Origin: Bacteroidales bacterium
Lineage (GTDB): Bacteria > Bacteroidota > Bacteroidia > Bacteroidales > UBA932
DNA: 42,627 nt
Reading direction: 5' to 3'
Assembly: GCA_017627955.1 (NCBI GenBank)
Contig: JAGAFU010000029.1
Coordinates: 1-42,627, forward strand
Shown here: one piece after another, positions 1 to 42,627 of the stretch
How the letters are laid out: every line of letters begins with the position of its first letter
Numbering within the stretch: position 1 is the first letter of the stretch
The notes under the pieces: model-generated
The model's database searches: none
Told to the model about the DNA's origin: nothing
Seen by the model: only the letters and a program-made list of their open reading frames with translations
Program-made: the position numbers and the translations under genes

Positions 1-474
1 ACCGGCGCCCACACTTACGGTGGTCACGGTGAGGCCATGGCGGTTTTCGCCTCCCAGGTCAAGATCGACGGCAAGCCTCTTGCCGAGATGGGTCTTTCCG
101 AGGAGCGTTTCGCCGAGATCAAGCACAACACCATCCAGGGTGGAAGCAACATCATCAAACTCCGTGGCCGCAGCTCCTTCCAGAGCCCCGCTTACTGCGC
201 TGTCAAGATGATCGAGGCCGCCATGGGCGGAGAGGTCTTCACCTGGCCTGCCGGCACTTATGTCAACAACGGGAAGTACAAGAATGTCATGATGGCCATG
301 CCGACCGTCATCGACGCCACCGGATGCCACTTCACCAACCCTGAGGGCACCGCTGAGGAAATGGCCGCTCTGGACGCCTCTTACGAGCACCTCTGCAAGA
401 TGAGGGATGAGATCATCTCTCTCGGTATCATTCCCGCTGTCGCTGACTGGGCCACCGAGAACCCCAACCTGTAG
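1..474 (+). CDS. mdh: Malate dehydrogenase, C-terminal part (5' end outside window)
   Basis: The reading frame is open from base 1, so the gene starts upstream of the window; the ATG at 37 is internal. The visible 157 residues begin with a segment containing GGHGEAMAVF, which fits the histidine-containing catalytic loop of the LDH/MDH family. A later segment, SSFQSPAYCAVKMIEA, fits the C-terminal helix region of the same family. The enzyme would interconvert malate and oxaloacetate with NAD in the cytoplasm. The N-terminal Rossmann half cannot be seen, so lactate versus malate specificity cannot be read directly; malate dehydrogenase is favoured by resemblance to bacteroidete Mdh proteins. 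A clear intrinsic terminator follows the stop codon. Confidence 0.85.
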   Translation, partial: TGAHTYGGHGEAMAVFASQVKIDGKPLAEMGLSEERFAEIKHNTIQGGSNIIKLRGRSSFQSPAYCAVKMIEAAMGGEVFTWPAGTYVNNGKYKNVMMAMPTVIDATGCHFTNPEGTAEEMAALDASYEHLCKMRDEIISLGIIPAVADWATENPNL

Positions 475-517
475 TGTTTCGGAGACGGATGTCTTCTGAA
501 TATCAATAACTTACGTG

Positions 518-551
518 AAATGCCATCCCTGAAACCAGAGATGGCATTTTG
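518..551 (+). terminator. Intrinsic terminator after malate dehydrogenase
   Basis: A perfect 10-bp stem, AAATGCCATC at 518-527 and GATGGCATTT at 540-549, encloses a 12-nt loop. It is followed by a short T-rich run. It lies 44 nt after the mdh stop codon and just before the next gene, so it separates the two transcription units. Confidence 0.8.
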
Positions 552-564
552 CTTAAATGCTTGA

Positions 565-2811
565 ATGCCAATGCTAAAGCGTCTCCTTGTTTTTACTGTG
601 GCGGCAGTTTTCGTCATCTCCTGTGGAACCGCAGGAGATGATGAGGTCAAAACTATCCTGTCCCGCCAGACTGTCCGTTTCACGGAGCCGCCGTCCAGGA
701 TTCCCGCCCCATATTCAGTGGATGCCCCGCTGATGGGTAACGGCTTTACGGGAGCGGCCATAGGAGGGGGGCCTGATGAACTGGTTTTCTATCTGGCCCG
801 TAATGACTTCTGGAGATTGAAGTCGGCTCACGATGAGACTTATCCGGCGGTGCTCGGTCATGTCAGGCTGGCTATGCCTGAAATGGAGGGCGCCTCTTAC
901 CAAGTCGACCAAAGCCTTTATGATGCCACGACTGTAGGTCACTTCGTAAAAGGCGGCAAGTCGGTCTTGATGGAGACGTACATGCCGGCTACGAGGGATT
1001 TGCTGGTGATCAGCCTGAGTGCTGAAGGGAAGGAGCCCGTTGAAGGATCCGTAGCTTTGGAACCTGCTGATACTGAGGTCCCTTTCCCGGGAATCCGGGA
1101 AGCGGGGATCACTCCGGACGGAATCAGTTATATCACAAGAGCTTTTGAGGACACCTCTGTCGAGATCCCGACCAAAGCCGCGGCAGCCATGCTTGCCAAG
1201 ACCGGGACCGATGGCTCTTTCACCCTGCGTCCGGGTAAACCGATGACCATAGTCTGCGCTTTCTCCAGCAATTTCAAGTCCGACGATTGCCTCCAGACCG
1301 TCATCGACAATCTCATCACTGTAGGCGGCCTGCGGCAAGCACGGCCCTCATCTTCCTGCTCTTCGCGCCCTATCCGGGTAAATAGTCGCCGAGCGTCGTC
1401 TTGCCGCAGGCGTATTAGGGAAGAACATGAGCGGTGGTGGAGGGAATATTGGGAGAAATCCTATGTGTCGATCCCTGATCCGGACATCGAGAGGCAGTAC
1501 TATGTCTCGCTGTACGGCATGGCCTGCTGCAGCCGTGACCCCGACTTCCCGCCGCCCCTCTTCGGCACATGGATCACCCAGGAACCACCATGGTGGATGG
1601 CCGACTACCATCTCAACTACAACTTCATGGCCCCTTTCTACGCGCTGTATTCAGCCAATCGTCTGGAACAGGCCGACACCTACGACGCCCCGATCCTTGC
1701 CTCTATCCCGATAGGAGAGTTTTACTCGGATAAAGTCTGTGGGATTCCGGGCGGCATCATGCTGCCGGTCGGGATCGGTCCTCTCGGAATAGAGACCACC
1801 CGCTGGTCGGACCGTATGGAACAGCTTCACGGCGAATGGCGCGCGAACGGCAATATTGAGAAAGGCGGTATGTTCTGGGGCCAGAAAAGCAATTCTGCAT
1901 ACGCTGTCGTGAACCTCGCCATGAGGTTTTACCACACATGGGACAAGGAATATGCGGCCAAGGTCTATCCTTTTGTGAAAGGAGTGGCGACTTTCTGGGA
2001 AGATTACCTGACCAGGGAGGATGACCGCTATGTGATCTACAATGACGCCATCCACGAGGGCACCGTCGGGACAATGAACCCGATAGCCTCCCTCGGTCTT
2101 GTGAGGATGGTTTTTGACACGGCATCGGACATGAGTGAGCTCCTCGGGGTCGATGAGGACAAAAGGAGTGTCTGGCAGGAAAGACGGACCCATTTGGCGG
2201 ACTTCCCGCTTCAGGAGGATGACGAGCGGATGGTATTCCGTTACACCGAGAAAGGAGTGGCCTGGTGGCCCGACAATACCCTCGGTCTCCAGCATGTCTA
2301 TCCCGCCGGGCAGGTGGGCCTGGCGAGCGATCCTGATCTTCTTCAAGTGGCATGGAACACGGTTGACGCGATGCGCCGCTGGAATGACTTCAACGGGACC
2401 AACAGTTTCTTCCCCGCCGCCGTCAGGGTCGGTTATCCGGCGGACAGCATCTACACGCATTTAAAGGAATATAGCCTCCACACCTATGGGAATGGCTTCC
2501 AGAAAGACAATCCCCATGGTGACGAGAATTGGAGCACGGTTCCCAACACCATCAACGAGATGATGTGCATGGGGCATCAAGACATCGTGAGGATCTTCCA
2601 GGGCTGGCCGAAGGATAAAGACGCGTCGTTCCATCAGATCCGTGTGGAAGGAGCTTTCCTGGTGTCGGCATCCATCAAAGATGGTGTGGTCGGAGAGGTG
2701 ACAATAGTGAGCGAGAAGGGAAGACCTCTCACTTTATTAGACCCTTGGACTGGGGAATATATTCATTTAGAGACAGTTCCGGGAGAAACCTATAAGTTTG
2801 GCCCAAAGTAG
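565..2811 (+). CDS. GH95-like glycoside hydrolase (alpha-L-fucosidase type), lipoprotein
   Basis: This 748-residue protein starts with a lipoprotein signal ending in a cysteine at about residue 20 (FVISCG), so it is probably exported and lipid-anchored. Its N-terminal part (APLMGNGFTGAAIGGG, then YLARNDFW) and the central segment around WWREYWEKSY, SLYGMACCSRDP and ADYHLNYNFMAPFYALYSAN resemble the beta-sandwich and (alpha/alpha)6-barrel of GH95-like enzymes, which release alpha-L-fucose. Substrate is inferred from family only. Residues about 255-282 are an arginine/serine-rich stretch of low quality that coincides with an 84-bp palindrome-ended insertion, described separately. Translation could start at 565 or at the second ATG at 571. 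It may act with FucI/FucP, encoded about 24 kb away. Confidence 0.7.
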   Translation: MPMLKRLLVFTVAAVFVISCGTAGDDEVKTILSRQTVRFTEPPSRIPAPYSVDAPLMGNGFTGAAIGGGPDELVFYLARNDFWRLKSAHDETYPAVLGHVRLAMPEMEGASYQVDQSLYDATTVGHFVKGGKSVLMETYMPATRDLLVISLSAEGKEPVEGSVALEPADTEVPFPGIREAGITPDGISYITRAFEDTSVEIPTKAAAAMLAKTGTDGSFTLRPGKPMTIVCAFSSNFKSDDCLQTVIDNLITVGGLRQARPSSSCSSRPIRVNSRRASSCRRRIREEHERWWREYWEKSYVSIPDPDIERQYYVSLYGMACCSRDPDFPPPLFGTWITQEPPWWMADYHLNYNFMAPFYALYSANRLEQADTYDAPILASIPIGEFYSDKVCGIPGGIMLPVGIGPLGIETTRWSDRMEQLHGEWRANGNIEKGGMFWGQKSNSAYAVVNLAMRFYHTWDKEYAAKVYPFVKGVATFWEDYLTREDDRYVIYNDAIHEGTVGTMNPIASLGLVRMVFDTASDMSELLGVDEDKRSVWQERRTHLADFPLQEDDERMVFRYTEKGVAWWPDNTLGLQHVYPAGQVGLASDPDLLQVAWNTVDAMRRWNDFNGTNSFFPAAVRVGYPADSIYTHLKEYSLHTYGNGFQKDNPHGDENWSTVPNTINEMMCMGHQDIVRIFQGWPKDKDASFHQIRVEGAFLVSASIKDGVVGEVTIVSEKGRPLTLLDPWTGEYIHLETVPGETYKFGPK
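1328..1411. repeat. 84-bp palindrome-ended insertion inside the GH95-like gene
   Basis: The segment is bounded by a perfect 12-nt inverted repeat, GCCTGCGGCAAG at 1328-1339 and CTTGCCGCAGGC at 1400-1411. Its length, 84 nt, is 28 codons, so it keeps the reading frame. It encodes an arginine/serine-rich peptide unlike the rest of the enzyme, directly before EEHERWWREYW, where the recognisable fold resumes. No target-site duplication is obvious. It could be a miniature palindromic (REP-like) element that landed in an inter-domain linker. Confidence 0.5.
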
Positions 2812-2820
2812 TCCTGTCTC

Positions 2821-4704
2821 TCAGTTCGCGACAAAATTCCTGATGTAGCAGCCTTGGCGCTCGCCTTTGAGGACCTTGAGTTTGAGGACATGGCGGCCCG
2901 GCTCAAGGTCATTGGCCAGAATATGTACCCAAGGAATATGAAGTCCTTGGCTCCAGGGCGTGAAGGTGTCGAGGACGGGATATTCCTTACCATCAATGGT
3001 GTAGGATAGTCTGCCGGCGTTCGGACCGCAGGTGCAGTAGAGTCCGATTGCCTTTCCCTCGAACTCGAGAGTCAGAGAACCGCCTTCCTCGCAGACCAGG
3101 GTAGGGACGTGGACATATTGCTGCCTGGTTCCGGCTCCGTCGGCCGGTACCCAATCTTCCTCAACACGGAAGCCCTTGGTTTTCAGCGCTGAAGTAGGTG
3201 GCAACAATCGGCCGTTCTCGTAACAATCAGCCTCAAGAGGCTTCTTGGGCAGGGAGTGTGGCTTCCGGGAATATTCCTTTGCTGGCTTCGTGAAAGAGTC
3301 AAGGACCTTTTCGATGGCCGCGGTGTAAATCTTATGTCCGAACGGCGCTGGATGGGTGCCTCCGAATGTATTCCAGTCAAACTCGCCTGCTTTCATCCTT
3401 TCGGCGACCTCTGAGGCGAAATCTATCGAGGTCAGGTGGTAGTGGTTGGCGACCCTCTCGTGGTTCATTATGACATCCGGGATCTCGCCGCCGTCAAGCA
3501 GGGGAATGAAGGGGTCATAGATGAAGTGCAAGAAGACGATGTCCATGTAAGGGTTGGCTTTAAGCGCATGACGTACAATGCCTTCCATTCCGAGTACATG
3601 TTCTTTCGGGCCGAAGAAATTGGTGTCATCATTGACCGCCGCCTCAACAAACAGAAGGTCCGGAACCCCCTTGGCCAGCACGTCTTCCTCGAAACGGAAA
3701 GCGTGTGGAGTTGAGCCGAGGGAGGATATTCCAGCGTCGATAAAGGTGAACTCCGTGTCCGGAAAGCGTTGTTTCAGATCATCTTTGATCATGTCCTTCC
3801 ACCCTTCCATCTCTGTGATGGAGCCTCCCAGGAAGGCCACGGTGGCCTTTCCTCGCACAGTCATGGCTTCCATGGAGTTATCCAGATCACCACGGAGAGT
3901 GATCTTCTGGTGGGCGGTGTACGAGTCCGTGTGCGCTTTGATGAAATCCACGACCGGAGTCGGGTCCTCAAGGCTGTGAGGATGGTGACCGCAATCTGGT
4001 TTCACGATCACCTCGACAACCCCTCCCATCGCCTGGTAGGCGTCCCTGACCTTATGCATATTCTCGTCGTAGGGAACTCCCTCGTCCTTTCCGCCGCAGA
4101 CGGAAATAATTGGTATTCCGGCCTTTGCGATACGTGGGAGGTGGTTCAAGGCGTTCCCCCGGAAGCCGCTGTCGACATTCTCATCCTTCTCCCCCCATTC
4201 TTCGAGGAACCCGTTCCAGAACTCCGGCTGATGCCGTCCGGGCCAGGAGGTGATGTCGCACACGGGAGCGTCGACATACAGGCAGGAAACTGTCTCGGGA
4301 TAGGCGTCCGCCCATGCGAAAGCCATATATCCTCCCCGGCTGAAGCCTTCGACCACAACCTTCTCCGAAAGACCGAACTCCTTGACTGTGAAGTCATAGA
4401 ACTTTTTAGACAATGCAACCGCCCTTGGGCTGCCGTAGAGGTGGGTGACATCGTAATAGGCCAGATGCCAGCCTTCCTTCAGGAGAGCCTTATCCACTGA
4501 AGGGAAGGCCCCGAAGAATGCCGGGCGCCAGATCCAGGGATTCCCCGGAGCGGCTTTTTGGGGGATTACCACGAGGGCGTCCCTTCCTTCGACCTTGAAA
4601 TCATACCTGTCACATCCCTCCCAGGAGGATTTTTCTCCCGGATAATCTTTCGCTCCGAGAGCGAGCGGCAGCAAAAGCGCCAGAGTCAAAAACAGATTCT
4701 TCAT
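2821..4704 (-). CDS. Two-domain esterase: alpha/beta hydrolase plus SGNH/GDSL hydrolase
   Basis: A Sec signal peptide (about residues 1-18) precedes an alpha/beta hydrolase domain (about 25-270). Its nucleophile elbow is GFSRGG, with a candidate acid in GGKDEG and a candidate histidine in DCGHHPHS. A second domain (about 285-480) has SGNH blocks: FLGGSIT (catalytic Ser), an Asn in AAVNDD, and GGTHPAPFGH (His). A C-terminal beta-rich tail (about 500-627) may bind carbohydrate or pack on the SGNH domain. Both folds are common in acetyl- and acyl-esterases acting on polysaccharides, so the protein probably removes ester groups in the periplasm; the substrate is unknown. It is divergent from the GH2-like gene across a 39-bp promoter region, which suggests co-use of both enzymes. 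Confidence 0.75.
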   Translation of the reverse strand: MKNLFLTLALLLPLALGAKDYPGEKSSWEGCDRYDFKVEGRDALVVIPQKAAPGNPWIWRPAFFGAFPSVDKALLKEGWHLAYYDVTHLYGSPRAVALSKKFYDFTVKEFGLSEKVVVEGFSRGGYMAFAWADAYPETVSCLYVDAPVCDITSWPGRHQPEFWNGFLEEWGEKDENVDSGFRGNALNHLPRIAKAGIPIISVCGGKDEGVPYDENMHKVRDAYQAMGGVVEVIVKPDCGHHPHSLEDPTPVVDFIKAHTDSYTAHQKITLRGDLDNSMEAMTVRGKATVAFLGGSITEMEGWKDMIKDDLKQRFPDTEFTFIDAGISSLGSTPHAFRFEEDVLAKGVPDLLFVEAAVNDDTNFFGPKEHVLGMEGIVRHALKANPYMDIVFLHFIYDPFIPLLDGGEIPDVIMNHERVANHYHLTSIDFASEVAERMKAGEFDWNTFGGTHPAPFGHKIYTAAIEKVLDSFTKPAKEYSRKPHSLPKKPLEADCYENGRLLPPTSALKTKGFRVEEDWVPADGAGTRQQYVHVPTLVCEEGGSLTLEFEGKAIGLYCTCGPNAGRLSYTIDGKEYPVLDTFTPWSQGLHIPWVHILANDLEPGRHVLKLKVLKGERQGCYIRNFVAN

Positions 4705-4708
4705 ACCT

Positions 4709-4716
4709 CAAAATTA
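4709..4716 (-). promoter_or_regulatory. Bacteroidete -7 element TAATTTTG for the esterase gene
   Basis: The minus strand reads TAATTTTG, a match to the TAnnTTTG -7 consensus, ending only 4 nt before the ATG at 4704. Transcription would start at or next to the start codon, giving a leaderless or near-leaderless mRNA. Confidence 0.5.
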
Positions 4717-4730
4717 CGAATATAAATCGT

Positions 4731-4738
4731 TATCTTTG
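4731..4738 (+). promoter_or_regulatory. Bacteroidete -7 element TATCTTTG for the GH2-like gene
   Basis: TATCTTTG matches TAnnTTTG exactly and ends 5 nt before the ATG at 4744. With the usual start site a few bases downstream of this element, the mRNA would begin at about the start codon. The opposite strand of the same 39-bp gap carries the -7 element of the esterase gene. Confidence 0.55.
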
Positions 4739-4743
4739 TCTTT

Positions 4744-7623
4744 ATGAGAGCGAAATTATTATTGTTGTTGTCCTTGGCGTTGGCTTCGGCCAACCTTTAT
4801 GCCCAGAATGTAACGTCTTTCGAGGCCAGGTATTTCACTAAAGACCCTAAGGCAAACGGGGTGACTGACCTTCATGGAGAGACGGAAATCTTTGATATTG
4901 ACCAGCGTGTGGCTTTCTTGAACTCCTACGCTTCTTACGCGTCCAGGTTCTGGGGCAATCCCGGTTTTGACAAACCGTTGTTTTCTGACGCTGACGTCTC
5001 GGCGAGGCTGGCCTCCATAAAGCCTCAGCCTTCCACTTCTGTCAGGCGGACGTTGAGGCTCGAAGACTGGAGGGCGTATGGCTACAAGAAAGGAAAAGAG
5101 GCGGCTGTCGCTTCCAGGTGGAAAGATTGGACAGCTTCCGGGGCCGTGATTGATGGTGGCTGTTTGATCCTTGACGGTACCAAAGCGTCATTTCCGATCA
5201 AGCCTCTCGACTGGCGTTTCCGGATGAGTGTCACCCTTTCTGAGATTCCAGAAAACCTCCATGTCATTCTGGGCGGTGGTTCGACTCCGCTCACCAACCG
5301 GGTGGAAGGGCCCGTCATCGACATCCCCGTCGGCCCCCACAAGGACTTTGAGATCTACTGCGACCTGGTTAACGGCGTGATTTTCCTGTCCTCCGGGGGA
5401 AAGACGATTAAAGAAATCCCGGTCGAAGGACAGTCCTTGAGCGGTGTCGAAGGGATCACCCTTTCGGCGGTCAGCGGTAAGGCCTCCGTCGAGAACATCT
5501 CCCTCTACAATTTCGAAAATCATCTGGAAGACGATGCGGTGGCTCCATACTGGACTGAGATGATCTTTGACGAGGATTTCGAGCCCGTCCCGTCCATGCA
5601 TGGCTGGCAGTCAAACTCTTACAACGACTCTTCCTGGGAACTTGTCCGCCTTCCGTCACCCCACGGCGGCTTTAAGGGAGCGGGGGAGAGCTATTATCTG
5701 AGGACAAAGGTCAAGGTCGGGGATTTCAGGAAAGCGACCTTGAGGATGGAGACCCTGGATCCGGGCGGAGAGGTCTGGGTCAACGGCGAAGTCGCGGCGG
5801 TTCTAAACGGCCGTCTGCCCAGGGAAGTGGATGTGACTGAATATCTTATCCCGGACAAGGAGAATACGATAGCCGTCAGGGTGAAACCCTATTACACGGA
5901 CGCCACTGTATTCCACTGCCCCAACGACCACAACATCGGCTGGTTCCTTGGAAGGACGGAACTTGTTCTGACTGATGAGATTGGATATATTGCCGAAGGC
6001 TTGGTCCACACCCTGTCGCTGGATGGTCAAAGTGCTGTCCAGCACCACAAGGTCACTTTGAAGAATGACTCCACCAAACCTTGGAAGGGAAGTCTTACTG
6101 TCAATTATTATCCTTGGTTCCCTTCAGAGGGCGCTCTTGTAGCGAGTGTGTCAAAAGAAGTTGAACTCCGTCCACGGGTGGATAATCCTGTAAGCGTGGA
6201 TCTCCGTTTGGACGCGCCTGAGCTGTGGTCAACCTCCGATCCTCGCCTCTACAAGGTTGAAGTCATCCTGAAAGATGCCGATGGCGAGCCGGTTGATGAT
6301 TATGTGACCACTACGGGAATACGCCTCATCGAGCAAAAGGAAGGAGTTCTGTACATCAACGGCAGGCCCGAGATCTTGGGCGGCGGACAGATATTCGGTT
6401 ACCGCCTTCCTCTTGAGACAGTGGCGAAGACGATCCGCTGCGCCAATCCTGAGCAGATCATGGGCGAGCTGATGATGGTGAAAGAACTTGGCAACCTGCT
6501 CCGGATTCATGTCCACGCCGAGAATGAGGCGCCGAGCGGCATCAATGACCCCAGGTTCGCCGAATATGCCGACCAACTCGGGATTTACCTTATCTGGCAG
6601 ACTTCCAGTTGGATCCGGGAGGGCGAGGTCTGGAATGTGGACATCGCCAACTATCCTGTCTATATGCGCCAGGTTTTCAATCATCCCTCGATCGTGATGT
6701 GGGAGGCCAGCAACCATCCTAACAAGTTCAAGCAGCATGATTTCAAGGATTCTGAGGACTACATCAACGCTATAGTTCCAGCGATTGTCGGGACTGACAG
6801 CAGCCGCCTTGTCTCTCCGACCTCCTTCTGGCAGCATCTGCATTACGCCAACTATGACGGCACTCTGGATGTCAATGGTGGGACTCACCCTCGTAACCCC
6901 TGGCTGATGCACCGGATGATGACCCGGGGCAGCCAGGACTGCTACACGGGTTATGATACTGATTGGAGCATGGTCCGTAACCATCCTCGGGATTTCGCCA
7001 AGTCTTGCTTGGAGGCAAAGGACTTGTGCTATTTCAATTTCGAGCATGAGGAGTCGATCGCCCAGCCCAATTGGGAACTCGCGAGGAAAGAACCTTGGTA
7101 CAAGATCCAGTCTTACGAGAAAGATTACGACACCGGGAATATAGGCCGGCACCTCCGGGATGACGAATGGCGTATCGGTCAGGGTTATCAGGCTTTCGGA
7201 GCATGGGAGTCGATGAAAGTGCAGACCCTAGCGGGAGTCAGCGGTTTCTCGTGGTGTTCGCTGGAGTCCGGTCCCAACATGTTCACATATCAAAAGCCGA
7301 TCGTGGATCCGTTCCGCGTCCCTAAACTGGCCTTCTATGCCAACCAGATGGTTTTCAGGCGGTTATGGGCGGCATCTGAGGATGTCGATGTCGCCTACGG
7401 GCCCGGCGATATGATCCGTCCGGTGATATTCAACCTTGACGGGGCTTGTACCGTCAACCTCACTGTCGAACTTCAGGATGAGAGAGGGAGAGTCCTTGAA
7501 CGGAAACTTTTCAAGAATATTCCTGTACAGGCTGGCCGCTCAGTGACTCGTTTGGAGCCTTTCCGGTTCAGGAACAGTTCCGAGGGCCAAAAGTTTATTG
7601 TGTATAGACTTAATAGATTATAA
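4744..7623 (+). CDS. Glycoside hydrolase family 2-like protein
   Basis: The 959-residue protein has a Sec signal peptide (about 1-20, ending near ANLYAQ). The middle resembles a GH2 sugar-binding jelly roll (DNSS-like NDSSWELVRLPSPHG, then GEVWVNGE and ENTIAVRVKPYY, about 290-390), an immunoglobulin-like domain (about 420-540), and a TIM barrel (about 550-900) with LLRIHVHAENEAP and FNHPSIVMWEASNHPNK. In ordinary GH2 enzymes the acid/base Glu follows Asn in the strand-4 motif; here the pair reads Asn-His. A candidate nucleophile lies in FNFEHEES near residue 766. The first 280 residues look like an extra domain I do not recognise. Substrate cannot be assigned. It lies 3 bp upstream of the FucU-like lipoprotein gene. 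Confidence 0.75.
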   Translation: MRAKLLLLLSLALASANLYAQNVTSFEARYFTKDPKANGVTDLHGETEIFDIDQRVAFLNSYASYASRFWGNPGFDKPLFSDADVSARLASIKPQPSTSVRRTLRLEDWRAYGYKKGKEAAVASRWKDWTASGAVIDGGCLILDGTKASFPIKPLDWRFRMSVTLSEIPENLHVILGGGSTPLTNRVEGPVIDIPVGPHKDFEIYCDLVNGVIFLSSGGKTIKEIPVEGQSLSGVEGITLSAVSGKASVENISLYNFENHLEDDAVAPYWTEMIFDEDFEPVPSMHGWQSNSYNDSSWELVRLPSPHGGFKGAGESYYLRTKVKVGDFRKATLRMETLDPGGEVWVNGEVAAVLNGRLPREVDVTEYLIPDKENTIAVRVKPYYTDATVFHCPNDHNIGWFLGRTELVLTDEIGYIAEGLVHTLSLDGQSAVQHHKVTLKNDSTKPWKGSLTVNYYPWFPSEGALVASVSKEVELRPRVDNPVSVDLRLDAPELWSTSDPRLYKVEVILKDADGEPVDDYVTTTGIRLIEQKEGVLYINGRPEILGGGQIFGYRLPLETVAKTIRCANPEQIMGELMMVKELGNLLRIHVHAENEAPSGINDPRFAEYADQLGIYLIWQTSSWIREGEVWNVDIANYPVYMRQVFNHPSIVMWEASNHPNKFKQHDFKDSEDYINAIVPAIVGTDSSRLVSPTSFWQHLHYANYDGTLDVNGGTHPRNPWLMHRMMTRGSQDCYTGYDTDWSMVRNHPRDFAKSCLEAKDLCYFNFEHEESIAQPNWELARKEPWYKIQSYEKDYDTGNIGRHLRDDEWRIGQGYQAFGAWESMKVQTLAGVSGFSWCSLESGPNMFTYQKPIVDPFRVPKLAFYANQMVFRRLWAASEDVDVAYGPGDMIRPVIFNLDGACTVNLTVELQDERGRVLERKLFKNIPVQAGRSVTRLEPFRFRNSSEGQKFIVYRLNRL

Positions 7624-7626
7624 ATC

Positions 7627-8196
7627 ATGAGATTAAGTAGTGTTTTAACGGCCATTACCGTCAGTCTGGCTCTCTTTTCAGGCTGCGCTTCCAAGTCTTC
7701 CTGTCCTCAAGTCCCGGCTTCGGAACCCGAGGAGGTCTGGCAGAGTCGCCTTGATGCGATGCTGCCTCTTCTGGGCCACCGCAACTGGATTGTAATCACC
7801 GACATGGCCTATCCTCTACAGTCCGGGCAGGGGATCACGACAATCTATGCCGACCAGCCTTATCTGGAAGTCTTGAAAACTGTCAACGAAAAGATCAAGG
7901 CCGCTCCTCATGTATTCGCCCATGTCTATAACGACAAGGAGCTGGAATATATTACCGATGAGATGGTTCCGGGAATAGGGGAACTGCGGTCGGGAATACG
8001 TTCTATATGTGGCCCGGAGGCTAGGAGCGTTATGCATGAGGAGCTGATCTCCCGTCTTGACGAGGCGGGAAAGTTGTTCAGTGTCTTGATTATAAAGACA
8101 CCGTTGACAGTGCCCTACACCACCACGTTCTTCGAACTCGACTGCGCCTATTGGGACTCCGTCCGCCAATCCACCCTTGATTCCATTGTGAAATGA
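7627..8196 (+). CDS. Lipoprotein with RbsD/FucU (sugar mutarotase) fold
   Basis: The first 19 residues form a lipoprotein signal with the lipobox cysteine in LFSGCA. The rest matches the RbsD/FucU pattern: LLGHRNWIVITDMAYP near the start of the domain carries the conserved His and Asp, and the end reads PYTTTFFELDCAYW, close to the family's C-terminal signature. Known members are cytoplasmic pyranases/mutarotases for ribose or fucose, so a secreted, membrane-anchored version is unusual. It would act on a free sugar released in the periplasm, for example by the GH2-like or GH95-like enzymes. The stop codon overlaps the start of the next gene (ATGA), so the two are translationally coupled. Confidence 0.7.
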   Translation: MRLSSVLTAITVSLALFSGCASKSSCPQVPASEPEEVWQSRLDAMLPLLGHRNWIVITDMAYPLQSGQGITTIYADQPYLEVLKTVNEKIKAAPHVFAHVYNDKELEYITDEMVPGIGELRSGIRSICGPEARSVMHEELISRLDEAGKLFSVLIIKTPLTVPYTTTFFELDCAYWDSVRQSTLDSIVK

Positions 8197-9089
8197 CGCT
8201 TCGCAAAAAGCTTTATCAGGTCTACAAGCGATTCATGTTGGACCACTTCCACCGGGTTTATGTCGATCAAGAATGGATGAAGTGGAAAGGGTACAAGGTG
8301 GATTGGGAGAATCCCCGGGACATCAACGAGAAGATCCAGTGGCTCTTGTGCTACTCCGACACCTCGATGTGGACTCTGTGCTCAGACAAGTACAAGGTTC
8401 GGGACTATGTCAAATCCAAGGGCCTTGAAGACATACTGGTTCCTCTGCTGGGGGTTTGGGATAAGGCGGAAGATGTTGATTTCGAATCGCTTCCTGATAA
8501 GTTCGTCATCAAATGCAACCATGACAGCGGATCTGTAATCGCTGTGGATAAATCCAAGGGGTATGATCCGGACGCGATCCGAGCCGATCTCTCATCACAT
8601 CTGGCGCGTCGTTACGGTTATCGCGCGGGCGAGCTCTTTTATAATCGCATCAAGCCTCGGATCATCGCCGAGCGGTATATTGAGCAGGACATCCCTGTTT
8701 TGCAAGGTATGCCGGTCGACTACAAATTTTGGTGTTTTGACGGAAAGCCGTATTCGATCTGGGTCAATTATAACCGGACCAAAGAGTCGACATTCATCAA
8801 CGTATATGACTTGGACTGGAACCTGCGTCCTGAAGCGTCAGATTTCAATGAACGCTTCAAGGATGGCAAGGGTATGGTTCCAAAACCGGATTGCCTGGAC
8901 GAGATGCTTTCCATTGCCGGCATCCTTTCAGAGGGTTTCCCTGAGGTCCGTGTCGACCTGTATCTCTCAGGAGGTAAGATATATTTCGGCGAAATGACTT
9001 TCTCTTCGGTCGCCGGAATGATGAAGAGGTTCACGGATGAGTATTTACGTGAACTGGGAGAGCGGTGCGTGCTTCCGCCGAAAAAATGA
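8193..9089 (+). CDS. TupA-like ATP-grasp family protein
   Basis: The 298-residue soluble protein resembles the ATP-grasp TupA-like family found in polysaccharide and teichuronopeptide gene clusters. Visible features are DINEKIQWLLCYSD, CSDKYKVRDYV, the ATP-binding strand LPDKFVIKCNHDSGS, RIIAERYIEQD, and the magnesium-ligand region VRVDLYLSGGKIYFGEMTF near the C-terminus. Family members are thought to ligate amino acids to, or otherwise modify, surface glycans; the substrate here is unknown. The start codon overlaps the stop of the preceding lipoprotein gene by four bases. The flippase gene at 10777-12345 is also consistent with surface polysaccharide work nearby. Confidence 0.75.
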   Translation: MTLRKKLYQVYKRFMLDHFHRVYVDQEWMKWKGYKVDWENPRDINEKIQWLLCYSDTSMWTLCSDKYKVRDYVKSKGLEDILVPLLGVWDKAEDVDFESLPDKFVIKCNHDSGSVIAVDKSKGYDPDAIRADLSSHLARRYGYRAGELFYNRIKPRIIAERYIEQDIPVLQGMPVDYKFWCFDGKPYSIWVNYNRTKESTFINVYDLDWNLRPEASDFNERFKDGKGMVPKPDCLDEMLSIAGILSEGFPEVRVDLYLSGGKIYFGEMTFSSVAGMMKRFTDEYLRELGERCVLPPKK

Positions 9090-9098
9090 GTCATTCTT

Positions 9099-9137
9099 GG
9101 TTTTGTCGCAAAAATAACCTAAATTTGCGACAAAACC
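9099..9137. promoter_or_regulatory. Operator-promoter of the AbiE-type toxin-antitoxin pair
   Basis: A perfect 14-nt inverted repeat, GGTTTTGTCGCAAA at 9099-9112 and TTTGCGACAAAACC at 9124-9137, flanks an 11-nt spacer. The -7 element TAAATTTG (9120-9127) overlaps the spacer and right arm. The antitoxin ATG follows at 9147 after AAGG. AbiEi antitoxins are known to bind inverted repeats in their own promoters, so this is very probably the autoregulatory operator. Confidence 0.75.
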
Positions 9138-9146
9138 GATTTAAGG

Positions 9147-9770
9147 ATGGACAGTGTCGAGAAAAAAATAATGCGGATCGTCGAAGAAAAGGGGCGGGGA
9201 AAAGTGTTTTTCCCTTCGGATTTTTTCGAGTGCGGATCTGACAAGGCGGTCTCCAAGGCTCTTCAGCGTCTGGTCCAGGGTGATGTGCTGATGAGAATGG
9301 AGCGTGGGTTATATTGCTATCCTAAGGAGAGTGAATGGGGCATGGGAAAATTGCCTGCAAGTTCCGAGGAAGTTCTGGAAGCGATTTCCAAGAGAGAAGG
9401 TTTTAGAGTCGGTCCTTGTCCGGGAGAGGCTCAGAATGCCCTTGGACTTTCCGAGCAGGTGGTGATGAACCCGGTTTACAGCACTGATGGCCCAACCCGG
9501 AGGATCCATTTCTATAAAGGATTCCGTCCGATTGTCCTGTACCATGTGTCGCCGAAAGTATTCACCTACAAGTCCAGGATCATCATGCTGGCTGTCATAG
9601 CCCTTAATGATATTGGCAAGAAAGACTTGTGGCAGTTCGACGTGGAGGCCATGAAAGAAGTGTTCTCGCGGGTCCCTTATCAGGAGATCAGGGATGATCT
9701 CCGTAGCACCCCGGCATGGATCAGAAACCTTATACTTGGATTTTATGAAAACGATAGAGCAGCAAGTTGA
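9147..9770 (+). CDS. AbiEi-type antitoxin (DUF6088-like), transcriptional autoregulator
   Basis: The 207-residue protein has an N-terminal winged-helix-like segment (KIMRIVEEKGRGKVFFPSDF, then DKAVSKALQRLVQGDVLMRM, followed by GLYCYP), as in AbiEi/DUF6088 antitoxins. A C-terminal domain follows. In type IV AbiE systems this protein counteracts the toxin without binding it directly and represses the operon. A perfect inverted repeat sits directly upstream. The gene overlaps the toxin gene by 26 bp, so the pair is coupled in translation. This pair may serve phage defence by abortive infection, which is inferred from the family. Confidence 0.8.
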   Translation: MDSVEKKIMRIVEEKGRGKVFFPSDFFECGSDKAVSKALQRLVQGDVLMRMERGLYCYPKESEWGMGKLPASSEEVLEAISKREGFRVGPCPGEAQNALGLSEQVVMNPVYSTDGPTRRIHFYKGFRPIVLYHVSPKVFTYKSRIIMLAVIALNDIGKKDLWQFDVEAMKEVFSRVPYQEIRDDLRSTPAWIRNLILGFYENDRAAS

Positions 9771-10743
9771 TTTTTGGAATTTCTCTGACGATCAAAAGAG
9801 AAGTGTATTCGGAGAAATCAAGGAAAACATGAACGTCAGCCCCAAGGCGGCTGAGAAAGACTGGTGGGTCTGCCATGTCATACAGGCCCTTTTTCAATTA
9901 AGATGCGCGGAGGCTCTCACTTTCAAGGGCGGCACTTCCCTGAGCAAGGCATGGGGCATCACTGAGCGCTTCTCCGAGGATGTGGATGTGGCTTTCGACA
10001 AGTCATTTTTCGGTCTTAAAGGAGAAACTCGTTCGGCCAGGGATCGGATACGCAAAGTCACCAGGAAGTATATCCGCAACGAGATGATGGATGAACTTCT
10101 TGTCGCGCTCAAAGTGGTCGGAGCTGTGGAGTCTGATGTCGGTTATCTTCCCAGAGAAGACTCTGACGCTGATCCTACCGTACTGCGGGTTGAGTACCGG
10201 AGTGTCTTACCCAAGGATCCTTACATCAAGGAATATGTGAAACTGGAATTCAGCAGCCGGAGTCCTCGGGAACCAAGGGAGATGAGGGAGATTGAACCCT
10301 TCGCCTCGCAGCTTTCTCCTTTGATCCGCTTTAATCCAACTGTCGTTCCGACTGTCACCCCGGTTCGTACCTATCTCGAAAAGGTGTTCCTTCTCCACGA
10401 GGAGTTTCAGAAGAATTATCCGAGGCACAAGCGGATGTCCAGGCATCTCTATGACCTTTACAAGATGGATAAAGCCGGATTTACGGAGAAAGCGTTGGAG
10501 AATAAAGAGTTATATGCCTCTTTAGTGGAACATCGGAGCGTGTTCAACGCTATGCGCGGGATCGATTATTCCGGCCATGATCCCAGGAATCTGGCTATTA
10601 TACCTCCGGAAGAAGCCCTTCCCCTCTGGGAGGATGACTACCGGGTTATGCGGGAGCAGTTCATATACGGCGAAGCCCCAGACTTCCCGGAACTCATATC
10701 CACCATCCGCTCCATCCAGGACCGCTTCCACGATCTATTGTAG
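9745..10743 (+). CDS. AbiEii-type nucleotidyltransferase toxin
   Basis: The best start is the ATG at 9745, inside the end of the antitoxin gene, giving 332 residues. A longer reading from 9694 is possible but less natural. The nucleotidyltransferase core is seen in ALTFKGGTSLSKAWG (the GGxxL/S motif) and RFSEDVDVAF (the DxD metal-binding motif), with TYLEKVFLLHEEF and SRHLYDLYKM further on, as in AbiEii/AbiGii proteins. Such toxins transfer nucleotides to tRNA or other targets and stop growth when the antitoxin is lost. Length and motifs look intact, so the system could be active. Confidence 0.82.
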   Translation: MKTIEQQVDFWNFSDDQKRSVFGEIKENMNVSPKAAEKDWWVCHVIQALFQLRCAEALTFKGGTSLSKAWGITERFSEDVDVAFDKSFFGLKGETRSARDRIRKVTRKYIRNEMMDELLVALKVVGAVESDVGYLPREDSDADPTVLRVEYRSVLPKDPYIKEYVKLEFSSRSPREPREMREIEPFASQLSPLIRFNPTVVPTVTPVRTYLEKVFLLHEEFQKNYPRHKRMSRHLYDLYKMDKAGFTEKALENKELYASLVEHRSVFNAMRGIDYSGHDPRNLAIIPPEEALPLWEDDYRVMREQFIYGEAPDFPELISTIRSIQDRFHDLL

Positions 10744-10776
10744 GGATTTTATCCGTTGGGATACGTCGTGGGCCAA

Positions 10777-12345
10777 TTAGTGGCGACCTGGGCGGAGGTC
10801 AGCGGCGACGGACCGCATCCTTTTGAGGAATGCTCTTAGTCCTTTGCTGAAAGTGAGGAATATAGGGAAAAGAATCAGGGACACCACGCAGGCGGTCTCA
10901 ATGGCGAATATGCCCCATTTGAATATTGAAGTGCCGGCTTCTTCATGGAATGGTAGCAAGGGAATTATCTTGCCGCAGATAAATGCCACCCCTATTATCA
11001 CAGCCCACCTGCCGGCTATACGAGCGAAATAGGGGAGAGGGCTTTCCTTGAGTCCATAGATGAAGAGGAAGCATGGCTTCCATATTTCCACTATGATAAT
11101 CAGACTCACGGTGACACCGAGAATGATTCCTTCAAGACCCCAGAGGTAACCGAACAAGATTGAAAGTCCGATGTTCAGGCAAGCCTCGGTAATAGGGGCC
11201 CAGATGTCCTGATACATCCCGTGGGCACTTATGAAAGAATCCACGGTCCCCCTGGTCAATTGTATTCCCTGCATGACGAGATAGATGGTCAGGAAATTCG
11301 TTCCGAGGAGGTAATCGGCTGAAAGCCATGAGGATATGAATGGCTGTGTGAGATAATACATGCAGATCACCACTATTCCGGCGATCAGCATCTTTGAGTC
11401 AAGCAGCTCCCAGAACACCCTCTTCTCGGCTTTTTTGTCACCTTCAGCGACGAGATCACCAATGGCAGCCACGGTACTGGAGAACAGATTCTTTGTCAGG
11501 TTGGTGAGTTTTGTCAGTACGACCTGGTAGTTCCCGTAGAAAGCCACTGTGGTCAGGGAGGTGAAAGCGTACAGGATAGGAGAGCTCGAATTGGACATCG
11601 CGACACCTGCGATCTTGTGGAAGAATATCTGCTTTGTCTTCTTGATAATCTCGGGATGCTGCTTGTTGAGTTCCTTGCCTTCGGCTATCTGAAGCTCCAG
11701 CCATGGATATTCCTTCTTTATCAATCTGTCCAAGAGGATCGCGCAAAGTATCTTGCTGCAAAGTTCCGCTCCGACCCACCAGAAAAAAGGATTCCTTATC
11801 TGGGTCACCACCACCATCTGGACGATTATCTTCAAGGCCTCAACCCCCATCGTGATACGCTGGATCTTGTAGTTTTTCTGGTCGGCGTTCAGCAAGATCT
11901 GCCTGTAGTTGAAAAAATAACTGATGACAGCGCCGGTGAGGATAACGGAGAACAGGATATAGGCGTATCCGAGCGGGAGACTTGACTTCGCGAAGATCAA
12001 GGGGAAGAAACACATCAGGACGCAAGAGGCGATAATGATGAATAGGGCGATCTTGCGGTACAGCCATCCCTGGACGGATATTATCTCTTTGATATGCTTG
12101 GTGTCCTTTTCGAAAAGAGGCTTGTAGAGCAGGAAGGCGACGGCGCTTCCGATGCCTAGCTCGGAAAGGTTGAGGATCGCGAACATGTCCTGGGCCGTGG
12201 CATTGAGTCCGAGGACCTCGCTGCCCAGGTACTCAAAGAACAATCTTCTTGAGAAGAAGCTGAGCAAGAGGATAATAAGGTAGTATGTCGTCGATACCAC
12301 CGCATTCTTGATGCTTTTTTTTGTCCTCGTGTTTCTTTGGCTCAT
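10777..12345 (-). CDS. Wzx/O-antigen-flippase-like polysaccharide transporter
   Basis: The 522-residue protein has about 12-14 hydrophobic segments spread across its length and starts with a short basic N-terminus (SQRNTRTKKSIKNA), as in the polysaccharide transporter branch of the MOP superfamily. Recognisable stretches are RRLFFEYLGSEVLGLNATAQ and YNYRQILL-like FNYRQILLNADQKNYK, common in Bacteroidetes exporters of lipid-linked surface glycans. It would flip undecaprenyl-linked oligosaccharides across the inner membrane. No glycosyltransferase cluster adjoins it here, so it seems an orphan locus. A weak TAAATTCG element precedes the gene on the minus strand. Confidence 0.82.
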   Translation of the reverse strand: MSQRNTRTKKSIKNAVVSTTYYLIILLLSFFSRRLFFEYLGSEVLGLNATAQDMFAILNLSELGIGSAVAFLLYKPLFEKDTKHIKEIISVQGWLYRKIALFIIIASCVLMCFFPLIFAKSSLPLGYAYILFSVILTGAVISYFFNYRQILLNADQKNYKIQRITMGVEALKIIVQMVVVTQIRNPFFWWVGAELCSKILCAILLDRLIKKEYPWLELQIAEGKELNKQHPEIIKKTKQIFFHKIAGVAMSNSSSPILYAFTSLTTVAFYGNYQVVLTKLTNLTKNLFSSTVAAIGDLVAEGDKKAEKRVFWELLDSKMLIAGIVVICMYYLTQPFISSWLSADYLLGTNFLTIYLVMQGIQLTRGTVDSFISAHGMYQDIWAPITEACLNIGLSILFGYLWGLEGIILGVTVSLIIIVEIWKPCFLFIYGLKESPLPYFARIAGRWAVIIGVAFICGKIIPLLPFHEEAGTSIFKWGIFAIETACVVSLILFPIFLTFSKGLRAFLKRMRSVAADLRPGRH

Positions 12346-12381
12346 CGTTCTCGATTCGATCTCCGCGAATTTAAGATTATT

Positions 12382-13809
12382 TTATGACTTTAGATGAACT
12401 GAGAAGTGCCGGGCGAAAAGGAGTGTGTCGGTGATTTCGAGTTTGGGGGTGCCGTCTGGGAGGCGGACTATAGCGCAGCCGGAGGGAAGGTCTTCCGGTC
12501 GGTAGTCAAAGTCTTGGCCCTCAAGAATATATTTCCGAAAATCGGCCTCGGTCCTTTCTTTCCCGATGAGGCCTCCCATCGCCTCAAGGAACCGCTCCCT
12601 GCTGAAGTCATGGAGGAACGGCTTGACAGCGTCCATCATGACCTTCCAGGCATCAGGCTTTCCCGTCGTCTTCTCCACAAGCCCGGTAAGATGGAAAGCA
12701 TAGCTGAAGCCTCTCCAATAGAGAAGCCAAGTGTAGTCGCCATCATCCCAGAAGCGCTCTTCCGCGAGGTCTCCAGGATCATTCCTGTGCGGATTCCTGT
12801 GCAGGCCGGCGAGGGCATGGTTGAGATATTCAGCAAAAAAAGACGGCTTGTCTAAACCCGAAGCTACAGTCTGGTAACCAGTCTGCATCTCGTTGAAACC
12901 CTCACTGAACCAGGCGTTTCCGCCCCCTATCCACTTATGTCCGATCTCATGGGTGAATATATCCCGGCGCCCTGTCGTGAGGATTGTGTCCGCTGTCGCG
13001 TCGTAGCGTGACAGGAAGCCGTTGGAGAATCCGTTGCCCGTCATCTCGAAGGTGTTGTTCCTGAACGGGAATATGACCATGGAATAAGGTTCCGGATCCT
13101 CCTCCCCCCAGAACTCGCTGATACTGCCGTAAAAGTCCCTGAAATATTCCTTCAGGGTAATTATATTCATGTCATGGGACTTCCTCAATGCCGTCACGAG
13201 ATAATTGGCCCGGCCGTTTATCATGATCGTGTCAACTTCCAGAAGCGGATCGCCCACTATAGCGGATCCCACGACTGATCCGGCGGTTCCATTGTAGGGA
13301 TCTGTCCCCTTGCCAGGATTGTAGATGCAATAGACTGGATATTCAGGAACTTCCGCCCATCTCACGGACACCGGAGTCGCCATGTTCTCGGGGGCCAGGA
13401 ACAGGTTTTCTGTCCGGGTGAACATCATTTCCCCGTCCAGATCTGGTCTGAACATGTCCCAGAGGCAGCTTTTCGGGGAATAGTAGTCCTCGGGGAGGGC
13501 GCACCGGACAGTGTAAGACAGTCTCGCCTGACCGCCGTCCGGGACCACCGCGATCTTTCTGGTGGCGGGATCGGCGGTGACATCACCTTTGAGGGGAGTA
13601 AGATCCTGGAACCAACTCATCTGGTCGGTGAAGCCGCCGTTTTCCGTGGCGTAAGTGAAAAAAAGGCTGTCAAGGCAGGATCGGACTTCCATATCAACTC
13701 TGATCCCATTCCCTGTCCAGGAGAGGGTATAGTCGATCCTGTCGGACTTGTCAGTGCATGCCGTAATGAGAACAGAGGCGCAAAAGAGAATGAATTTCAG
13801 AGGATTCAT
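12382..13809 (-). CDS. Zinc metallopeptidase-like lipoprotein (M1/M61-type HEIGH motif)
   Basis: I start at the ATG at 13809; the longer open frame to 13908 runs through tRNA-Pro and cannot be real. The 475-residue protein begins with a lipoprotein signal (cysteine at about residue 18, ITACTD). An N-terminal beta-rich part (about 20-150) resembles the N-domains of M1/M61 peptidases. A zinc-binding segment THEIGHKW lies at about 286-293, with a downstream FSEGFNEM whose Glu303 is a likely third ligand. The spacing between the HExxH motif and this Glu is shorter than the 18 residues usual in M1. It would be a cell-envelope peptidase of unknown substrate. Confidence 0.7.
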   Translation of the reverse strand: MNPLKFILFCASVLITACTDKSDRIDYTLSWTGNGIRVDMEVRSCLDSLFFTYATENGGFTDQMSWFQDLTPLKGDVTADPATRKIAVVPDGGQARLSYTVRCALPEDYYSPKSCLWDMFRPDLDGEMMFTRTENLFLAPENMATPVSVRWAEVPEYPVYCIYNPGKGTDPYNGTAGSVVGSAIVGDPLLEVDTIMINGRANYLVTALRKSHDMNIITLKEYFRDFYGSISEFWGEEDPEPYSMVIFPFRNNTFEMTGNGFSNGFLSRYDATADTILTTGRRDIFTHEIGHKWIGGGNAWFSEGFNEMQTGYQTVASGLDKPSFFAEYLNHALAGLHRNPHRNDPGDLAEERFWDDGDYTWLLYWRGFSYAFHLTGLVEKTTGKPDAWKVMMDAVKPFLHDFSRERFLEAMGGLIGKERTEADFRKYILEGQDFDYRPEDLPSGCAIVRLPDGTPKLEITDTLLFARHFSVHLKS

Positions 13810-13840
13810 AAGACGGAAGTGCCTCAAAGATTGATTGTTG

Positions 13841-13914
13841 TCGGGGTACCGTGACTCGAACACGGGACCCTCTGCTCCCAAAGCAGATGCGCTAGCCAAC
13901 TGCGCCACACCCCG
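13841..13914 (-). tRNA. tRNA-Pro (anticodon UGG)
   Basis: Read on the minus strand, the 7-bp acceptor stem (CGGGGTG with TACCCCG, one wobble pair), the D arm (GCGC/GCGC), the anticodon arm with stem TCTGC/GCAGA and loop TTTGGGA, and the T arm (CCGTG TTCGAGT CACGG) all fold. The anticodon is TGG, which reads proline codons. The discriminator base is A. CCA is not encoded, as is common in Bacteroidetes. Confidence 0.93.
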
Positions 13915-13963
13915 AAGTGGATTGCAAAGGTATTCCTTTTTTCGGAAAATCGCAAAAAAGAAG

Positions 13964-13971
13964 TATCTTTG
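13964..13971 (+). promoter_or_regulatory. -7 element TATCTTTG directly before lolD
   Basis: TATCTTTG matches the TAnnTTTG consensus and ends 5 nt before the lolD ATG at 13977, so the transcript should begin near the start codon. Confidence 0.55.
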
Positions 13972-13976
13972 GGAAT

Positions 13977-14636
13977 ATGATCATAGAAGCTAAAGGAATT
14001 GAGAAGAGTTTCGGGACCTTGAAGGTCTTGAAAGGAATAGACTTCCATGTGGAGAAGTCCGAGGTCGTGTCAATCATGGGCGCTTCCGGAGCGGGCAAGT
14101 CCACATTGCTGCAGATTCTGGGTACGCTTTCCACTCCGGACGCCGGATCTCTGGTGATTGACGGTACGGATGTTCTGCATCTCGGGGGCAAGGAGTTGTC
14201 CGCTTTCCGGAACCGCAGGATCGGCTTCGTATTCCAGTTCCATCATCTTCTTCCCGAGTTCAACGCGCTTGAGAACGTCATGATTCCCGCCTTCATCGCC
14301 GGCCGTTCCGATCGGGACGCCAAGGCGGCCGCAACGGCCCTTCTGAAGGAGATGGGACTTGGCGAGCGAATGGATCACAAACCTTCGGAACTATCTGGAG
14401 GTGAGCAGCAAAGAGTCGCTATCGCCAGGGCCCTTGTCAATGATCCCGCTATCCTTTTCGCAGACGAGCCTTCCGGGAATCTTGACTCGAAGACCAAGGC
14501 CGAGATCCACCAGCTTTTCTTCGACTTGCGGGAACGTCACGGACAGACCATCGTCATCGTCACGCATGACCCCGAGCTGGCGGCCATGTGCGACCGCTCA
14601 CTATTCATGAGGGACGGCCTTTTCGTTGAGGAATAG
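13977..14636 (+). CDS. lolD: ABC transporter ATP-binding protein, LolD type
   Basis: The start at 13977 is preferred over the upstream start at 13917 because the protein then begins [13 protein letters not shown], the usual beginning of LolD proteins. The 219 residues hold a Walker A (GASGAGKST, about 35-43), a Q-loop ([10 protein letters not shown], about 87-96), the ABC signature (LSGGEQQR, about 139-146), a Walker B (ILFADE, about 159-164) and an H-loop (IVTHD). LolD powers release of lipoproteins from the inner membrane together with LolC/LolE-type permeases, which are not encoded in this window. The MacB family ATPase is an alternative. The gene converges with the YfcC-family gene, with 1 bp between the stops. 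Confidence 0.82.
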
Positions 14637-14637
14637 G

Positions 14638-15960
14638 CTACCAGCCCGCGATAGGGAATAGAACAGTGGGTAGCAGCAGGACAAGTCCAAGGATCAATAA
14701 GACCACTACCATTTTCCATATCCATTTGACCCATTCCGTGTAGGGGATTCGGGCCATGGCCAGGGCGGCCACAAGCACGCCGGAGGTGGGGGTGATCATG
14801 TTCGTGAACCCGTCTCCGAATTGGAACGCGAGCACCATCGCCTGGCGGGACACTCCGACCATGTCCGAGAAAGGCGCCATTATCGGGATGGTGATGGCCG
14901 CCTTTGCCGTGGCGCTTGGGATCACGAAGTTGATCAGGGCTTGTATCCCGTACATGGCTGAAAGGGAACCGACTTCCCCGGAGCCATCAAGGCCTTCCTG
15001 CATCGAGTGGAGGATGCTGTCTATGATCTTTCCGTCCTGTAATATGACGATTATTCCTGAGGCGAAACCCACCACCAGCGCCGCGGACAGGATGTCTTTA
15101 GCGCCAGCCATGAGCTCGGAGACTATCCTGTCGGAATGGAAGCCGGCGATGATGCCGCAGATTATTCCCATGGCGAGGAACAATCCGGTGATCTCGGGCA
15201 TATACCAGTCCAGGCAGGTCACACCGACGATAAGGATCACGACGGTCAAGGCAAGAGTTATGAGGATCCAGGACTGCCTCCTCGTGAGAGGCTCAGCCTC
15301 AATGGCTTCCGCTTTGGAAGGCTCCTTCCTGACCTTATGGGCGTAAAAGATGACGAACACCACCAGAAGCGCCGTGAGGATCCCCCAGCAAAAGAGCCTG
15401 TAGCCCATTCCTGAGAATAACGGCAAGTCTGCCATGCCCTGGGCTATACCGACCGTGAAGGGATTAAGAAATGCGCTGGAAAAGCCGACATTGGACGCCA
15501 CATACACAACAAGCATCCCCATGAAGGCATCATATCCCATCGACACGGCCAGCGGAACCACGATCCCCACAAAAGGTATTGTCTCCTCGCTCATCCCGAA
15601 GACGGCTCCCGCCAGGGAGAACAGGATGGTGAGGGCGGCAAGAACGATCTTGTCCCTGTTACCGATCTTTGAGATGAATCTCTTGATCCCGGCCTCAACC
15701 GCTCCTGTGGCGTTAAGCAGCCAGAAAGCTCCGCCGACGACAAGAATGAATATGATGATTCCGGCCTGTTTGATAAAGCCGTGGTAAATGGCCGTGAATA
15801 TCTGCCATGTCTGGGGTACGGACTCCACTGACTCATAGGAGAGTGAGCCGTCATCGGCCTTGACATATTGCCCTCCGGGTATAAACCATGTCATCACCGC
15901 ACACACGAGGATGATCGCGGCGATGATGACATAGGTGTTCGGAGCCTTCAGCTTACGCAT
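14638..15960 (-). CDS. YfcC-family membrane carrier (C4-dicarboxylate/amino-acid type)
   Basis: The ATG at 15960 is used; a GTG one codon upstream is also in frame. The 440-residue protein has about 11-12 membrane segments. TWFIPGGQYV after the first helix, FGMSEETIPFVGIVVPLA and FVIPSATAKAAITIPIMAP match the YfcC/DcuC-like carrier family. Substrates of this family include amino acids and dicarboxylates; the substrate here is unknown. The gene lies 9 bp downstream of the GH109 gene on the same strand, so the two are probably one operon, but a functional link between them is not evident. Confidence 0.8.
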   Translation of the reverse strand: MRKLKAPNTYVIIAAIILVCAVMTWFIPGGQYVKADDGSLSYESVESVPQTWQIFTAIYHGFIKQAGIIIFILVVGGAFWLLNATGAVEAGIKRFISKIGNRDKIVLAALTILFSLAGAVFGMSEETIPFVGIVVPLAVSMGYDAFMGMLVVYVASNVGFSSAFLNPFTVGIAQGMADLPLFSGMGYRLFCWGILTALLVVFVIFYAHKVRKEPSKAEAIEAEPLTRRQSWILITLALTVVILIVGVTCLDWYMPEITGLFLAMGIICGIIAGFHSDRIVSELMAGAKDILSAALVVGFASGIIVILQDGKIIDSILHSMQEGLDGSGEVGSLSAMYGIQALINFVIPSATAKAAITIPIMAPFSDMVGVSRQAMVLAFQFGDGFTNMITPTSGVLVAALAMARIPYTEWVKWIWKMVVVLLILGLVLLLPTVLFPIAGW

Positions 15961-15969
15961 CACAAAGGC

Positions 15970-17325
15970 TTACATGGCGTAGTGGAATCCATCCAACTTA
16001 TTCCAGTCTCCTCTCGTGAAATCGGGGAAACGGACCGGCATTGAGTTGTTTTCAAGTGAGATCCTGCTGAGCTCCTGGACGGCGGACCACTCTGCGGCAT
16101 CATAGACGTCTTCGTCTAGCGGGAGACCGTTGCGCAGGCAGTAGATCAACCTGTAGTCCATGATGTAGTCCATGCCGCCGTGGCCACCGACCGCTTTGGC
16201 TTTCTCCTCGATCGCCTTGGCGAACTCAGGCCGGTACGCTGTCAGGAGGGAGTCCATGACCTCTTGGGACACGAAGAGGTGACCGTTGATCCCCTTGACG
16301 GAAATCCCCTGGGTGGGGTACTTGTTGGCGAAACCTTCTGTTCCGGTCAACTGGTACATCCTGGAATATGGGCGGTAAGCGTAGACGTTGTGCTGAACCT
16401 CGATAAGCTTTTTCTTCTCGGTCTGGATCAGGCTGATGGTGTGGTCACCATCCTTGCAATAATCCTTGTCCCGGAACATCTTGGCCGACACCTTTCCGTT
16501 GTAGGAAGGGGTGTCCATGGCCACGAGATAGTCCATCTTGTCACCCCTGTGGATGTTGAGAGCCTGGGCGATGGGACCTAGCCCATGGGTGGGATAATTG
16601 TCGCCGCGGTTCTCCATGTTGTAGTCCAGCCTCCAAGTCTCGCCTTTGTCCCAACCGGGAGAAAGGAGGTGAATATAAGCGCCTTCCGCATGATAAACCT
16701 CACCGAAGAGCCCCTTCTGGGCCATATTCAGGGCGGACATCTCGAAGAAGTCGTAGCAGCAGTTCTCGAGCATCATGCAATGCTTGCGTGTCCTCTCGCA
16801 GGCGTCAACCAGCTTCCAGCAATCGTCGATGGTCATCGCCATAGGCACCTCGCACGCGACATGATGGCCATGCTCAAGGGCATAGAGAGATATCGGGACA
16901 TGGACCACCCAGTCTGTGGCTATGTACACCAGGTCGATGTCGTCGCGGTCGCAAAGCTCCTTGTAGGCCTCAGGTCCGACATAAGTGTCGGCTTCCGGCA
17001 GGCCGGCTTTCTTGAGGATGTCATTGCAGATGTCAACCCTCTCTTGTTTGAGATCGCAGAAAGCCATGATCTTGACTCCCTCTATCTGTGTGTAACGGCT
17101 GACCGCCGAGGTGCCCCTGCCTCCGACGCCAACGAAAGCGATACGGACTGTCTCGATGGGGTCGCACTTCAGTCCGAGAGCGCTCTGCTGCCCGGCGGCG
17201 CGCTCGGGGGCCTTCAGCTCTATCATGCCGTTTTTGATAACAGCCGGAACCGAGGCTGGAACCTTCTTCACACATGATGAGAAGGCCAGCAAGCAGATGA
17301 CTGCCGCGAATAAGATCTTTCTCAT
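15970..17325 (-). CDS. GH109-type Gfo/Idh/MocA protein (alpha-N-acetylgalactosaminidase-like)
   Basis: The protein (451 residues) starts with a lipoprotein signal (LLAFSSCVKK). A Rossmann NAD site follows (FVGVGGRG, about 67-74), then FCDLKQER, YIATDWVVHVPI and EVPMAMT, and the substrate domain contains YDFFEMSALNMA, GDNYPTHGLGPIAQ and MDYLVAMDTPS. These match GH109 enzymes, which use tightly bound NAD to cleave terminal alpha-GalNAc, including blood group A and mucin-type structures. The export signal fits action on glycans outside the cytoplasm. The gene has its own promoter and is followed at 9 bp by the YfcC carrier gene. Other oxidoreductase roles in the same superfamily are possible. 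Confidence 0.8.
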   Translation of the reverse strand: MRKILFAAVICLLAFSSCVKKVPASVPAVIKNGMIELKAPERAAGQQSALGLKCDPIETVRIAFVGVGGRGTSAVSRYTQIEGVKIMAFCDLKQERVDICNDILKKAGLPEADTYVGPEAYKELCDRDDIDLVYIATDWVVHVPISLYALEHGHHVACEVPMAMTIDDCWKLVDACERTRKHCMMLENCCYDFFEMSALNMAQKGLFGEVYHAEGAYIHLLSPGWDKGETWRLDYNMENRGDNYPTHGLGPIAQALNIHRGDKMDYLVAMDTPSYNGKVSAKMFRDKDYCKDGDHTISLIQTEKKKLIEVQHNVYAYRPYSRMYQLTGTEGFANKYPTQGISVKGINGHLFVSQEVMDSLLTAYRPEFAKAIEEKAKAVGGHGGMDYIMDYRLIYCLRNGLPLDEDVYDAAEWSAVQELSRISLENNSMPVRFPDFTRGDWNKLDGFHYAM

Positions 17326-17350
17326 ATTGGCCGTTTTATATTGGTTCCCT

Positions 17351-17358
17351 CAAATATA
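17351..17358 (-). promoter_or_regulatory. -7 element TATATTTG of the GH109-yfcC operon
   Basis: The minus strand reads TATATTTG 25 nt before the ATG at 17325, leaving a short leader of about 20 nt. Confidence 0.5.
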
Positions 17359-17360
17359 GC

Positions 17361-17393
17361 AAAAAAATGAAGGCGTACCTCACGGCACGCCTT
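17361..17393 (-). terminator. Intrinsic terminator of the sigma-factor operon
   Basis: On the minus strand a 7-bp stem (AAGGCGT/ACGCCTT, 17370-17376 with 17387-17393) is followed by CA and seven T residues. It lies 35 nt after the stop of the Spy-like gene and just upstream of the GH109 promoter. Confidence 0.75.
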
Positions 17394-17427
17394 TCTTTCG
17401 ACAGAATACTAGCTTTAGTGTTGACTG

Positions 17428-17904
17428 TCACTTCTTGTCGGTTTTGTTGTCGTTTTTATTAAGTTTGTGAATTTGCTGTCTGCGGAAATTCTCCTCGCCG
17501 ATGTAAAGACGCGCGATCTTGTCGTTCGAGAGAATCTTCCTGTACTCGGTAGTGTACTTGCGCTCAATGCCATCACCGGCCTCCTGGGCATCAAGGTACT
17601 TGTCAAGAAGGTCTTTGATCTCCTTGTCGTCCTTGCCGGACTCGATGCTGGCCTCAAGGGCCCTGTACGCTTCCATGACCAGCTTCCAACAAGCCCTGGT
17701 CTCAGCTTCGGCCCTGTTATAGACGGGCCAGAACTTCTCCGCTTCGGCGGAGGTAAGGTCCATGGCGTCGGTCAGGTAGGCGATTTTCTCCGCCTTGATC
17801 CTGTCCTGCCAGTTGTTTTTCTTGTTCTTTTCCTGACCGGAGGCGCTCAATGTGAACGCCAGGGTCATGGCCATGATTAAAATGAATTTAACGATCTTTT
17901 CCAT
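17428..17904 (-). CDS. Small exported helical protein of the sigma operon (Spy/CpxP-like)
   Basis: The 158-residue product has a Sec signal peptide (about 1-23, ending SASGQ) and a mature part that is mostly charged helix. DAMDLTSAEAEKFWPVYNRAEAET near residue 46 recalls the LTxxQ-type repeats of periplasmic Spy/CpxP-like chaperones and sensors. It is the last gene after an ECF sigma factor and an anti-sigma candidate, 9 bp downstream, a common arrangement in Bacteroidetes. It may sense envelope stress or damp the response; this is inferred from position and composition. Confidence 0.65.
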   Translation of the reverse strand: MEKIVKFILIMAMTLAFTLSASGQEKNKKNNWQDRIKAEKIAYLTDAMDLTSAEAEKFWPVYNRAEAETRACWKLVMEAYRALEASIESGKDDKEIKDLLDKYLDAQEAGDGIERKYTTEYRKILSNDKIARLYIGEENFRRQQIHKLNKNDNKTDKK

Positions 17905-17913
17905 AGCCTTGTG

Positions 17914-18321
17914 TTAATATTGGTCACCGGCATAGGCCAGATGCTCTGTCCTGACTCCGGATTCGATAAGATAATTGATGATATCCTCGTCCGAGAGCTC
18001 CTCCATGTCATATTCGGACTCGTTGTAGAGGATCTCGGGGTTGGTGATGGAAAGCATTTCGGCGTAGGAGTTTTCTCCCGAGAAAGGATCATAATATTGG
18101 CTCTTGACAGAGTCCTTCAGGATCGCGTTGCCGATGACAACGATGGCAACGAAGGAAGCGGCCATGGCAAGGTAAGGCCTGACACGGCTCCAGGTTCCGG
18201 GCCGCATGGCGGCCTCGTCGGGAATTGAGCTCAAACGGGCTTTCAGGTCGTTGAAATAACCTTCAGGCACGCTCTGACGATCTTTCCCGATAATCTCGAA
18301 TATTTCTTTTTCCTTCTGCAT
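17914..18321 (-). CDS. Putative single-pass anti-sigma factor
   Basis: The 135-residue protein has a short cytoplasmic N-terminus (EIFEIIGKDRQSVPEGYFNDLKARL), one membrane helix (about 50-68, YLAMAASFVAIVVIGNAIL) and an acidic outer part. This topology, directly downstream of an ECF sigma gene, fits an anti-sigma factor. No zinc-binding ASD motif (HxxxCxxC) is visible, so it belongs to the non-zinc bacteroidete type if the role is right. Confidence 0.65.
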   Translation of the reverse strand: MQKEKEIFEIIGKDRQSVPEGYFNDLKARLSSIPDEAAMRPGTWSRVRPYLAMAASFVAIVVIGNAILKDSVKSQYYDPFSGENSYAEMLSITNPEILYNESEYDMEELSDEDIINYLIESGVRTEHLAYAGDQY

Positions 18322-18361
18322 TTCCGATTCTTTGACAAAGTATTGATATTAAGGTTTAAAA

Positions 18362-18904
18362 TCATTTTAAATATTTCTCAATCTCCGCCCGGATTTTTTC
18401 CTGGGCGAAATGGTATGACGCTTTGAGCGCTCCGACGGAGGTTCCCAGGATTTCTGAAATGGCCTCGTAAGAGAGATCGTCATACCATCTCATGATGAAG
18501 ACAGTCCTTTGCTTTGCCGGGAGGCGGTTCACGGCCTTCATCAGCGCTCTTTGAGCCTCGTCACCATCAACACCCGTGTCCTCGTCAATCTTGTTGTCAA
18601 GTTTGGAGGTGATGTCCTCAAACCGAAGGGCGGCCCTGATCTTTTGTTTCTGGAGGAAGTTCAGGGACTCATTTGTGGCGACGCGGTAGATCCAGGTGTA
18701 AAGCTGGGACTCGCCTCTGAAAGTCGGAAGAGCGGACCAGACTTTGACGAATATTTCCTGAAGGAGGTCATCCGTGTCCTCGTGGGAACACAGAAAACGC
18801 CGGACATGCCAGTAGAGCCTCTCGCTGTAGGAGTCCACGATCTCCTTGAAAGCCCTTTCCCGGTGTCCCGCCTTGTACAGATCTATGATCTCCCTGTCGG
18901 TCAT
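18362..18904 (-). CDS. ECF-type RNA polymerase sigma factor
   Basis: The start is the ATG at 18904; a TTG one codon earlier is also in frame. The 180-residue protein has sigma region 2 (EIVDSYSERLYWHVRRFL, then DDLLQEIFVKVW and YTWIYRVATNESLNFL, about 20-85) and region 4 (LPAKQRTVFIMRWYDDLS, YEAISEILGTSVGALKASYH, about 125-168). It should direct transcription of an envelope-stress or uptake regulon, held by the anti-sigma candidate encoded 40 bp downstream. Its promoter region is shared, divergently, with the original lepA promoter. Confidence 0.92.
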   Translation of the reverse strand: MTDREIIDLYKAGHRERAFKEIVDSYSERLYWHVRRFLCSHEDTDDLLQEIFVKVWSALPTFRGESQLYTWIYRVATNESLNFLQKQKIRAALRFEDITSKLDNKIDEDTGVDGDEAQRALMKAVNRLPAKQRTVFIMRWYDDLSYEAISEILGTSVGALKASYHFAQEKIRAEIEKYLK

Positions 18905-18926
18905 CAAGTCTCAGCTTGTAATCTTT

Positions 18927-18934
18927 CAAATGTA
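18927..18934 (-). promoter_or_regulatory. -7 element TACATTTG of the ECF sigma operon
   Basis: The minus strand reads TACATTTG 22 nt before the ATG at 18904. It is 12 bp from the divergent -7 element of the original lepA promoter. Confidence 0.45.
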
Positions 18935-18946
18935 CGACAATTTGAT

Positions 18947-18954
18947 TATTTTTG
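18947..18954 (+). promoter_or_regulatory. Original lepA -7 element TATTTTTG, now cut off from lepA
   Basis: TATTTTTG ends 5 nt before the stranded lepA start codon at 18960. The spacing equals that seen before the GH2-like gene and lolD in this window. The promoter now drives only a 23-codon remnant. Confidence 0.5.
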
Positions 18955-18959
18955 CAATT

Positions 18960-19031
18960 ATGAAGCATATACGCAATTTTTGCATAATTGCAAAGGTGGA
19001 AAACAAGATTAAACAAAGAGCATTGAAATAG
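18960..19031 (+). pseudogene. lepA: Stranded 5' end of lepA at the left junction of the element
   Basis: The ATG at 18960 begins [11 protein letters not shown], the usual first residues of LepA in Bacteroidetes, then leaves the LepA frame content at the element boundary and reads KVENKIKQRALK before a stop. The rest of LepA continues at 24368 after the integrated element. This is therefore the original start of lepA, separated from its body by the insertion. It could still be translated as a 23-residue peptide. A terminator follows at 19052-19085. Confidence 0.75.
18966..18992 (+). repeat. Left attachment site (attL) repeat
   Basis: Twenty-three bases starting CATATACGCAATTTTTGC are identical to 24368-24390. 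They are followed by a T/C mismatch at 18989 versus 24391 and then three matching bases. The repeat encodes lepA codons 3-11 (HIRNFCIIA), so integration targets a conserved protein-coding segment. Confidence 0.8.
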
Positions 19032-19051
19032 AGTTAGTTAGGCTTTAATTT

Positions 19052-19085
19052 GGGCGGTCAAATTTCCTTTGATTTGCCCTTTTTT
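19052..19085 (+). terminator. Intrinsic terminator near the left end of the element
   Basis: A GC-starting stem (GGGCGG with TTGCCC, then TCAAA with TTTGA, one bulged T) closes a 5-nt loop and is followed by six T residues. It would stop transcripts from the stranded lepA promoter before the integrase gene. Confidence 0.6.
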
Positions 19086-19113
19086 GTTACTTATTTGTTA
19101 CCCGTTTGTTACT
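19083..19113 (+). promoter_or_regulatory. Three 11-bp-spaced TTTGTTAC repeats (candidate integrase arm sites)
   Basis: TTTGTTAC occurs at 19083, 19094 and 19105, exactly 11 bp apart, so all three lie on one face of the helix. The middle copy extends to TTTGTTACCCG, which recurs inverted at 19143-19153 and directly at 24307-24317 at the other end of the element. The pattern fits arm-type binding sites of a tyrosine integrase. Confidence 0.55.
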
Positions 19114-19131
19114 CAAATCCAAAAATAGTGT

Positions 19132-19153
19132 TATATTTGTGACGGGTAACAAA
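19132..19153 (+). promoter_or_regulatory. Integrase promoter -7 element with an overlapping inverted arm-like site
   Basis: TATATTTG at 19132-19139 matches TAnnTTTG. A possible -33 TTTG lies at 19105-19108, inside the third arm-like repeat. CGGGTAACAAA at 19143-19153 is the inverted form of the arm motif and lies between the -7 element and the integrase ATG at 19165. Binding of integrase here would repress its own gene. Confidence 0.5.
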
Positions 19154-19164
19154 CGAGCAAAATA

Positions 19165-20418
19165 ATGACAAAACGAAAGACTGTAAAGGCCAAAGAGCCG
19201 GTTAAAATCCGTTTCAAGTCTGTAAGCGGCGGCAATAAATCTATCTATCTCGACATATACCAGGGGGGCGTAAGGTTTTACAAGTTCCTCAAAATGTATC
19301 TTATCCCGGAGACCACGGAGGCGGCAAAGATGCAGAACGCCAACACACTAATAGCCGCCAACGCCATAAAATCCCAAATGATTATTGATCTCGCCAATAG
19401 CGAGGCGGGAATAAGGATAAACCCCGCCGGGGCAAGGCTGTTGCTTATGGATTGGCTCGACTTATACCAGGCAGACCGTGACAAGAAAGGCCGGAGGGTG
19501 GGCAACATTGTTCCCAACCTCAAGAAGATCCTCATTGCTTACAGGGGTGACAAGATTACTTTGCGCCAGGTAGACAAGCGGTATTGTCTTGGATTAATTG
19601 ACTATATGAGGAACGGCTATTTAACTCAATACGGCGGATTGTTAAGCACCTCAACGGCACACGCCTATTGCTCAATGTTCAGCACGGTATTAAAGGCGGC
19701 GGTAACGGCGGGCCTCTTGCCAACAAATCCCTTCGACAGGATCGCCACAGGCGACCGGATCGGGGCGGCAGATAGCAAGCGGGAATATCTGACCGCTACA
19801 GAACTGCAAACCCTAATAGCTACACCTTTCCCGGATAAGGGGATAATAAGGAAAGTTAACGGGCGTTTGTATGGTGGCCGGGATATAAGGGCGGCTTTCC
19901 TGTTCTCTTGCTTTACGGGGTTGAGGCTTTCCGATGTTAAGGCGTTGAGGTGGGGCAATATCGTTGAGGAAGGCGGGAAGTGGCGAATTGATGGCCTTAT
20001 TATCAAAAAAACCCGGAGGCCGTTGTATTTGCCTCTTGGAGGCGAGGCGTTAAAGCATTTGCCGGAGAGGAAGGAAGCCGGAGCGGAAGTGTTAGTGTTT
20101 AACTTGCCCGAAACGGACGGTTTCACAGACAAGAAGATAAAGGAATGGGCGGCGGCAGCTGGCCTCAAAAAGAAAGTGACATTCCATGTTGCACGCCACA
20201 CCTTCGCCACGTTGGAATTAACTGCCGGGGCTGACCTGTATACAGTTTCAACCCTTATGGGCCATACCAACGTATTAACAACCCAGATATACGCCAAGAT
20301 TATAGACCGAAAAAAGGTTGAGGCGGTCAATCTGGTAGACGGGTTATTCAACCCTCAGACGAAAACCCAGAAGAAGGGCCGGAAGATCCAGGCAACAACC
20401 GGCAACAAAGAGAGATGA
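19165..20418 (+). CDS. int: Tyrosine recombinase/integrase
   Basis: The 417-residue protein has an arm-binding-like N-terminus (about 10-80), a SAM-like core-binding domain (about 90-195) and a catalytic domain (about 205-395). The catalytic set is Arg254 (TGLRLSD), a Lys near 281, His341 and Arg344 (HVARHTFA), His367 (LMGHTN) and Tyr376 (TQIYAKI). It resembles Bacteroides phage/conjugative-transposon integrases. It should catalyse insertion into, and with a helper protein excision from, the lepA 5' end. It is the first gene inside the left end, with candidate arm sites immediately upstream. All active-site residues are present, so it may be functional. Confidence 0.93.
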   Translation: MTKRKTVKAKEPVKIRFKSVSGGNKSIYLDIYQGGVRFYKFLKMYLIPETTEAAKMQNANTLIAANAIKSQMIIDLANSEAGIRINPAGARLLLMDWLDLYQADRDKKGRRVGNIVPNLKKILIAYRGDKITLRQVDKRYCLGLIDYMRNGYLTQYGGLLSTSTAHAYCSMFSTVLKAAVTAGLLPTNPFDRIATGDRIGAADSKREYLTATELQTLIATPFPDKGIIRKVNGRLYGGRDIRAAFLFSCFTGLRLSDVKALRWGNIVEEGGKWRIDGLIIKKTRRPLYLPLGGEALKHLPERKEAGAEVLVFNLPETDGFTDKKIKEWAAAAGLKKKVTFHVARHTFATLELTAGADLYTVSTLMGHTNVLTTQIYAKIIDRKKVEAVNLVDGLFNPQTKTQKKGRKIQATTGNKER

Positions 20419-20492
20419 ATAAGACCGTATCAAGACTTTAGGTAATTATATATAATTAATTGATATTCAATAATATAATAATAATTTGAATT

Positions 20493-20741
20493 ATGGACAC
20501 TACAACCGATTTCAAGGTAAGCACTACAACGGGCTACCTGTTGAACGCACTACGCCACGTTGAGGCGGCAGAGGAATTCCTCTACAAATACAACTCTGAA
20601 CTGTTTGGCGAGGATACCGCCGCCAAGTTATCCGAGGAATACGCCGCCGTATTCGATCCCGCCCGGGGTTACGTCGAAAAAATGTTGGTCGAAGGCCTCA
20701 GGGCGTGGGCGAACACCATCGACCCCAACACGCCACTATAA
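20493..20741 (+). CDS. Small acidic protein of the integrative element, unknown function
   Basis: I do not recognise this 82-residue protein. It is helical and acidic, with ALRHVEAAEEFLYKYNSELF and FDPARGYVEKMLVEGLRAWA as the main helices. No membrane segment or signal is seen. An AT-rich stretch with no clear Shine-Dalgarno precedes the ATG. It sits between the integrase gene and the first copy of the element's long repeat, on the same strand. The small size and position would fit an accessory or regulatory protein, but nothing in the sequence proves it. Confidence 0.5.
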   Translation: MDTTTDFKVSTTTGYLLNALRHVEAAEEFLYKYNSELFGEDTAAKLSEEYAAVFDPARGYVEKMLVEGLRAWANTIDPNTPL

Positions 20742-20753
20742 ACCCACTCCCAA

Positions 20754-20916
20754 CCTCAACGGCGGAGCGGTATCTTGTTATGCAAGGTAGTGCTCTCGGC
20801 GTTGGTTTATGGGCGATCTTGGGAAAGGCCTCAGGGCGGCTTCATTTACCTCAACGGGAGGTGTTGCCCAGACCGGGCGAGAAAGCGCCGGAAATGGCCG
20901 GGAAAGGGCGAAAAAT
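20754..20916 (+). repeat. Element repeat, copy 1 (long form)
   Basis: About 163 bp are nearly identical to copy 3 (23981-24147), and the last 93 bp match copy 2 inside the 266-residue gene. It includes a TATCTTG-TTATG-CAAGGTA hairpin and the block starting AAAGGCCTCAGGGCGGCTTC. Compared with copy 3, one base is missing near 20808 (GGTTTATGGG versus GGTATTATGGG), which shifts the frame of the short reading frame shared by both copies. Here the copy is probably not coding. Confidence 0.75.
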
Positions 20917-20964
20917 GGATTGGCACGCCCAGAAGTTCGACACGTTTAACACAAAGCGGGTATT

Positions 20965-21765
20965 ATGTATATTGACATTGCCAAACTTAACCAATTGGAG
21001 CTGGATTTACAGGCGGTTATAGCTCTGGTGTCCGATGCTCCGGACTATAACGGAAAGATGTACAATGAGGTCTTAGGGCTTAACTTGCCCAGGGCCACAA
21101 AGACGTTATCGGAACTGTTCAACGTGGTTTGGAATGATTGCAACGATAAACAGAAGTCGGGTTTGCCTTTGCTCCAGATCGTGAGTGATATATACGGGCG
21201 ATTGAGGGAGATAGACCAAGCCGCCAGGACAATACCCGGCTTTGCCAACGATGTATTACGCCAGGACATTCGTTTTGAAGATGAATTCTATATGTGGTTT
21301 GAAGGGTTGAGGAATTATTTCCCGGAGGAAGCATGGACACCGGACACCAACACCGCCAACCTTGGAAAAGGCCTCAGGGCGGCTTCATTTACCTCAACGG
21401 AAGGTGTTGCCCAGACCGGGCGAGAAAGTGCCGGAGAGGGCAGGGAAACGGCAAACACGGGGGCGGTTAAGCTGCCTCGGGATCTTGATACGCCAGAGGC
21501 ACGGGGGCGGTTTGCTAAAGCTGTTGAGGCGGGCTATATGGAAGCCACCTCAACGGGATACAAGTGGTTAAGATTGCCAAAGGCGGCGGCCGCTTATTTT
21601 TTTGAAAAGATATATTGCCATGCCATTACTGACAAGCACCCAGATTGGGGGCTTTTGGGTCAATTATTTGGTCTTTTGAGGCTTGACCGGGCGGCCTCAC
21701 AAAATCTTGAGACCAAGAATGAGCGGCCGTGGAAACGGAAAATAGATGAACTTTTTGAGGATTGA
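20965..21765 (+). CDS. Unrecognised 266-residue protein containing repeat-encoded segment
   Basis: I do not recognise this protein. The N-terminal part (about 1-130) is helical (DIAKLNQLELDLQAVIALVS, RATKTLSELFNVVW, LRQDIRFEDEFYMWFEGL). Residues about 134-166, GKGLRAASFTSTEGVAQTGR and onward, are encoded by copy 2 of the element's repeat and look like a flexible Gly/Ser/Thr-rich linker. The C-terminal part (about 175-266) is again helical, with GYKWLRLPKAAAAYFFEKIY and LLGQLFGLLRLDRAAS. It has no signal or membrane segment. Similar C-terminal layouts occur in uncharacterised Bacteroidales mobile-element proteins. A strong terminator follows 4 bp after the stop codon. Confidence 0.6.
   Translation: MYIDIAKLNQLELDLQAVIALVSDAPDYNGKMYNEVLGLNLPRATKTLSELFNVVWNDCNDKQKSGLPLLQIVSDIYGRLREIDQAARTIPGFANDVLRQDIRFEDEFYMWFEGLRNYFPEEAWTPDTNTANLGKGLRAASFTSTEGVAQTGRESAGEGRETANTGAVKLPRDLDTPEARGRFAKAVEAGYMEATSTGYKWLRLPKAAAAYFFEKIYCHAITDKHPDWGLLGQLFGLLRLDRAASQNLETKNERPWKRKIDELFED
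21364..21462 (+). repeat. Element repeat, copy 2 (short form, inside a gene)
   Basis: About 99 bp match the right part of copies 1 and 3. Here the repeat is in frame inside the 266-residue gene and encodes a Gly/Ser/Thr-rich segment. The same translation frame is open in copy 3. Confidence 0.75.
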
Positions 21766-21769
21766 ATGA

Positions 21770-21794
21770 AAGCACCTTGAACGGGTGCTTTTTT
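21770..21794 (+). terminator. Intrinsic terminator after the 266-residue gene
   Basis: A perfect 7-bp stem, AAGCACC at 21770-21776 and GGTGCTT at 21784-21790, is followed by a run of T residues. It ends the integrase-side transcription unit of the element. Confidence 0.85.
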
Positions 21795-21807
21795 CTTTGC
21801 ACTATTT

Positions 21808-21827
21808 AGCCCACTATAGCCCACTAT
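21808..21827 (+). repeat. Tandem 10-bp repeat AGCCCACTAT x2
   Basis: AGCCCACTAT occurs twice without a gap, and CACTAT occurs once more just upstream at 21800. The repeat lies in the 179-bp gap between the terminator and the HTH gene, which also has a GC-rich stretch (21857-21960) with several CCGG repeats. It could be a binding site for the adjacent HTH protein; I see no clear -7 element here. Confidence 0.35.
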
Positions 21828-21973
21828 TTTTCTTTTGAATCCTTTCTCATTTTTGCAGCCGGAAACCACCGGAGGCCGGAGGGTGCAAGCCCGGCCAATG
21901 GTAACCACCGGGGCAAAGATGACCGCCACTTGCACGGCGAGCCGGAAGGCCTCAACTTAAACAATCAATTTCA

Positions 21974-22282
21974 ATGACGGATTTAGAAAAGATAGCGGAG
22001 CAATTAAACCGGGTTGAGCGTAACACCTTATTAGCGGCCAAGAATGTCTTAACCTTCGATGACGTGGCCTTACTAACGGGATTGAGTAAGAGCCACCTTT
22101 ACAAGCTCACAAGCACAAGACAGATTCCCTTCTACAAACCAAACGGAAAGAACGTGTTTTTCGATCGTTCCGAAGTTGAGGATTGGCTACGGCAGAACAG
22201 GGCCACCACCGAGCAAGAGGCCCAGAGTATGGCTGTCGCCCGTGAGGTAAAGGAGGCTCAGGCGTGGTCGCCCATAAGGTAA
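21974..22282 (+). CDS. Helix-turn-helix excisionase-like DNA-binding protein
   Basis: The 102-residue protein contains an HTH_17/MerR-like fold: LTFDDVALLTGLSKSHLYKL, then TSTRQIPFYKPNGKNVFFDR and SEVEDWLRQN (about 28-76). This is the usual layout of excisionase-type helper proteins in Bacteroidetes integrative elements. It probably acts as the recombination directionality factor or as a regulator of the rep gene. It overlaps the next gene region closely: the following ATG at 22294 starts 11 bp after its stop, behind a strong AAAGGAGG. Confidence 0.75.
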   Translation: MTDLEKIAEQLNRVERNTLLAAKNVLTFDDVALLTGLSKSHLYKLTSTRQIPFYKPNGKNVFFDRSEVEDWLRQNRATTEQEAQSMAVAREVKEAQAWSPIR

Positions 22283-22293
22283 AGGAGGACGGT

Positions 22294-22788
22294 ATGTATC
22301 TAACGGATTACTACAGATTCGAACACAAGCCAGGAAGTGCAAAGACACGTCTTGACTGTGTGGCCTCAACGAAAGAGTATGAGGAATTCGAAAGAAGGCG
22401 TTGCCGGAAAGTTACCAAGACAACAAAGCCGGGCGACCTGATTATATACTGCAACGATGCTTATAAGATCGACAATTTCAATGCCGATGCAAGGAGGAGG
22501 ACGGACAAAAGCCTCACGATCGGAAGCGAGAATATCAGTGGTATATATACCTTCCGTCCGGATTCCTCAACGGGTTTTGGCGATTTCCAAGGCACCCAAG
22601 ACGCTCTTTTGTTCAAGTTCGAGAATTTCCGTGCTATCGGGACTTCCGAGGCTACGGGGGTTGTTATTGATGTGTTTGTGGCGAGAGGGTTGAGGTATTC
22701 ACAGAATATGCTCTACAACCTTATGGAGAGCGGCGAGCTTGACGATGAAATAAACATCCTACGGGAGAAAGCCAGGGCAGAAAAATAA
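22294..22788 (+). CDS. Unrecognised 164-residue protein upstream of rep
   Basis: The start is set by AAAGGAGG at 22281-22288, five bases before the ATG at 22294; the longer open frame from 22264 lacks such a site. This strong Shine-Dalgarno is unlike the host genes in the window. I do not recognise the protein. It is a mixed alpha/beta soluble protein of 164 residues, with GDLIIYCNDAYKIDNFNADA, LTIGSENISGIYTF and ALLFKFENFRAIGTSEATGV. Its position between an HTH gene and the rolling-circle Rep is like that of small single-strand-binding or accessory replication proteins in filamentous phages, but no such motif is proven. Confidence 0.6.
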   Translation: MYLTDYYRFEHKPGSAKTRLDCVASTKEYEEFERRRCRKVTKTTKPGDLIIYCNDAYKIDNFNADARRRTDKSLTIGSENISGIYTFRPDSSTGFGDFQGTQDALLFKFENFRAIGTSEATGVVIDVFVARGLRYSQNMLYNLMESGELDDEINILREKARAEK

Positions 22789-22852
22789 CCGGTTGTAAAT
22801 AAGTACCCCTACCGATTTGCATAACGCTAGATGCCTATAGTAAGTTGCTCCC

Positions 22853-22871
22853 GGTTACCGTTTCCGTAACC
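22853..22871 (+). promoter_or_regulatory. Hairpin just upstream of rep
   Basis: GGTTAC at 22853-22858 and GTAACC at 22866-22871 form a 6-bp stem with a 7-nt loop, 19 bp before the rep ATG. It lies in the 102-bp gap that follows the previous gene and could be part of an origin, an operator or a translational control site. Confidence 0.35.
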
Positions 22872-22890
22872 ATATAGCAAAGCAGGATGT

Positions 22891-23832
22891 ATGTACGATA
22901 CTGTCTATATGAAGTTATGTAGTTATGAGATACCGGAAGTTTCCCTATTGGAGGAAATTCCCGGTTATCTTGATAGCGTTACGGGCGAACACATTTTCAA
23001 TGGTTCCCCGGTCTTAACGGGTTGCCTCGGTAGTCTAGGTGTATCTATTGAGCCGGGGGCGTTGAGGATTAACAGAGGGAGTCTGTGCAAGTGGTTTCTT
23101 GGCGACAACGTTGGGAAGATGAGCCGGGGCGACACGGAAAGGGCGATAGAACGGCTTTCCGATTCCTTACACTTGCCTATGTATCGGGCGATAATAACGA
23201 GGTTTGACGTTGCACAAAACCTCATTATGAAATACCCGGCGGCGGTCTATGCAAACCACCTCGGAACGTTGAAGTACGCCACCAGGCTAATAGAGCCTGA
23301 TTGCCTGTATTACAAACAGAGGGCGGGGCGGCTTGCCTTCTACGACAAAACAAAAGAGGTTATGAGCCATAGAAGCGGCGAGATCCCGGAGATATGCAAA
23401 AGCCATAATATCCTACGGTATGAGCGGCGATTTGAACACCGCTTGACACATTACCTCAACGAGCCGGATATAACGGCCTCAACGTTATACGATGAGCGGT
23501 TTTATATCAAAGTGGTAGACTTCTGGCACAATGCATATAAGGACATAGAGAAAATTAACAACATATCAATTAACACGGAGGCGATGAGAAGCAAAAGACA
23601 GTTTGATATAGCGGCACGTCTGGCCTTGGTTGAGAAGTTTGGAGGCGAGGCGGCTTTTCTGGAAATTCTCAAAGAGAAACAGAGGCAAGGCGAGGTTACC
23701 AAGAAGCAGGCGTTCGATATACGACAGGCAATTAAAGAGGCTTGCACGTCTGGCGAGAGTTTAACCGTTAAGAGCGATGCGATAGAAGAATTAGACAAGA
23801 AGATAAAGGAGGCGGCGGCTTACTACAGATGA
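22891..23832 (+). CDS. Phage/plasmid replication protein, gene II/X family (rolling-circle Rep)
   Basis: The 313-residue protein begins MYDTVYMKL and contains AIITRFDVAQNLIMKYPAAV and YYKQRAGRLAFYDKTKEV, with ILRYERRFEHRLTHYL later, the pattern of the II/X replication proteins of filamentous phages and related bacteroidete elements. Such proteins nick one strand at the double-strand origin and start rolling-circle replication. A helical tail (about 240-313) follows. The gene suggests that the excised element can replicate as a circle. No obvious Shine-Dalgarno precedes the ATG. The nearby non-coding gaps hold hairpins suited to an origin. The catalytic tyrosine cannot be fixed from the sequence alone. 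Confidence 0.78.
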   Translation: MYDTVYMKLCSYEIPEVSLLEEIPGYLDSVTGEHIFNGSPVLTGCLGSLGVSIEPGALRINRGSLCKWFLGDNVGKMSRGDTERAIERLSDSLHLPMYRAIITRFDVAQNLIMKYPAAVYANHLGTLKYATRLIEPDCLYYKQRAGRLAFYDKTKEVMSHRSGEIPEICKSHNILRYERRFEHRLTHYLNEPDITASTLYDERFYIKVVDFWHNAYKDIEKINNISINTEAMRSKRQFDIAARLALVEKFGGEAAFLEILKEKQRQGEVTKKQAFDIRQAIKEACTSGESLTVKSDAIEELDKKIKEAAAYYR

Positions 23833-24249
23833 GCCAGAGGGGAGGGTAACCCATAGGGGGCTCAAATCTCTCCGAGGCGATCGCCGGATAACCACTCCCC
23901 CGGTTTTGCGCTCGAAAATGCAGAAAAACTTAGGGGAATAAAAATGACCTAAAAATGCCCAATGTTGAGGTAAAGCAAGACCTCAACGGGGGAGCGGTAT
24001 CTTGTTATGCAAGGTAGTGCCATAGGCGTTGGTATTATGGGCAATATAGGGAAAGGCCTCAGGGCGGCTTCATTTACCTCAACGGAAGGTGTTGCCCAGA
24101 CCGGGCGGGAAAGTGCCGGAAATGGCCGGAAAAGGGCAAATACGGGGCTTGTGCCTTATTACGGCACAACACAGGTGACACGCCTGTAAGGAGGGGACAT
24201 CTTCTTAACGTTTGGCGGCACATAATCAATGGAATTCCGGAAAGATTGC
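23833..24249 (+). other. Structured non-coding region after rep (candidate origin or ncRNA)
   Basis: This 417-bp stretch holds no convincing gene. It contains a GGCGATCGCC palindrome (23876-23885), a hairpin of GTTGAGGT (23964-23971) and ACCTCAAC (23980-23987), a TATCTTG-TTATG-CAAGGTA hairpin (23998-24016), copy 3 of the element repeat, a TTGTGCC/GGCACAA hairpin (24149-24169), and an ACAGG/CCTGT hairpin (24171-24187). A 60-residue reading frame (24007-24189) runs through it and is in frame with the repeat-encoded segment of copy 2; its status is uncertain. The density of hairpins next to rep suits a replication origin or a structured RNA. Confidence 0.45.
23981..24147 (+). repeat. Element repeat, copy 3 (long form)
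   Basis: About 167 bp are nearly identical to copy 1, and its right part is nearly identical to copy 2. It begins with CCTCAACGGGGGAGCGGTAT and includes the same hairpin as copy 1. A short reading frame beginning MQGSAIGVGIMGNIGKGL stays open through it. Confidence 0.75.
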
Positions 24250-24257
24250 TATATTTG
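24250..24257 (+). promoter_or_regulatory. Element-borne -7 element TATATTTG serving lepA
   Basis: TATATTTG matches TAnnTTTG. A start site a few bases downstream falls at about 24263, where the leader hairpin begins. No other promoter-like element lies between the hairpin and the lepA ATG, so this is the likely source of lepA mRNA after integration. A -33 TTTG at the usual distance is not clear. Confidence 0.5.
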
Positions 24258-24262
24258 TCAGT

Positions 24263-24345
24263 AGAAAGTCCGTTCCCGGCTTCTTATTAGGCCGTTTTGT
24301 TTCTGGTTTGTTACCCGCTTCCCCAAACAAACGGACTTTCTTTTT
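24263..24345 (+). promoter_or_regulatory. Long-range inverted repeat in the lepA leader (attenuator or insulator)
   Basis: AGAAAGTCCGTT at 24263-24274 pairs perfectly with AACGGACTTTCT at 24330-24341, followed by T residues to 24345. The 55-nt loop holds the two right-end arm-like sites. Shape and T-run look like a terminator, yet the lepA ATG follows only 11 bp later. It may stop read-through from the element or act as an attenuating or stabilising leader. Confidence 0.55.
24296..24317 (+). promoter_or_regulatory. Right-end arm-like sites, 11 bp apart
   Basis: TTTGTTTCTGG at 24296 and TTTGTTACCCG at 24307 lie 11 bp apart. The second is identical to 19094-19104 near the left end. They are candidate integrase arm sites of the right end. 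Confidence 0.5.
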
Positions 24346-24355
24346 AAAAATCAAT

Positions 24356-26152
24356 ATGTTACAAACTCATATACGCAATTTTTGCATAATCGCACATATC
24401 GACCATGGCAAGAGCACTCTGGCCGACAGGCTCCTGGAACTTACCCAGACCCTGTCCGCCCGTGACATGGAGGCACAGGTGCTGGACGATATGGATCTTG
24501 AGAAAGAAAAAGGCATCACGATTAAGAGCCATGCCATACAGATGGAATATTCCTACAAAGGCGAGAAATACATTCTCAATCTGATCGACACCCCCGGGCA
24601 TGTGGACTTCTCCTATGAAGTTTCCCGCTCCATCGCGTCGTGTGAGGGCGCTCTTTTGGTGGTGGATGCCACGCAGGGCATCCAGGCCCAGACGATCTCG
24701 AACTTGTACCTTGCCGTGGATCATGGCCTTGAGATAATCCCGGTGCTCAATAAAATAGATATGGAGTCCGCCCAGGTCGATGTGGTCTCTGACCAGATCG
24801 TGGACCTTCTCGGGTGCGACCATGACGAGATATTCAAAGTTTCAGCCCGTACCGGCGAGGGAATACCTCCTCTCCTTGATGCCATCGTCGAGAAGATCCC
24901 GGCCCCGAAAGGGGATCCCGAGGCCCCTCTGCAAGCTCTGATATTCGACTCCGTGTTCAACCAGTTCCGGGGTATAATCGCTTATTTCAAGATACTTAAC
25001 GGGTCGATATCCAAAGGTGACAAGGTCAAGTTCGTGGCCACCGGGATGGAATATGAGGCCGAGGAAGTCGGTGTCCTGAAGATGAAACTTTGCCCTACGG
25101 AAAAAGTGTCCACCGGTGATGTCGGTTATATCATATCCGGCATCAAGAGGGCCGTGGAGGTCAAAGTCGGTGATACCATCACCCATTCCGCCCGTCCCTG
25201 CGAGAGCGCCATCGCCGGTTTCGAGGAGGTGAAGCCGATGGTCTTCGCCGGAATGTATCCTGTCCAGGCGGACAAGTTCGAGGAACTTCGGGCGACGCTC
25301 GAGAAATTCCAGCTGAACGATGCTTCCTTCGTCTATGAACCGGAGTCATCGCTGGCCCTGGGATTCGGTTTCCGGTGCGGTTTCCTTGGACTTTTGCACC
25401 TTGAGATAGTGCAGGAGAGGCTGTTCAGGGAGTTCAACATGGATGTTATCACGACGGTCCCCAATGTCTCTTACAAAGTTTACACTACCCAGGGAGAGGT
25501 CATTGATGTCCACAATCCTTCCGGCCTTCCCGCCCCTACCCTTATCGACCACATCGAGGAACCCTACATCAGGGCCCAGATCATCTCCAAGACGGATTTC
25601 TATGGCCCCATCATGAAGCTTTGCATGGACAAGAGAGGCACTTTGATCGGGGAGCATTACATAACTTCCGACCGGGTGGAACTGACTTACGACATGCCAT
25701 TGTCCGAGATCGTGTTCGACTTCTATGACAAGCTCAAGTCGATCTCGAAGGGTTACGCGTCCTTTGACTATCACGTGATCGATTTCCGTCCGGCGAGACT
25801 GGTGAAGCTCGACATCCTTTTAAACGGGGATCCCGCTGATGCGCTATCATCGCTTATCCATGAGGATCACGCCTACGATTTCGGGCGCAAAATGTGCGTC
25901 AAACTGAAAGAACTCATTCCGCGCCAGCAGTTTGACATCGCCGTACAGGCCGCAATCGGAGCCAAGATCATCGCCCGTGAGACTGTCCGTCAGGTCCGTA
26001 AGGATGTGACCGCCAAGTGTTACGGTGGAGACGTTACCCGTAAGCGCAAGCTTTTGGAGAAGCAGAAGGAAGGCAAGAAGAGGATGCGCCAGATCGGGAC
26101 CGTGCAGGTTCCCCAGAGCGCCTTCATGGCCGTCTTGAAACTTGATTCCTAA
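24356..26152 (+). CDS. lepA: Elongation factor 4 (LepA), start region rebuilt by the element
   Basis: The start is the ATG at 24356 ([13 protein letters not shown]); an upstream open frame from 24212 is not LepA-like. The 598-residue GTPase has the G1 motif AHIDHGKST (about 13-21), DTPGHVDF (G3) and NKID (G4), then domain II, an EF-G-like domain III/V region ([20 protein letters not shown]) and the LepA-specific C-terminal domain ending in [22 protein letters not shown]4 back-translocates or remodels stalled ribosomes. The first four codons (MLQT) come from the element, and the next nine lie in the attR repeat. The promoter is therefore also element-derived. The length is normal. Confidence 0.96.
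24368..24394 (+). repeat. Right attachment site (attR) repeat inside lepA
   Basis: The first 23 bases are identical to attL at 18966-18988, followed by one mismatch (C at 24391, T at 18989) and three matching bases. Beyond it the sequence continues as intact lepA (AHIDHGKST), so this is the chromosomal junction. Confidence 0.8.
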
Positions 26153-26157
26153 GGAAT

Positions 26158-26799
26158 ATGCCCCAGGTCGCCATAATCATAAACATCCTTCCGGACGAAG
26201 ACAGCTCCAACAGTTGCATGGAGGAGTGTCAACGCCAGATGGATTCCGTCGCGGCGGAAGGCAAGTACACATTCTCATTTTTCCTCAATGACAAGGGCGA
26301 GGACGGCCTTCAGTCCTCATGGGCGAAAGCGTCAAGGGACGGGGCCGATTTCTTCCTTTGGATTGATCATGACTTGTCGCTTTCCGAAGGCATGATCTCG
26401 TGCCTTCTCGAGAATTCGGAGTTCTTGCGCCATAAGGCTGTCATAACCGGCACCGTCGCGAGGCCTGACGGGTCATTGCTTTTCGGTGGGCGCGCCAGGC
26501 GGGGACGTCTCGTTGATCCGGATCCTACCATTCCCATCCCATGCCTCACTTACGACATGTCCGTCCTCCTGGTCCCTGAATATGTTTTCGCTCGGCTTGA
26601 GAATCCTTCTGATTTCTTCAGGAGAAGCTTGATATCCCTGGGCTTCGGGTCGAGGGTCCGTAAGGCTGGAGTGGCTAGAATGGTGGCCCCGGGAATCCTC
26701 GCGGTGACAAAGAGAAAGGCGGAGATCCCGGCGTGGAAAGATCCGGAAAGCACGCTGAAAGAAAAATTGGCGTGGTTTTTCCGCTCACTTTTCAAATAA
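26158..26799 (+). CDS. Small glycosyltransferase-2-like protein
   Basis: The 213-residue protein starts 5 bp after lepA. IIINILPDEDSS at the N-terminus, then DGADFFLWIDHDLSLSEGMI (about 60-80) with a DxD-like IDHDLS and AVITGTVARPDGSLLFGG, resemble the nucleotide-sugar-binding half of GT2 (GT-A) enzymes. It is short for a full GT2 protein, and the acceptor is unknown. A hydrophobic patch is seen only near the end (WFFRSLF). It is probably cotranscribed with lepA, and so with the element-borne promoter. Confidence 0.55.
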   Translation: MPQVAIIINILPDEDSSNSCMEECQRQMDSVAAEGKYTFSFFLNDKGEDGLQSSWAKASRDGADFFLWIDHDLSLSEGMISCLLENSEFLRHKAVITGTVARPDGSLLFGGRARRGRLVDPDPTIPIPCLTYDMSVLLVPEYVFARLENPSDFFRRSLISLGFGSRVRKAGVARMVAPGILAVTKRKAEIPAWKDPESTLKEKLAWFFRSLFK

Positions 26800-26815
26800 A
26801 AATGCTACCTTTATA

Positions 26816-26823
26816 GATTGGTA
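26816..26823 (+). promoter_or_regulatory. Weak -7-like element before fucI
   Basis: TACCTTTA differs from TAnnTTTG in the last base and lies 32 bp before the fucI ATG. It is the best candidate in the 56-bp gap, but the match is imperfect. Confidence 0.3.
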
Positions 26824-26855
26824 ACGCCAACAATGTTAAAAACACCACATAAATT

Positions 26856-28628
26856 ATGAAGCATCCTAAAATCGGTATCCGCCCGACCATCGATGGTCGC
26901 CAGGGCGGAGTTCGTGAAAGTCTGGAAGAGAAGACCATGACTCTTGCCGCCAATGTCGCGGAGTTGATTTCCTCAAATTTGAAGTATAGTGACGGTACTC
27001 CCGTCCAGTGTGTCATCGCCGACACCACGATCGGCCGTGTCGCCGAAAGCGCCGCCTGCGCCGAGAAGTTCGAGCGTGAGGGAGTGTGGGGGACCATATC
27101 CGTAACCTCCTGCTGGTGCTATGGATCTGAGACCATGGACATGCATCCCCTTTGGCCGAAGGCCGTCTGGGGATTCAATGGCACAGAGCGTCCTGGCGCC
27201 GTTTATCTCGCCGCCGTTCTCGCTGCCCATGCCCAGAAGGGACTTCCCGCTTTTGGAATATATGGCCATGAGGTCCAGGACATTGAGGACAACTCGATTC
27301 CTTGCGATGTCGCCGAGAAGATCTTGAGATTCGCCAAGGCGGCTGTCGCTGTCGGTGAGATGAGAGGGGAGTCCTACCTCTCGATCGGTAGCGTGACAAT
27401 GGGTATCGCCGGATCCATCGTGGATTGTGACTTCTTCCAGAAATATCTGGGAATGAGGAACGAAAGTGTCGACGAGGTTGAGATCCTCCGCCGTATGGAC
27501 CTCGGTATTTATGACCATGAGGAGTACGAGAAGGCCAAGGCTTGGGTCGAGAAATATTGCATGCCTCAGGAAGGCTGGGACAAGAACCGTCCCGAGAAGC
27601 AGAAGACCCGTGAGGAGAAGGACAAGGATTGGGATTTCGTCACCAAGATGACTCTCATCGTCATGGATCTCATGCATGGCAACCCCAAGCTCAAGGAGAT
27701 GGGATTCAAGGAGGAGGCCCTCGGCCACAACGCCATCGCCGGAGGTTTCCAGGGCCAGCGTCAGTGGACGGACTGGATGCCTAACGGTGACTTCACTGAG
27801 ACTCTCCTCAACACCAACTTCGACTGGAACGGACGCCGCGAGCCCACTGTCCTCGCCACTGAGAACGATTCGCTCAACGGTACCGCGATGCTGCTTGGCC
27901 ATCTCTTGACAAATCGTCCCCAGATATTCTCCGACGTGCGTACGTATTGGAGCCCTGAGGCCGTGAAGAGAGTCACCGGCAAGGAACTCACCGGTAAGGC
28001 TGCTCCTGGAATCATCCATCTGATCAACTCCGGAGCCACCACTATGGATGGCTGCGGGCAGAGCACAGACGCTGAGGGCAATCCTGTGATGAAGACCTTC
28101 TGGGAGATGACCGACGAGGACCAGAAGAAGTGCCTTGAGAACTCCTGGTGGATGCCTGCTGACCGCGACTACTTCCGCGGCGGCGGATTCAGCATCCATT
28201 TCGTGTCGAAGGGAGACTTCCCCGCCACCATGATGAGAATCAACATCGTTGACGGTCTCGGCCCTGTTCTCCAGATCGCCGAGGGTTGGGTAGTCAACAT
28301 CGATCCTGAGATCCACGACGTGCTTGACAAGCGTACCGACCCGACTTGGCCTTCGACTTGGTTCACTCCTCGTCTCGATCCCACGAAGGACGCCTTCAAG
28401 GATGTCTACAGCGTGATGAACAACTGGGGTGCCAACCATGGCGCTATCTCTTATGGCCACATCGGAGCCGACTTGATCACTCTCGCCTCCATGTTGAGGA
28501 TCCCTGTGTGCATGCACAATGTGGATGAGGCCAAGATCTTCCGTCCGGCTGCCTGGAACGCCTTCGGAATGGACAAGGAAGGTGCCGACTTCCGCGCTTG
28601 CGCCAACTTCGGACCCATCTACAAGTAG
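26856..28628 (+). CDS. fucI: L-fucose isomerase
   Basis: The 590-residue protein matches FucI along its whole length: [20 protein letters not shown] at the start, [14 protein letters not shown], and [20 protein letters not shown]. Glu336 and Asp360 fall next to the metal-binding Glu337 and Asp361 numbering of the E. coli enzyme, and a C-terminal His in [10 protein letters not shown] corresponds to its third ligand. The enzyme converts L-fucose (or D-arabinose) to L-fuculose in the cytoplasm. It is followed 3 bp later by fucP, so uptake and isomerisation are encoded together. Kinase and aldolase genes for the next steps are not in the window. Confidence 0.95.
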
Positions 28629-28631
28629 CCT

Positions 28632-29939
28632 ATGGCCAAGGAGAAGCTGGTGGAGAGCAAGTATCTCTTCATCTTTATCCTGATAACATCACTCTTCGCC
28701 CTCTGGGGGTTCGCCAACGACATCACCAATCCGATGGTGGCGGCCTTCCAGACGGTGATGGAGTTGTCCGCCGCCAAGGCCTCCCTGGTGCAGTTCGCTT
28801 TCTACGGCGGCTATGCCACGATGGCCATTCCAGCTGCGTTGTTCATCCGCAAGCACAGTTACAAGAGCGGGATCCTGCTCGGTCTGGCTCTTTATGCCAT
28901 CGGGGCGTTCCTGTTCATCCCGGCCGCCGAGTTCCAGCAGTTCTCGTTCTTCTGTGTCTCGCTCTACGTGTTGACTTTCGGCCTTGCCTTCCTTGAGACC
29001 ACGGCGAATCCTTTCATCCTGTCGCTCGGATCCAAGACCAATGCGACCCGTCGTCTCAACCTTTCCCAGTCATTCAACCCGATGGGTTCACTGATGGGAA
29101 TGAGCGTGGCTTCATTCGTCGTGCTTCCCCAGCTCCTCTCTGACAAGAGGGACGCTGCCGGCAACATCATATTCCCGACCCTCTCAGAGGCTGAGAAGGC
29201 GAGCATAAGGCTTCATGACCTCGCTGTCATCCGCAACCCTTATGTGATCATAGGTTGCGTCGTCCTCGCCGTGCTCATCATCATCGCCCTCACGAAGGTC
29301 CCGAAGACGGACATCCAGCCGGAGAAGACCAACAGCACCGGTAAGACCCTCTCCAACCTGTGGCACAACAAGATCTACAGGGAGGGTGTCCTTACCCAGA
29401 TGTTCTACGTCGCGGCCCAGATCATGACATGGACTTTCATCATCCAGTATGCCGACAATCTCGGAATCAACAAGGCCACCGCACAGACCTATAATATCAT
29501 AGCCATGGCCCTGTTCCTTTGCGGAAGGTTCGTGGCGACGGCTTTGATGAAGTTCGTCAATTCCAGTCGTCTGCTCGCGATATTCGCCATTGGTGCCGCC
29601 CTTTGTACAATCGGCGCTATCACCATTGTGGGGAAGGGAGGACTATACTGCCTGATGGGGATCAGCGCTTTCATGTCGCTGATGTTCCCGACCATCTATG
29701 GAATCGCTCTTGAGAATGTCGATAACCAGGACGCAAGTCTTGGCGCGGCCTTCCTTGTCGAGGCCATCGTGGGAGGCGCCATCATGCCTCCGCTCCAGGG
29801 AATGATCATCGACCAGAAGGTCATCTTCGGCCACCCGGCCGTGAATGTGTCCTTCGTCTTGCCGCTCATCTGCTTCATCATAGTCCTTATTTATGGCGTG
29901 AGGTCATACAAGGTAAGGAAACAACTCACAGTGAGCTGA
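28632..29939 (+). CDS. fucP: L-fucose:proton symporter (MFS)
   Basis: The 435-residue protein has 12 membrane segments and FucP hallmarks: SLFALWGFANDITNPMVAAF near the N-terminus, FAFYGGYA-like QFAFYGGYATMAIPAA, FLETTANPFILSLG and RRLNLSQSFNPMGSLMG. It should import L-fucose with a proton across the inner membrane, feeding FucI from the gene 3 bp upstream. The C-terminus overlaps the convergent comEC gene by 14 bp. Confidence 0.93.
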   Translation: MAKEKLVESKYLFIFILITSLFALWGFANDITNPMVAAFQTVMELSAAKASLVQFAFYGGYATMAIPAALFIRKHSYKSGILLGLALYAIGAFLFIPAAEFQQFSFFCVSLYVLTFGLAFLETTANPFILSLGSKTNATRRLNLSQSFNPMGSLMGMSVASFVVLPQLLSDKRDAAGNIIFPTLSEAEKASIRLHDLAVIRNPYVIIGCVVLAVLIIIALTKVPKTDIQPEKTNSTGKTLSNLWHNKIYREGVLTQMFYVAAQIMTWTFIIQYADNLGINKATAQTYNIIAMALFLCGRFVATALMKFVNSSRLLAIFAIGAALCTIGAITIVGKGGLYCLMGISAFMSLMFPTIYGIALENVDNQDASLGAAFLVEAIVGGAIMPPLQGMIIDQKVIFGHPAVNVSFVLPLICFIIVLIYGVRSYKVRKQLTVS

Positions 29940-31032
29940 TTATCTCCAGACAGCGGATCAGGAGCCGGACAGACTCCTCGTTGATGCTGACCATAAATCC
30001 GGGACATGTCCCGAAGAAAGACAGCGCGATCGTGGCTACCGAAAGGACCATGACCGCGCTTGTCAGTGGAAGCGCTGTCAGATTGGTGATCAGAAAATAT
30101 TTCGGGAATGTGTGGAAGCGATACCAGACCAGCGGCGCGGTGAATGCCTGGCAAGCTATCGACACGGAAGCGCCGGACCAGATTTTTCTCATCGGGTCCA
30201 GCTTCCCGGCCAGACCGCCCGCCTTTGGATAAAGGTTTTCCAACCTGGGATAAAGAAAGGCTATTCCCGCCATGGCGAGGTAGGATAGTTGGAACCCCAA
30301 CGACGAAATTACCCCTGGATTAATGGCCAGCTGGATTGTCAGGGCGGAGATCAGGATGCCTGCGGGGGATCGCTCCCGTCCGGACAATCTCGCTGTCTCT
30401 CCGATCGTTATGTAGAGGAACGCCCTGACAATGGACGGTGAGGCTCCAGTCATGACCGTATATGATCCGGCTGCCATTATCGTCAGGACAAACCGGAATC
30501 TTTTCGCCGAAGGAGTGTTGCCTATCGGAGCTGAAAGCTTCCCGAGGATCATGTAAAGTATCCCCAGATGAAGGCCCGACAGGGCGAGAATGTGGGAAGC
30601 TCCGCTGTCTCGGAATATTCGTGTCGTCTCTCTGTTCAGCCCGCTCTGGTCGCCGGTCAGGAGGGCTTTCAGGAGCCCACCGGTCACTTTGTCTTCGTAG
30701 GGGAGGGAGTCAATCGTCTCTTTAAGCGTGGTGACGCATCTTTCTGCCATCCTCCCCAAGGGCCCTTGGGGAAGGGAAATCCCCTCTCCCAGAGAATAGC
30801 TGATGTGACAGAACAGCCCTGTGACCAGAAACACGGCAAAGGTCGCGATCTTGAGGAGACGATTGTTCCCGGTCCGTGGAAGCGTCGCCACAGTCATCGC
30901 CGGAATCAACGCGGCGAGACAGAAGGGAAGAATTGTTGGAATGACGTTCTTGTCAGGGAAAAAAACAGCTCCGGCGGCTATGCCTGCGGCAAATGGGATC
31001 CCGATCCCCGCGATCTCCGGTGAGTCCTTCAT
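29926..31032 (-). CDS. comEC: Minimal ComEC/Rec2 channel protein
   Basis: The 368-residue membrane protein contains the ComEC competence domain: LLTGDQSGLNRETTRIFRDS, then GASHILALSGLHLGILYMIL and GASPSIVRAFLYITIGE, followed by SLGFQLSYLAMAGI. Two membrane segments lie before it, and several after. Usual ComEC proteins are 650-800 residues, with an OB-fold (DUF4131) before and a metallo-beta-lactamase domain after the channel; both are absent here. It may still form a DNA uptake channel, or it may be a reduced version with another role. An 18-nt perfect palindrome (30754-30771) lies in the coding sequence. The end overlaps fucP by 14 bp, and ackA is divergent. Confidence 0.75.
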   Translation of the reverse strand: MKDSPEIAGIGIPFAAGIAAGAVFFPDKNVIPTILPFCLAALIPAMTVATLPRTGNNRLLKIATFAVFLVTGLFCHISYSLGEGISLPQGPLGRMAERCVTTLKETIDSLPYEDKVTGGLLKALLTGDQSGLNRETTRIFRDSGASHILALSGLHLGILYMILGKLSAPIGNTPSAKRFRFVLTIMAAGSYTVMTGASPSIVRAFLYITIGETARLSGRERSPAGILISALTIQLAINPGVISSLGFQLSYLAMAGIAFLYPRLENLYPKAGGLAGKLDPMRKIWSGASVSIACQAFTAPLVWYRFHTFPKYFLITNLTALPLTSAVMVLSVATIALSFFGTCPGFMVSINEESVRLLIRCLEIISSL

Positions 31033-31048
31033 AGTCTAGTACCTAATT

Positions 31049-31083
31049 TTTGTAAAAATAGTCATTTTAATTTGTTATCTTTG
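31049..31083 (+). promoter_or_regulatory. ackA promoter (-33 TTTG, -7 TATCTTTG)
   Basis: TTTG at 31049-31052 and TATCTTTG at 31076-31083 are 23 bp apart. The second matches TAnnTTTG exactly. The ackA ATG follows at 31120, leaving a leader of about 30 nt. The gap is shared with the divergent comEC gene. Confidence 0.6.
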
Positions 31084-31119
31084 CCTTTCCGAAACGAAAC
31101 ATTTTATTTTTTAAGGATA

Positions 31120-32334
31120 ATGATCATTCTGGTTATCAATTGTGGCAGTTCCTCGATCAAGTACCAGTTGCTTGACATGAGAAGCGATGACATCTATGAC
31201 CTTATGGCCAAAGGCATAGTCGAGAAAATCGGACTTGAGTCCGGAAGGCTGGTTCATACCCCTGTCGGGAAGAACAAAGTTGAGAAGGACATGCCTATTC
31301 CTGACCACACAGTCGGCATGCAGCTCGTGCTGGACGCCTTGGTGGACAAGGAATACGGTGTTTTGAAATCATTTGAGGATATCGAGGCGGTCGGGCACAG
31401 AATCGTCCAGGGCGCCGATTTCTTTTCCGGCAGCGCTATCGTGAACGAGGATGTGATCTCCAAGATTGATTTCTGCTGCGACTTCGCCCCGCTCCACAAT
31501 CCCGCCCACCTGCTGGGTATCAGGGCTTGCCAGGCGGTTCTCCCGAACGTGCCGCAGGTCGTGACTTTCGACACGGCTTTCCACCAGACCATGCCGCCCC
31601 AGGCCTACATGTACGGACTTCCGTACGAGTACTATGAGAAGTACCATATCCGCCGTTACGGAGCCCATGGTACAAGCCATCAGTTTGTGGCCGGCAAGGG
31701 TGCCAAACTAGTCGGTCTGGACATCAACAATTCCAAGATCATTACCTGCCACATCGGCAACGGAAGCTCGATAACGGCGATCCACAACGGGAAATCAATC
31801 GACACATCCATGGGACTCACCCCTCTCGAGGGTTTGATCATGGGTACCCGCTGCGGTGACGTGGACCCTAACGCCATCCTTTATATCATGAAGAAAGAGG
31901 GCCTCTCTCCGGACGAGATGTACACGCTGGTCAACAAGAAGAGCGGTTTCCTCGGAGTGTCCCAAAAGACATCAGACGCCAGGGAGATGGACGCTCTCGC
32001 CAACGGAGGCGACTTCAAGGCGAAGTTGGCATTCAAGATGCTGTCTTTCCAGATGATCAAGTACATCGGAGCTTACGCCGCGGAGATGAACGGAGTCGAC
32101 GCCATATTCTTCACCGGTGGCATCGGGGAGCACAACAGCCGTATCCGCCGCAGGGTCTGCGAGAACTTCTCTTATCTTGGCCTTGATCTTGATTATGAGG
32201 CCAATACAGCATGGGGAGAGGACGCCATCATCACCAAGCCTGACTCCAAAGTCAAGGCCGCTCTTATCACCACTGACGAGGAGCTTGTGATCGCCCGTGA
32301 CACTATGCGTCTTGTGCAGAGCATGGATGAATAA
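31120..32334 (+). CDS. ackA: Acetate kinase
   Basis: The start at 31120 is chosen because the protein then begins MIILVINCGSSSIKYQLLD, the normal acetate kinase N-terminus. The 404-residue protein carries further ASKHA-family blocks: FDTAFHQTMP, YGAHGTSHQFVA, CHIGNGSSITAI, GLIMGTRCGDVDP and FTGGIGEHNSRIRR. It makes ATP and acetate from acetyl phosphate, the final step of fermentative acetate production, or runs in reverse. A phosphate acyltransferase gene follows 20 bp downstream, so the acyl-phosphate is made and used by products of one operon. Confidence 0.96.
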   Translation: MIILVINCGSSSIKYQLLDMRSDDIYDLMAKGIVEKIGLESGRLVHTPVGKNKVEKDMPIPDHTVGMQLVLDALVDKEYGVLKSFEDIEAVGHRIVQGADFFSGSAIVNEDVISKIDFCCDFAPLHNPAHLLGIRACQAVLPNVPQVVTFDTAFHQTMPPQAYMYGLPYEYYEKYHIRRYGAHGTSHQFVAGKGAKLVGLDINNSKIITCHIGNGSSITAIHNGKSIDTSMGLTPLEGLIMGTRCGDVDPNAILYIMKKEGLSPDEMYTLVNKKSGFLGVSQKTSDAREMDALANGGDFKAKLAFKMLSFQMIKYIGAYAAEMNGVDAIFFTGGIGEHNSRIRRRVCENFSYLGLDLDYEANTAWGEDAIITKPDSKVKAALITTDEELVIARDTMRLVQSMDE

Positions 32335-32354
32335 TTAATAACCAGGATAAAGAT

Positions 32355-33266
32355 ATGATTACAAAATTCGCTGATGTTTTCGCGGAGCTCAAGGAGAAGA
32401 GCATCTGCAAGAAAATGGTCGCGGCTTGGGCCGTGGATGAGCACACTATCGAGGCTTGCGCCAAGGCTTCCGAGATGGGATTCGTCAAAGTCACCCTCGT
32501 TGGAGACAAGAACCTTATCTCCGAGACATGCGCCAAATTGGGTATCGACGTGGCGATCTTTGACATCGTCAATGAGCCGGTCGAGCTCAAGGCTGTGGCC
32601 AAGGCTGTCCAGCTTGTGCATGACGGTGACGGTGATGTTCTGATGAAGGGCCTTTGCTCCACCGACAAATTCCTCCGCGCCATTCTTAATAAGGAGACCG
32701 GACTTCTCCCTCCTAAGGGCGTGCTGAGCCACGTCGGTGTCATTGAGAACCCGAACTATCACAAGCTCATGTTCATTTCCGACATGGCTGTCATTCCTCT
32801 CCCGGACTTCCGTCAGAAAGTCAAGATCGCCGGCTATCTCGTGGGTGTGGCCAAGTCTTTCGGCATCGCGAAGCCGAAGCTCGCTTTCATAGCCGCTTCA
32901 GAGCAGATGCTCGATTCGATGCCCGCTTGTGTTGAGGCCGCCCAGCTTGCCAAGATGTGTGACCGCGGACAGATCAAGGGTTGTGTGGCCGATGGCCCTC
33001 TCGCCCTGGATGTCGCGATCGACAAGGAGTCTGTCGAGATCAAGAAGCTTGTCAGCCCTGTGGCTGGTGACGCTGATTGCCTCCAGTTCCCCAACATCGA
33101 GTCCGCCAATGTCTTCTGGAAGACTAACTCCAAGCTCGCCAATGGTGTGCGCCAGGCCGGAATGCTTGTCGGAACCACAGCTCCTTGCGTTCTCGCGAGC
33201 CGCGCCGACAGCGTCGACACCAAGCTGAACTCCATCGCCGAGGCGGTGATGTTCGTGAATAACTAA
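32355..33266 (+). CDS. Phosphate acetyl/butyryltransferase family protein
   Basis: The 303-residue protein belongs to the Pta/Ptb family: DGDGDVLMKGLCSTDKFLRA and KLMFISDMAVIPLPDFRQK in the middle, AADGPLALD-like CVADGPLALDVAID later, and ANVFWKTNSKLANGVRQAGM near the end. Length and these motifs are closer to phosphate butyryltransferase than to the usual bacteroidete Pta. It would convert acyl-CoA plus phosphate to acyl phosphate for AckA, whose gene precedes it. Acetyl-CoA is the likely substrate given its partner, but butyryl-CoA cannot be ruled out. Its stop overlaps the convergent serine-hydrolase gene. Confidence 0.85.
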   Translation: MITKFADVFAELKEKSICKKMVAAWAVDEHTIEACAKASEMGFVKVTLVGDKNLISETCAKLGIDVAIFDIVNEPVELKAVAKAVQLVHDGDGDVLMKGLCSTDKFLRAILNKETGLLPPKGVLSHVGVIENPNYHKLMFISDMAVIPLPDFRQKVKIAGYLVGVAKSFGIAKPKLAFIAASEQMLDSMPACVEAAQLAKMCDRGQIKGCVADGPLALDVAIDKESVEIKKLVSPVAGDADCLQFPNIESANVFWKTNSKLANGVRQAGMLVGTTAPCVLASRADSVDTKLNSIAEAVMFVNN

Positions 33267-34552
33267 TCAGAGTAGAATAAGTTCCGAAGAGGGAATTTAT
33301 CTGAATATGAGGCCCGGAGCTTCTCGAACAGTTCGGTTGTGAACTTGGCGAGGCCCGGGCCTTTATATGTGCTCGTGTTGGCGATGAAGACCCAGCACTC
33401 CCCGTCGGGGAAGTACTTCACAAGGGCGCTGGTGCCAGCGAATGTCCCGGTGCGGGTCCATTCCCCGGTCGGCTTCGTGTCGTTCCACCCGAGCGAATAG
33501 GTGTCCGGGTCGAAATATTCCGTCATCGCGTCCACGCTCTCTTTGCTGATGATGTCGGGGACCTCCGGCTTACCGTCGATGGAGGCCACCAGCAGGGCCA
33601 GCTCTGGCGTTGATCCAACCCAGGCCCCGGCGCCTTTAAGACCGGTCACGTTATTGCCTCCGTAACTTCTGGTGACTTTGCGGCCGGTGTTGTTGAACTC
33701 ATCCACCGGCTCGTCATCTTTCTGGACAAAGTAACGGACCTCCCCCGGGAGCTTGTCCGCATAATAGTTCCCGGCGATCCTGAAGCCCACGCAACCAGCA
33801 GGTCTCAGGACGTTCTCCTGGATGAAATCCTCGTAGGGCATCCCGCTGATTCTTTCGATGATCATCGAAAGAACGAGATAACCATAGTTGGAATATTCCT
33901 GGAAAGTTCCCGGCTCAAAGGCGAGCGGCCTCTTTAGTTGGACGACGGTAAGTTGGTCCTGGTCAGGGACTTCCTTCCAGTTATTCCGCATCATGATCAG
34001 CCTTGTCGAGAACATGGGATCGCCTCCCTTCTTGGAGAATCCCGCCTTGTGGCGCAAGAGATCCTCAACGGTGATTTTCATGTACATCGAGTCGGCGATA
34101 GCCGCGTTGTACAGGGAATCGTCCAGAATGCCGCCCGGCCCGAAGACCTGGTCCTTGAGGGTGAGCTGCCCTCTCTCCTGGAGGACCATGATTCCCACGG
34201 CGGTGATCAGTTTGGACACGGAAGCCATCCTGAGAATATGTCCGGGTTCCATCGGTTCATTGACATCGGCCAATCCGTAACCTTTGGAAAACAAAAGGGA
34301 GTCATTTCTCATGACGGAGAGGGACACGCCTTTGAGGCCCCAGAAGGTCATGAATTCTTTTATCGGCTTGTCGAAGCCATTCAGCAGAGAAGTGTCGGAA
34401 ACAGCGTTGGTCAGAGTCTCGTTGAGGTTGACAGGAATTCTTCTGGCGGCAGCCTCTTTCTTCCCGAAAGACGAGATAGCCACTGCTATCAAGACGGCCA
34501 AAGTCAGTGCGGAGGCCGCCATTATCCTACCTTTCTTGCTCATCCTTAGCAT
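33263..34552 (-). CDS. Serine beta-lactamase-like hydrolase (class C/PBP fold)
   Basis: The 429-residue protein has an N-terminal membrane anchor or signal (about 9-28). The active-site SxxK is SVSK at about 111-114 (MASVSKLITA), the second motif is YSN (EYSNYGYLVLSM), and WTRTGTFAGTSAL near the end is a likely third motif. This is the fold of class C beta-lactamases, D-aminopeptidases and penicillin-binding esterases, so it may be a periplasmic esterase or peptidase; resistance activity cannot be inferred. It converges with the phosphate acyltransferase gene, sharing the stop region. Confidence 0.82.
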   Translation of the reverse strand: MLRMSKKGRIMAASALTLAVLIAVAISSFGKKEAAARRIPVNLNETLTNAVSDTSLLNGFDKPIKEFMTFWGLKGVSLSVMRNDSLLFSKGYGLADVNEPMEPGHILRMASVSKLITAVGIMVLQERGQLTLKDQVFGPGGILDDSLYNAAIADSMYMKITVEDLLRHKAGFSKKGGDPMFSTRLIMMRNNWKEVPDQDQLTVVQLKRPLAFEPGTFQEYSNYGYLVLSMIIERISGMPYEDFIQENVLRPAGCVGFRIAGNYYADKLPGEVRYFVQKDDEPVDEFNNTGRKVTRSYGGNNVTGLKGAGAWVGSTPELALLVASIDGKPEVPDIISKESVDAMTEYFDPDTYSLGWNDTKPTGEWTRTGTFAGTSALVKYFPDGECWVFIANTSTYKGPGLAKFTTELFEKLRASYSDKFPLRNLFYSD

Positions 34553-34560
34553 GTTTTATC

Positions 34561-35175
34561 TCAGTGAATCAACGAGGCCTTTCTCCCGAAGTCGATGATG
34601 AATTCAGCCGTCTTCTCGATCCCGAGAATCGAGGAGTCGACGCATAAGTCGTAGTCAGAAGCAGCGCCCCAGTTTCCGAATGTGAAGAAATTGTAGTAGG
34701 TCTCCCTTGTCCGGTTGCGCTTTTCCATCATCTCTCGGGCTTCCTCCTCACCCAAGCCTGTCCTGCGGATTATCCTTTCCACCCTGGCGGCCTCGGGGGC
34801 GGAGATGAAGACGTCGAGACAGTCCTTGTCTCTCAATATATAGTTGGAGCACCGGCCGACGAATATTGCCGGACCCTTCTCGGCTATCCCTCTGATCACC
34901 TCACTCTGAATCTTGAACAACTCGTTGTCTCCCATGTAGTTCCGCGTGTTGCCGAACCTCTCGGATCCGAAAATCGAGAAGAAACTGAAAAAGCTCCTTT
35001 TCTCGTCGCTGCGCTCGAAGAGCTCCTTGCTGAATCCGCTCTCCTCCGCGGCCTTGGAGATCAGCTCGTTGTCGTATACAGCTATTCCGAGGGTGGCCCC
35101 GATCTTCTCGGCAATCTCCTTGCCGCCGCTCCCGAACTGGCGCCCTATGTTAATGATTGTGTGCTTCTCTCCCAT
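34561..35175 (-). CDS. Cytidylate kinase-like family protein
   Basis: The start at 35175 (MGEKHTIINIGRQFGSGG) is chosen because the longer open frame to 35601 runs back through the MATE gene. The 204-residue protein has a P-loop-like GRQFGSGGKEIAEKIG (about 11-26), YDNELISKAAEESGFS, AIFVGRCSNYILRD and EEAREMMEKRNRTRETYYNF, as in the Cytidylate_kin2 family. It is not the essential CMP kinase, and its substrate is unknown. It lies 5 bp downstream of the MATE transporter gene on the same strand. Confidence 0.82.
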   Translation of the reverse strand: MGEKHTIINIGRQFGSGGKEIAEKIGATLGIAVYDNELISKAAEESGFSKELFERSDEKRSFFSFFSIFGSERFGNTRNYMGDNELFKIQSEVIRGIAEKGPAIFVGRCSNYILRDKDCLDVFISAPEAARVERIIRRTGLGEEEAREMMEKRNRTRETYYNFFTFGNWGAASDYDLCVDSSILGIEKTAEFIIDFGRKASLIH

Positions 35176-35180
35176 GACTA

Positions 35181-36578
35181 TTAATGTTTTATCTGGCTTC
35201 CGAGAATTGTGGGCTCGTCTCCGTCGTTCAGTTTGCTGAATTTCCTGAACAGGCTGTGGACGAGCACGAATGTGGTCAGGCACGCCAAGGCATCCGAGGC
35301 CGGGAAGGCCAGGAACACTCCTCTGACATCCAGCATCAGGGGAAGGATGTAGACGAGTGGCACTAGGAACAGCAATTGCCTGCTCAATGAAAGGAAGATG
35401 GATTTGCCGACCATCCCGAGGCTTTGGAAGAAGTTTGTCGAGACCATCTGCCATCCAACGAGGAAGACCACCGGGTTCATCGCCCTGATTCCCTTGTCGG
35501 CAAGGTCGATGAGCTCCGGGTCGTTTGTGAATATTCCCACCATCATGCTTGGGAAGAGCTCTGAGGCCAGGAACCATAGCACGCACACTCCGGATGCCCA
35601 TAATGCTGTGAGTTTGAACACCTTCTTGACTCTGGAGTACTTCAGGGCACCGAAGTTGTAACCCGCTATCGGCTGCATTCCCTGATTGAGTCCCATCACG
35701 ATCATCACGAACATGAAATTGATCCGGTTGACTATGCCGTAGGCCCCGATGGCCAGATCGCCTCCGTACTTAAGAAGCTGCTGGTTGATGAACATCGTGA
35801 CAATGCACGAGGCGGAATTCATCAGGAAAGGCCCCATGCCGATAGCCAGCGAATCCTTGGCGATCCTCCAGTCAAGCTCGAATACCCTGCGGGGAAGCCT
35901 CATGACATTGTCTTTCCGGGTGAAGTACCACAGGCTGTAGGACAATGCCAGAGCCTGGCAAAGCACGGTGGCTATCGCAGCTCCCTGGATGCCAAGTCCC
36001 AGGACGAATATGAATATAGGGTCCAGGATCGTGTTGGATATGACGGTGAAGAGGGTCAGGCCCATCGCGAGGCGGGGATTGCCGGAAGACCGGAGCAGGG
36101 CGTTCAGGCCGAAATACAGGTGAGTCACCACGTTGCCGATCAGGATGATTCGCATGTAGTCCCTGGCGAAGGGGAGCGTGTTGGCGCTCGCTCCGAAAAA
36201 TGTCAGGATCGGGTCGAGGAACATCAGGCAGACCGCGGCGAATAACACACCGGTGATGCAATTCAGGGTAACGTCGTTGGCCAGGACTTTGTTGGCGGTC
36301 TCGTAATTTCTCTGGCCGAGCAGCACGGACACAAGAGTGGCGGCTCCCACGCCCACAAGCGTGCCGAGCGCGGAGCTGAGGTTCATCAGCGGGAAGCTGA
36401 CGGCGAGTCCGGAGAGGGCCAGCGAGCCATATTCCGGAATATGCCCGATGAATATGCTGTCGACCATGTTGTACAAAGAAGAAGCGGTCATGGCGATAAT
36501 GCCAGGGACCGCATACTTCTTAAGCAACTTTCCGACGCTTTCAGAGCCTAACTCTACGGGTGCCGCATTATTGTGCAT
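35181..36578 (-). CDS. MATE family efflux transporter
   Basis: The 465-residue protein has 12 membrane segments. SLYNMVDSIFIGHIPEYGSL, then GLAVSFPLMNLSSALGTLVG and VGAATLVSVLLGQ, as well as GLNALLRSSGNPRLAMGLTL, match the NorM/MATE family, and the second half repeats the pattern (GLNQGMQPIAGYNFGALKYS). It exports cationic drugs or metabolites in exchange for Na+ or H+. It is in a tight minus-strand group, 8 bp after an FKBP lipoprotein gene and 5 bp before the cytidylate-kinase-like gene. Confidence 0.92.
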   Translation of the reverse strand: MHNNAAPVELGSESVGKLLKKYAVPGIIAMTASSLYNMVDSIFIGHIPEYGSLALSGLAVSFPLMNLSSALGTLVGVGAATLVSVLLGQRNYETANKVLANDVTLNCITGVLFAAVCLMFLDPILTFFGASANTLPFARDYMRIILIGNVVTHLYFGLNALLRSSGNPRLAMGLTLFTVISNTILDPIFIFVLGLGIQGAAIATVLCQALALSYSLWYFTRKDNVMRLPRRVFELDWRIAKDSLAIGMGPFLMNSASCIVTMFINQQLLKYGGDLAIGAYGIVNRINFMFVMIVMGLNQGMQPIAGYNFGALKYSRVKKVFKLTALWASGVCVLWFLASELFPSMMVGIFTNDPELIDLADKGIRAMNPVVFLVGWQMVSTNFFQSLGMVGKSIFLSLSRQLLFLVPLVYILPLMLDVRGVFLAFPASDALACLTTFVLVHSLFRKFSKLNDGDEPTILGSQIKH

Positions 36579-36586
36579 GATTCTGT

Positions 36587-37627
36587 CTATTGTGTCGGGT
36601 CCTTCACGACTTCTATCTCAAAGACGATAGGAGCGTATTTTGGAATGACAGGGTCATTGCCGCTGGACCCGTAACCTAGATTGGAGTAGAAAGCGCAGAT
36701 GACCTTCTCGAAAGGCCTGAGTTTGGACAGGCAGTAAGCGAAACCGTTCACAACCGTGGAGCCCTCTTCAGTGGAACTTGTGGAGATTGTCACGGTCTTG
36801 AAGTCGCTGTCACTTGCCGGATGCACGCACATCGGGGCGTAAGTTTTTGATTGCGTGTAGATCTTGTGGACTTTGGCCGTGTCTTCGATAGTGGTGTCGA
36901 AGACCTGCCCGTTCAAGAGGCGTCCGGTGTAATTGATGTAGAAGGTCGTGTCTCCGGAGAAAGTTGTCTCGGAGGTGGGCTTGGTCAAGGTCTTGCAGTA
37001 ATACCCGAACATTGTGGAGTCGGTTCCGGCCATATTCCGGTTCACATAATCGGACAGTGCGGCGATCTCCCAATCGGTGATGTTATCGGTCTTGTCCACG
37101 ATCGTGATGGTGTAGATGGCGTTTGTCCCGGAAGCTTTTTTCTCGTATTCCTCCGCCGTGTCGTAATCCAGGTTGACATTAAGCCATCCGGGAACCAGGG
37201 CTGTCCTTGTCCCACCGACCCTCATTCCGGAGACCATGTCGATCACTCCGGCCTTGGTGTACTGGGGATCCAGCATCATGACATCGTGTCCGTAATAGTT
37301 GCCGTACTTGAAAGTCCCGAGCTGCTTGGCCACCTTCTCGTAAGTGGTGGATGTTATCGTGCCGTCGAGATCGGTCACCGTGTAGTCGGCTATGAGAAAA
37401 AGGTCTTCATCGGTCAGCGCGGCTCCAGACCCCGGCTTGTCCTCAAGGATATAAACTCCAAGACCGGAGGGTTTGACCCCGGGATGGTTGACATTCATCC
37501 ATGCCTCGATGTAGGCCTTCGCCATCCCGCTCGTATCGAGCGAGCTCTCCTTGGCGCATCCCGAGGCGAACGCCATAATGGCGGCCACCAAGCTCAAAGC
37601 TATAGTCTGATGTTTTGATATATTCAT
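36587..37627 (-). CDS. FKBP-type peptidyl-prolyl isomerase lipoprotein with two domains
   Basis: The ATG at 37627 is used; an upstream TTG in frame is less likely. The 346-residue protein has a lipoprotein signal (AFASGCAKES). Two FKBP-like domains are visible. The first (about 45-170) has LIADYTVTDLDG, MRVGGTRTALVPGWL. The second (about 220-345) has FYINYTGRLLNGQVFDTTIE, LSKLRPFEKVICAFYSNLGY and PKYAPIVFEIEVV. The protein would help fold exported proteins in the envelope. The gene lies between the single-domain FKBP lipoprotein gene and the MATE gene. Confidence 0.8.
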   Translation of the reverse strand: MNISKHQTIALSLVAAIMAFASGCAKESSLDTSGMAKAYIEAWMNVNHPGVKPSGLGVYILEDKPGSGAALTDEDLFLIADYTVTDLDGTITSTTYEKVAKQLGTFKYGNYYGHDVMMLDPQYTKAGVIDMVSGMRVGGTRTALVPGWLNVNLDYDTAEEYEKKASGTNAIYTITIVDKTDNITDWEIAALSDYVNRNMAGTDSTMFGYYCKTLTKPTSETTFSGDTTFYINYTGRLLNGQVFDTTIEDTAKVHKIYTQSKTYAPMCVHPASDSDFKTVTISTSSTEEGSTVVNGFAYCLSKLRPFEKVICAFYSNLGYGSSGNDPVIPKYAPIVFEIEVVKDPTQ

Positions 37628-37642
37628 AATAGTCAATTTCTT

Positions 37643-38194
37643 CTAATCGTTGCTGACGCTTTTAATCCACAAATGGTAGGCCAGCGCCGCGTTTGGAGGA
37701 ACATTTCCTGTCTTCTTCTTGCCGAATCCCAGCTTGCCGCTGAACAGCACGTAGCACTCGTCGCCTCCCTTCACTCCCGGGAGACCTTTGCGGAGTCCTT
37801 CCACGAGATCGTCCTCACCAAGACGCACGGTGGCGATCTCGAAAGAGGAACTGTCGGTCAAGGCCCATCTCGCGGAGTTGGCGAAGACCTCGTAGTTCGT
37901 GGCGAACAGGTTTGAGTTGCTCAATGTCTTCCCAGTGACCACGTAACCGGCGTAATAGAAAGCGACGGCTCCGTTCTCGTCCAGGGCCTCTCCATCGCCA
38001 TGGGCCACTGTGACACGGGTGACGCCGTTGTTGTGCTCCACCGTGGCGTCGTCAATCCCTCTTGTCAGATTGCTGATAAGATCCTCGATGTCGCTTTCCT
38101 GCCTGTCGTATGCCGCGTCAAGCTTCTTGTCCCCGCATGAGGCGGCGGCAAGAGCCAGGATGGTGACGAACAATATGGCCGCGAGTCTTCTCAT
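37643..38194 (-). CDS. FKBP-type peptidyl-prolyl isomerase lipoprotein
   Basis: The 183-residue protein has a lipoprotein signal (LALAAASCGDKK). Its FKBP core is seen in AVAFYYAGYVVTGKTLSNSN, LVEGLRKGLPGVKGGDECYV, LFSGKLGFG and PPNAALAYHLWI. It is a predicted envelope folding helper. Its start codon overlaps the nrnA stop by 4 bases, so nrnA and the two FKBP genes form a translationally coupled group. Confidence 0.85.
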   Translation of the reverse strand: MRRLAAILFVTILALAAASCGDKKLDAAYDRQESDIEDLISNLTRGIDDATVEHNNGVTRVTVAHGDGEALDENGAVAFYYAGYVVTGKTLSNSNLFATNYEVFANSARWALTDSSSFEIATVRLGEDDLVEGLRKGLPGVKGGDECYVLFSGKLGFGKKKTGNVPPNAALAYHLWIKSVSND

Positions 38195-39225
38195 ATTCCG
38201 AAAAACTCCTTTGCTACTTTCAATATGTATGCCTTGGCCTTGTCGGGGGAAGGAATATCCTCGGGAATAAACAGTTTCCCACCAGCCGCCATCTCATGCC
38301 CTCCGCCATGGAAGTACTTTGAAGTGAACTCATTGGCGGACACACCCCGCTTTGACCGGACTGAAACCCGGAACCTGTCATCCTCCTCTGTGAGGAGCAT
38401 GCTCATCCTCACCTTGGCAATGGCCAGCGGGAGATTCACGAACCCCTCGCTCTCGCCCTGGCGGAAATCGAAGCGCTCCTGGGTGGCCTTGTCGAGAATC
38501 ATCACGGCCACGCCCTCGGGAGTGATCTCCATGTTGTCATGGAGAAGATAGCCCATCAGCCTCAACCGGTTCTCCCGGTACTGGTTATAGATGCAGGAGA
38601 GTATCCTGTCCCTGTCGACTCCGGCGCCGATCAGTTCCGAGGCCATCTTGAGGGTGCCGGGGAAGACCGAGTTCCCGAAGTTGTTCGTGTCGGTGGTCAT
38701 CCCGGTCATCAAGGCTTCAAGAGAGGCCATTGGAATCTTGGACAGGTCTCCTTCCACATCGGGCATCGCCTTCAGGATCCCGAACAGGACCTCGCAGGTC
38801 GAAGATGTCTCCTGGTAGGAGAACACAATGGAAAAGGCCTCCTTGTCGGGATTGAGATGATGGTCGATCAGCACTTTCGGGGCCCCGGAGGCTTTGAGCG
38901 CCTCTTCCATGGCCGGATTGGTTCTCGCGAATGAGCTGCAGTCCAGGCAGAACAGAAGATCGCTGGAGCTGATCCTCGCGGCCGCTTCCGGATCTTCATC
39001 CCAGACGATGACGGATCCTTCCTGGAAACCATTGAGAATGAAAGATAAAGACTCCGGCACACGGTCCGGAACGACCAGCGCCGCATCTTTGCCCAGGCAG
39101 TCCTTCAGGTAACCTGTCAATGCGAGACCGCTTCCCAGGGCATCCCCGTCCGGGTGCGTGTGCACCGCTACGGAAATCCTTGTGGCCTTTCTCGCAAGGG
39201 AGTATAGTTCTTCTATCCTGTCCAT
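38191..39225 (-). CDS. nrnA: DHH-DHHA1 phosphoesterase, NrnA-like (oligoribonuclease/pAp phosphatase)
   Basis: The start at 39225 is preferred because the protein then begins MDRIEELYSLARKATRISVA, directly before the first catalytic motif. The 344-residue protein has VHTHPDGDALGSG (about 21-33), DLLFCLDCSS, VLIDHHLNPD (the DHH motif) and a DHHA1 C-terminal domain with FTSKYFHGGGHEMAAGG. It should degrade nano-RNA and possibly pAp. It is the first gene of the FKBP-MATE group. A -7 element sits 8 bp before the ATG. Confidence 0.9.
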   Translation of the reverse strand: MDRIEELYSLARKATRISVAVHTHPDGDALGSGLALTGYLKDCLGKDAALVVPDRVPESLSFILNGFQEGSVIVWDEDPEAAARISSSDLLFCLDCSSFARTNPAMEEALKASGAPKVLIDHHLNPDKEAFSIVFSYQETSSTCEVLFGILKAMPDVEGDLSKIPMASLEALMTGMTTDTNNFGNSVFPGTLKMASELIGAGVDRDRILSCIYNQYRENRLRLMGYLLHDNMEITPEGVAVMILDKATQERFDFRQGESEGFVNLPLAIAKVRMSMLLTEEDDRFRVSVRSKRGVSANEFTSKYFHGGGHEMAAGGKLFIPEDIPSPDKAKAYILKVAKEFFGI

Positions 39226-39233
39226 TCGGGGAG

Positions 39234-39241
39234 CAAAATTA
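39234..39241 (-). promoter_or_regulatory. -7 element TAATTTTG of the nrnA operon
   Basis: The minus strand reads TAATTTTG, with 8 nt between it and the ATG at 39225. The 14 bases around it (CAAAATTACGAATA on the plus strand) are identical to those before the esterase gene at 4709-4722. Confidence 0.5.
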
Positions 39242-39264
39242 CGAATAATATTACAAATATTATA

Positions 39265-39295
39265 TTGCATTTCATAAATCAATTTTCTAACTTTG
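39265..39295 (+). promoter_or_regulatory. Promoter of the 39352 gene (-7 TAACTTTG)
   Basis: TAACTTTG at 39288-39295 matches TAnnTTTG, with a possible -33 TTG at 39265-39267 20 bp upstream. The ATG at 39352 follows after a leader of about 50 nt. Confidence 0.5.
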
Positions 39296-39351
39296 TCCAG
39301 AATTGGCGGATTGTCGGTTCATTTGATAGCAAATCATAAATTTAAAGTATA

Positions 39352-40068
39352 ATGAATAAGATTCTCAAAACGATCCTCAGCATCGTGCTCGCGCTTCTCT
39401 GTGTGTTCCTTGTCTACAAGATCTACGAAGGTGTCATGGAGCCTGTGAGGTTCGAGAAAGATGTCAACGCGAGGAAGAAGGTGGCTATCCAGCAGCTTAA
39501 GGATATCCGTGACCTTCAGGTCGCTTTCAAGAGTGTCAATGACAGGTTCACCGCTTCCTTCGACACCCTCAAGCAGTTCTACAACAACGGCGAGATGGTT
39601 GTCCTGATGCAGATCGGTTCAAAGGATGACTCCCTGGCCATGGCTCACACCAATGAGGTCAAGAAGGCCAAGAAGGGCAAGATCACCGATGAGGACCTCT
39701 ATAAGCTTTATCAGGCTGGAGACAAGAATCTTGTGTTCTCCATCCAGAACAAGATCGCTGTCAAGGACACCCTGTTCCACAACAGGCCTGACTTCAACAT
39801 CAATTCGATTGACAAGATTCCTTTCGCTGTCGGTGAGTATGGTTCCGCTGACGTCAAGGATGTCCAGATGGACGCCATCGTGAAGAAGGTCTCCGGTGTC
39901 GATGTGCCTCTCTTCGAGGCCAAGATGCCTTACAAGTCTCTCCTTCTCGGACTCAACCACCAGCTGATCGTCAATCTGATCGCCGAGCGTGAGGACCTTG
40001 GACAGTATGAGGGTCTTCAGGTCGGTAGCATCACCGCTCCGAACAACAACGCGGGTAACTGGGAGTAA
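39352..40068 (+). CDS. Membrane-anchored conserved protein, unknown function
   Basis: I do not recognise a characterised family. The 238-residue protein has one N-terminal membrane helix (about 5-27, ILKTILSIVLALLCVFLVYK), then a charged helical part (EKDVNARKKVAIQQLKDIRD) and a mixed outer domain (about 90-225) with DEDLYKLYQAGDKNLVFSIQ and DAIVKKVSGVDVPLFEAKMP. It is likely periplasmic, and its codon use suggests good expression. It precedes DUF3822 and rsmD, a conserved gene order in Bacteroidetes, but nothing shows its role. Confidence 0.75.
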   Translation: MNKILKTILSIVLALLCVFLVYKIYEGVMEPVRFEKDVNARKKVAIQQLKDIRDLQVAFKSVNDRFTASFDTLKQFYNNGEMVVLMQIGSKDDSLAMAHTNEVKKAKKGKITDEDLYKLYQAGDKNLVFSIQNKIAVKDTLFHNRPDFNINSIDKIPFAVGEYGSADVKDVQMDAIVKKVSGVDVPLFEAKMPYKSLLLGLNHQLIVNLIAEREDLGQYEGLQVGSITAPNNNAGNWE

Positions 40069-40076
40069 AATCGTGC

Positions 40077-40604
40077 ATGTCGCGCCACACTCCTAAAGTC
40101 GCGCTGGTCCCGTCCGGATTCTTTGACCCCGCTTCCGCGAGGGAAGTGCTGTCACGGACGGCAAGTCTTGACGAAGAGGATAAAGTTGAATACATCAGTT
40201 TGCCGGAGTACTCCGCCGAACTGGTGTATTCTCTTTCTGCCTCCAGCCCATCCCAGACTGACCTGTCATCCTCTGATGCCCCTTTCACCCAGAGCGAAGC
40301 GAAGGATCTTCTTCCGGAGCTGTACTATCTGCTAAAGAAGCTCCCGGAACTCAAGGACTATAACAAAATCGCCGCCTCTTACGGTGACGGCGTCTTGTCC
40401 CTTGCGATCGCCCAGGGCGAGAACCTCCTGCTGGCCAACACTTTCCAGGCCGCGGACTTTACCACGGCCGAGTATTTCCTGTTCATGGCGGTCAGGAAGC
40501 TGCAGCTCAATCCGGAAGTTTCCACTATCCATTTCATGACACCTTTGTCTGGCGAGGAGGAGATGTCTTTGTACAGGTATTTCAAAACTGTGGAGACCGT
40601 ATGA
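40077..40604 (+). CDS. DUF3822 family protein
   Basis: The 175-residue soluble protein fits DUF3822: VALVPSGFFDPASAREVLS at the N-terminus, then ALAIAQGENLLLANTFQAAD-like LAIAQGENLLLANTFQAADF and TAEYFLFMAVRKLQLNPEVS. The fold is thought to be actin/ASKHA-like, and its function is unknown. It is shorter than typical members, with only the first half of the fold well represented. Its last codons overlap the rsmD start by four bases, so the two are coupled. Confidence 0.72.
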   Translation: MSRHTPKVALVPSGFFDPASAREVLSRTASLDEEDKVEYISLPEYSAELVYSLSASSPSQTDLSSSDAPFTQSEAKDLLPELYYLLKKLPELKDYNKIAASYGDGVLSLAIAQGENLLLANTFQAADFTTAEYFLFMAVRKLQLNPEVSTIHFMTPLSGEEEMSLYRYFKTVETV

Positions 40605-41131
40605 GAATAATCGGAGGCCGACTGAAAGGCAAGTCCATAAATCCTCCCGCGGGTTACAAGGCCCGTCCCACTACGGATTTCGCCAGGGAGGGCCTGTTCA
40701 ATGTCCTTAATAATGAATATGAGTTCGAGGACCTGAAGGTTCTCGATCTTTTCGGCGGTACCGGTGCCGTGGCTTTCGAGTTCGCCTCCAGAGGAGCCGC
40801 GAGGGTGTATTCAGTTGAGATGTCCAGGGAGAACGCGTCGTTTATCAAGACAGAGGCCCAGCGGCTTGGACTTGACAATGTGACGATGGTCCGGGACAAT
40901 GTGTTCGATTTCCTTCCTCTTTGCAGGGAAAAGTTCGACATCATTTTCGCCGATCCGCCTTATGCCCTGGAAGGGCTGGAGACTCTTCCGGACAAGATTT
41001 TTGCCCAGGACATTCTTCATCCTGGCTGCTATTTCATCCTCGAGCACGGCGACGAGCATTCTTTCACCGACCACCCCCGCTTCAAAAAAGAGAAGCGCTA
41101 CGGCCGCGTGCACTTTTCCTTCTTTGAATAG
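40601..41131 (+). CDS. rsmD: 16S rRNA (guanine(966)-N(2))-methyltransferase RsmD
   Basis: The 176-residue protein begins MRIIGGRLKGKSINPPAG, the RsmD signature, followed by RPTTDFAREGLFNVLNN. The SAM-binding motif is VLDLFGGTGAVAFEFASRGA (about 47-66), and the catalytic motif is DPPY (IIFADPPYAL). It methylates G966 of 16S rRNA in 30S assembly. The gene overlaps DUF3822 by 4 bp and converges with the helicase gene, with 2 bp between stops. Confidence 0.93.
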   Translation: MRIIGGRLKGKSINPPAGYKARPTTDFAREGLFNVLNNEYEFEDLKVLDLFGGTGAVAFEFASRGAARVYSVEMSRENASFIKTEAQRLGLDNVTMVRDNVFDFLPLCREKFDIIFADPPYALEGLETLPDKIFAQDILHPGCYFILEHGDEHSFTDHPRFKKEKRYGRVHFSFFE

Positions 41132-41133
41132 GG

Positions 41134-42627
41134 CTATTGGGAGAGATAGCCTTTCTCAAAGGCACCCGGATATAAGAACTTGGATTCCCGGTCGGGAAAC
41201 TTGACAATCAGGTATTTATCATCTATAGACACAACTTGGCCAGGACCAAGGCTCTTGTGGATGACCGTGTCGCCGACTGTGATTGCTTTGGCTGCTTCGA
41301 CAAGCTCAGCAACCGGAGTGACCAGAGTAGATCCTTCGCTTCGCTCAGGATGACATTGCGGGTCCAACCCAGGGTCTTTGTTGTCATCCTGAGGCGAAGG
41401 CACTGAGACGAAGGATCTACAGCCACCGTCATTCCCGGATTGACCGGGCATCTCCACCGCTGTATCCCAAAGGCCAATGACAGTGCCGGTGTGTTTGTCA
41501 ATGCCGGTGTATTCCAAAGAAGAGTCCTCGTAGCGCTTGAACTTATAGACAGCATCATTCATCAGCTCGCTGTTGAAGACTCCCAGACTCACTAGTAAGC
41601 TGAAATCCTTGAGAGTCAGGCCGGTAACCTTTCGGAACAGATCCGGTTCCAGCTGTTCAATAACATCTTTCAGGCAATATTCCCGGTAATCGGTCAGGTA
41701 CATGAACACAGGAATGCGGGTGGCGAATTTGATTAGCTTATCCTGGATTTCCTTGCGTTTGCTCTTAAACTCTTTCTCTTCATCGGTAAGCTCTTTTTTC
41801 TCCTTTTGCGTCAGGTCGTCTCCTTTCTCTTTTTTGGTCTTCTTAACGTGTTCGGACTTGTTGATGATGGTCTCGATGTCGGAGTTGAGGTTGCGGAACC
41901 CCTCTATGTTCATTAGGGCCTTCATTGCTTCCGGATTGTTCATCAGGCGCAGCAGGGTGGCGTTGTCCACGTTTACTAGCACAGCGCTCTCCCAGCGGCG
42001 GGCAAGAAGTGTGGCCGTGGTTCCGCTCATGGCCATATCAAGCACGCCGGCCGCATCTATTTCTTTCATTGAAGAGCCGTCGAAAGCCAGTATTGGCAAG
42101 AACTTGATGAACTGCTCAACTTTCTTTTCCGGATTGGATTCCTCGACGTTGAGTTGGCAGCTGTATTCCTCAACCTGCCTGAGGGCCCGATTCGGGGCGA
42201 AGTCGAAGACATAGCAGAACGGTTTGAGAATCACCTCATTCCCGTATTCATCCTTAGTGGTCCAAGGAGACTGGACACGGAAAGCGGCTTGGAAGTAGGT
42301 CTCCGGGGAAGTGGTGTTGCGGAGCATCAAGATTCCGGTCCACGGCTTGACAGTGACGCCGGTCGAAAGCTTGCCGCACGATAAGGTAATAGTCTTAGTC
42401 TGCTGGGGGTCTTCCATGGCGTTGTAAACCGGCTCCACGGCTCTGGCTCCCATTCCGGCTTCGTTTCCGGCCGCTACGATTATCCTATATTCATCATAAA
42501 AGCGGTTGGAGCGCTTGCGCAGGAGTTTTGCCATGGCCCGGCAAGCGGCAACCGATGGCAGGAACCAGTAAGTGTGCTGGAGATAGCTCAGCAGTCGGGT
42601 GTCCGAAAAAGGCATAGGTGGCTTCTC
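41134..42627 (-). CDS. Helicase/restriction-type protein, C-terminal part (5' end outside window)
   Basis: The frame stays open past the last base of the window, so the gene is 5'-truncated here. The visible 497 residues include TITLSCGKLSTGVTVKPWTG and QAAFRVQSPWTTKDEYGNEV, which look like superfamily-2 helicase motifs V and VI (the R of QAAFRVQSP being the arginine finger). A charged coiled stretch (KSEHVKKTKKEKGDDLTQKE) and a helical domain follow. The end (GDTVIHKSLGPGQVVSIDDK) resembles a small CarD/SH3-like barrel. It could be a helicase subunit of a restriction or defence system, or a plasmid-type nuclease-helicase; the N-terminus is needed to tell. A palindromic repeat interrupts the linker near the C-terminus. 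Confidence 0.6.
   Translation of the reverse strand, partial: EKPPMPFSDTRLLSYLQHTYWFLPSVAACRAMAKLLRKRSNRFYDEYRIIVAAGNEAGMGARAVEPVYNAMEDPQQTKTITLSCGKLSTGVTVKPWTGILMLRNTTSPETYFQAAFRVQSPWTTKDEYGNEVILKPFCYVFDFAPNRALRQVEEYSCQLNVEESNPEKKVEQFIKFLPILAFDGSSMKEIDAAGVLDMAMSGTTATLLARRWESAVLVNVDNATLLRLMNNPEAMKALMNIEGFRNLNSDIETIINKSEHVKKTKKEKGDDLTQKEKKELTDEEKEFKSKRKEIQDKLIKFATRIPVFMYLTDYREYCLKDVIEQLEPDLFRKVTGLTLKDFSLLVSLGVFNSELMNDAVYKFKRYEDSSLEYTGIDKHTGTVIGLWDTAVEMPGQSGNDGGCRSFVSVPSPQDDNKDPGLDPQCHPERSEGSTLVTPVAELVEAAKAITVGDTVIHKSLGPGQVVSIDDKYLIVKFPDRESKFLYPGAFEKGYLSQ
41327..41420. repeat. Palindromic repeat inside the helicase gene (HPERSEGS type)
   Basis: The left arm, 41327-41355, starts GTAGATCCTTCGCTTCGCTC; the right arm, 41382-41420, ends GACGAAGGATCTAC. 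They are imperfect inverted copies joined by about 26 bp. This is the widespread bacterial interspersed repeat read as CHPERSEGS, and here it is translated as such in frame. A second common repeat core, CTTCGACAAGCTCAG (41295-41309), lies nearby and is translated as AELVEA. Together they form a non-conserved insert in the protein. Confidence 0.75.

Follow-up and report, generated by a model that had tools for sequence, protein, structure and literature searches.

How can a mobile element insert into the first codons of lepA and still leave a nearly unchanged LepA (EF4) behind? The question is raised by a 42,627-nucleotide stretch of a Bacteroidales genome (contig JAGAFU010000029.1; below, the window), in which the beginning of lepA is present twice, at either end of an element of 5,402 bp. 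We consider it very likely that a small integrase-bearing element, probably satellite-like, inserts in lepA codons 3-11 and brings a replacement start. Such a 5.4-kb element with its own G2P-like Rep would enter the DNA of these codons by tyrosine recombination, the crossover probably falling inside the 7-bp spacer TTTGCAT between inverted 6-bp arms. The insertion would sever lepA from its native promoter and first codons, and the right end would supply a promoter-like box, a folded leader of about 93 nt, and a start codon with three further codons in frame with the repeat. Because this replacement comes ready-made and in frame, a nearly unchanged LepA would still be possible and the insertion would be tolerated. 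The features of the locus are as follows.

18947..18954, plus strand: native lepA -7-like box TATTTTTG, ending 5 nt upstream of the native ATG
18960..19031, plus strand: left remnant of native lepA, the start followed by 12 element-encoded codons and a stop
18966..18992, plus strand: attL core, the left direct-repeat copy, with inverted arms GCAATT and AATTGC around the 7 bp TTTGCAT
19083..19112, plus strand: three TTTGTTAC repeats with 11 bp spacing; an inverted copy at 19146; a similar array in related locus L089
19132..19139, plus strand: TATATTTG box upstream of the integrase gene
19165..20418, plus strand: tyrosine integrase (Arm_5, SAM_5, Phage_integrase), 417 aa
20493..20741, plus strand: hypothetical protein, 82 aa, no family match
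20753..20912, plus strand: long repeat copy 1 (D2+D1)
20965..21765, plus strand: hypothetical protein, 266 aa, residues 154-266 conserved in genome G417
21350-21455: D1 recurrence inside the 266-aa reading frame
21974..22282, plus strand: HTH_17 / AlpA / excisionase-like DNA-binding protein, 102 aa, by family match
22264..22788, plus strand: conserved hypothetical core protein, 174 aa from GTG, 35-65% identity in nine of nine related loci
22891..23832, plus strand: Phage_CRI (G2P-like) replication-associated protein (Rep), 313 aa (PF05144, E 4e-16)
23980..24140, plus strand: repeat copy 3 (D2+D1), where relatives have a DUF5681 or terminase-small-subunit-like gene
24250..24257, plus strand: element-supplied -7-like box TATATTTG facing lepA; TACCTTTG at the same place in genomes G417 and G229
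24263..24341, plus strand: folded leader, a closing stem with inner helices, then a U-run; terminator- or attenuator-like
24296..24314, plus strand: TTTGTTTC / TTTGTTAC arm-like repeats, 11 bp apart, within the leader
24356..26152, plus strand: lepA (EF4), 598 aa, with the element-supplied start MLQT in place of native MK
24368..24394, plus strand: attR core, the right direct-repeat copy

The heptamer CCTCAAC was also noted as enriched.

The direct repeat is 27 nt long with one mismatch, spans native lepA codons 3-11, and its two copies start 5,402 bp apart. At the left junction the native start (ATG at 18960), with its box 5 nt upstream, runs into non-LepA sequence and reaches a stop ending at 19031, while the gene of the tyrosine integrase adjoins one of the att sites. 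At the right junction the rest of LepA is intact (ATG at 24356, 598 aa; TIGR01393, E 2e-292), the element-supplied start codon restoring the reading frame. The preliminary description of this DNA had read both junctions, the repeat and the target codons in the same way, and requires two amendments: position 18947, where it placed the left end of the element, is the native -7 box and not an element end; and of the first codons, which it called replaced, only the residue after Met differs in the protein, K giving way to LQT with a gain of two amino acids.

Which of the two starts is the host's own can be read from relatives. The lepA search covered 61 genomes, the window's own included, and kept 30 loci, of which 29 belong to relatives in the same genus. 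Each of these 29 has an uninterrupted lepA start that leads directly into HIDHGKST, and 23 have a TAnnTTTG box no more than 40 nt ahead of the lepA ATG. Three loci of the same genus (L008, L009 and L010, from genomes G017, G033 and G020) have the window's left flank joined straight to intact lepA, and the upstream region of L008 differs from that flank, by eye, at one position in about 57 nt. These are the empty sites with which the preliminary description had proposed to compare the locus. They identify the left flank as the host's, and thus the right-hand start (MLQT-, not MK-) and the upstream region, with its box and leader, as the element's, so the proposal that the element hands lepA a new start codon and upstream region stands.

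The same codons are occupied in two other genomes, which makes filled sites in three species, one of them represented by its right junction only. G417, a second species of the window's genus, has both junctions on the same strand, 4,754 bp apart, and between them the same gene order, with identities to the window of 73% for the integrase, 79% for the HTH protein, 63% for the 174-aa protein and 65% for Rep; the C-terminal part of the 266-aa protein (residues 154-266) is 69% identical, and a DUF5681 protein downstream of Rep is followed by the lepA restart. In G229, which belongs to another genus, the right junction is present, where the genes for the HTH protein, the 174-aa protein and Rep, together with another small ORF, lead into lepA restarting as MNKLQGAVRDFCIIA; the integrase end of this element lies beyond the contig, and a search for it found none.

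Where would recombination take place? The left repeat contains perfect inverted 6-bp arms around 7 bp (GCAATT-TTTGCAT-AATTGC), and the central heptamer is identical in attL and attR of both the window and G417, the adjacent bases being different in G417. Such retention of TTTGCAT amid varying neighbours is as expected if it is the crossover overlap, which it probably is. In G229 the corresponding position reads TCTGCAT, so that the overlap is put forward here as a proposal. The window element and the G417 element each have arrays of the TTTGTTAC type with 11-bp spacing at their two ends, one right-hand copy in the window being TTTGTTTC, and the 37,198 bp of window flank contain no copy of TTTGTTAC on either strand. 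The repeat is also present once each in two tRNA-associated relatives described below (G168 and G331). It is a probable arm-type site of the integrase or excisionase.

The right ends of the three elements share one architecture: a TAnnTTTG box, which we take to be the Bacteroidota -7 element, is followed a few bases on by a leader with a long closing stem and a U-run, and then by the ATG. Folding z-scores of the leaders, for stretches chosen around the stem, are -3.62 in the window (24264-24358) and -3.66 and -3.37 in the others, and 0, 0 and 1 of 200 shuffles were as stable. In a three-row alignment, two rows of which are much alike, 5 of 23 pairs are doubly substituted with pairing kept, 3 are changed on one side only, and 2 are broken in one row, one of these being among the 5 double changes. 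No known RNA family matched the leader at the gathering threshold, the one match in four sources being the window's tRNA, and the leader pattern had 0 matches in viral contigs. An E. coli-type promoter scan gave no promoter near 24250, and inspection by eye shows a weak -33 region ahead of the box there. An E. coli-type terminator scan of the leader flagged only the inner hairpin 24277-24294.

It is plausible that the element's box is an active promoter which drives lepA, and that EF4 thereby comes under the element's control, as the preliminary description had supposed. The leader that lies between box and ATG is terminator-like, however, and its stem with the U-run could stop transcription of lepA instead of aiding it. 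In the strongest competing explanation, the right-end hairpin would be the terminator of the element itself, lepA would be transcribed by weak read-through, and EF4 would be damped rather than controlled. We regard this as a serious, if tentative, possibility, since in each of the three elements a U-run comes after the stem, and a precedent exists in passages of PMC8409611, where dusA expression drops upon integration of IMEVchUSA3. It accounts less readily for the TAnnTTTG placed directly ahead of the leader in each of the three, a motif that occurs 11 times on the plus strand of the 42.6-kb window and in three of these cases precedes native lepA, the integrase gene and the new lepA start. 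To judge by its sequence, the leader could serve, attenuate or terminate transcription toward lepA, and a modulating role is what we would tentatively ascribe to it.

If the element's promoter does drive lepA, the preferred reading could be carried further, to a portable regulatory cassette that toggles with the integration state and couples EF4 to the excision machinery of the element. In the integrated form, the output of lepA (EF4) would be set by the promoter and the leader with its arm-type repeats; once the element is excised as a circle, that promoter would point at the integrase gene. We find this extension rather improbable.

What kind of element is this? Of 299 family genomes, 18 have a Rep homologue (E <= 1e-10), among them the window's own. 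The related loci considered here (L089-L097) are the eight best of the other 17 Rep genomes together with G417. The gene order integrase, HTH/AlpA-like protein, Rep is shared by the window and eight of the nine related loci; L090 is cut before the integrase gene. Two of the nine are at lepA. Six share the HTH, 174-aa and Rep core, with integrases only 26-29% identical to the window's over the aligned part, and judging by overlap of coordinates these six are situated at tRNA 3' ends: tRNA-Leu(TAG), tRNA-Leu(CAA) and tRNA-Arg(CCG), two each. Their direct repeats are exact over 14-33 nt, the two Arg cases being closely alike, and their end repeats are TAGTACAC in five and TTTGGCTACC in G331. The ninth locus (L095) has a 41% identical integrase in an element cut by the contig end. 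The same core with distant integrases at tRNA 3' ends shows that the core has moved between attachment systems and that the target was switched.

We prefer, with moderate confidence, to regard the element as probably phage-satellite-like or otherwise helper-dependent, with satellite-like transfer as the likely mode of spread. Phage-inducible chromosomal islands, as passages of PMC6092414 describe them, likewise combine an integrase, an AlpA-like regulator and a replication module; our element resembles them too in that its ORFs matched no structural gene, and a TerS-like gene is found in a relative; they differ in size, since about 12-15 kb is the range of such islands and 5,402 bp falls outside it, and our element has a G2P-like Rep and is without a known helper phage. 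The TerS-like gene is that of L091, which encodes a terminase-small-subunit-like protein (phrog_2538, E 6.2e-7) ahead of the right end, while L089 and L094 have a DUF5681 protein there; the window element has the repeat at this place and is itself without a terminase-small-subunit-like gene. An ordinary integrative mobilizable element, with Rep as its relaxase, is a less likely identity, and we think it unlikely on balance. The replication protein is G2P-like and could perhaps act as a relaxase, and none of the six window ORFs, three of which have no clear family match, belongs to a capsid, lysis or structural family. Against it, no relaxase or coupling-protein family was matched among the same six ORFs, and the terminase-small-subunit-like and DUF5681 proteins of the relatives point away from such an element. 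Searches for Rep gave no hit in phage records, none that was confirmed in viral contigs, and one in 72,556 plasmid records, at 28% identity. The integrase was matched in 156 phage records, 22 of them with coverage >=80%, the best-ranked being a human faecal record at 46% identity.

How often has the lepA site been used? A degenerate pattern for RNFCIIA, which allowed zero mismatches and cannot pick up variant spellings (there were 0 matches in G229), so that its counts are lower bounds, matched at least 343 of 398 family genomes, at least 5 of them (counted by rows) with two matches. Among these 5, two copies on one contig, in the same orientation and about 5 kb apart, are found only in the window and G417, and these are the only junction pairs; the duplicated lepA start without an integrase, which the preliminary description had named as contrary evidence, was thus not seen among them. 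The second match proved to be a chance reading frame in G124 and G331 and a second lepA on another contig in G303. The lepA-type integrase is rare: at E <= 1e-130 it is present in 2 of 400 genomes from the genus, and of 393 genomes from the order one has it, which is the window's own. An integrase search of genome_contigs returned 7 loci, and lepA was in the fetched stretch at only one of them, L098; this is the public record CACXMA010000001.1 (uncultured Bacteroidia bacterium, isolate RUG11383), the same record as G417. Weaker integrase matches (E <= 1e-60) were obtained in 30 of 299 genomes, one of which is the window's own, and in 19 loci drawn from these (L037-L055), with integrases 38-49% identical, the lepA start was absent from the fetched flanks. 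That the junctions arose as an assembly artefact, also foreseen in the preliminary description, or by local copying of the lepA start with no mobile DNA involved, is exceedingly improbable: the genome is assembled in 60 contigs, but G417, a separate genome, has the same architecture with both junctions at the same codons and element proteins 63-79% identical, and G229, a third, has its right half, which argues strongly against an artefact.

Insertion into the 5' end of a gene with provision of a replacement start is rare but already known. Elements specific for dusA are larger than the 5.4-kb element described here. Passages of PMC8409611 and PMC4482086 describe islands, IMEVchUSA3 among them, that like our element enter a conserved gene at its 5' coding end, replacing the promoter and N-terminus of dusA; they are mobilized by IncC plasmids, expression has been measured there whereas our element is known from sequence, and the new N-terminus of dusA was compared over 35 residues, as against the single residue after Met that differs in lepA. 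SXT, as told in PMC8409611, gives prfC a new promoter and N-terminus and resembles our element in using the 5' end of a translation-factor gene; the SXT/R391 elements are conjugative and about 100 kb in size, versus 5.4 kb. The same end of the same gene is used by Gifsy-1, a Salmonella prophage, as opposed to an element without a structural family: a Gifsy-1-like prophage is inserted in the lepA 5' end, earlier noted as the Gifsy-1 site (passages of PMC10100743), and in a 2026 paper the deletion of lepA began only 123 bp past the start codon so as to preserve the prophage excision site (passages of PMC13090387). A Salmonella integrase paper cites lepA as the most prevalent prophage-flanking site in that species (PMC5502288). 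With these precedents, the mechanism and the target gene are each already known in Gammaproteobacteria. Among the open-access titles listed, none concerned the lepA site or such satellites in Bacteroidota; lepA is not named in passages of PMC2603039, and PMC3401170 was discarded, its match being an author's name. We know of no earlier case in which a 5-kb element family from Bacteroidia-type bacteria inserts in this way.

The locus adds a very small Bacteroidia-type element family to the few elements known to re-promote the housekeeping gene they break, and it suggests that the lepA 5' end has been used as an insertion site independently in these bacteria and in Salmonella. One element backbone has exchanged its attachment system and shifted between the 3' ends of tRNA genes and the 5' end of a protein-coding gene; for the latter kind of target, an element must bring a replacement start of its own. 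If the leader truly modulates EF4, the locus would offer a natural system for probing EF4's little-understood role.

The heptamer CCTCAAC/GTTGAGG is overrepresented in the window's element (18966-24367) and in the elements of four related loci (L091, L092, L093 and L097), and the enrichment extends over both strands and over coding and non-coding DNA alike. An order-2 Markov model predicts about 1.5 copies for the window's element, where we count 23; the heptamer was picked post hoc as the top 7-mer, and some of these 23 copies fall within the element's long repeats. Among genomes with relatives of the element, the count reaches 27 in G231, 19 in G167 and 14 in both G280 and G185, with lower numbers in G417, where the element likewise occupies lepA (8), G168 (4) and G331 (2), and none in G080.

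Coding DNA was controlled by 300 synonymous-codon shuffles, which gave a mean of 2.4 copies (maximum 9) for the window's element, where 17 are observed; the corresponding values are 20 versus 1.3 in G231, and 4 versus 1.2 (maximum 4) in G168. The heptamer is absent from the tested flanks of the G231, G185 and G167 elements. The flank in the window is also elevated (15 versus 5.5 expected), as is that of G417 (6 versus 1.1). A possible role for the heptamer is that of a packaging, recognition or Chi-like signal.

The long repeat, of about 106-160 nt, lies within the window's element at:
20753-20912, long repeat copy
21350-21455, long repeat copy
23980-24140, long repeat copy
A 106-nt portion is present in all three copies, which are 86-92% alike over it. 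One copy falls within a 266-aa ORF, and another occupies the slot of a DUF5681 or TerS-like gene in relatives.

Two segments are relevant to an excised circle:
24250-24394, right-end segment
18966-19165, left-end segment
Circularization would place the integrase gene about 300 bp downstream of the putative promoter box of the right end, which would be oriented toward that gene.

The related loci L091-L094, L096 and L097 form one family of elements, about 4.6-6.6 kb each, which share a core of an HTH protein, a 174-aa-like protein and a G2P-like Rep, and occupy the 3' ends of tRNA-Leu or tRNA-Arg genes in the same bacterial family as the window. Two tandem integrase genes, each product 30-46% identical to the window's integrase, are found in L099-L102, L105 and L106, which derive from viral contigs and from contigs labelled Oscillibacter, Oscillospiraceae or Muribaculaceae.
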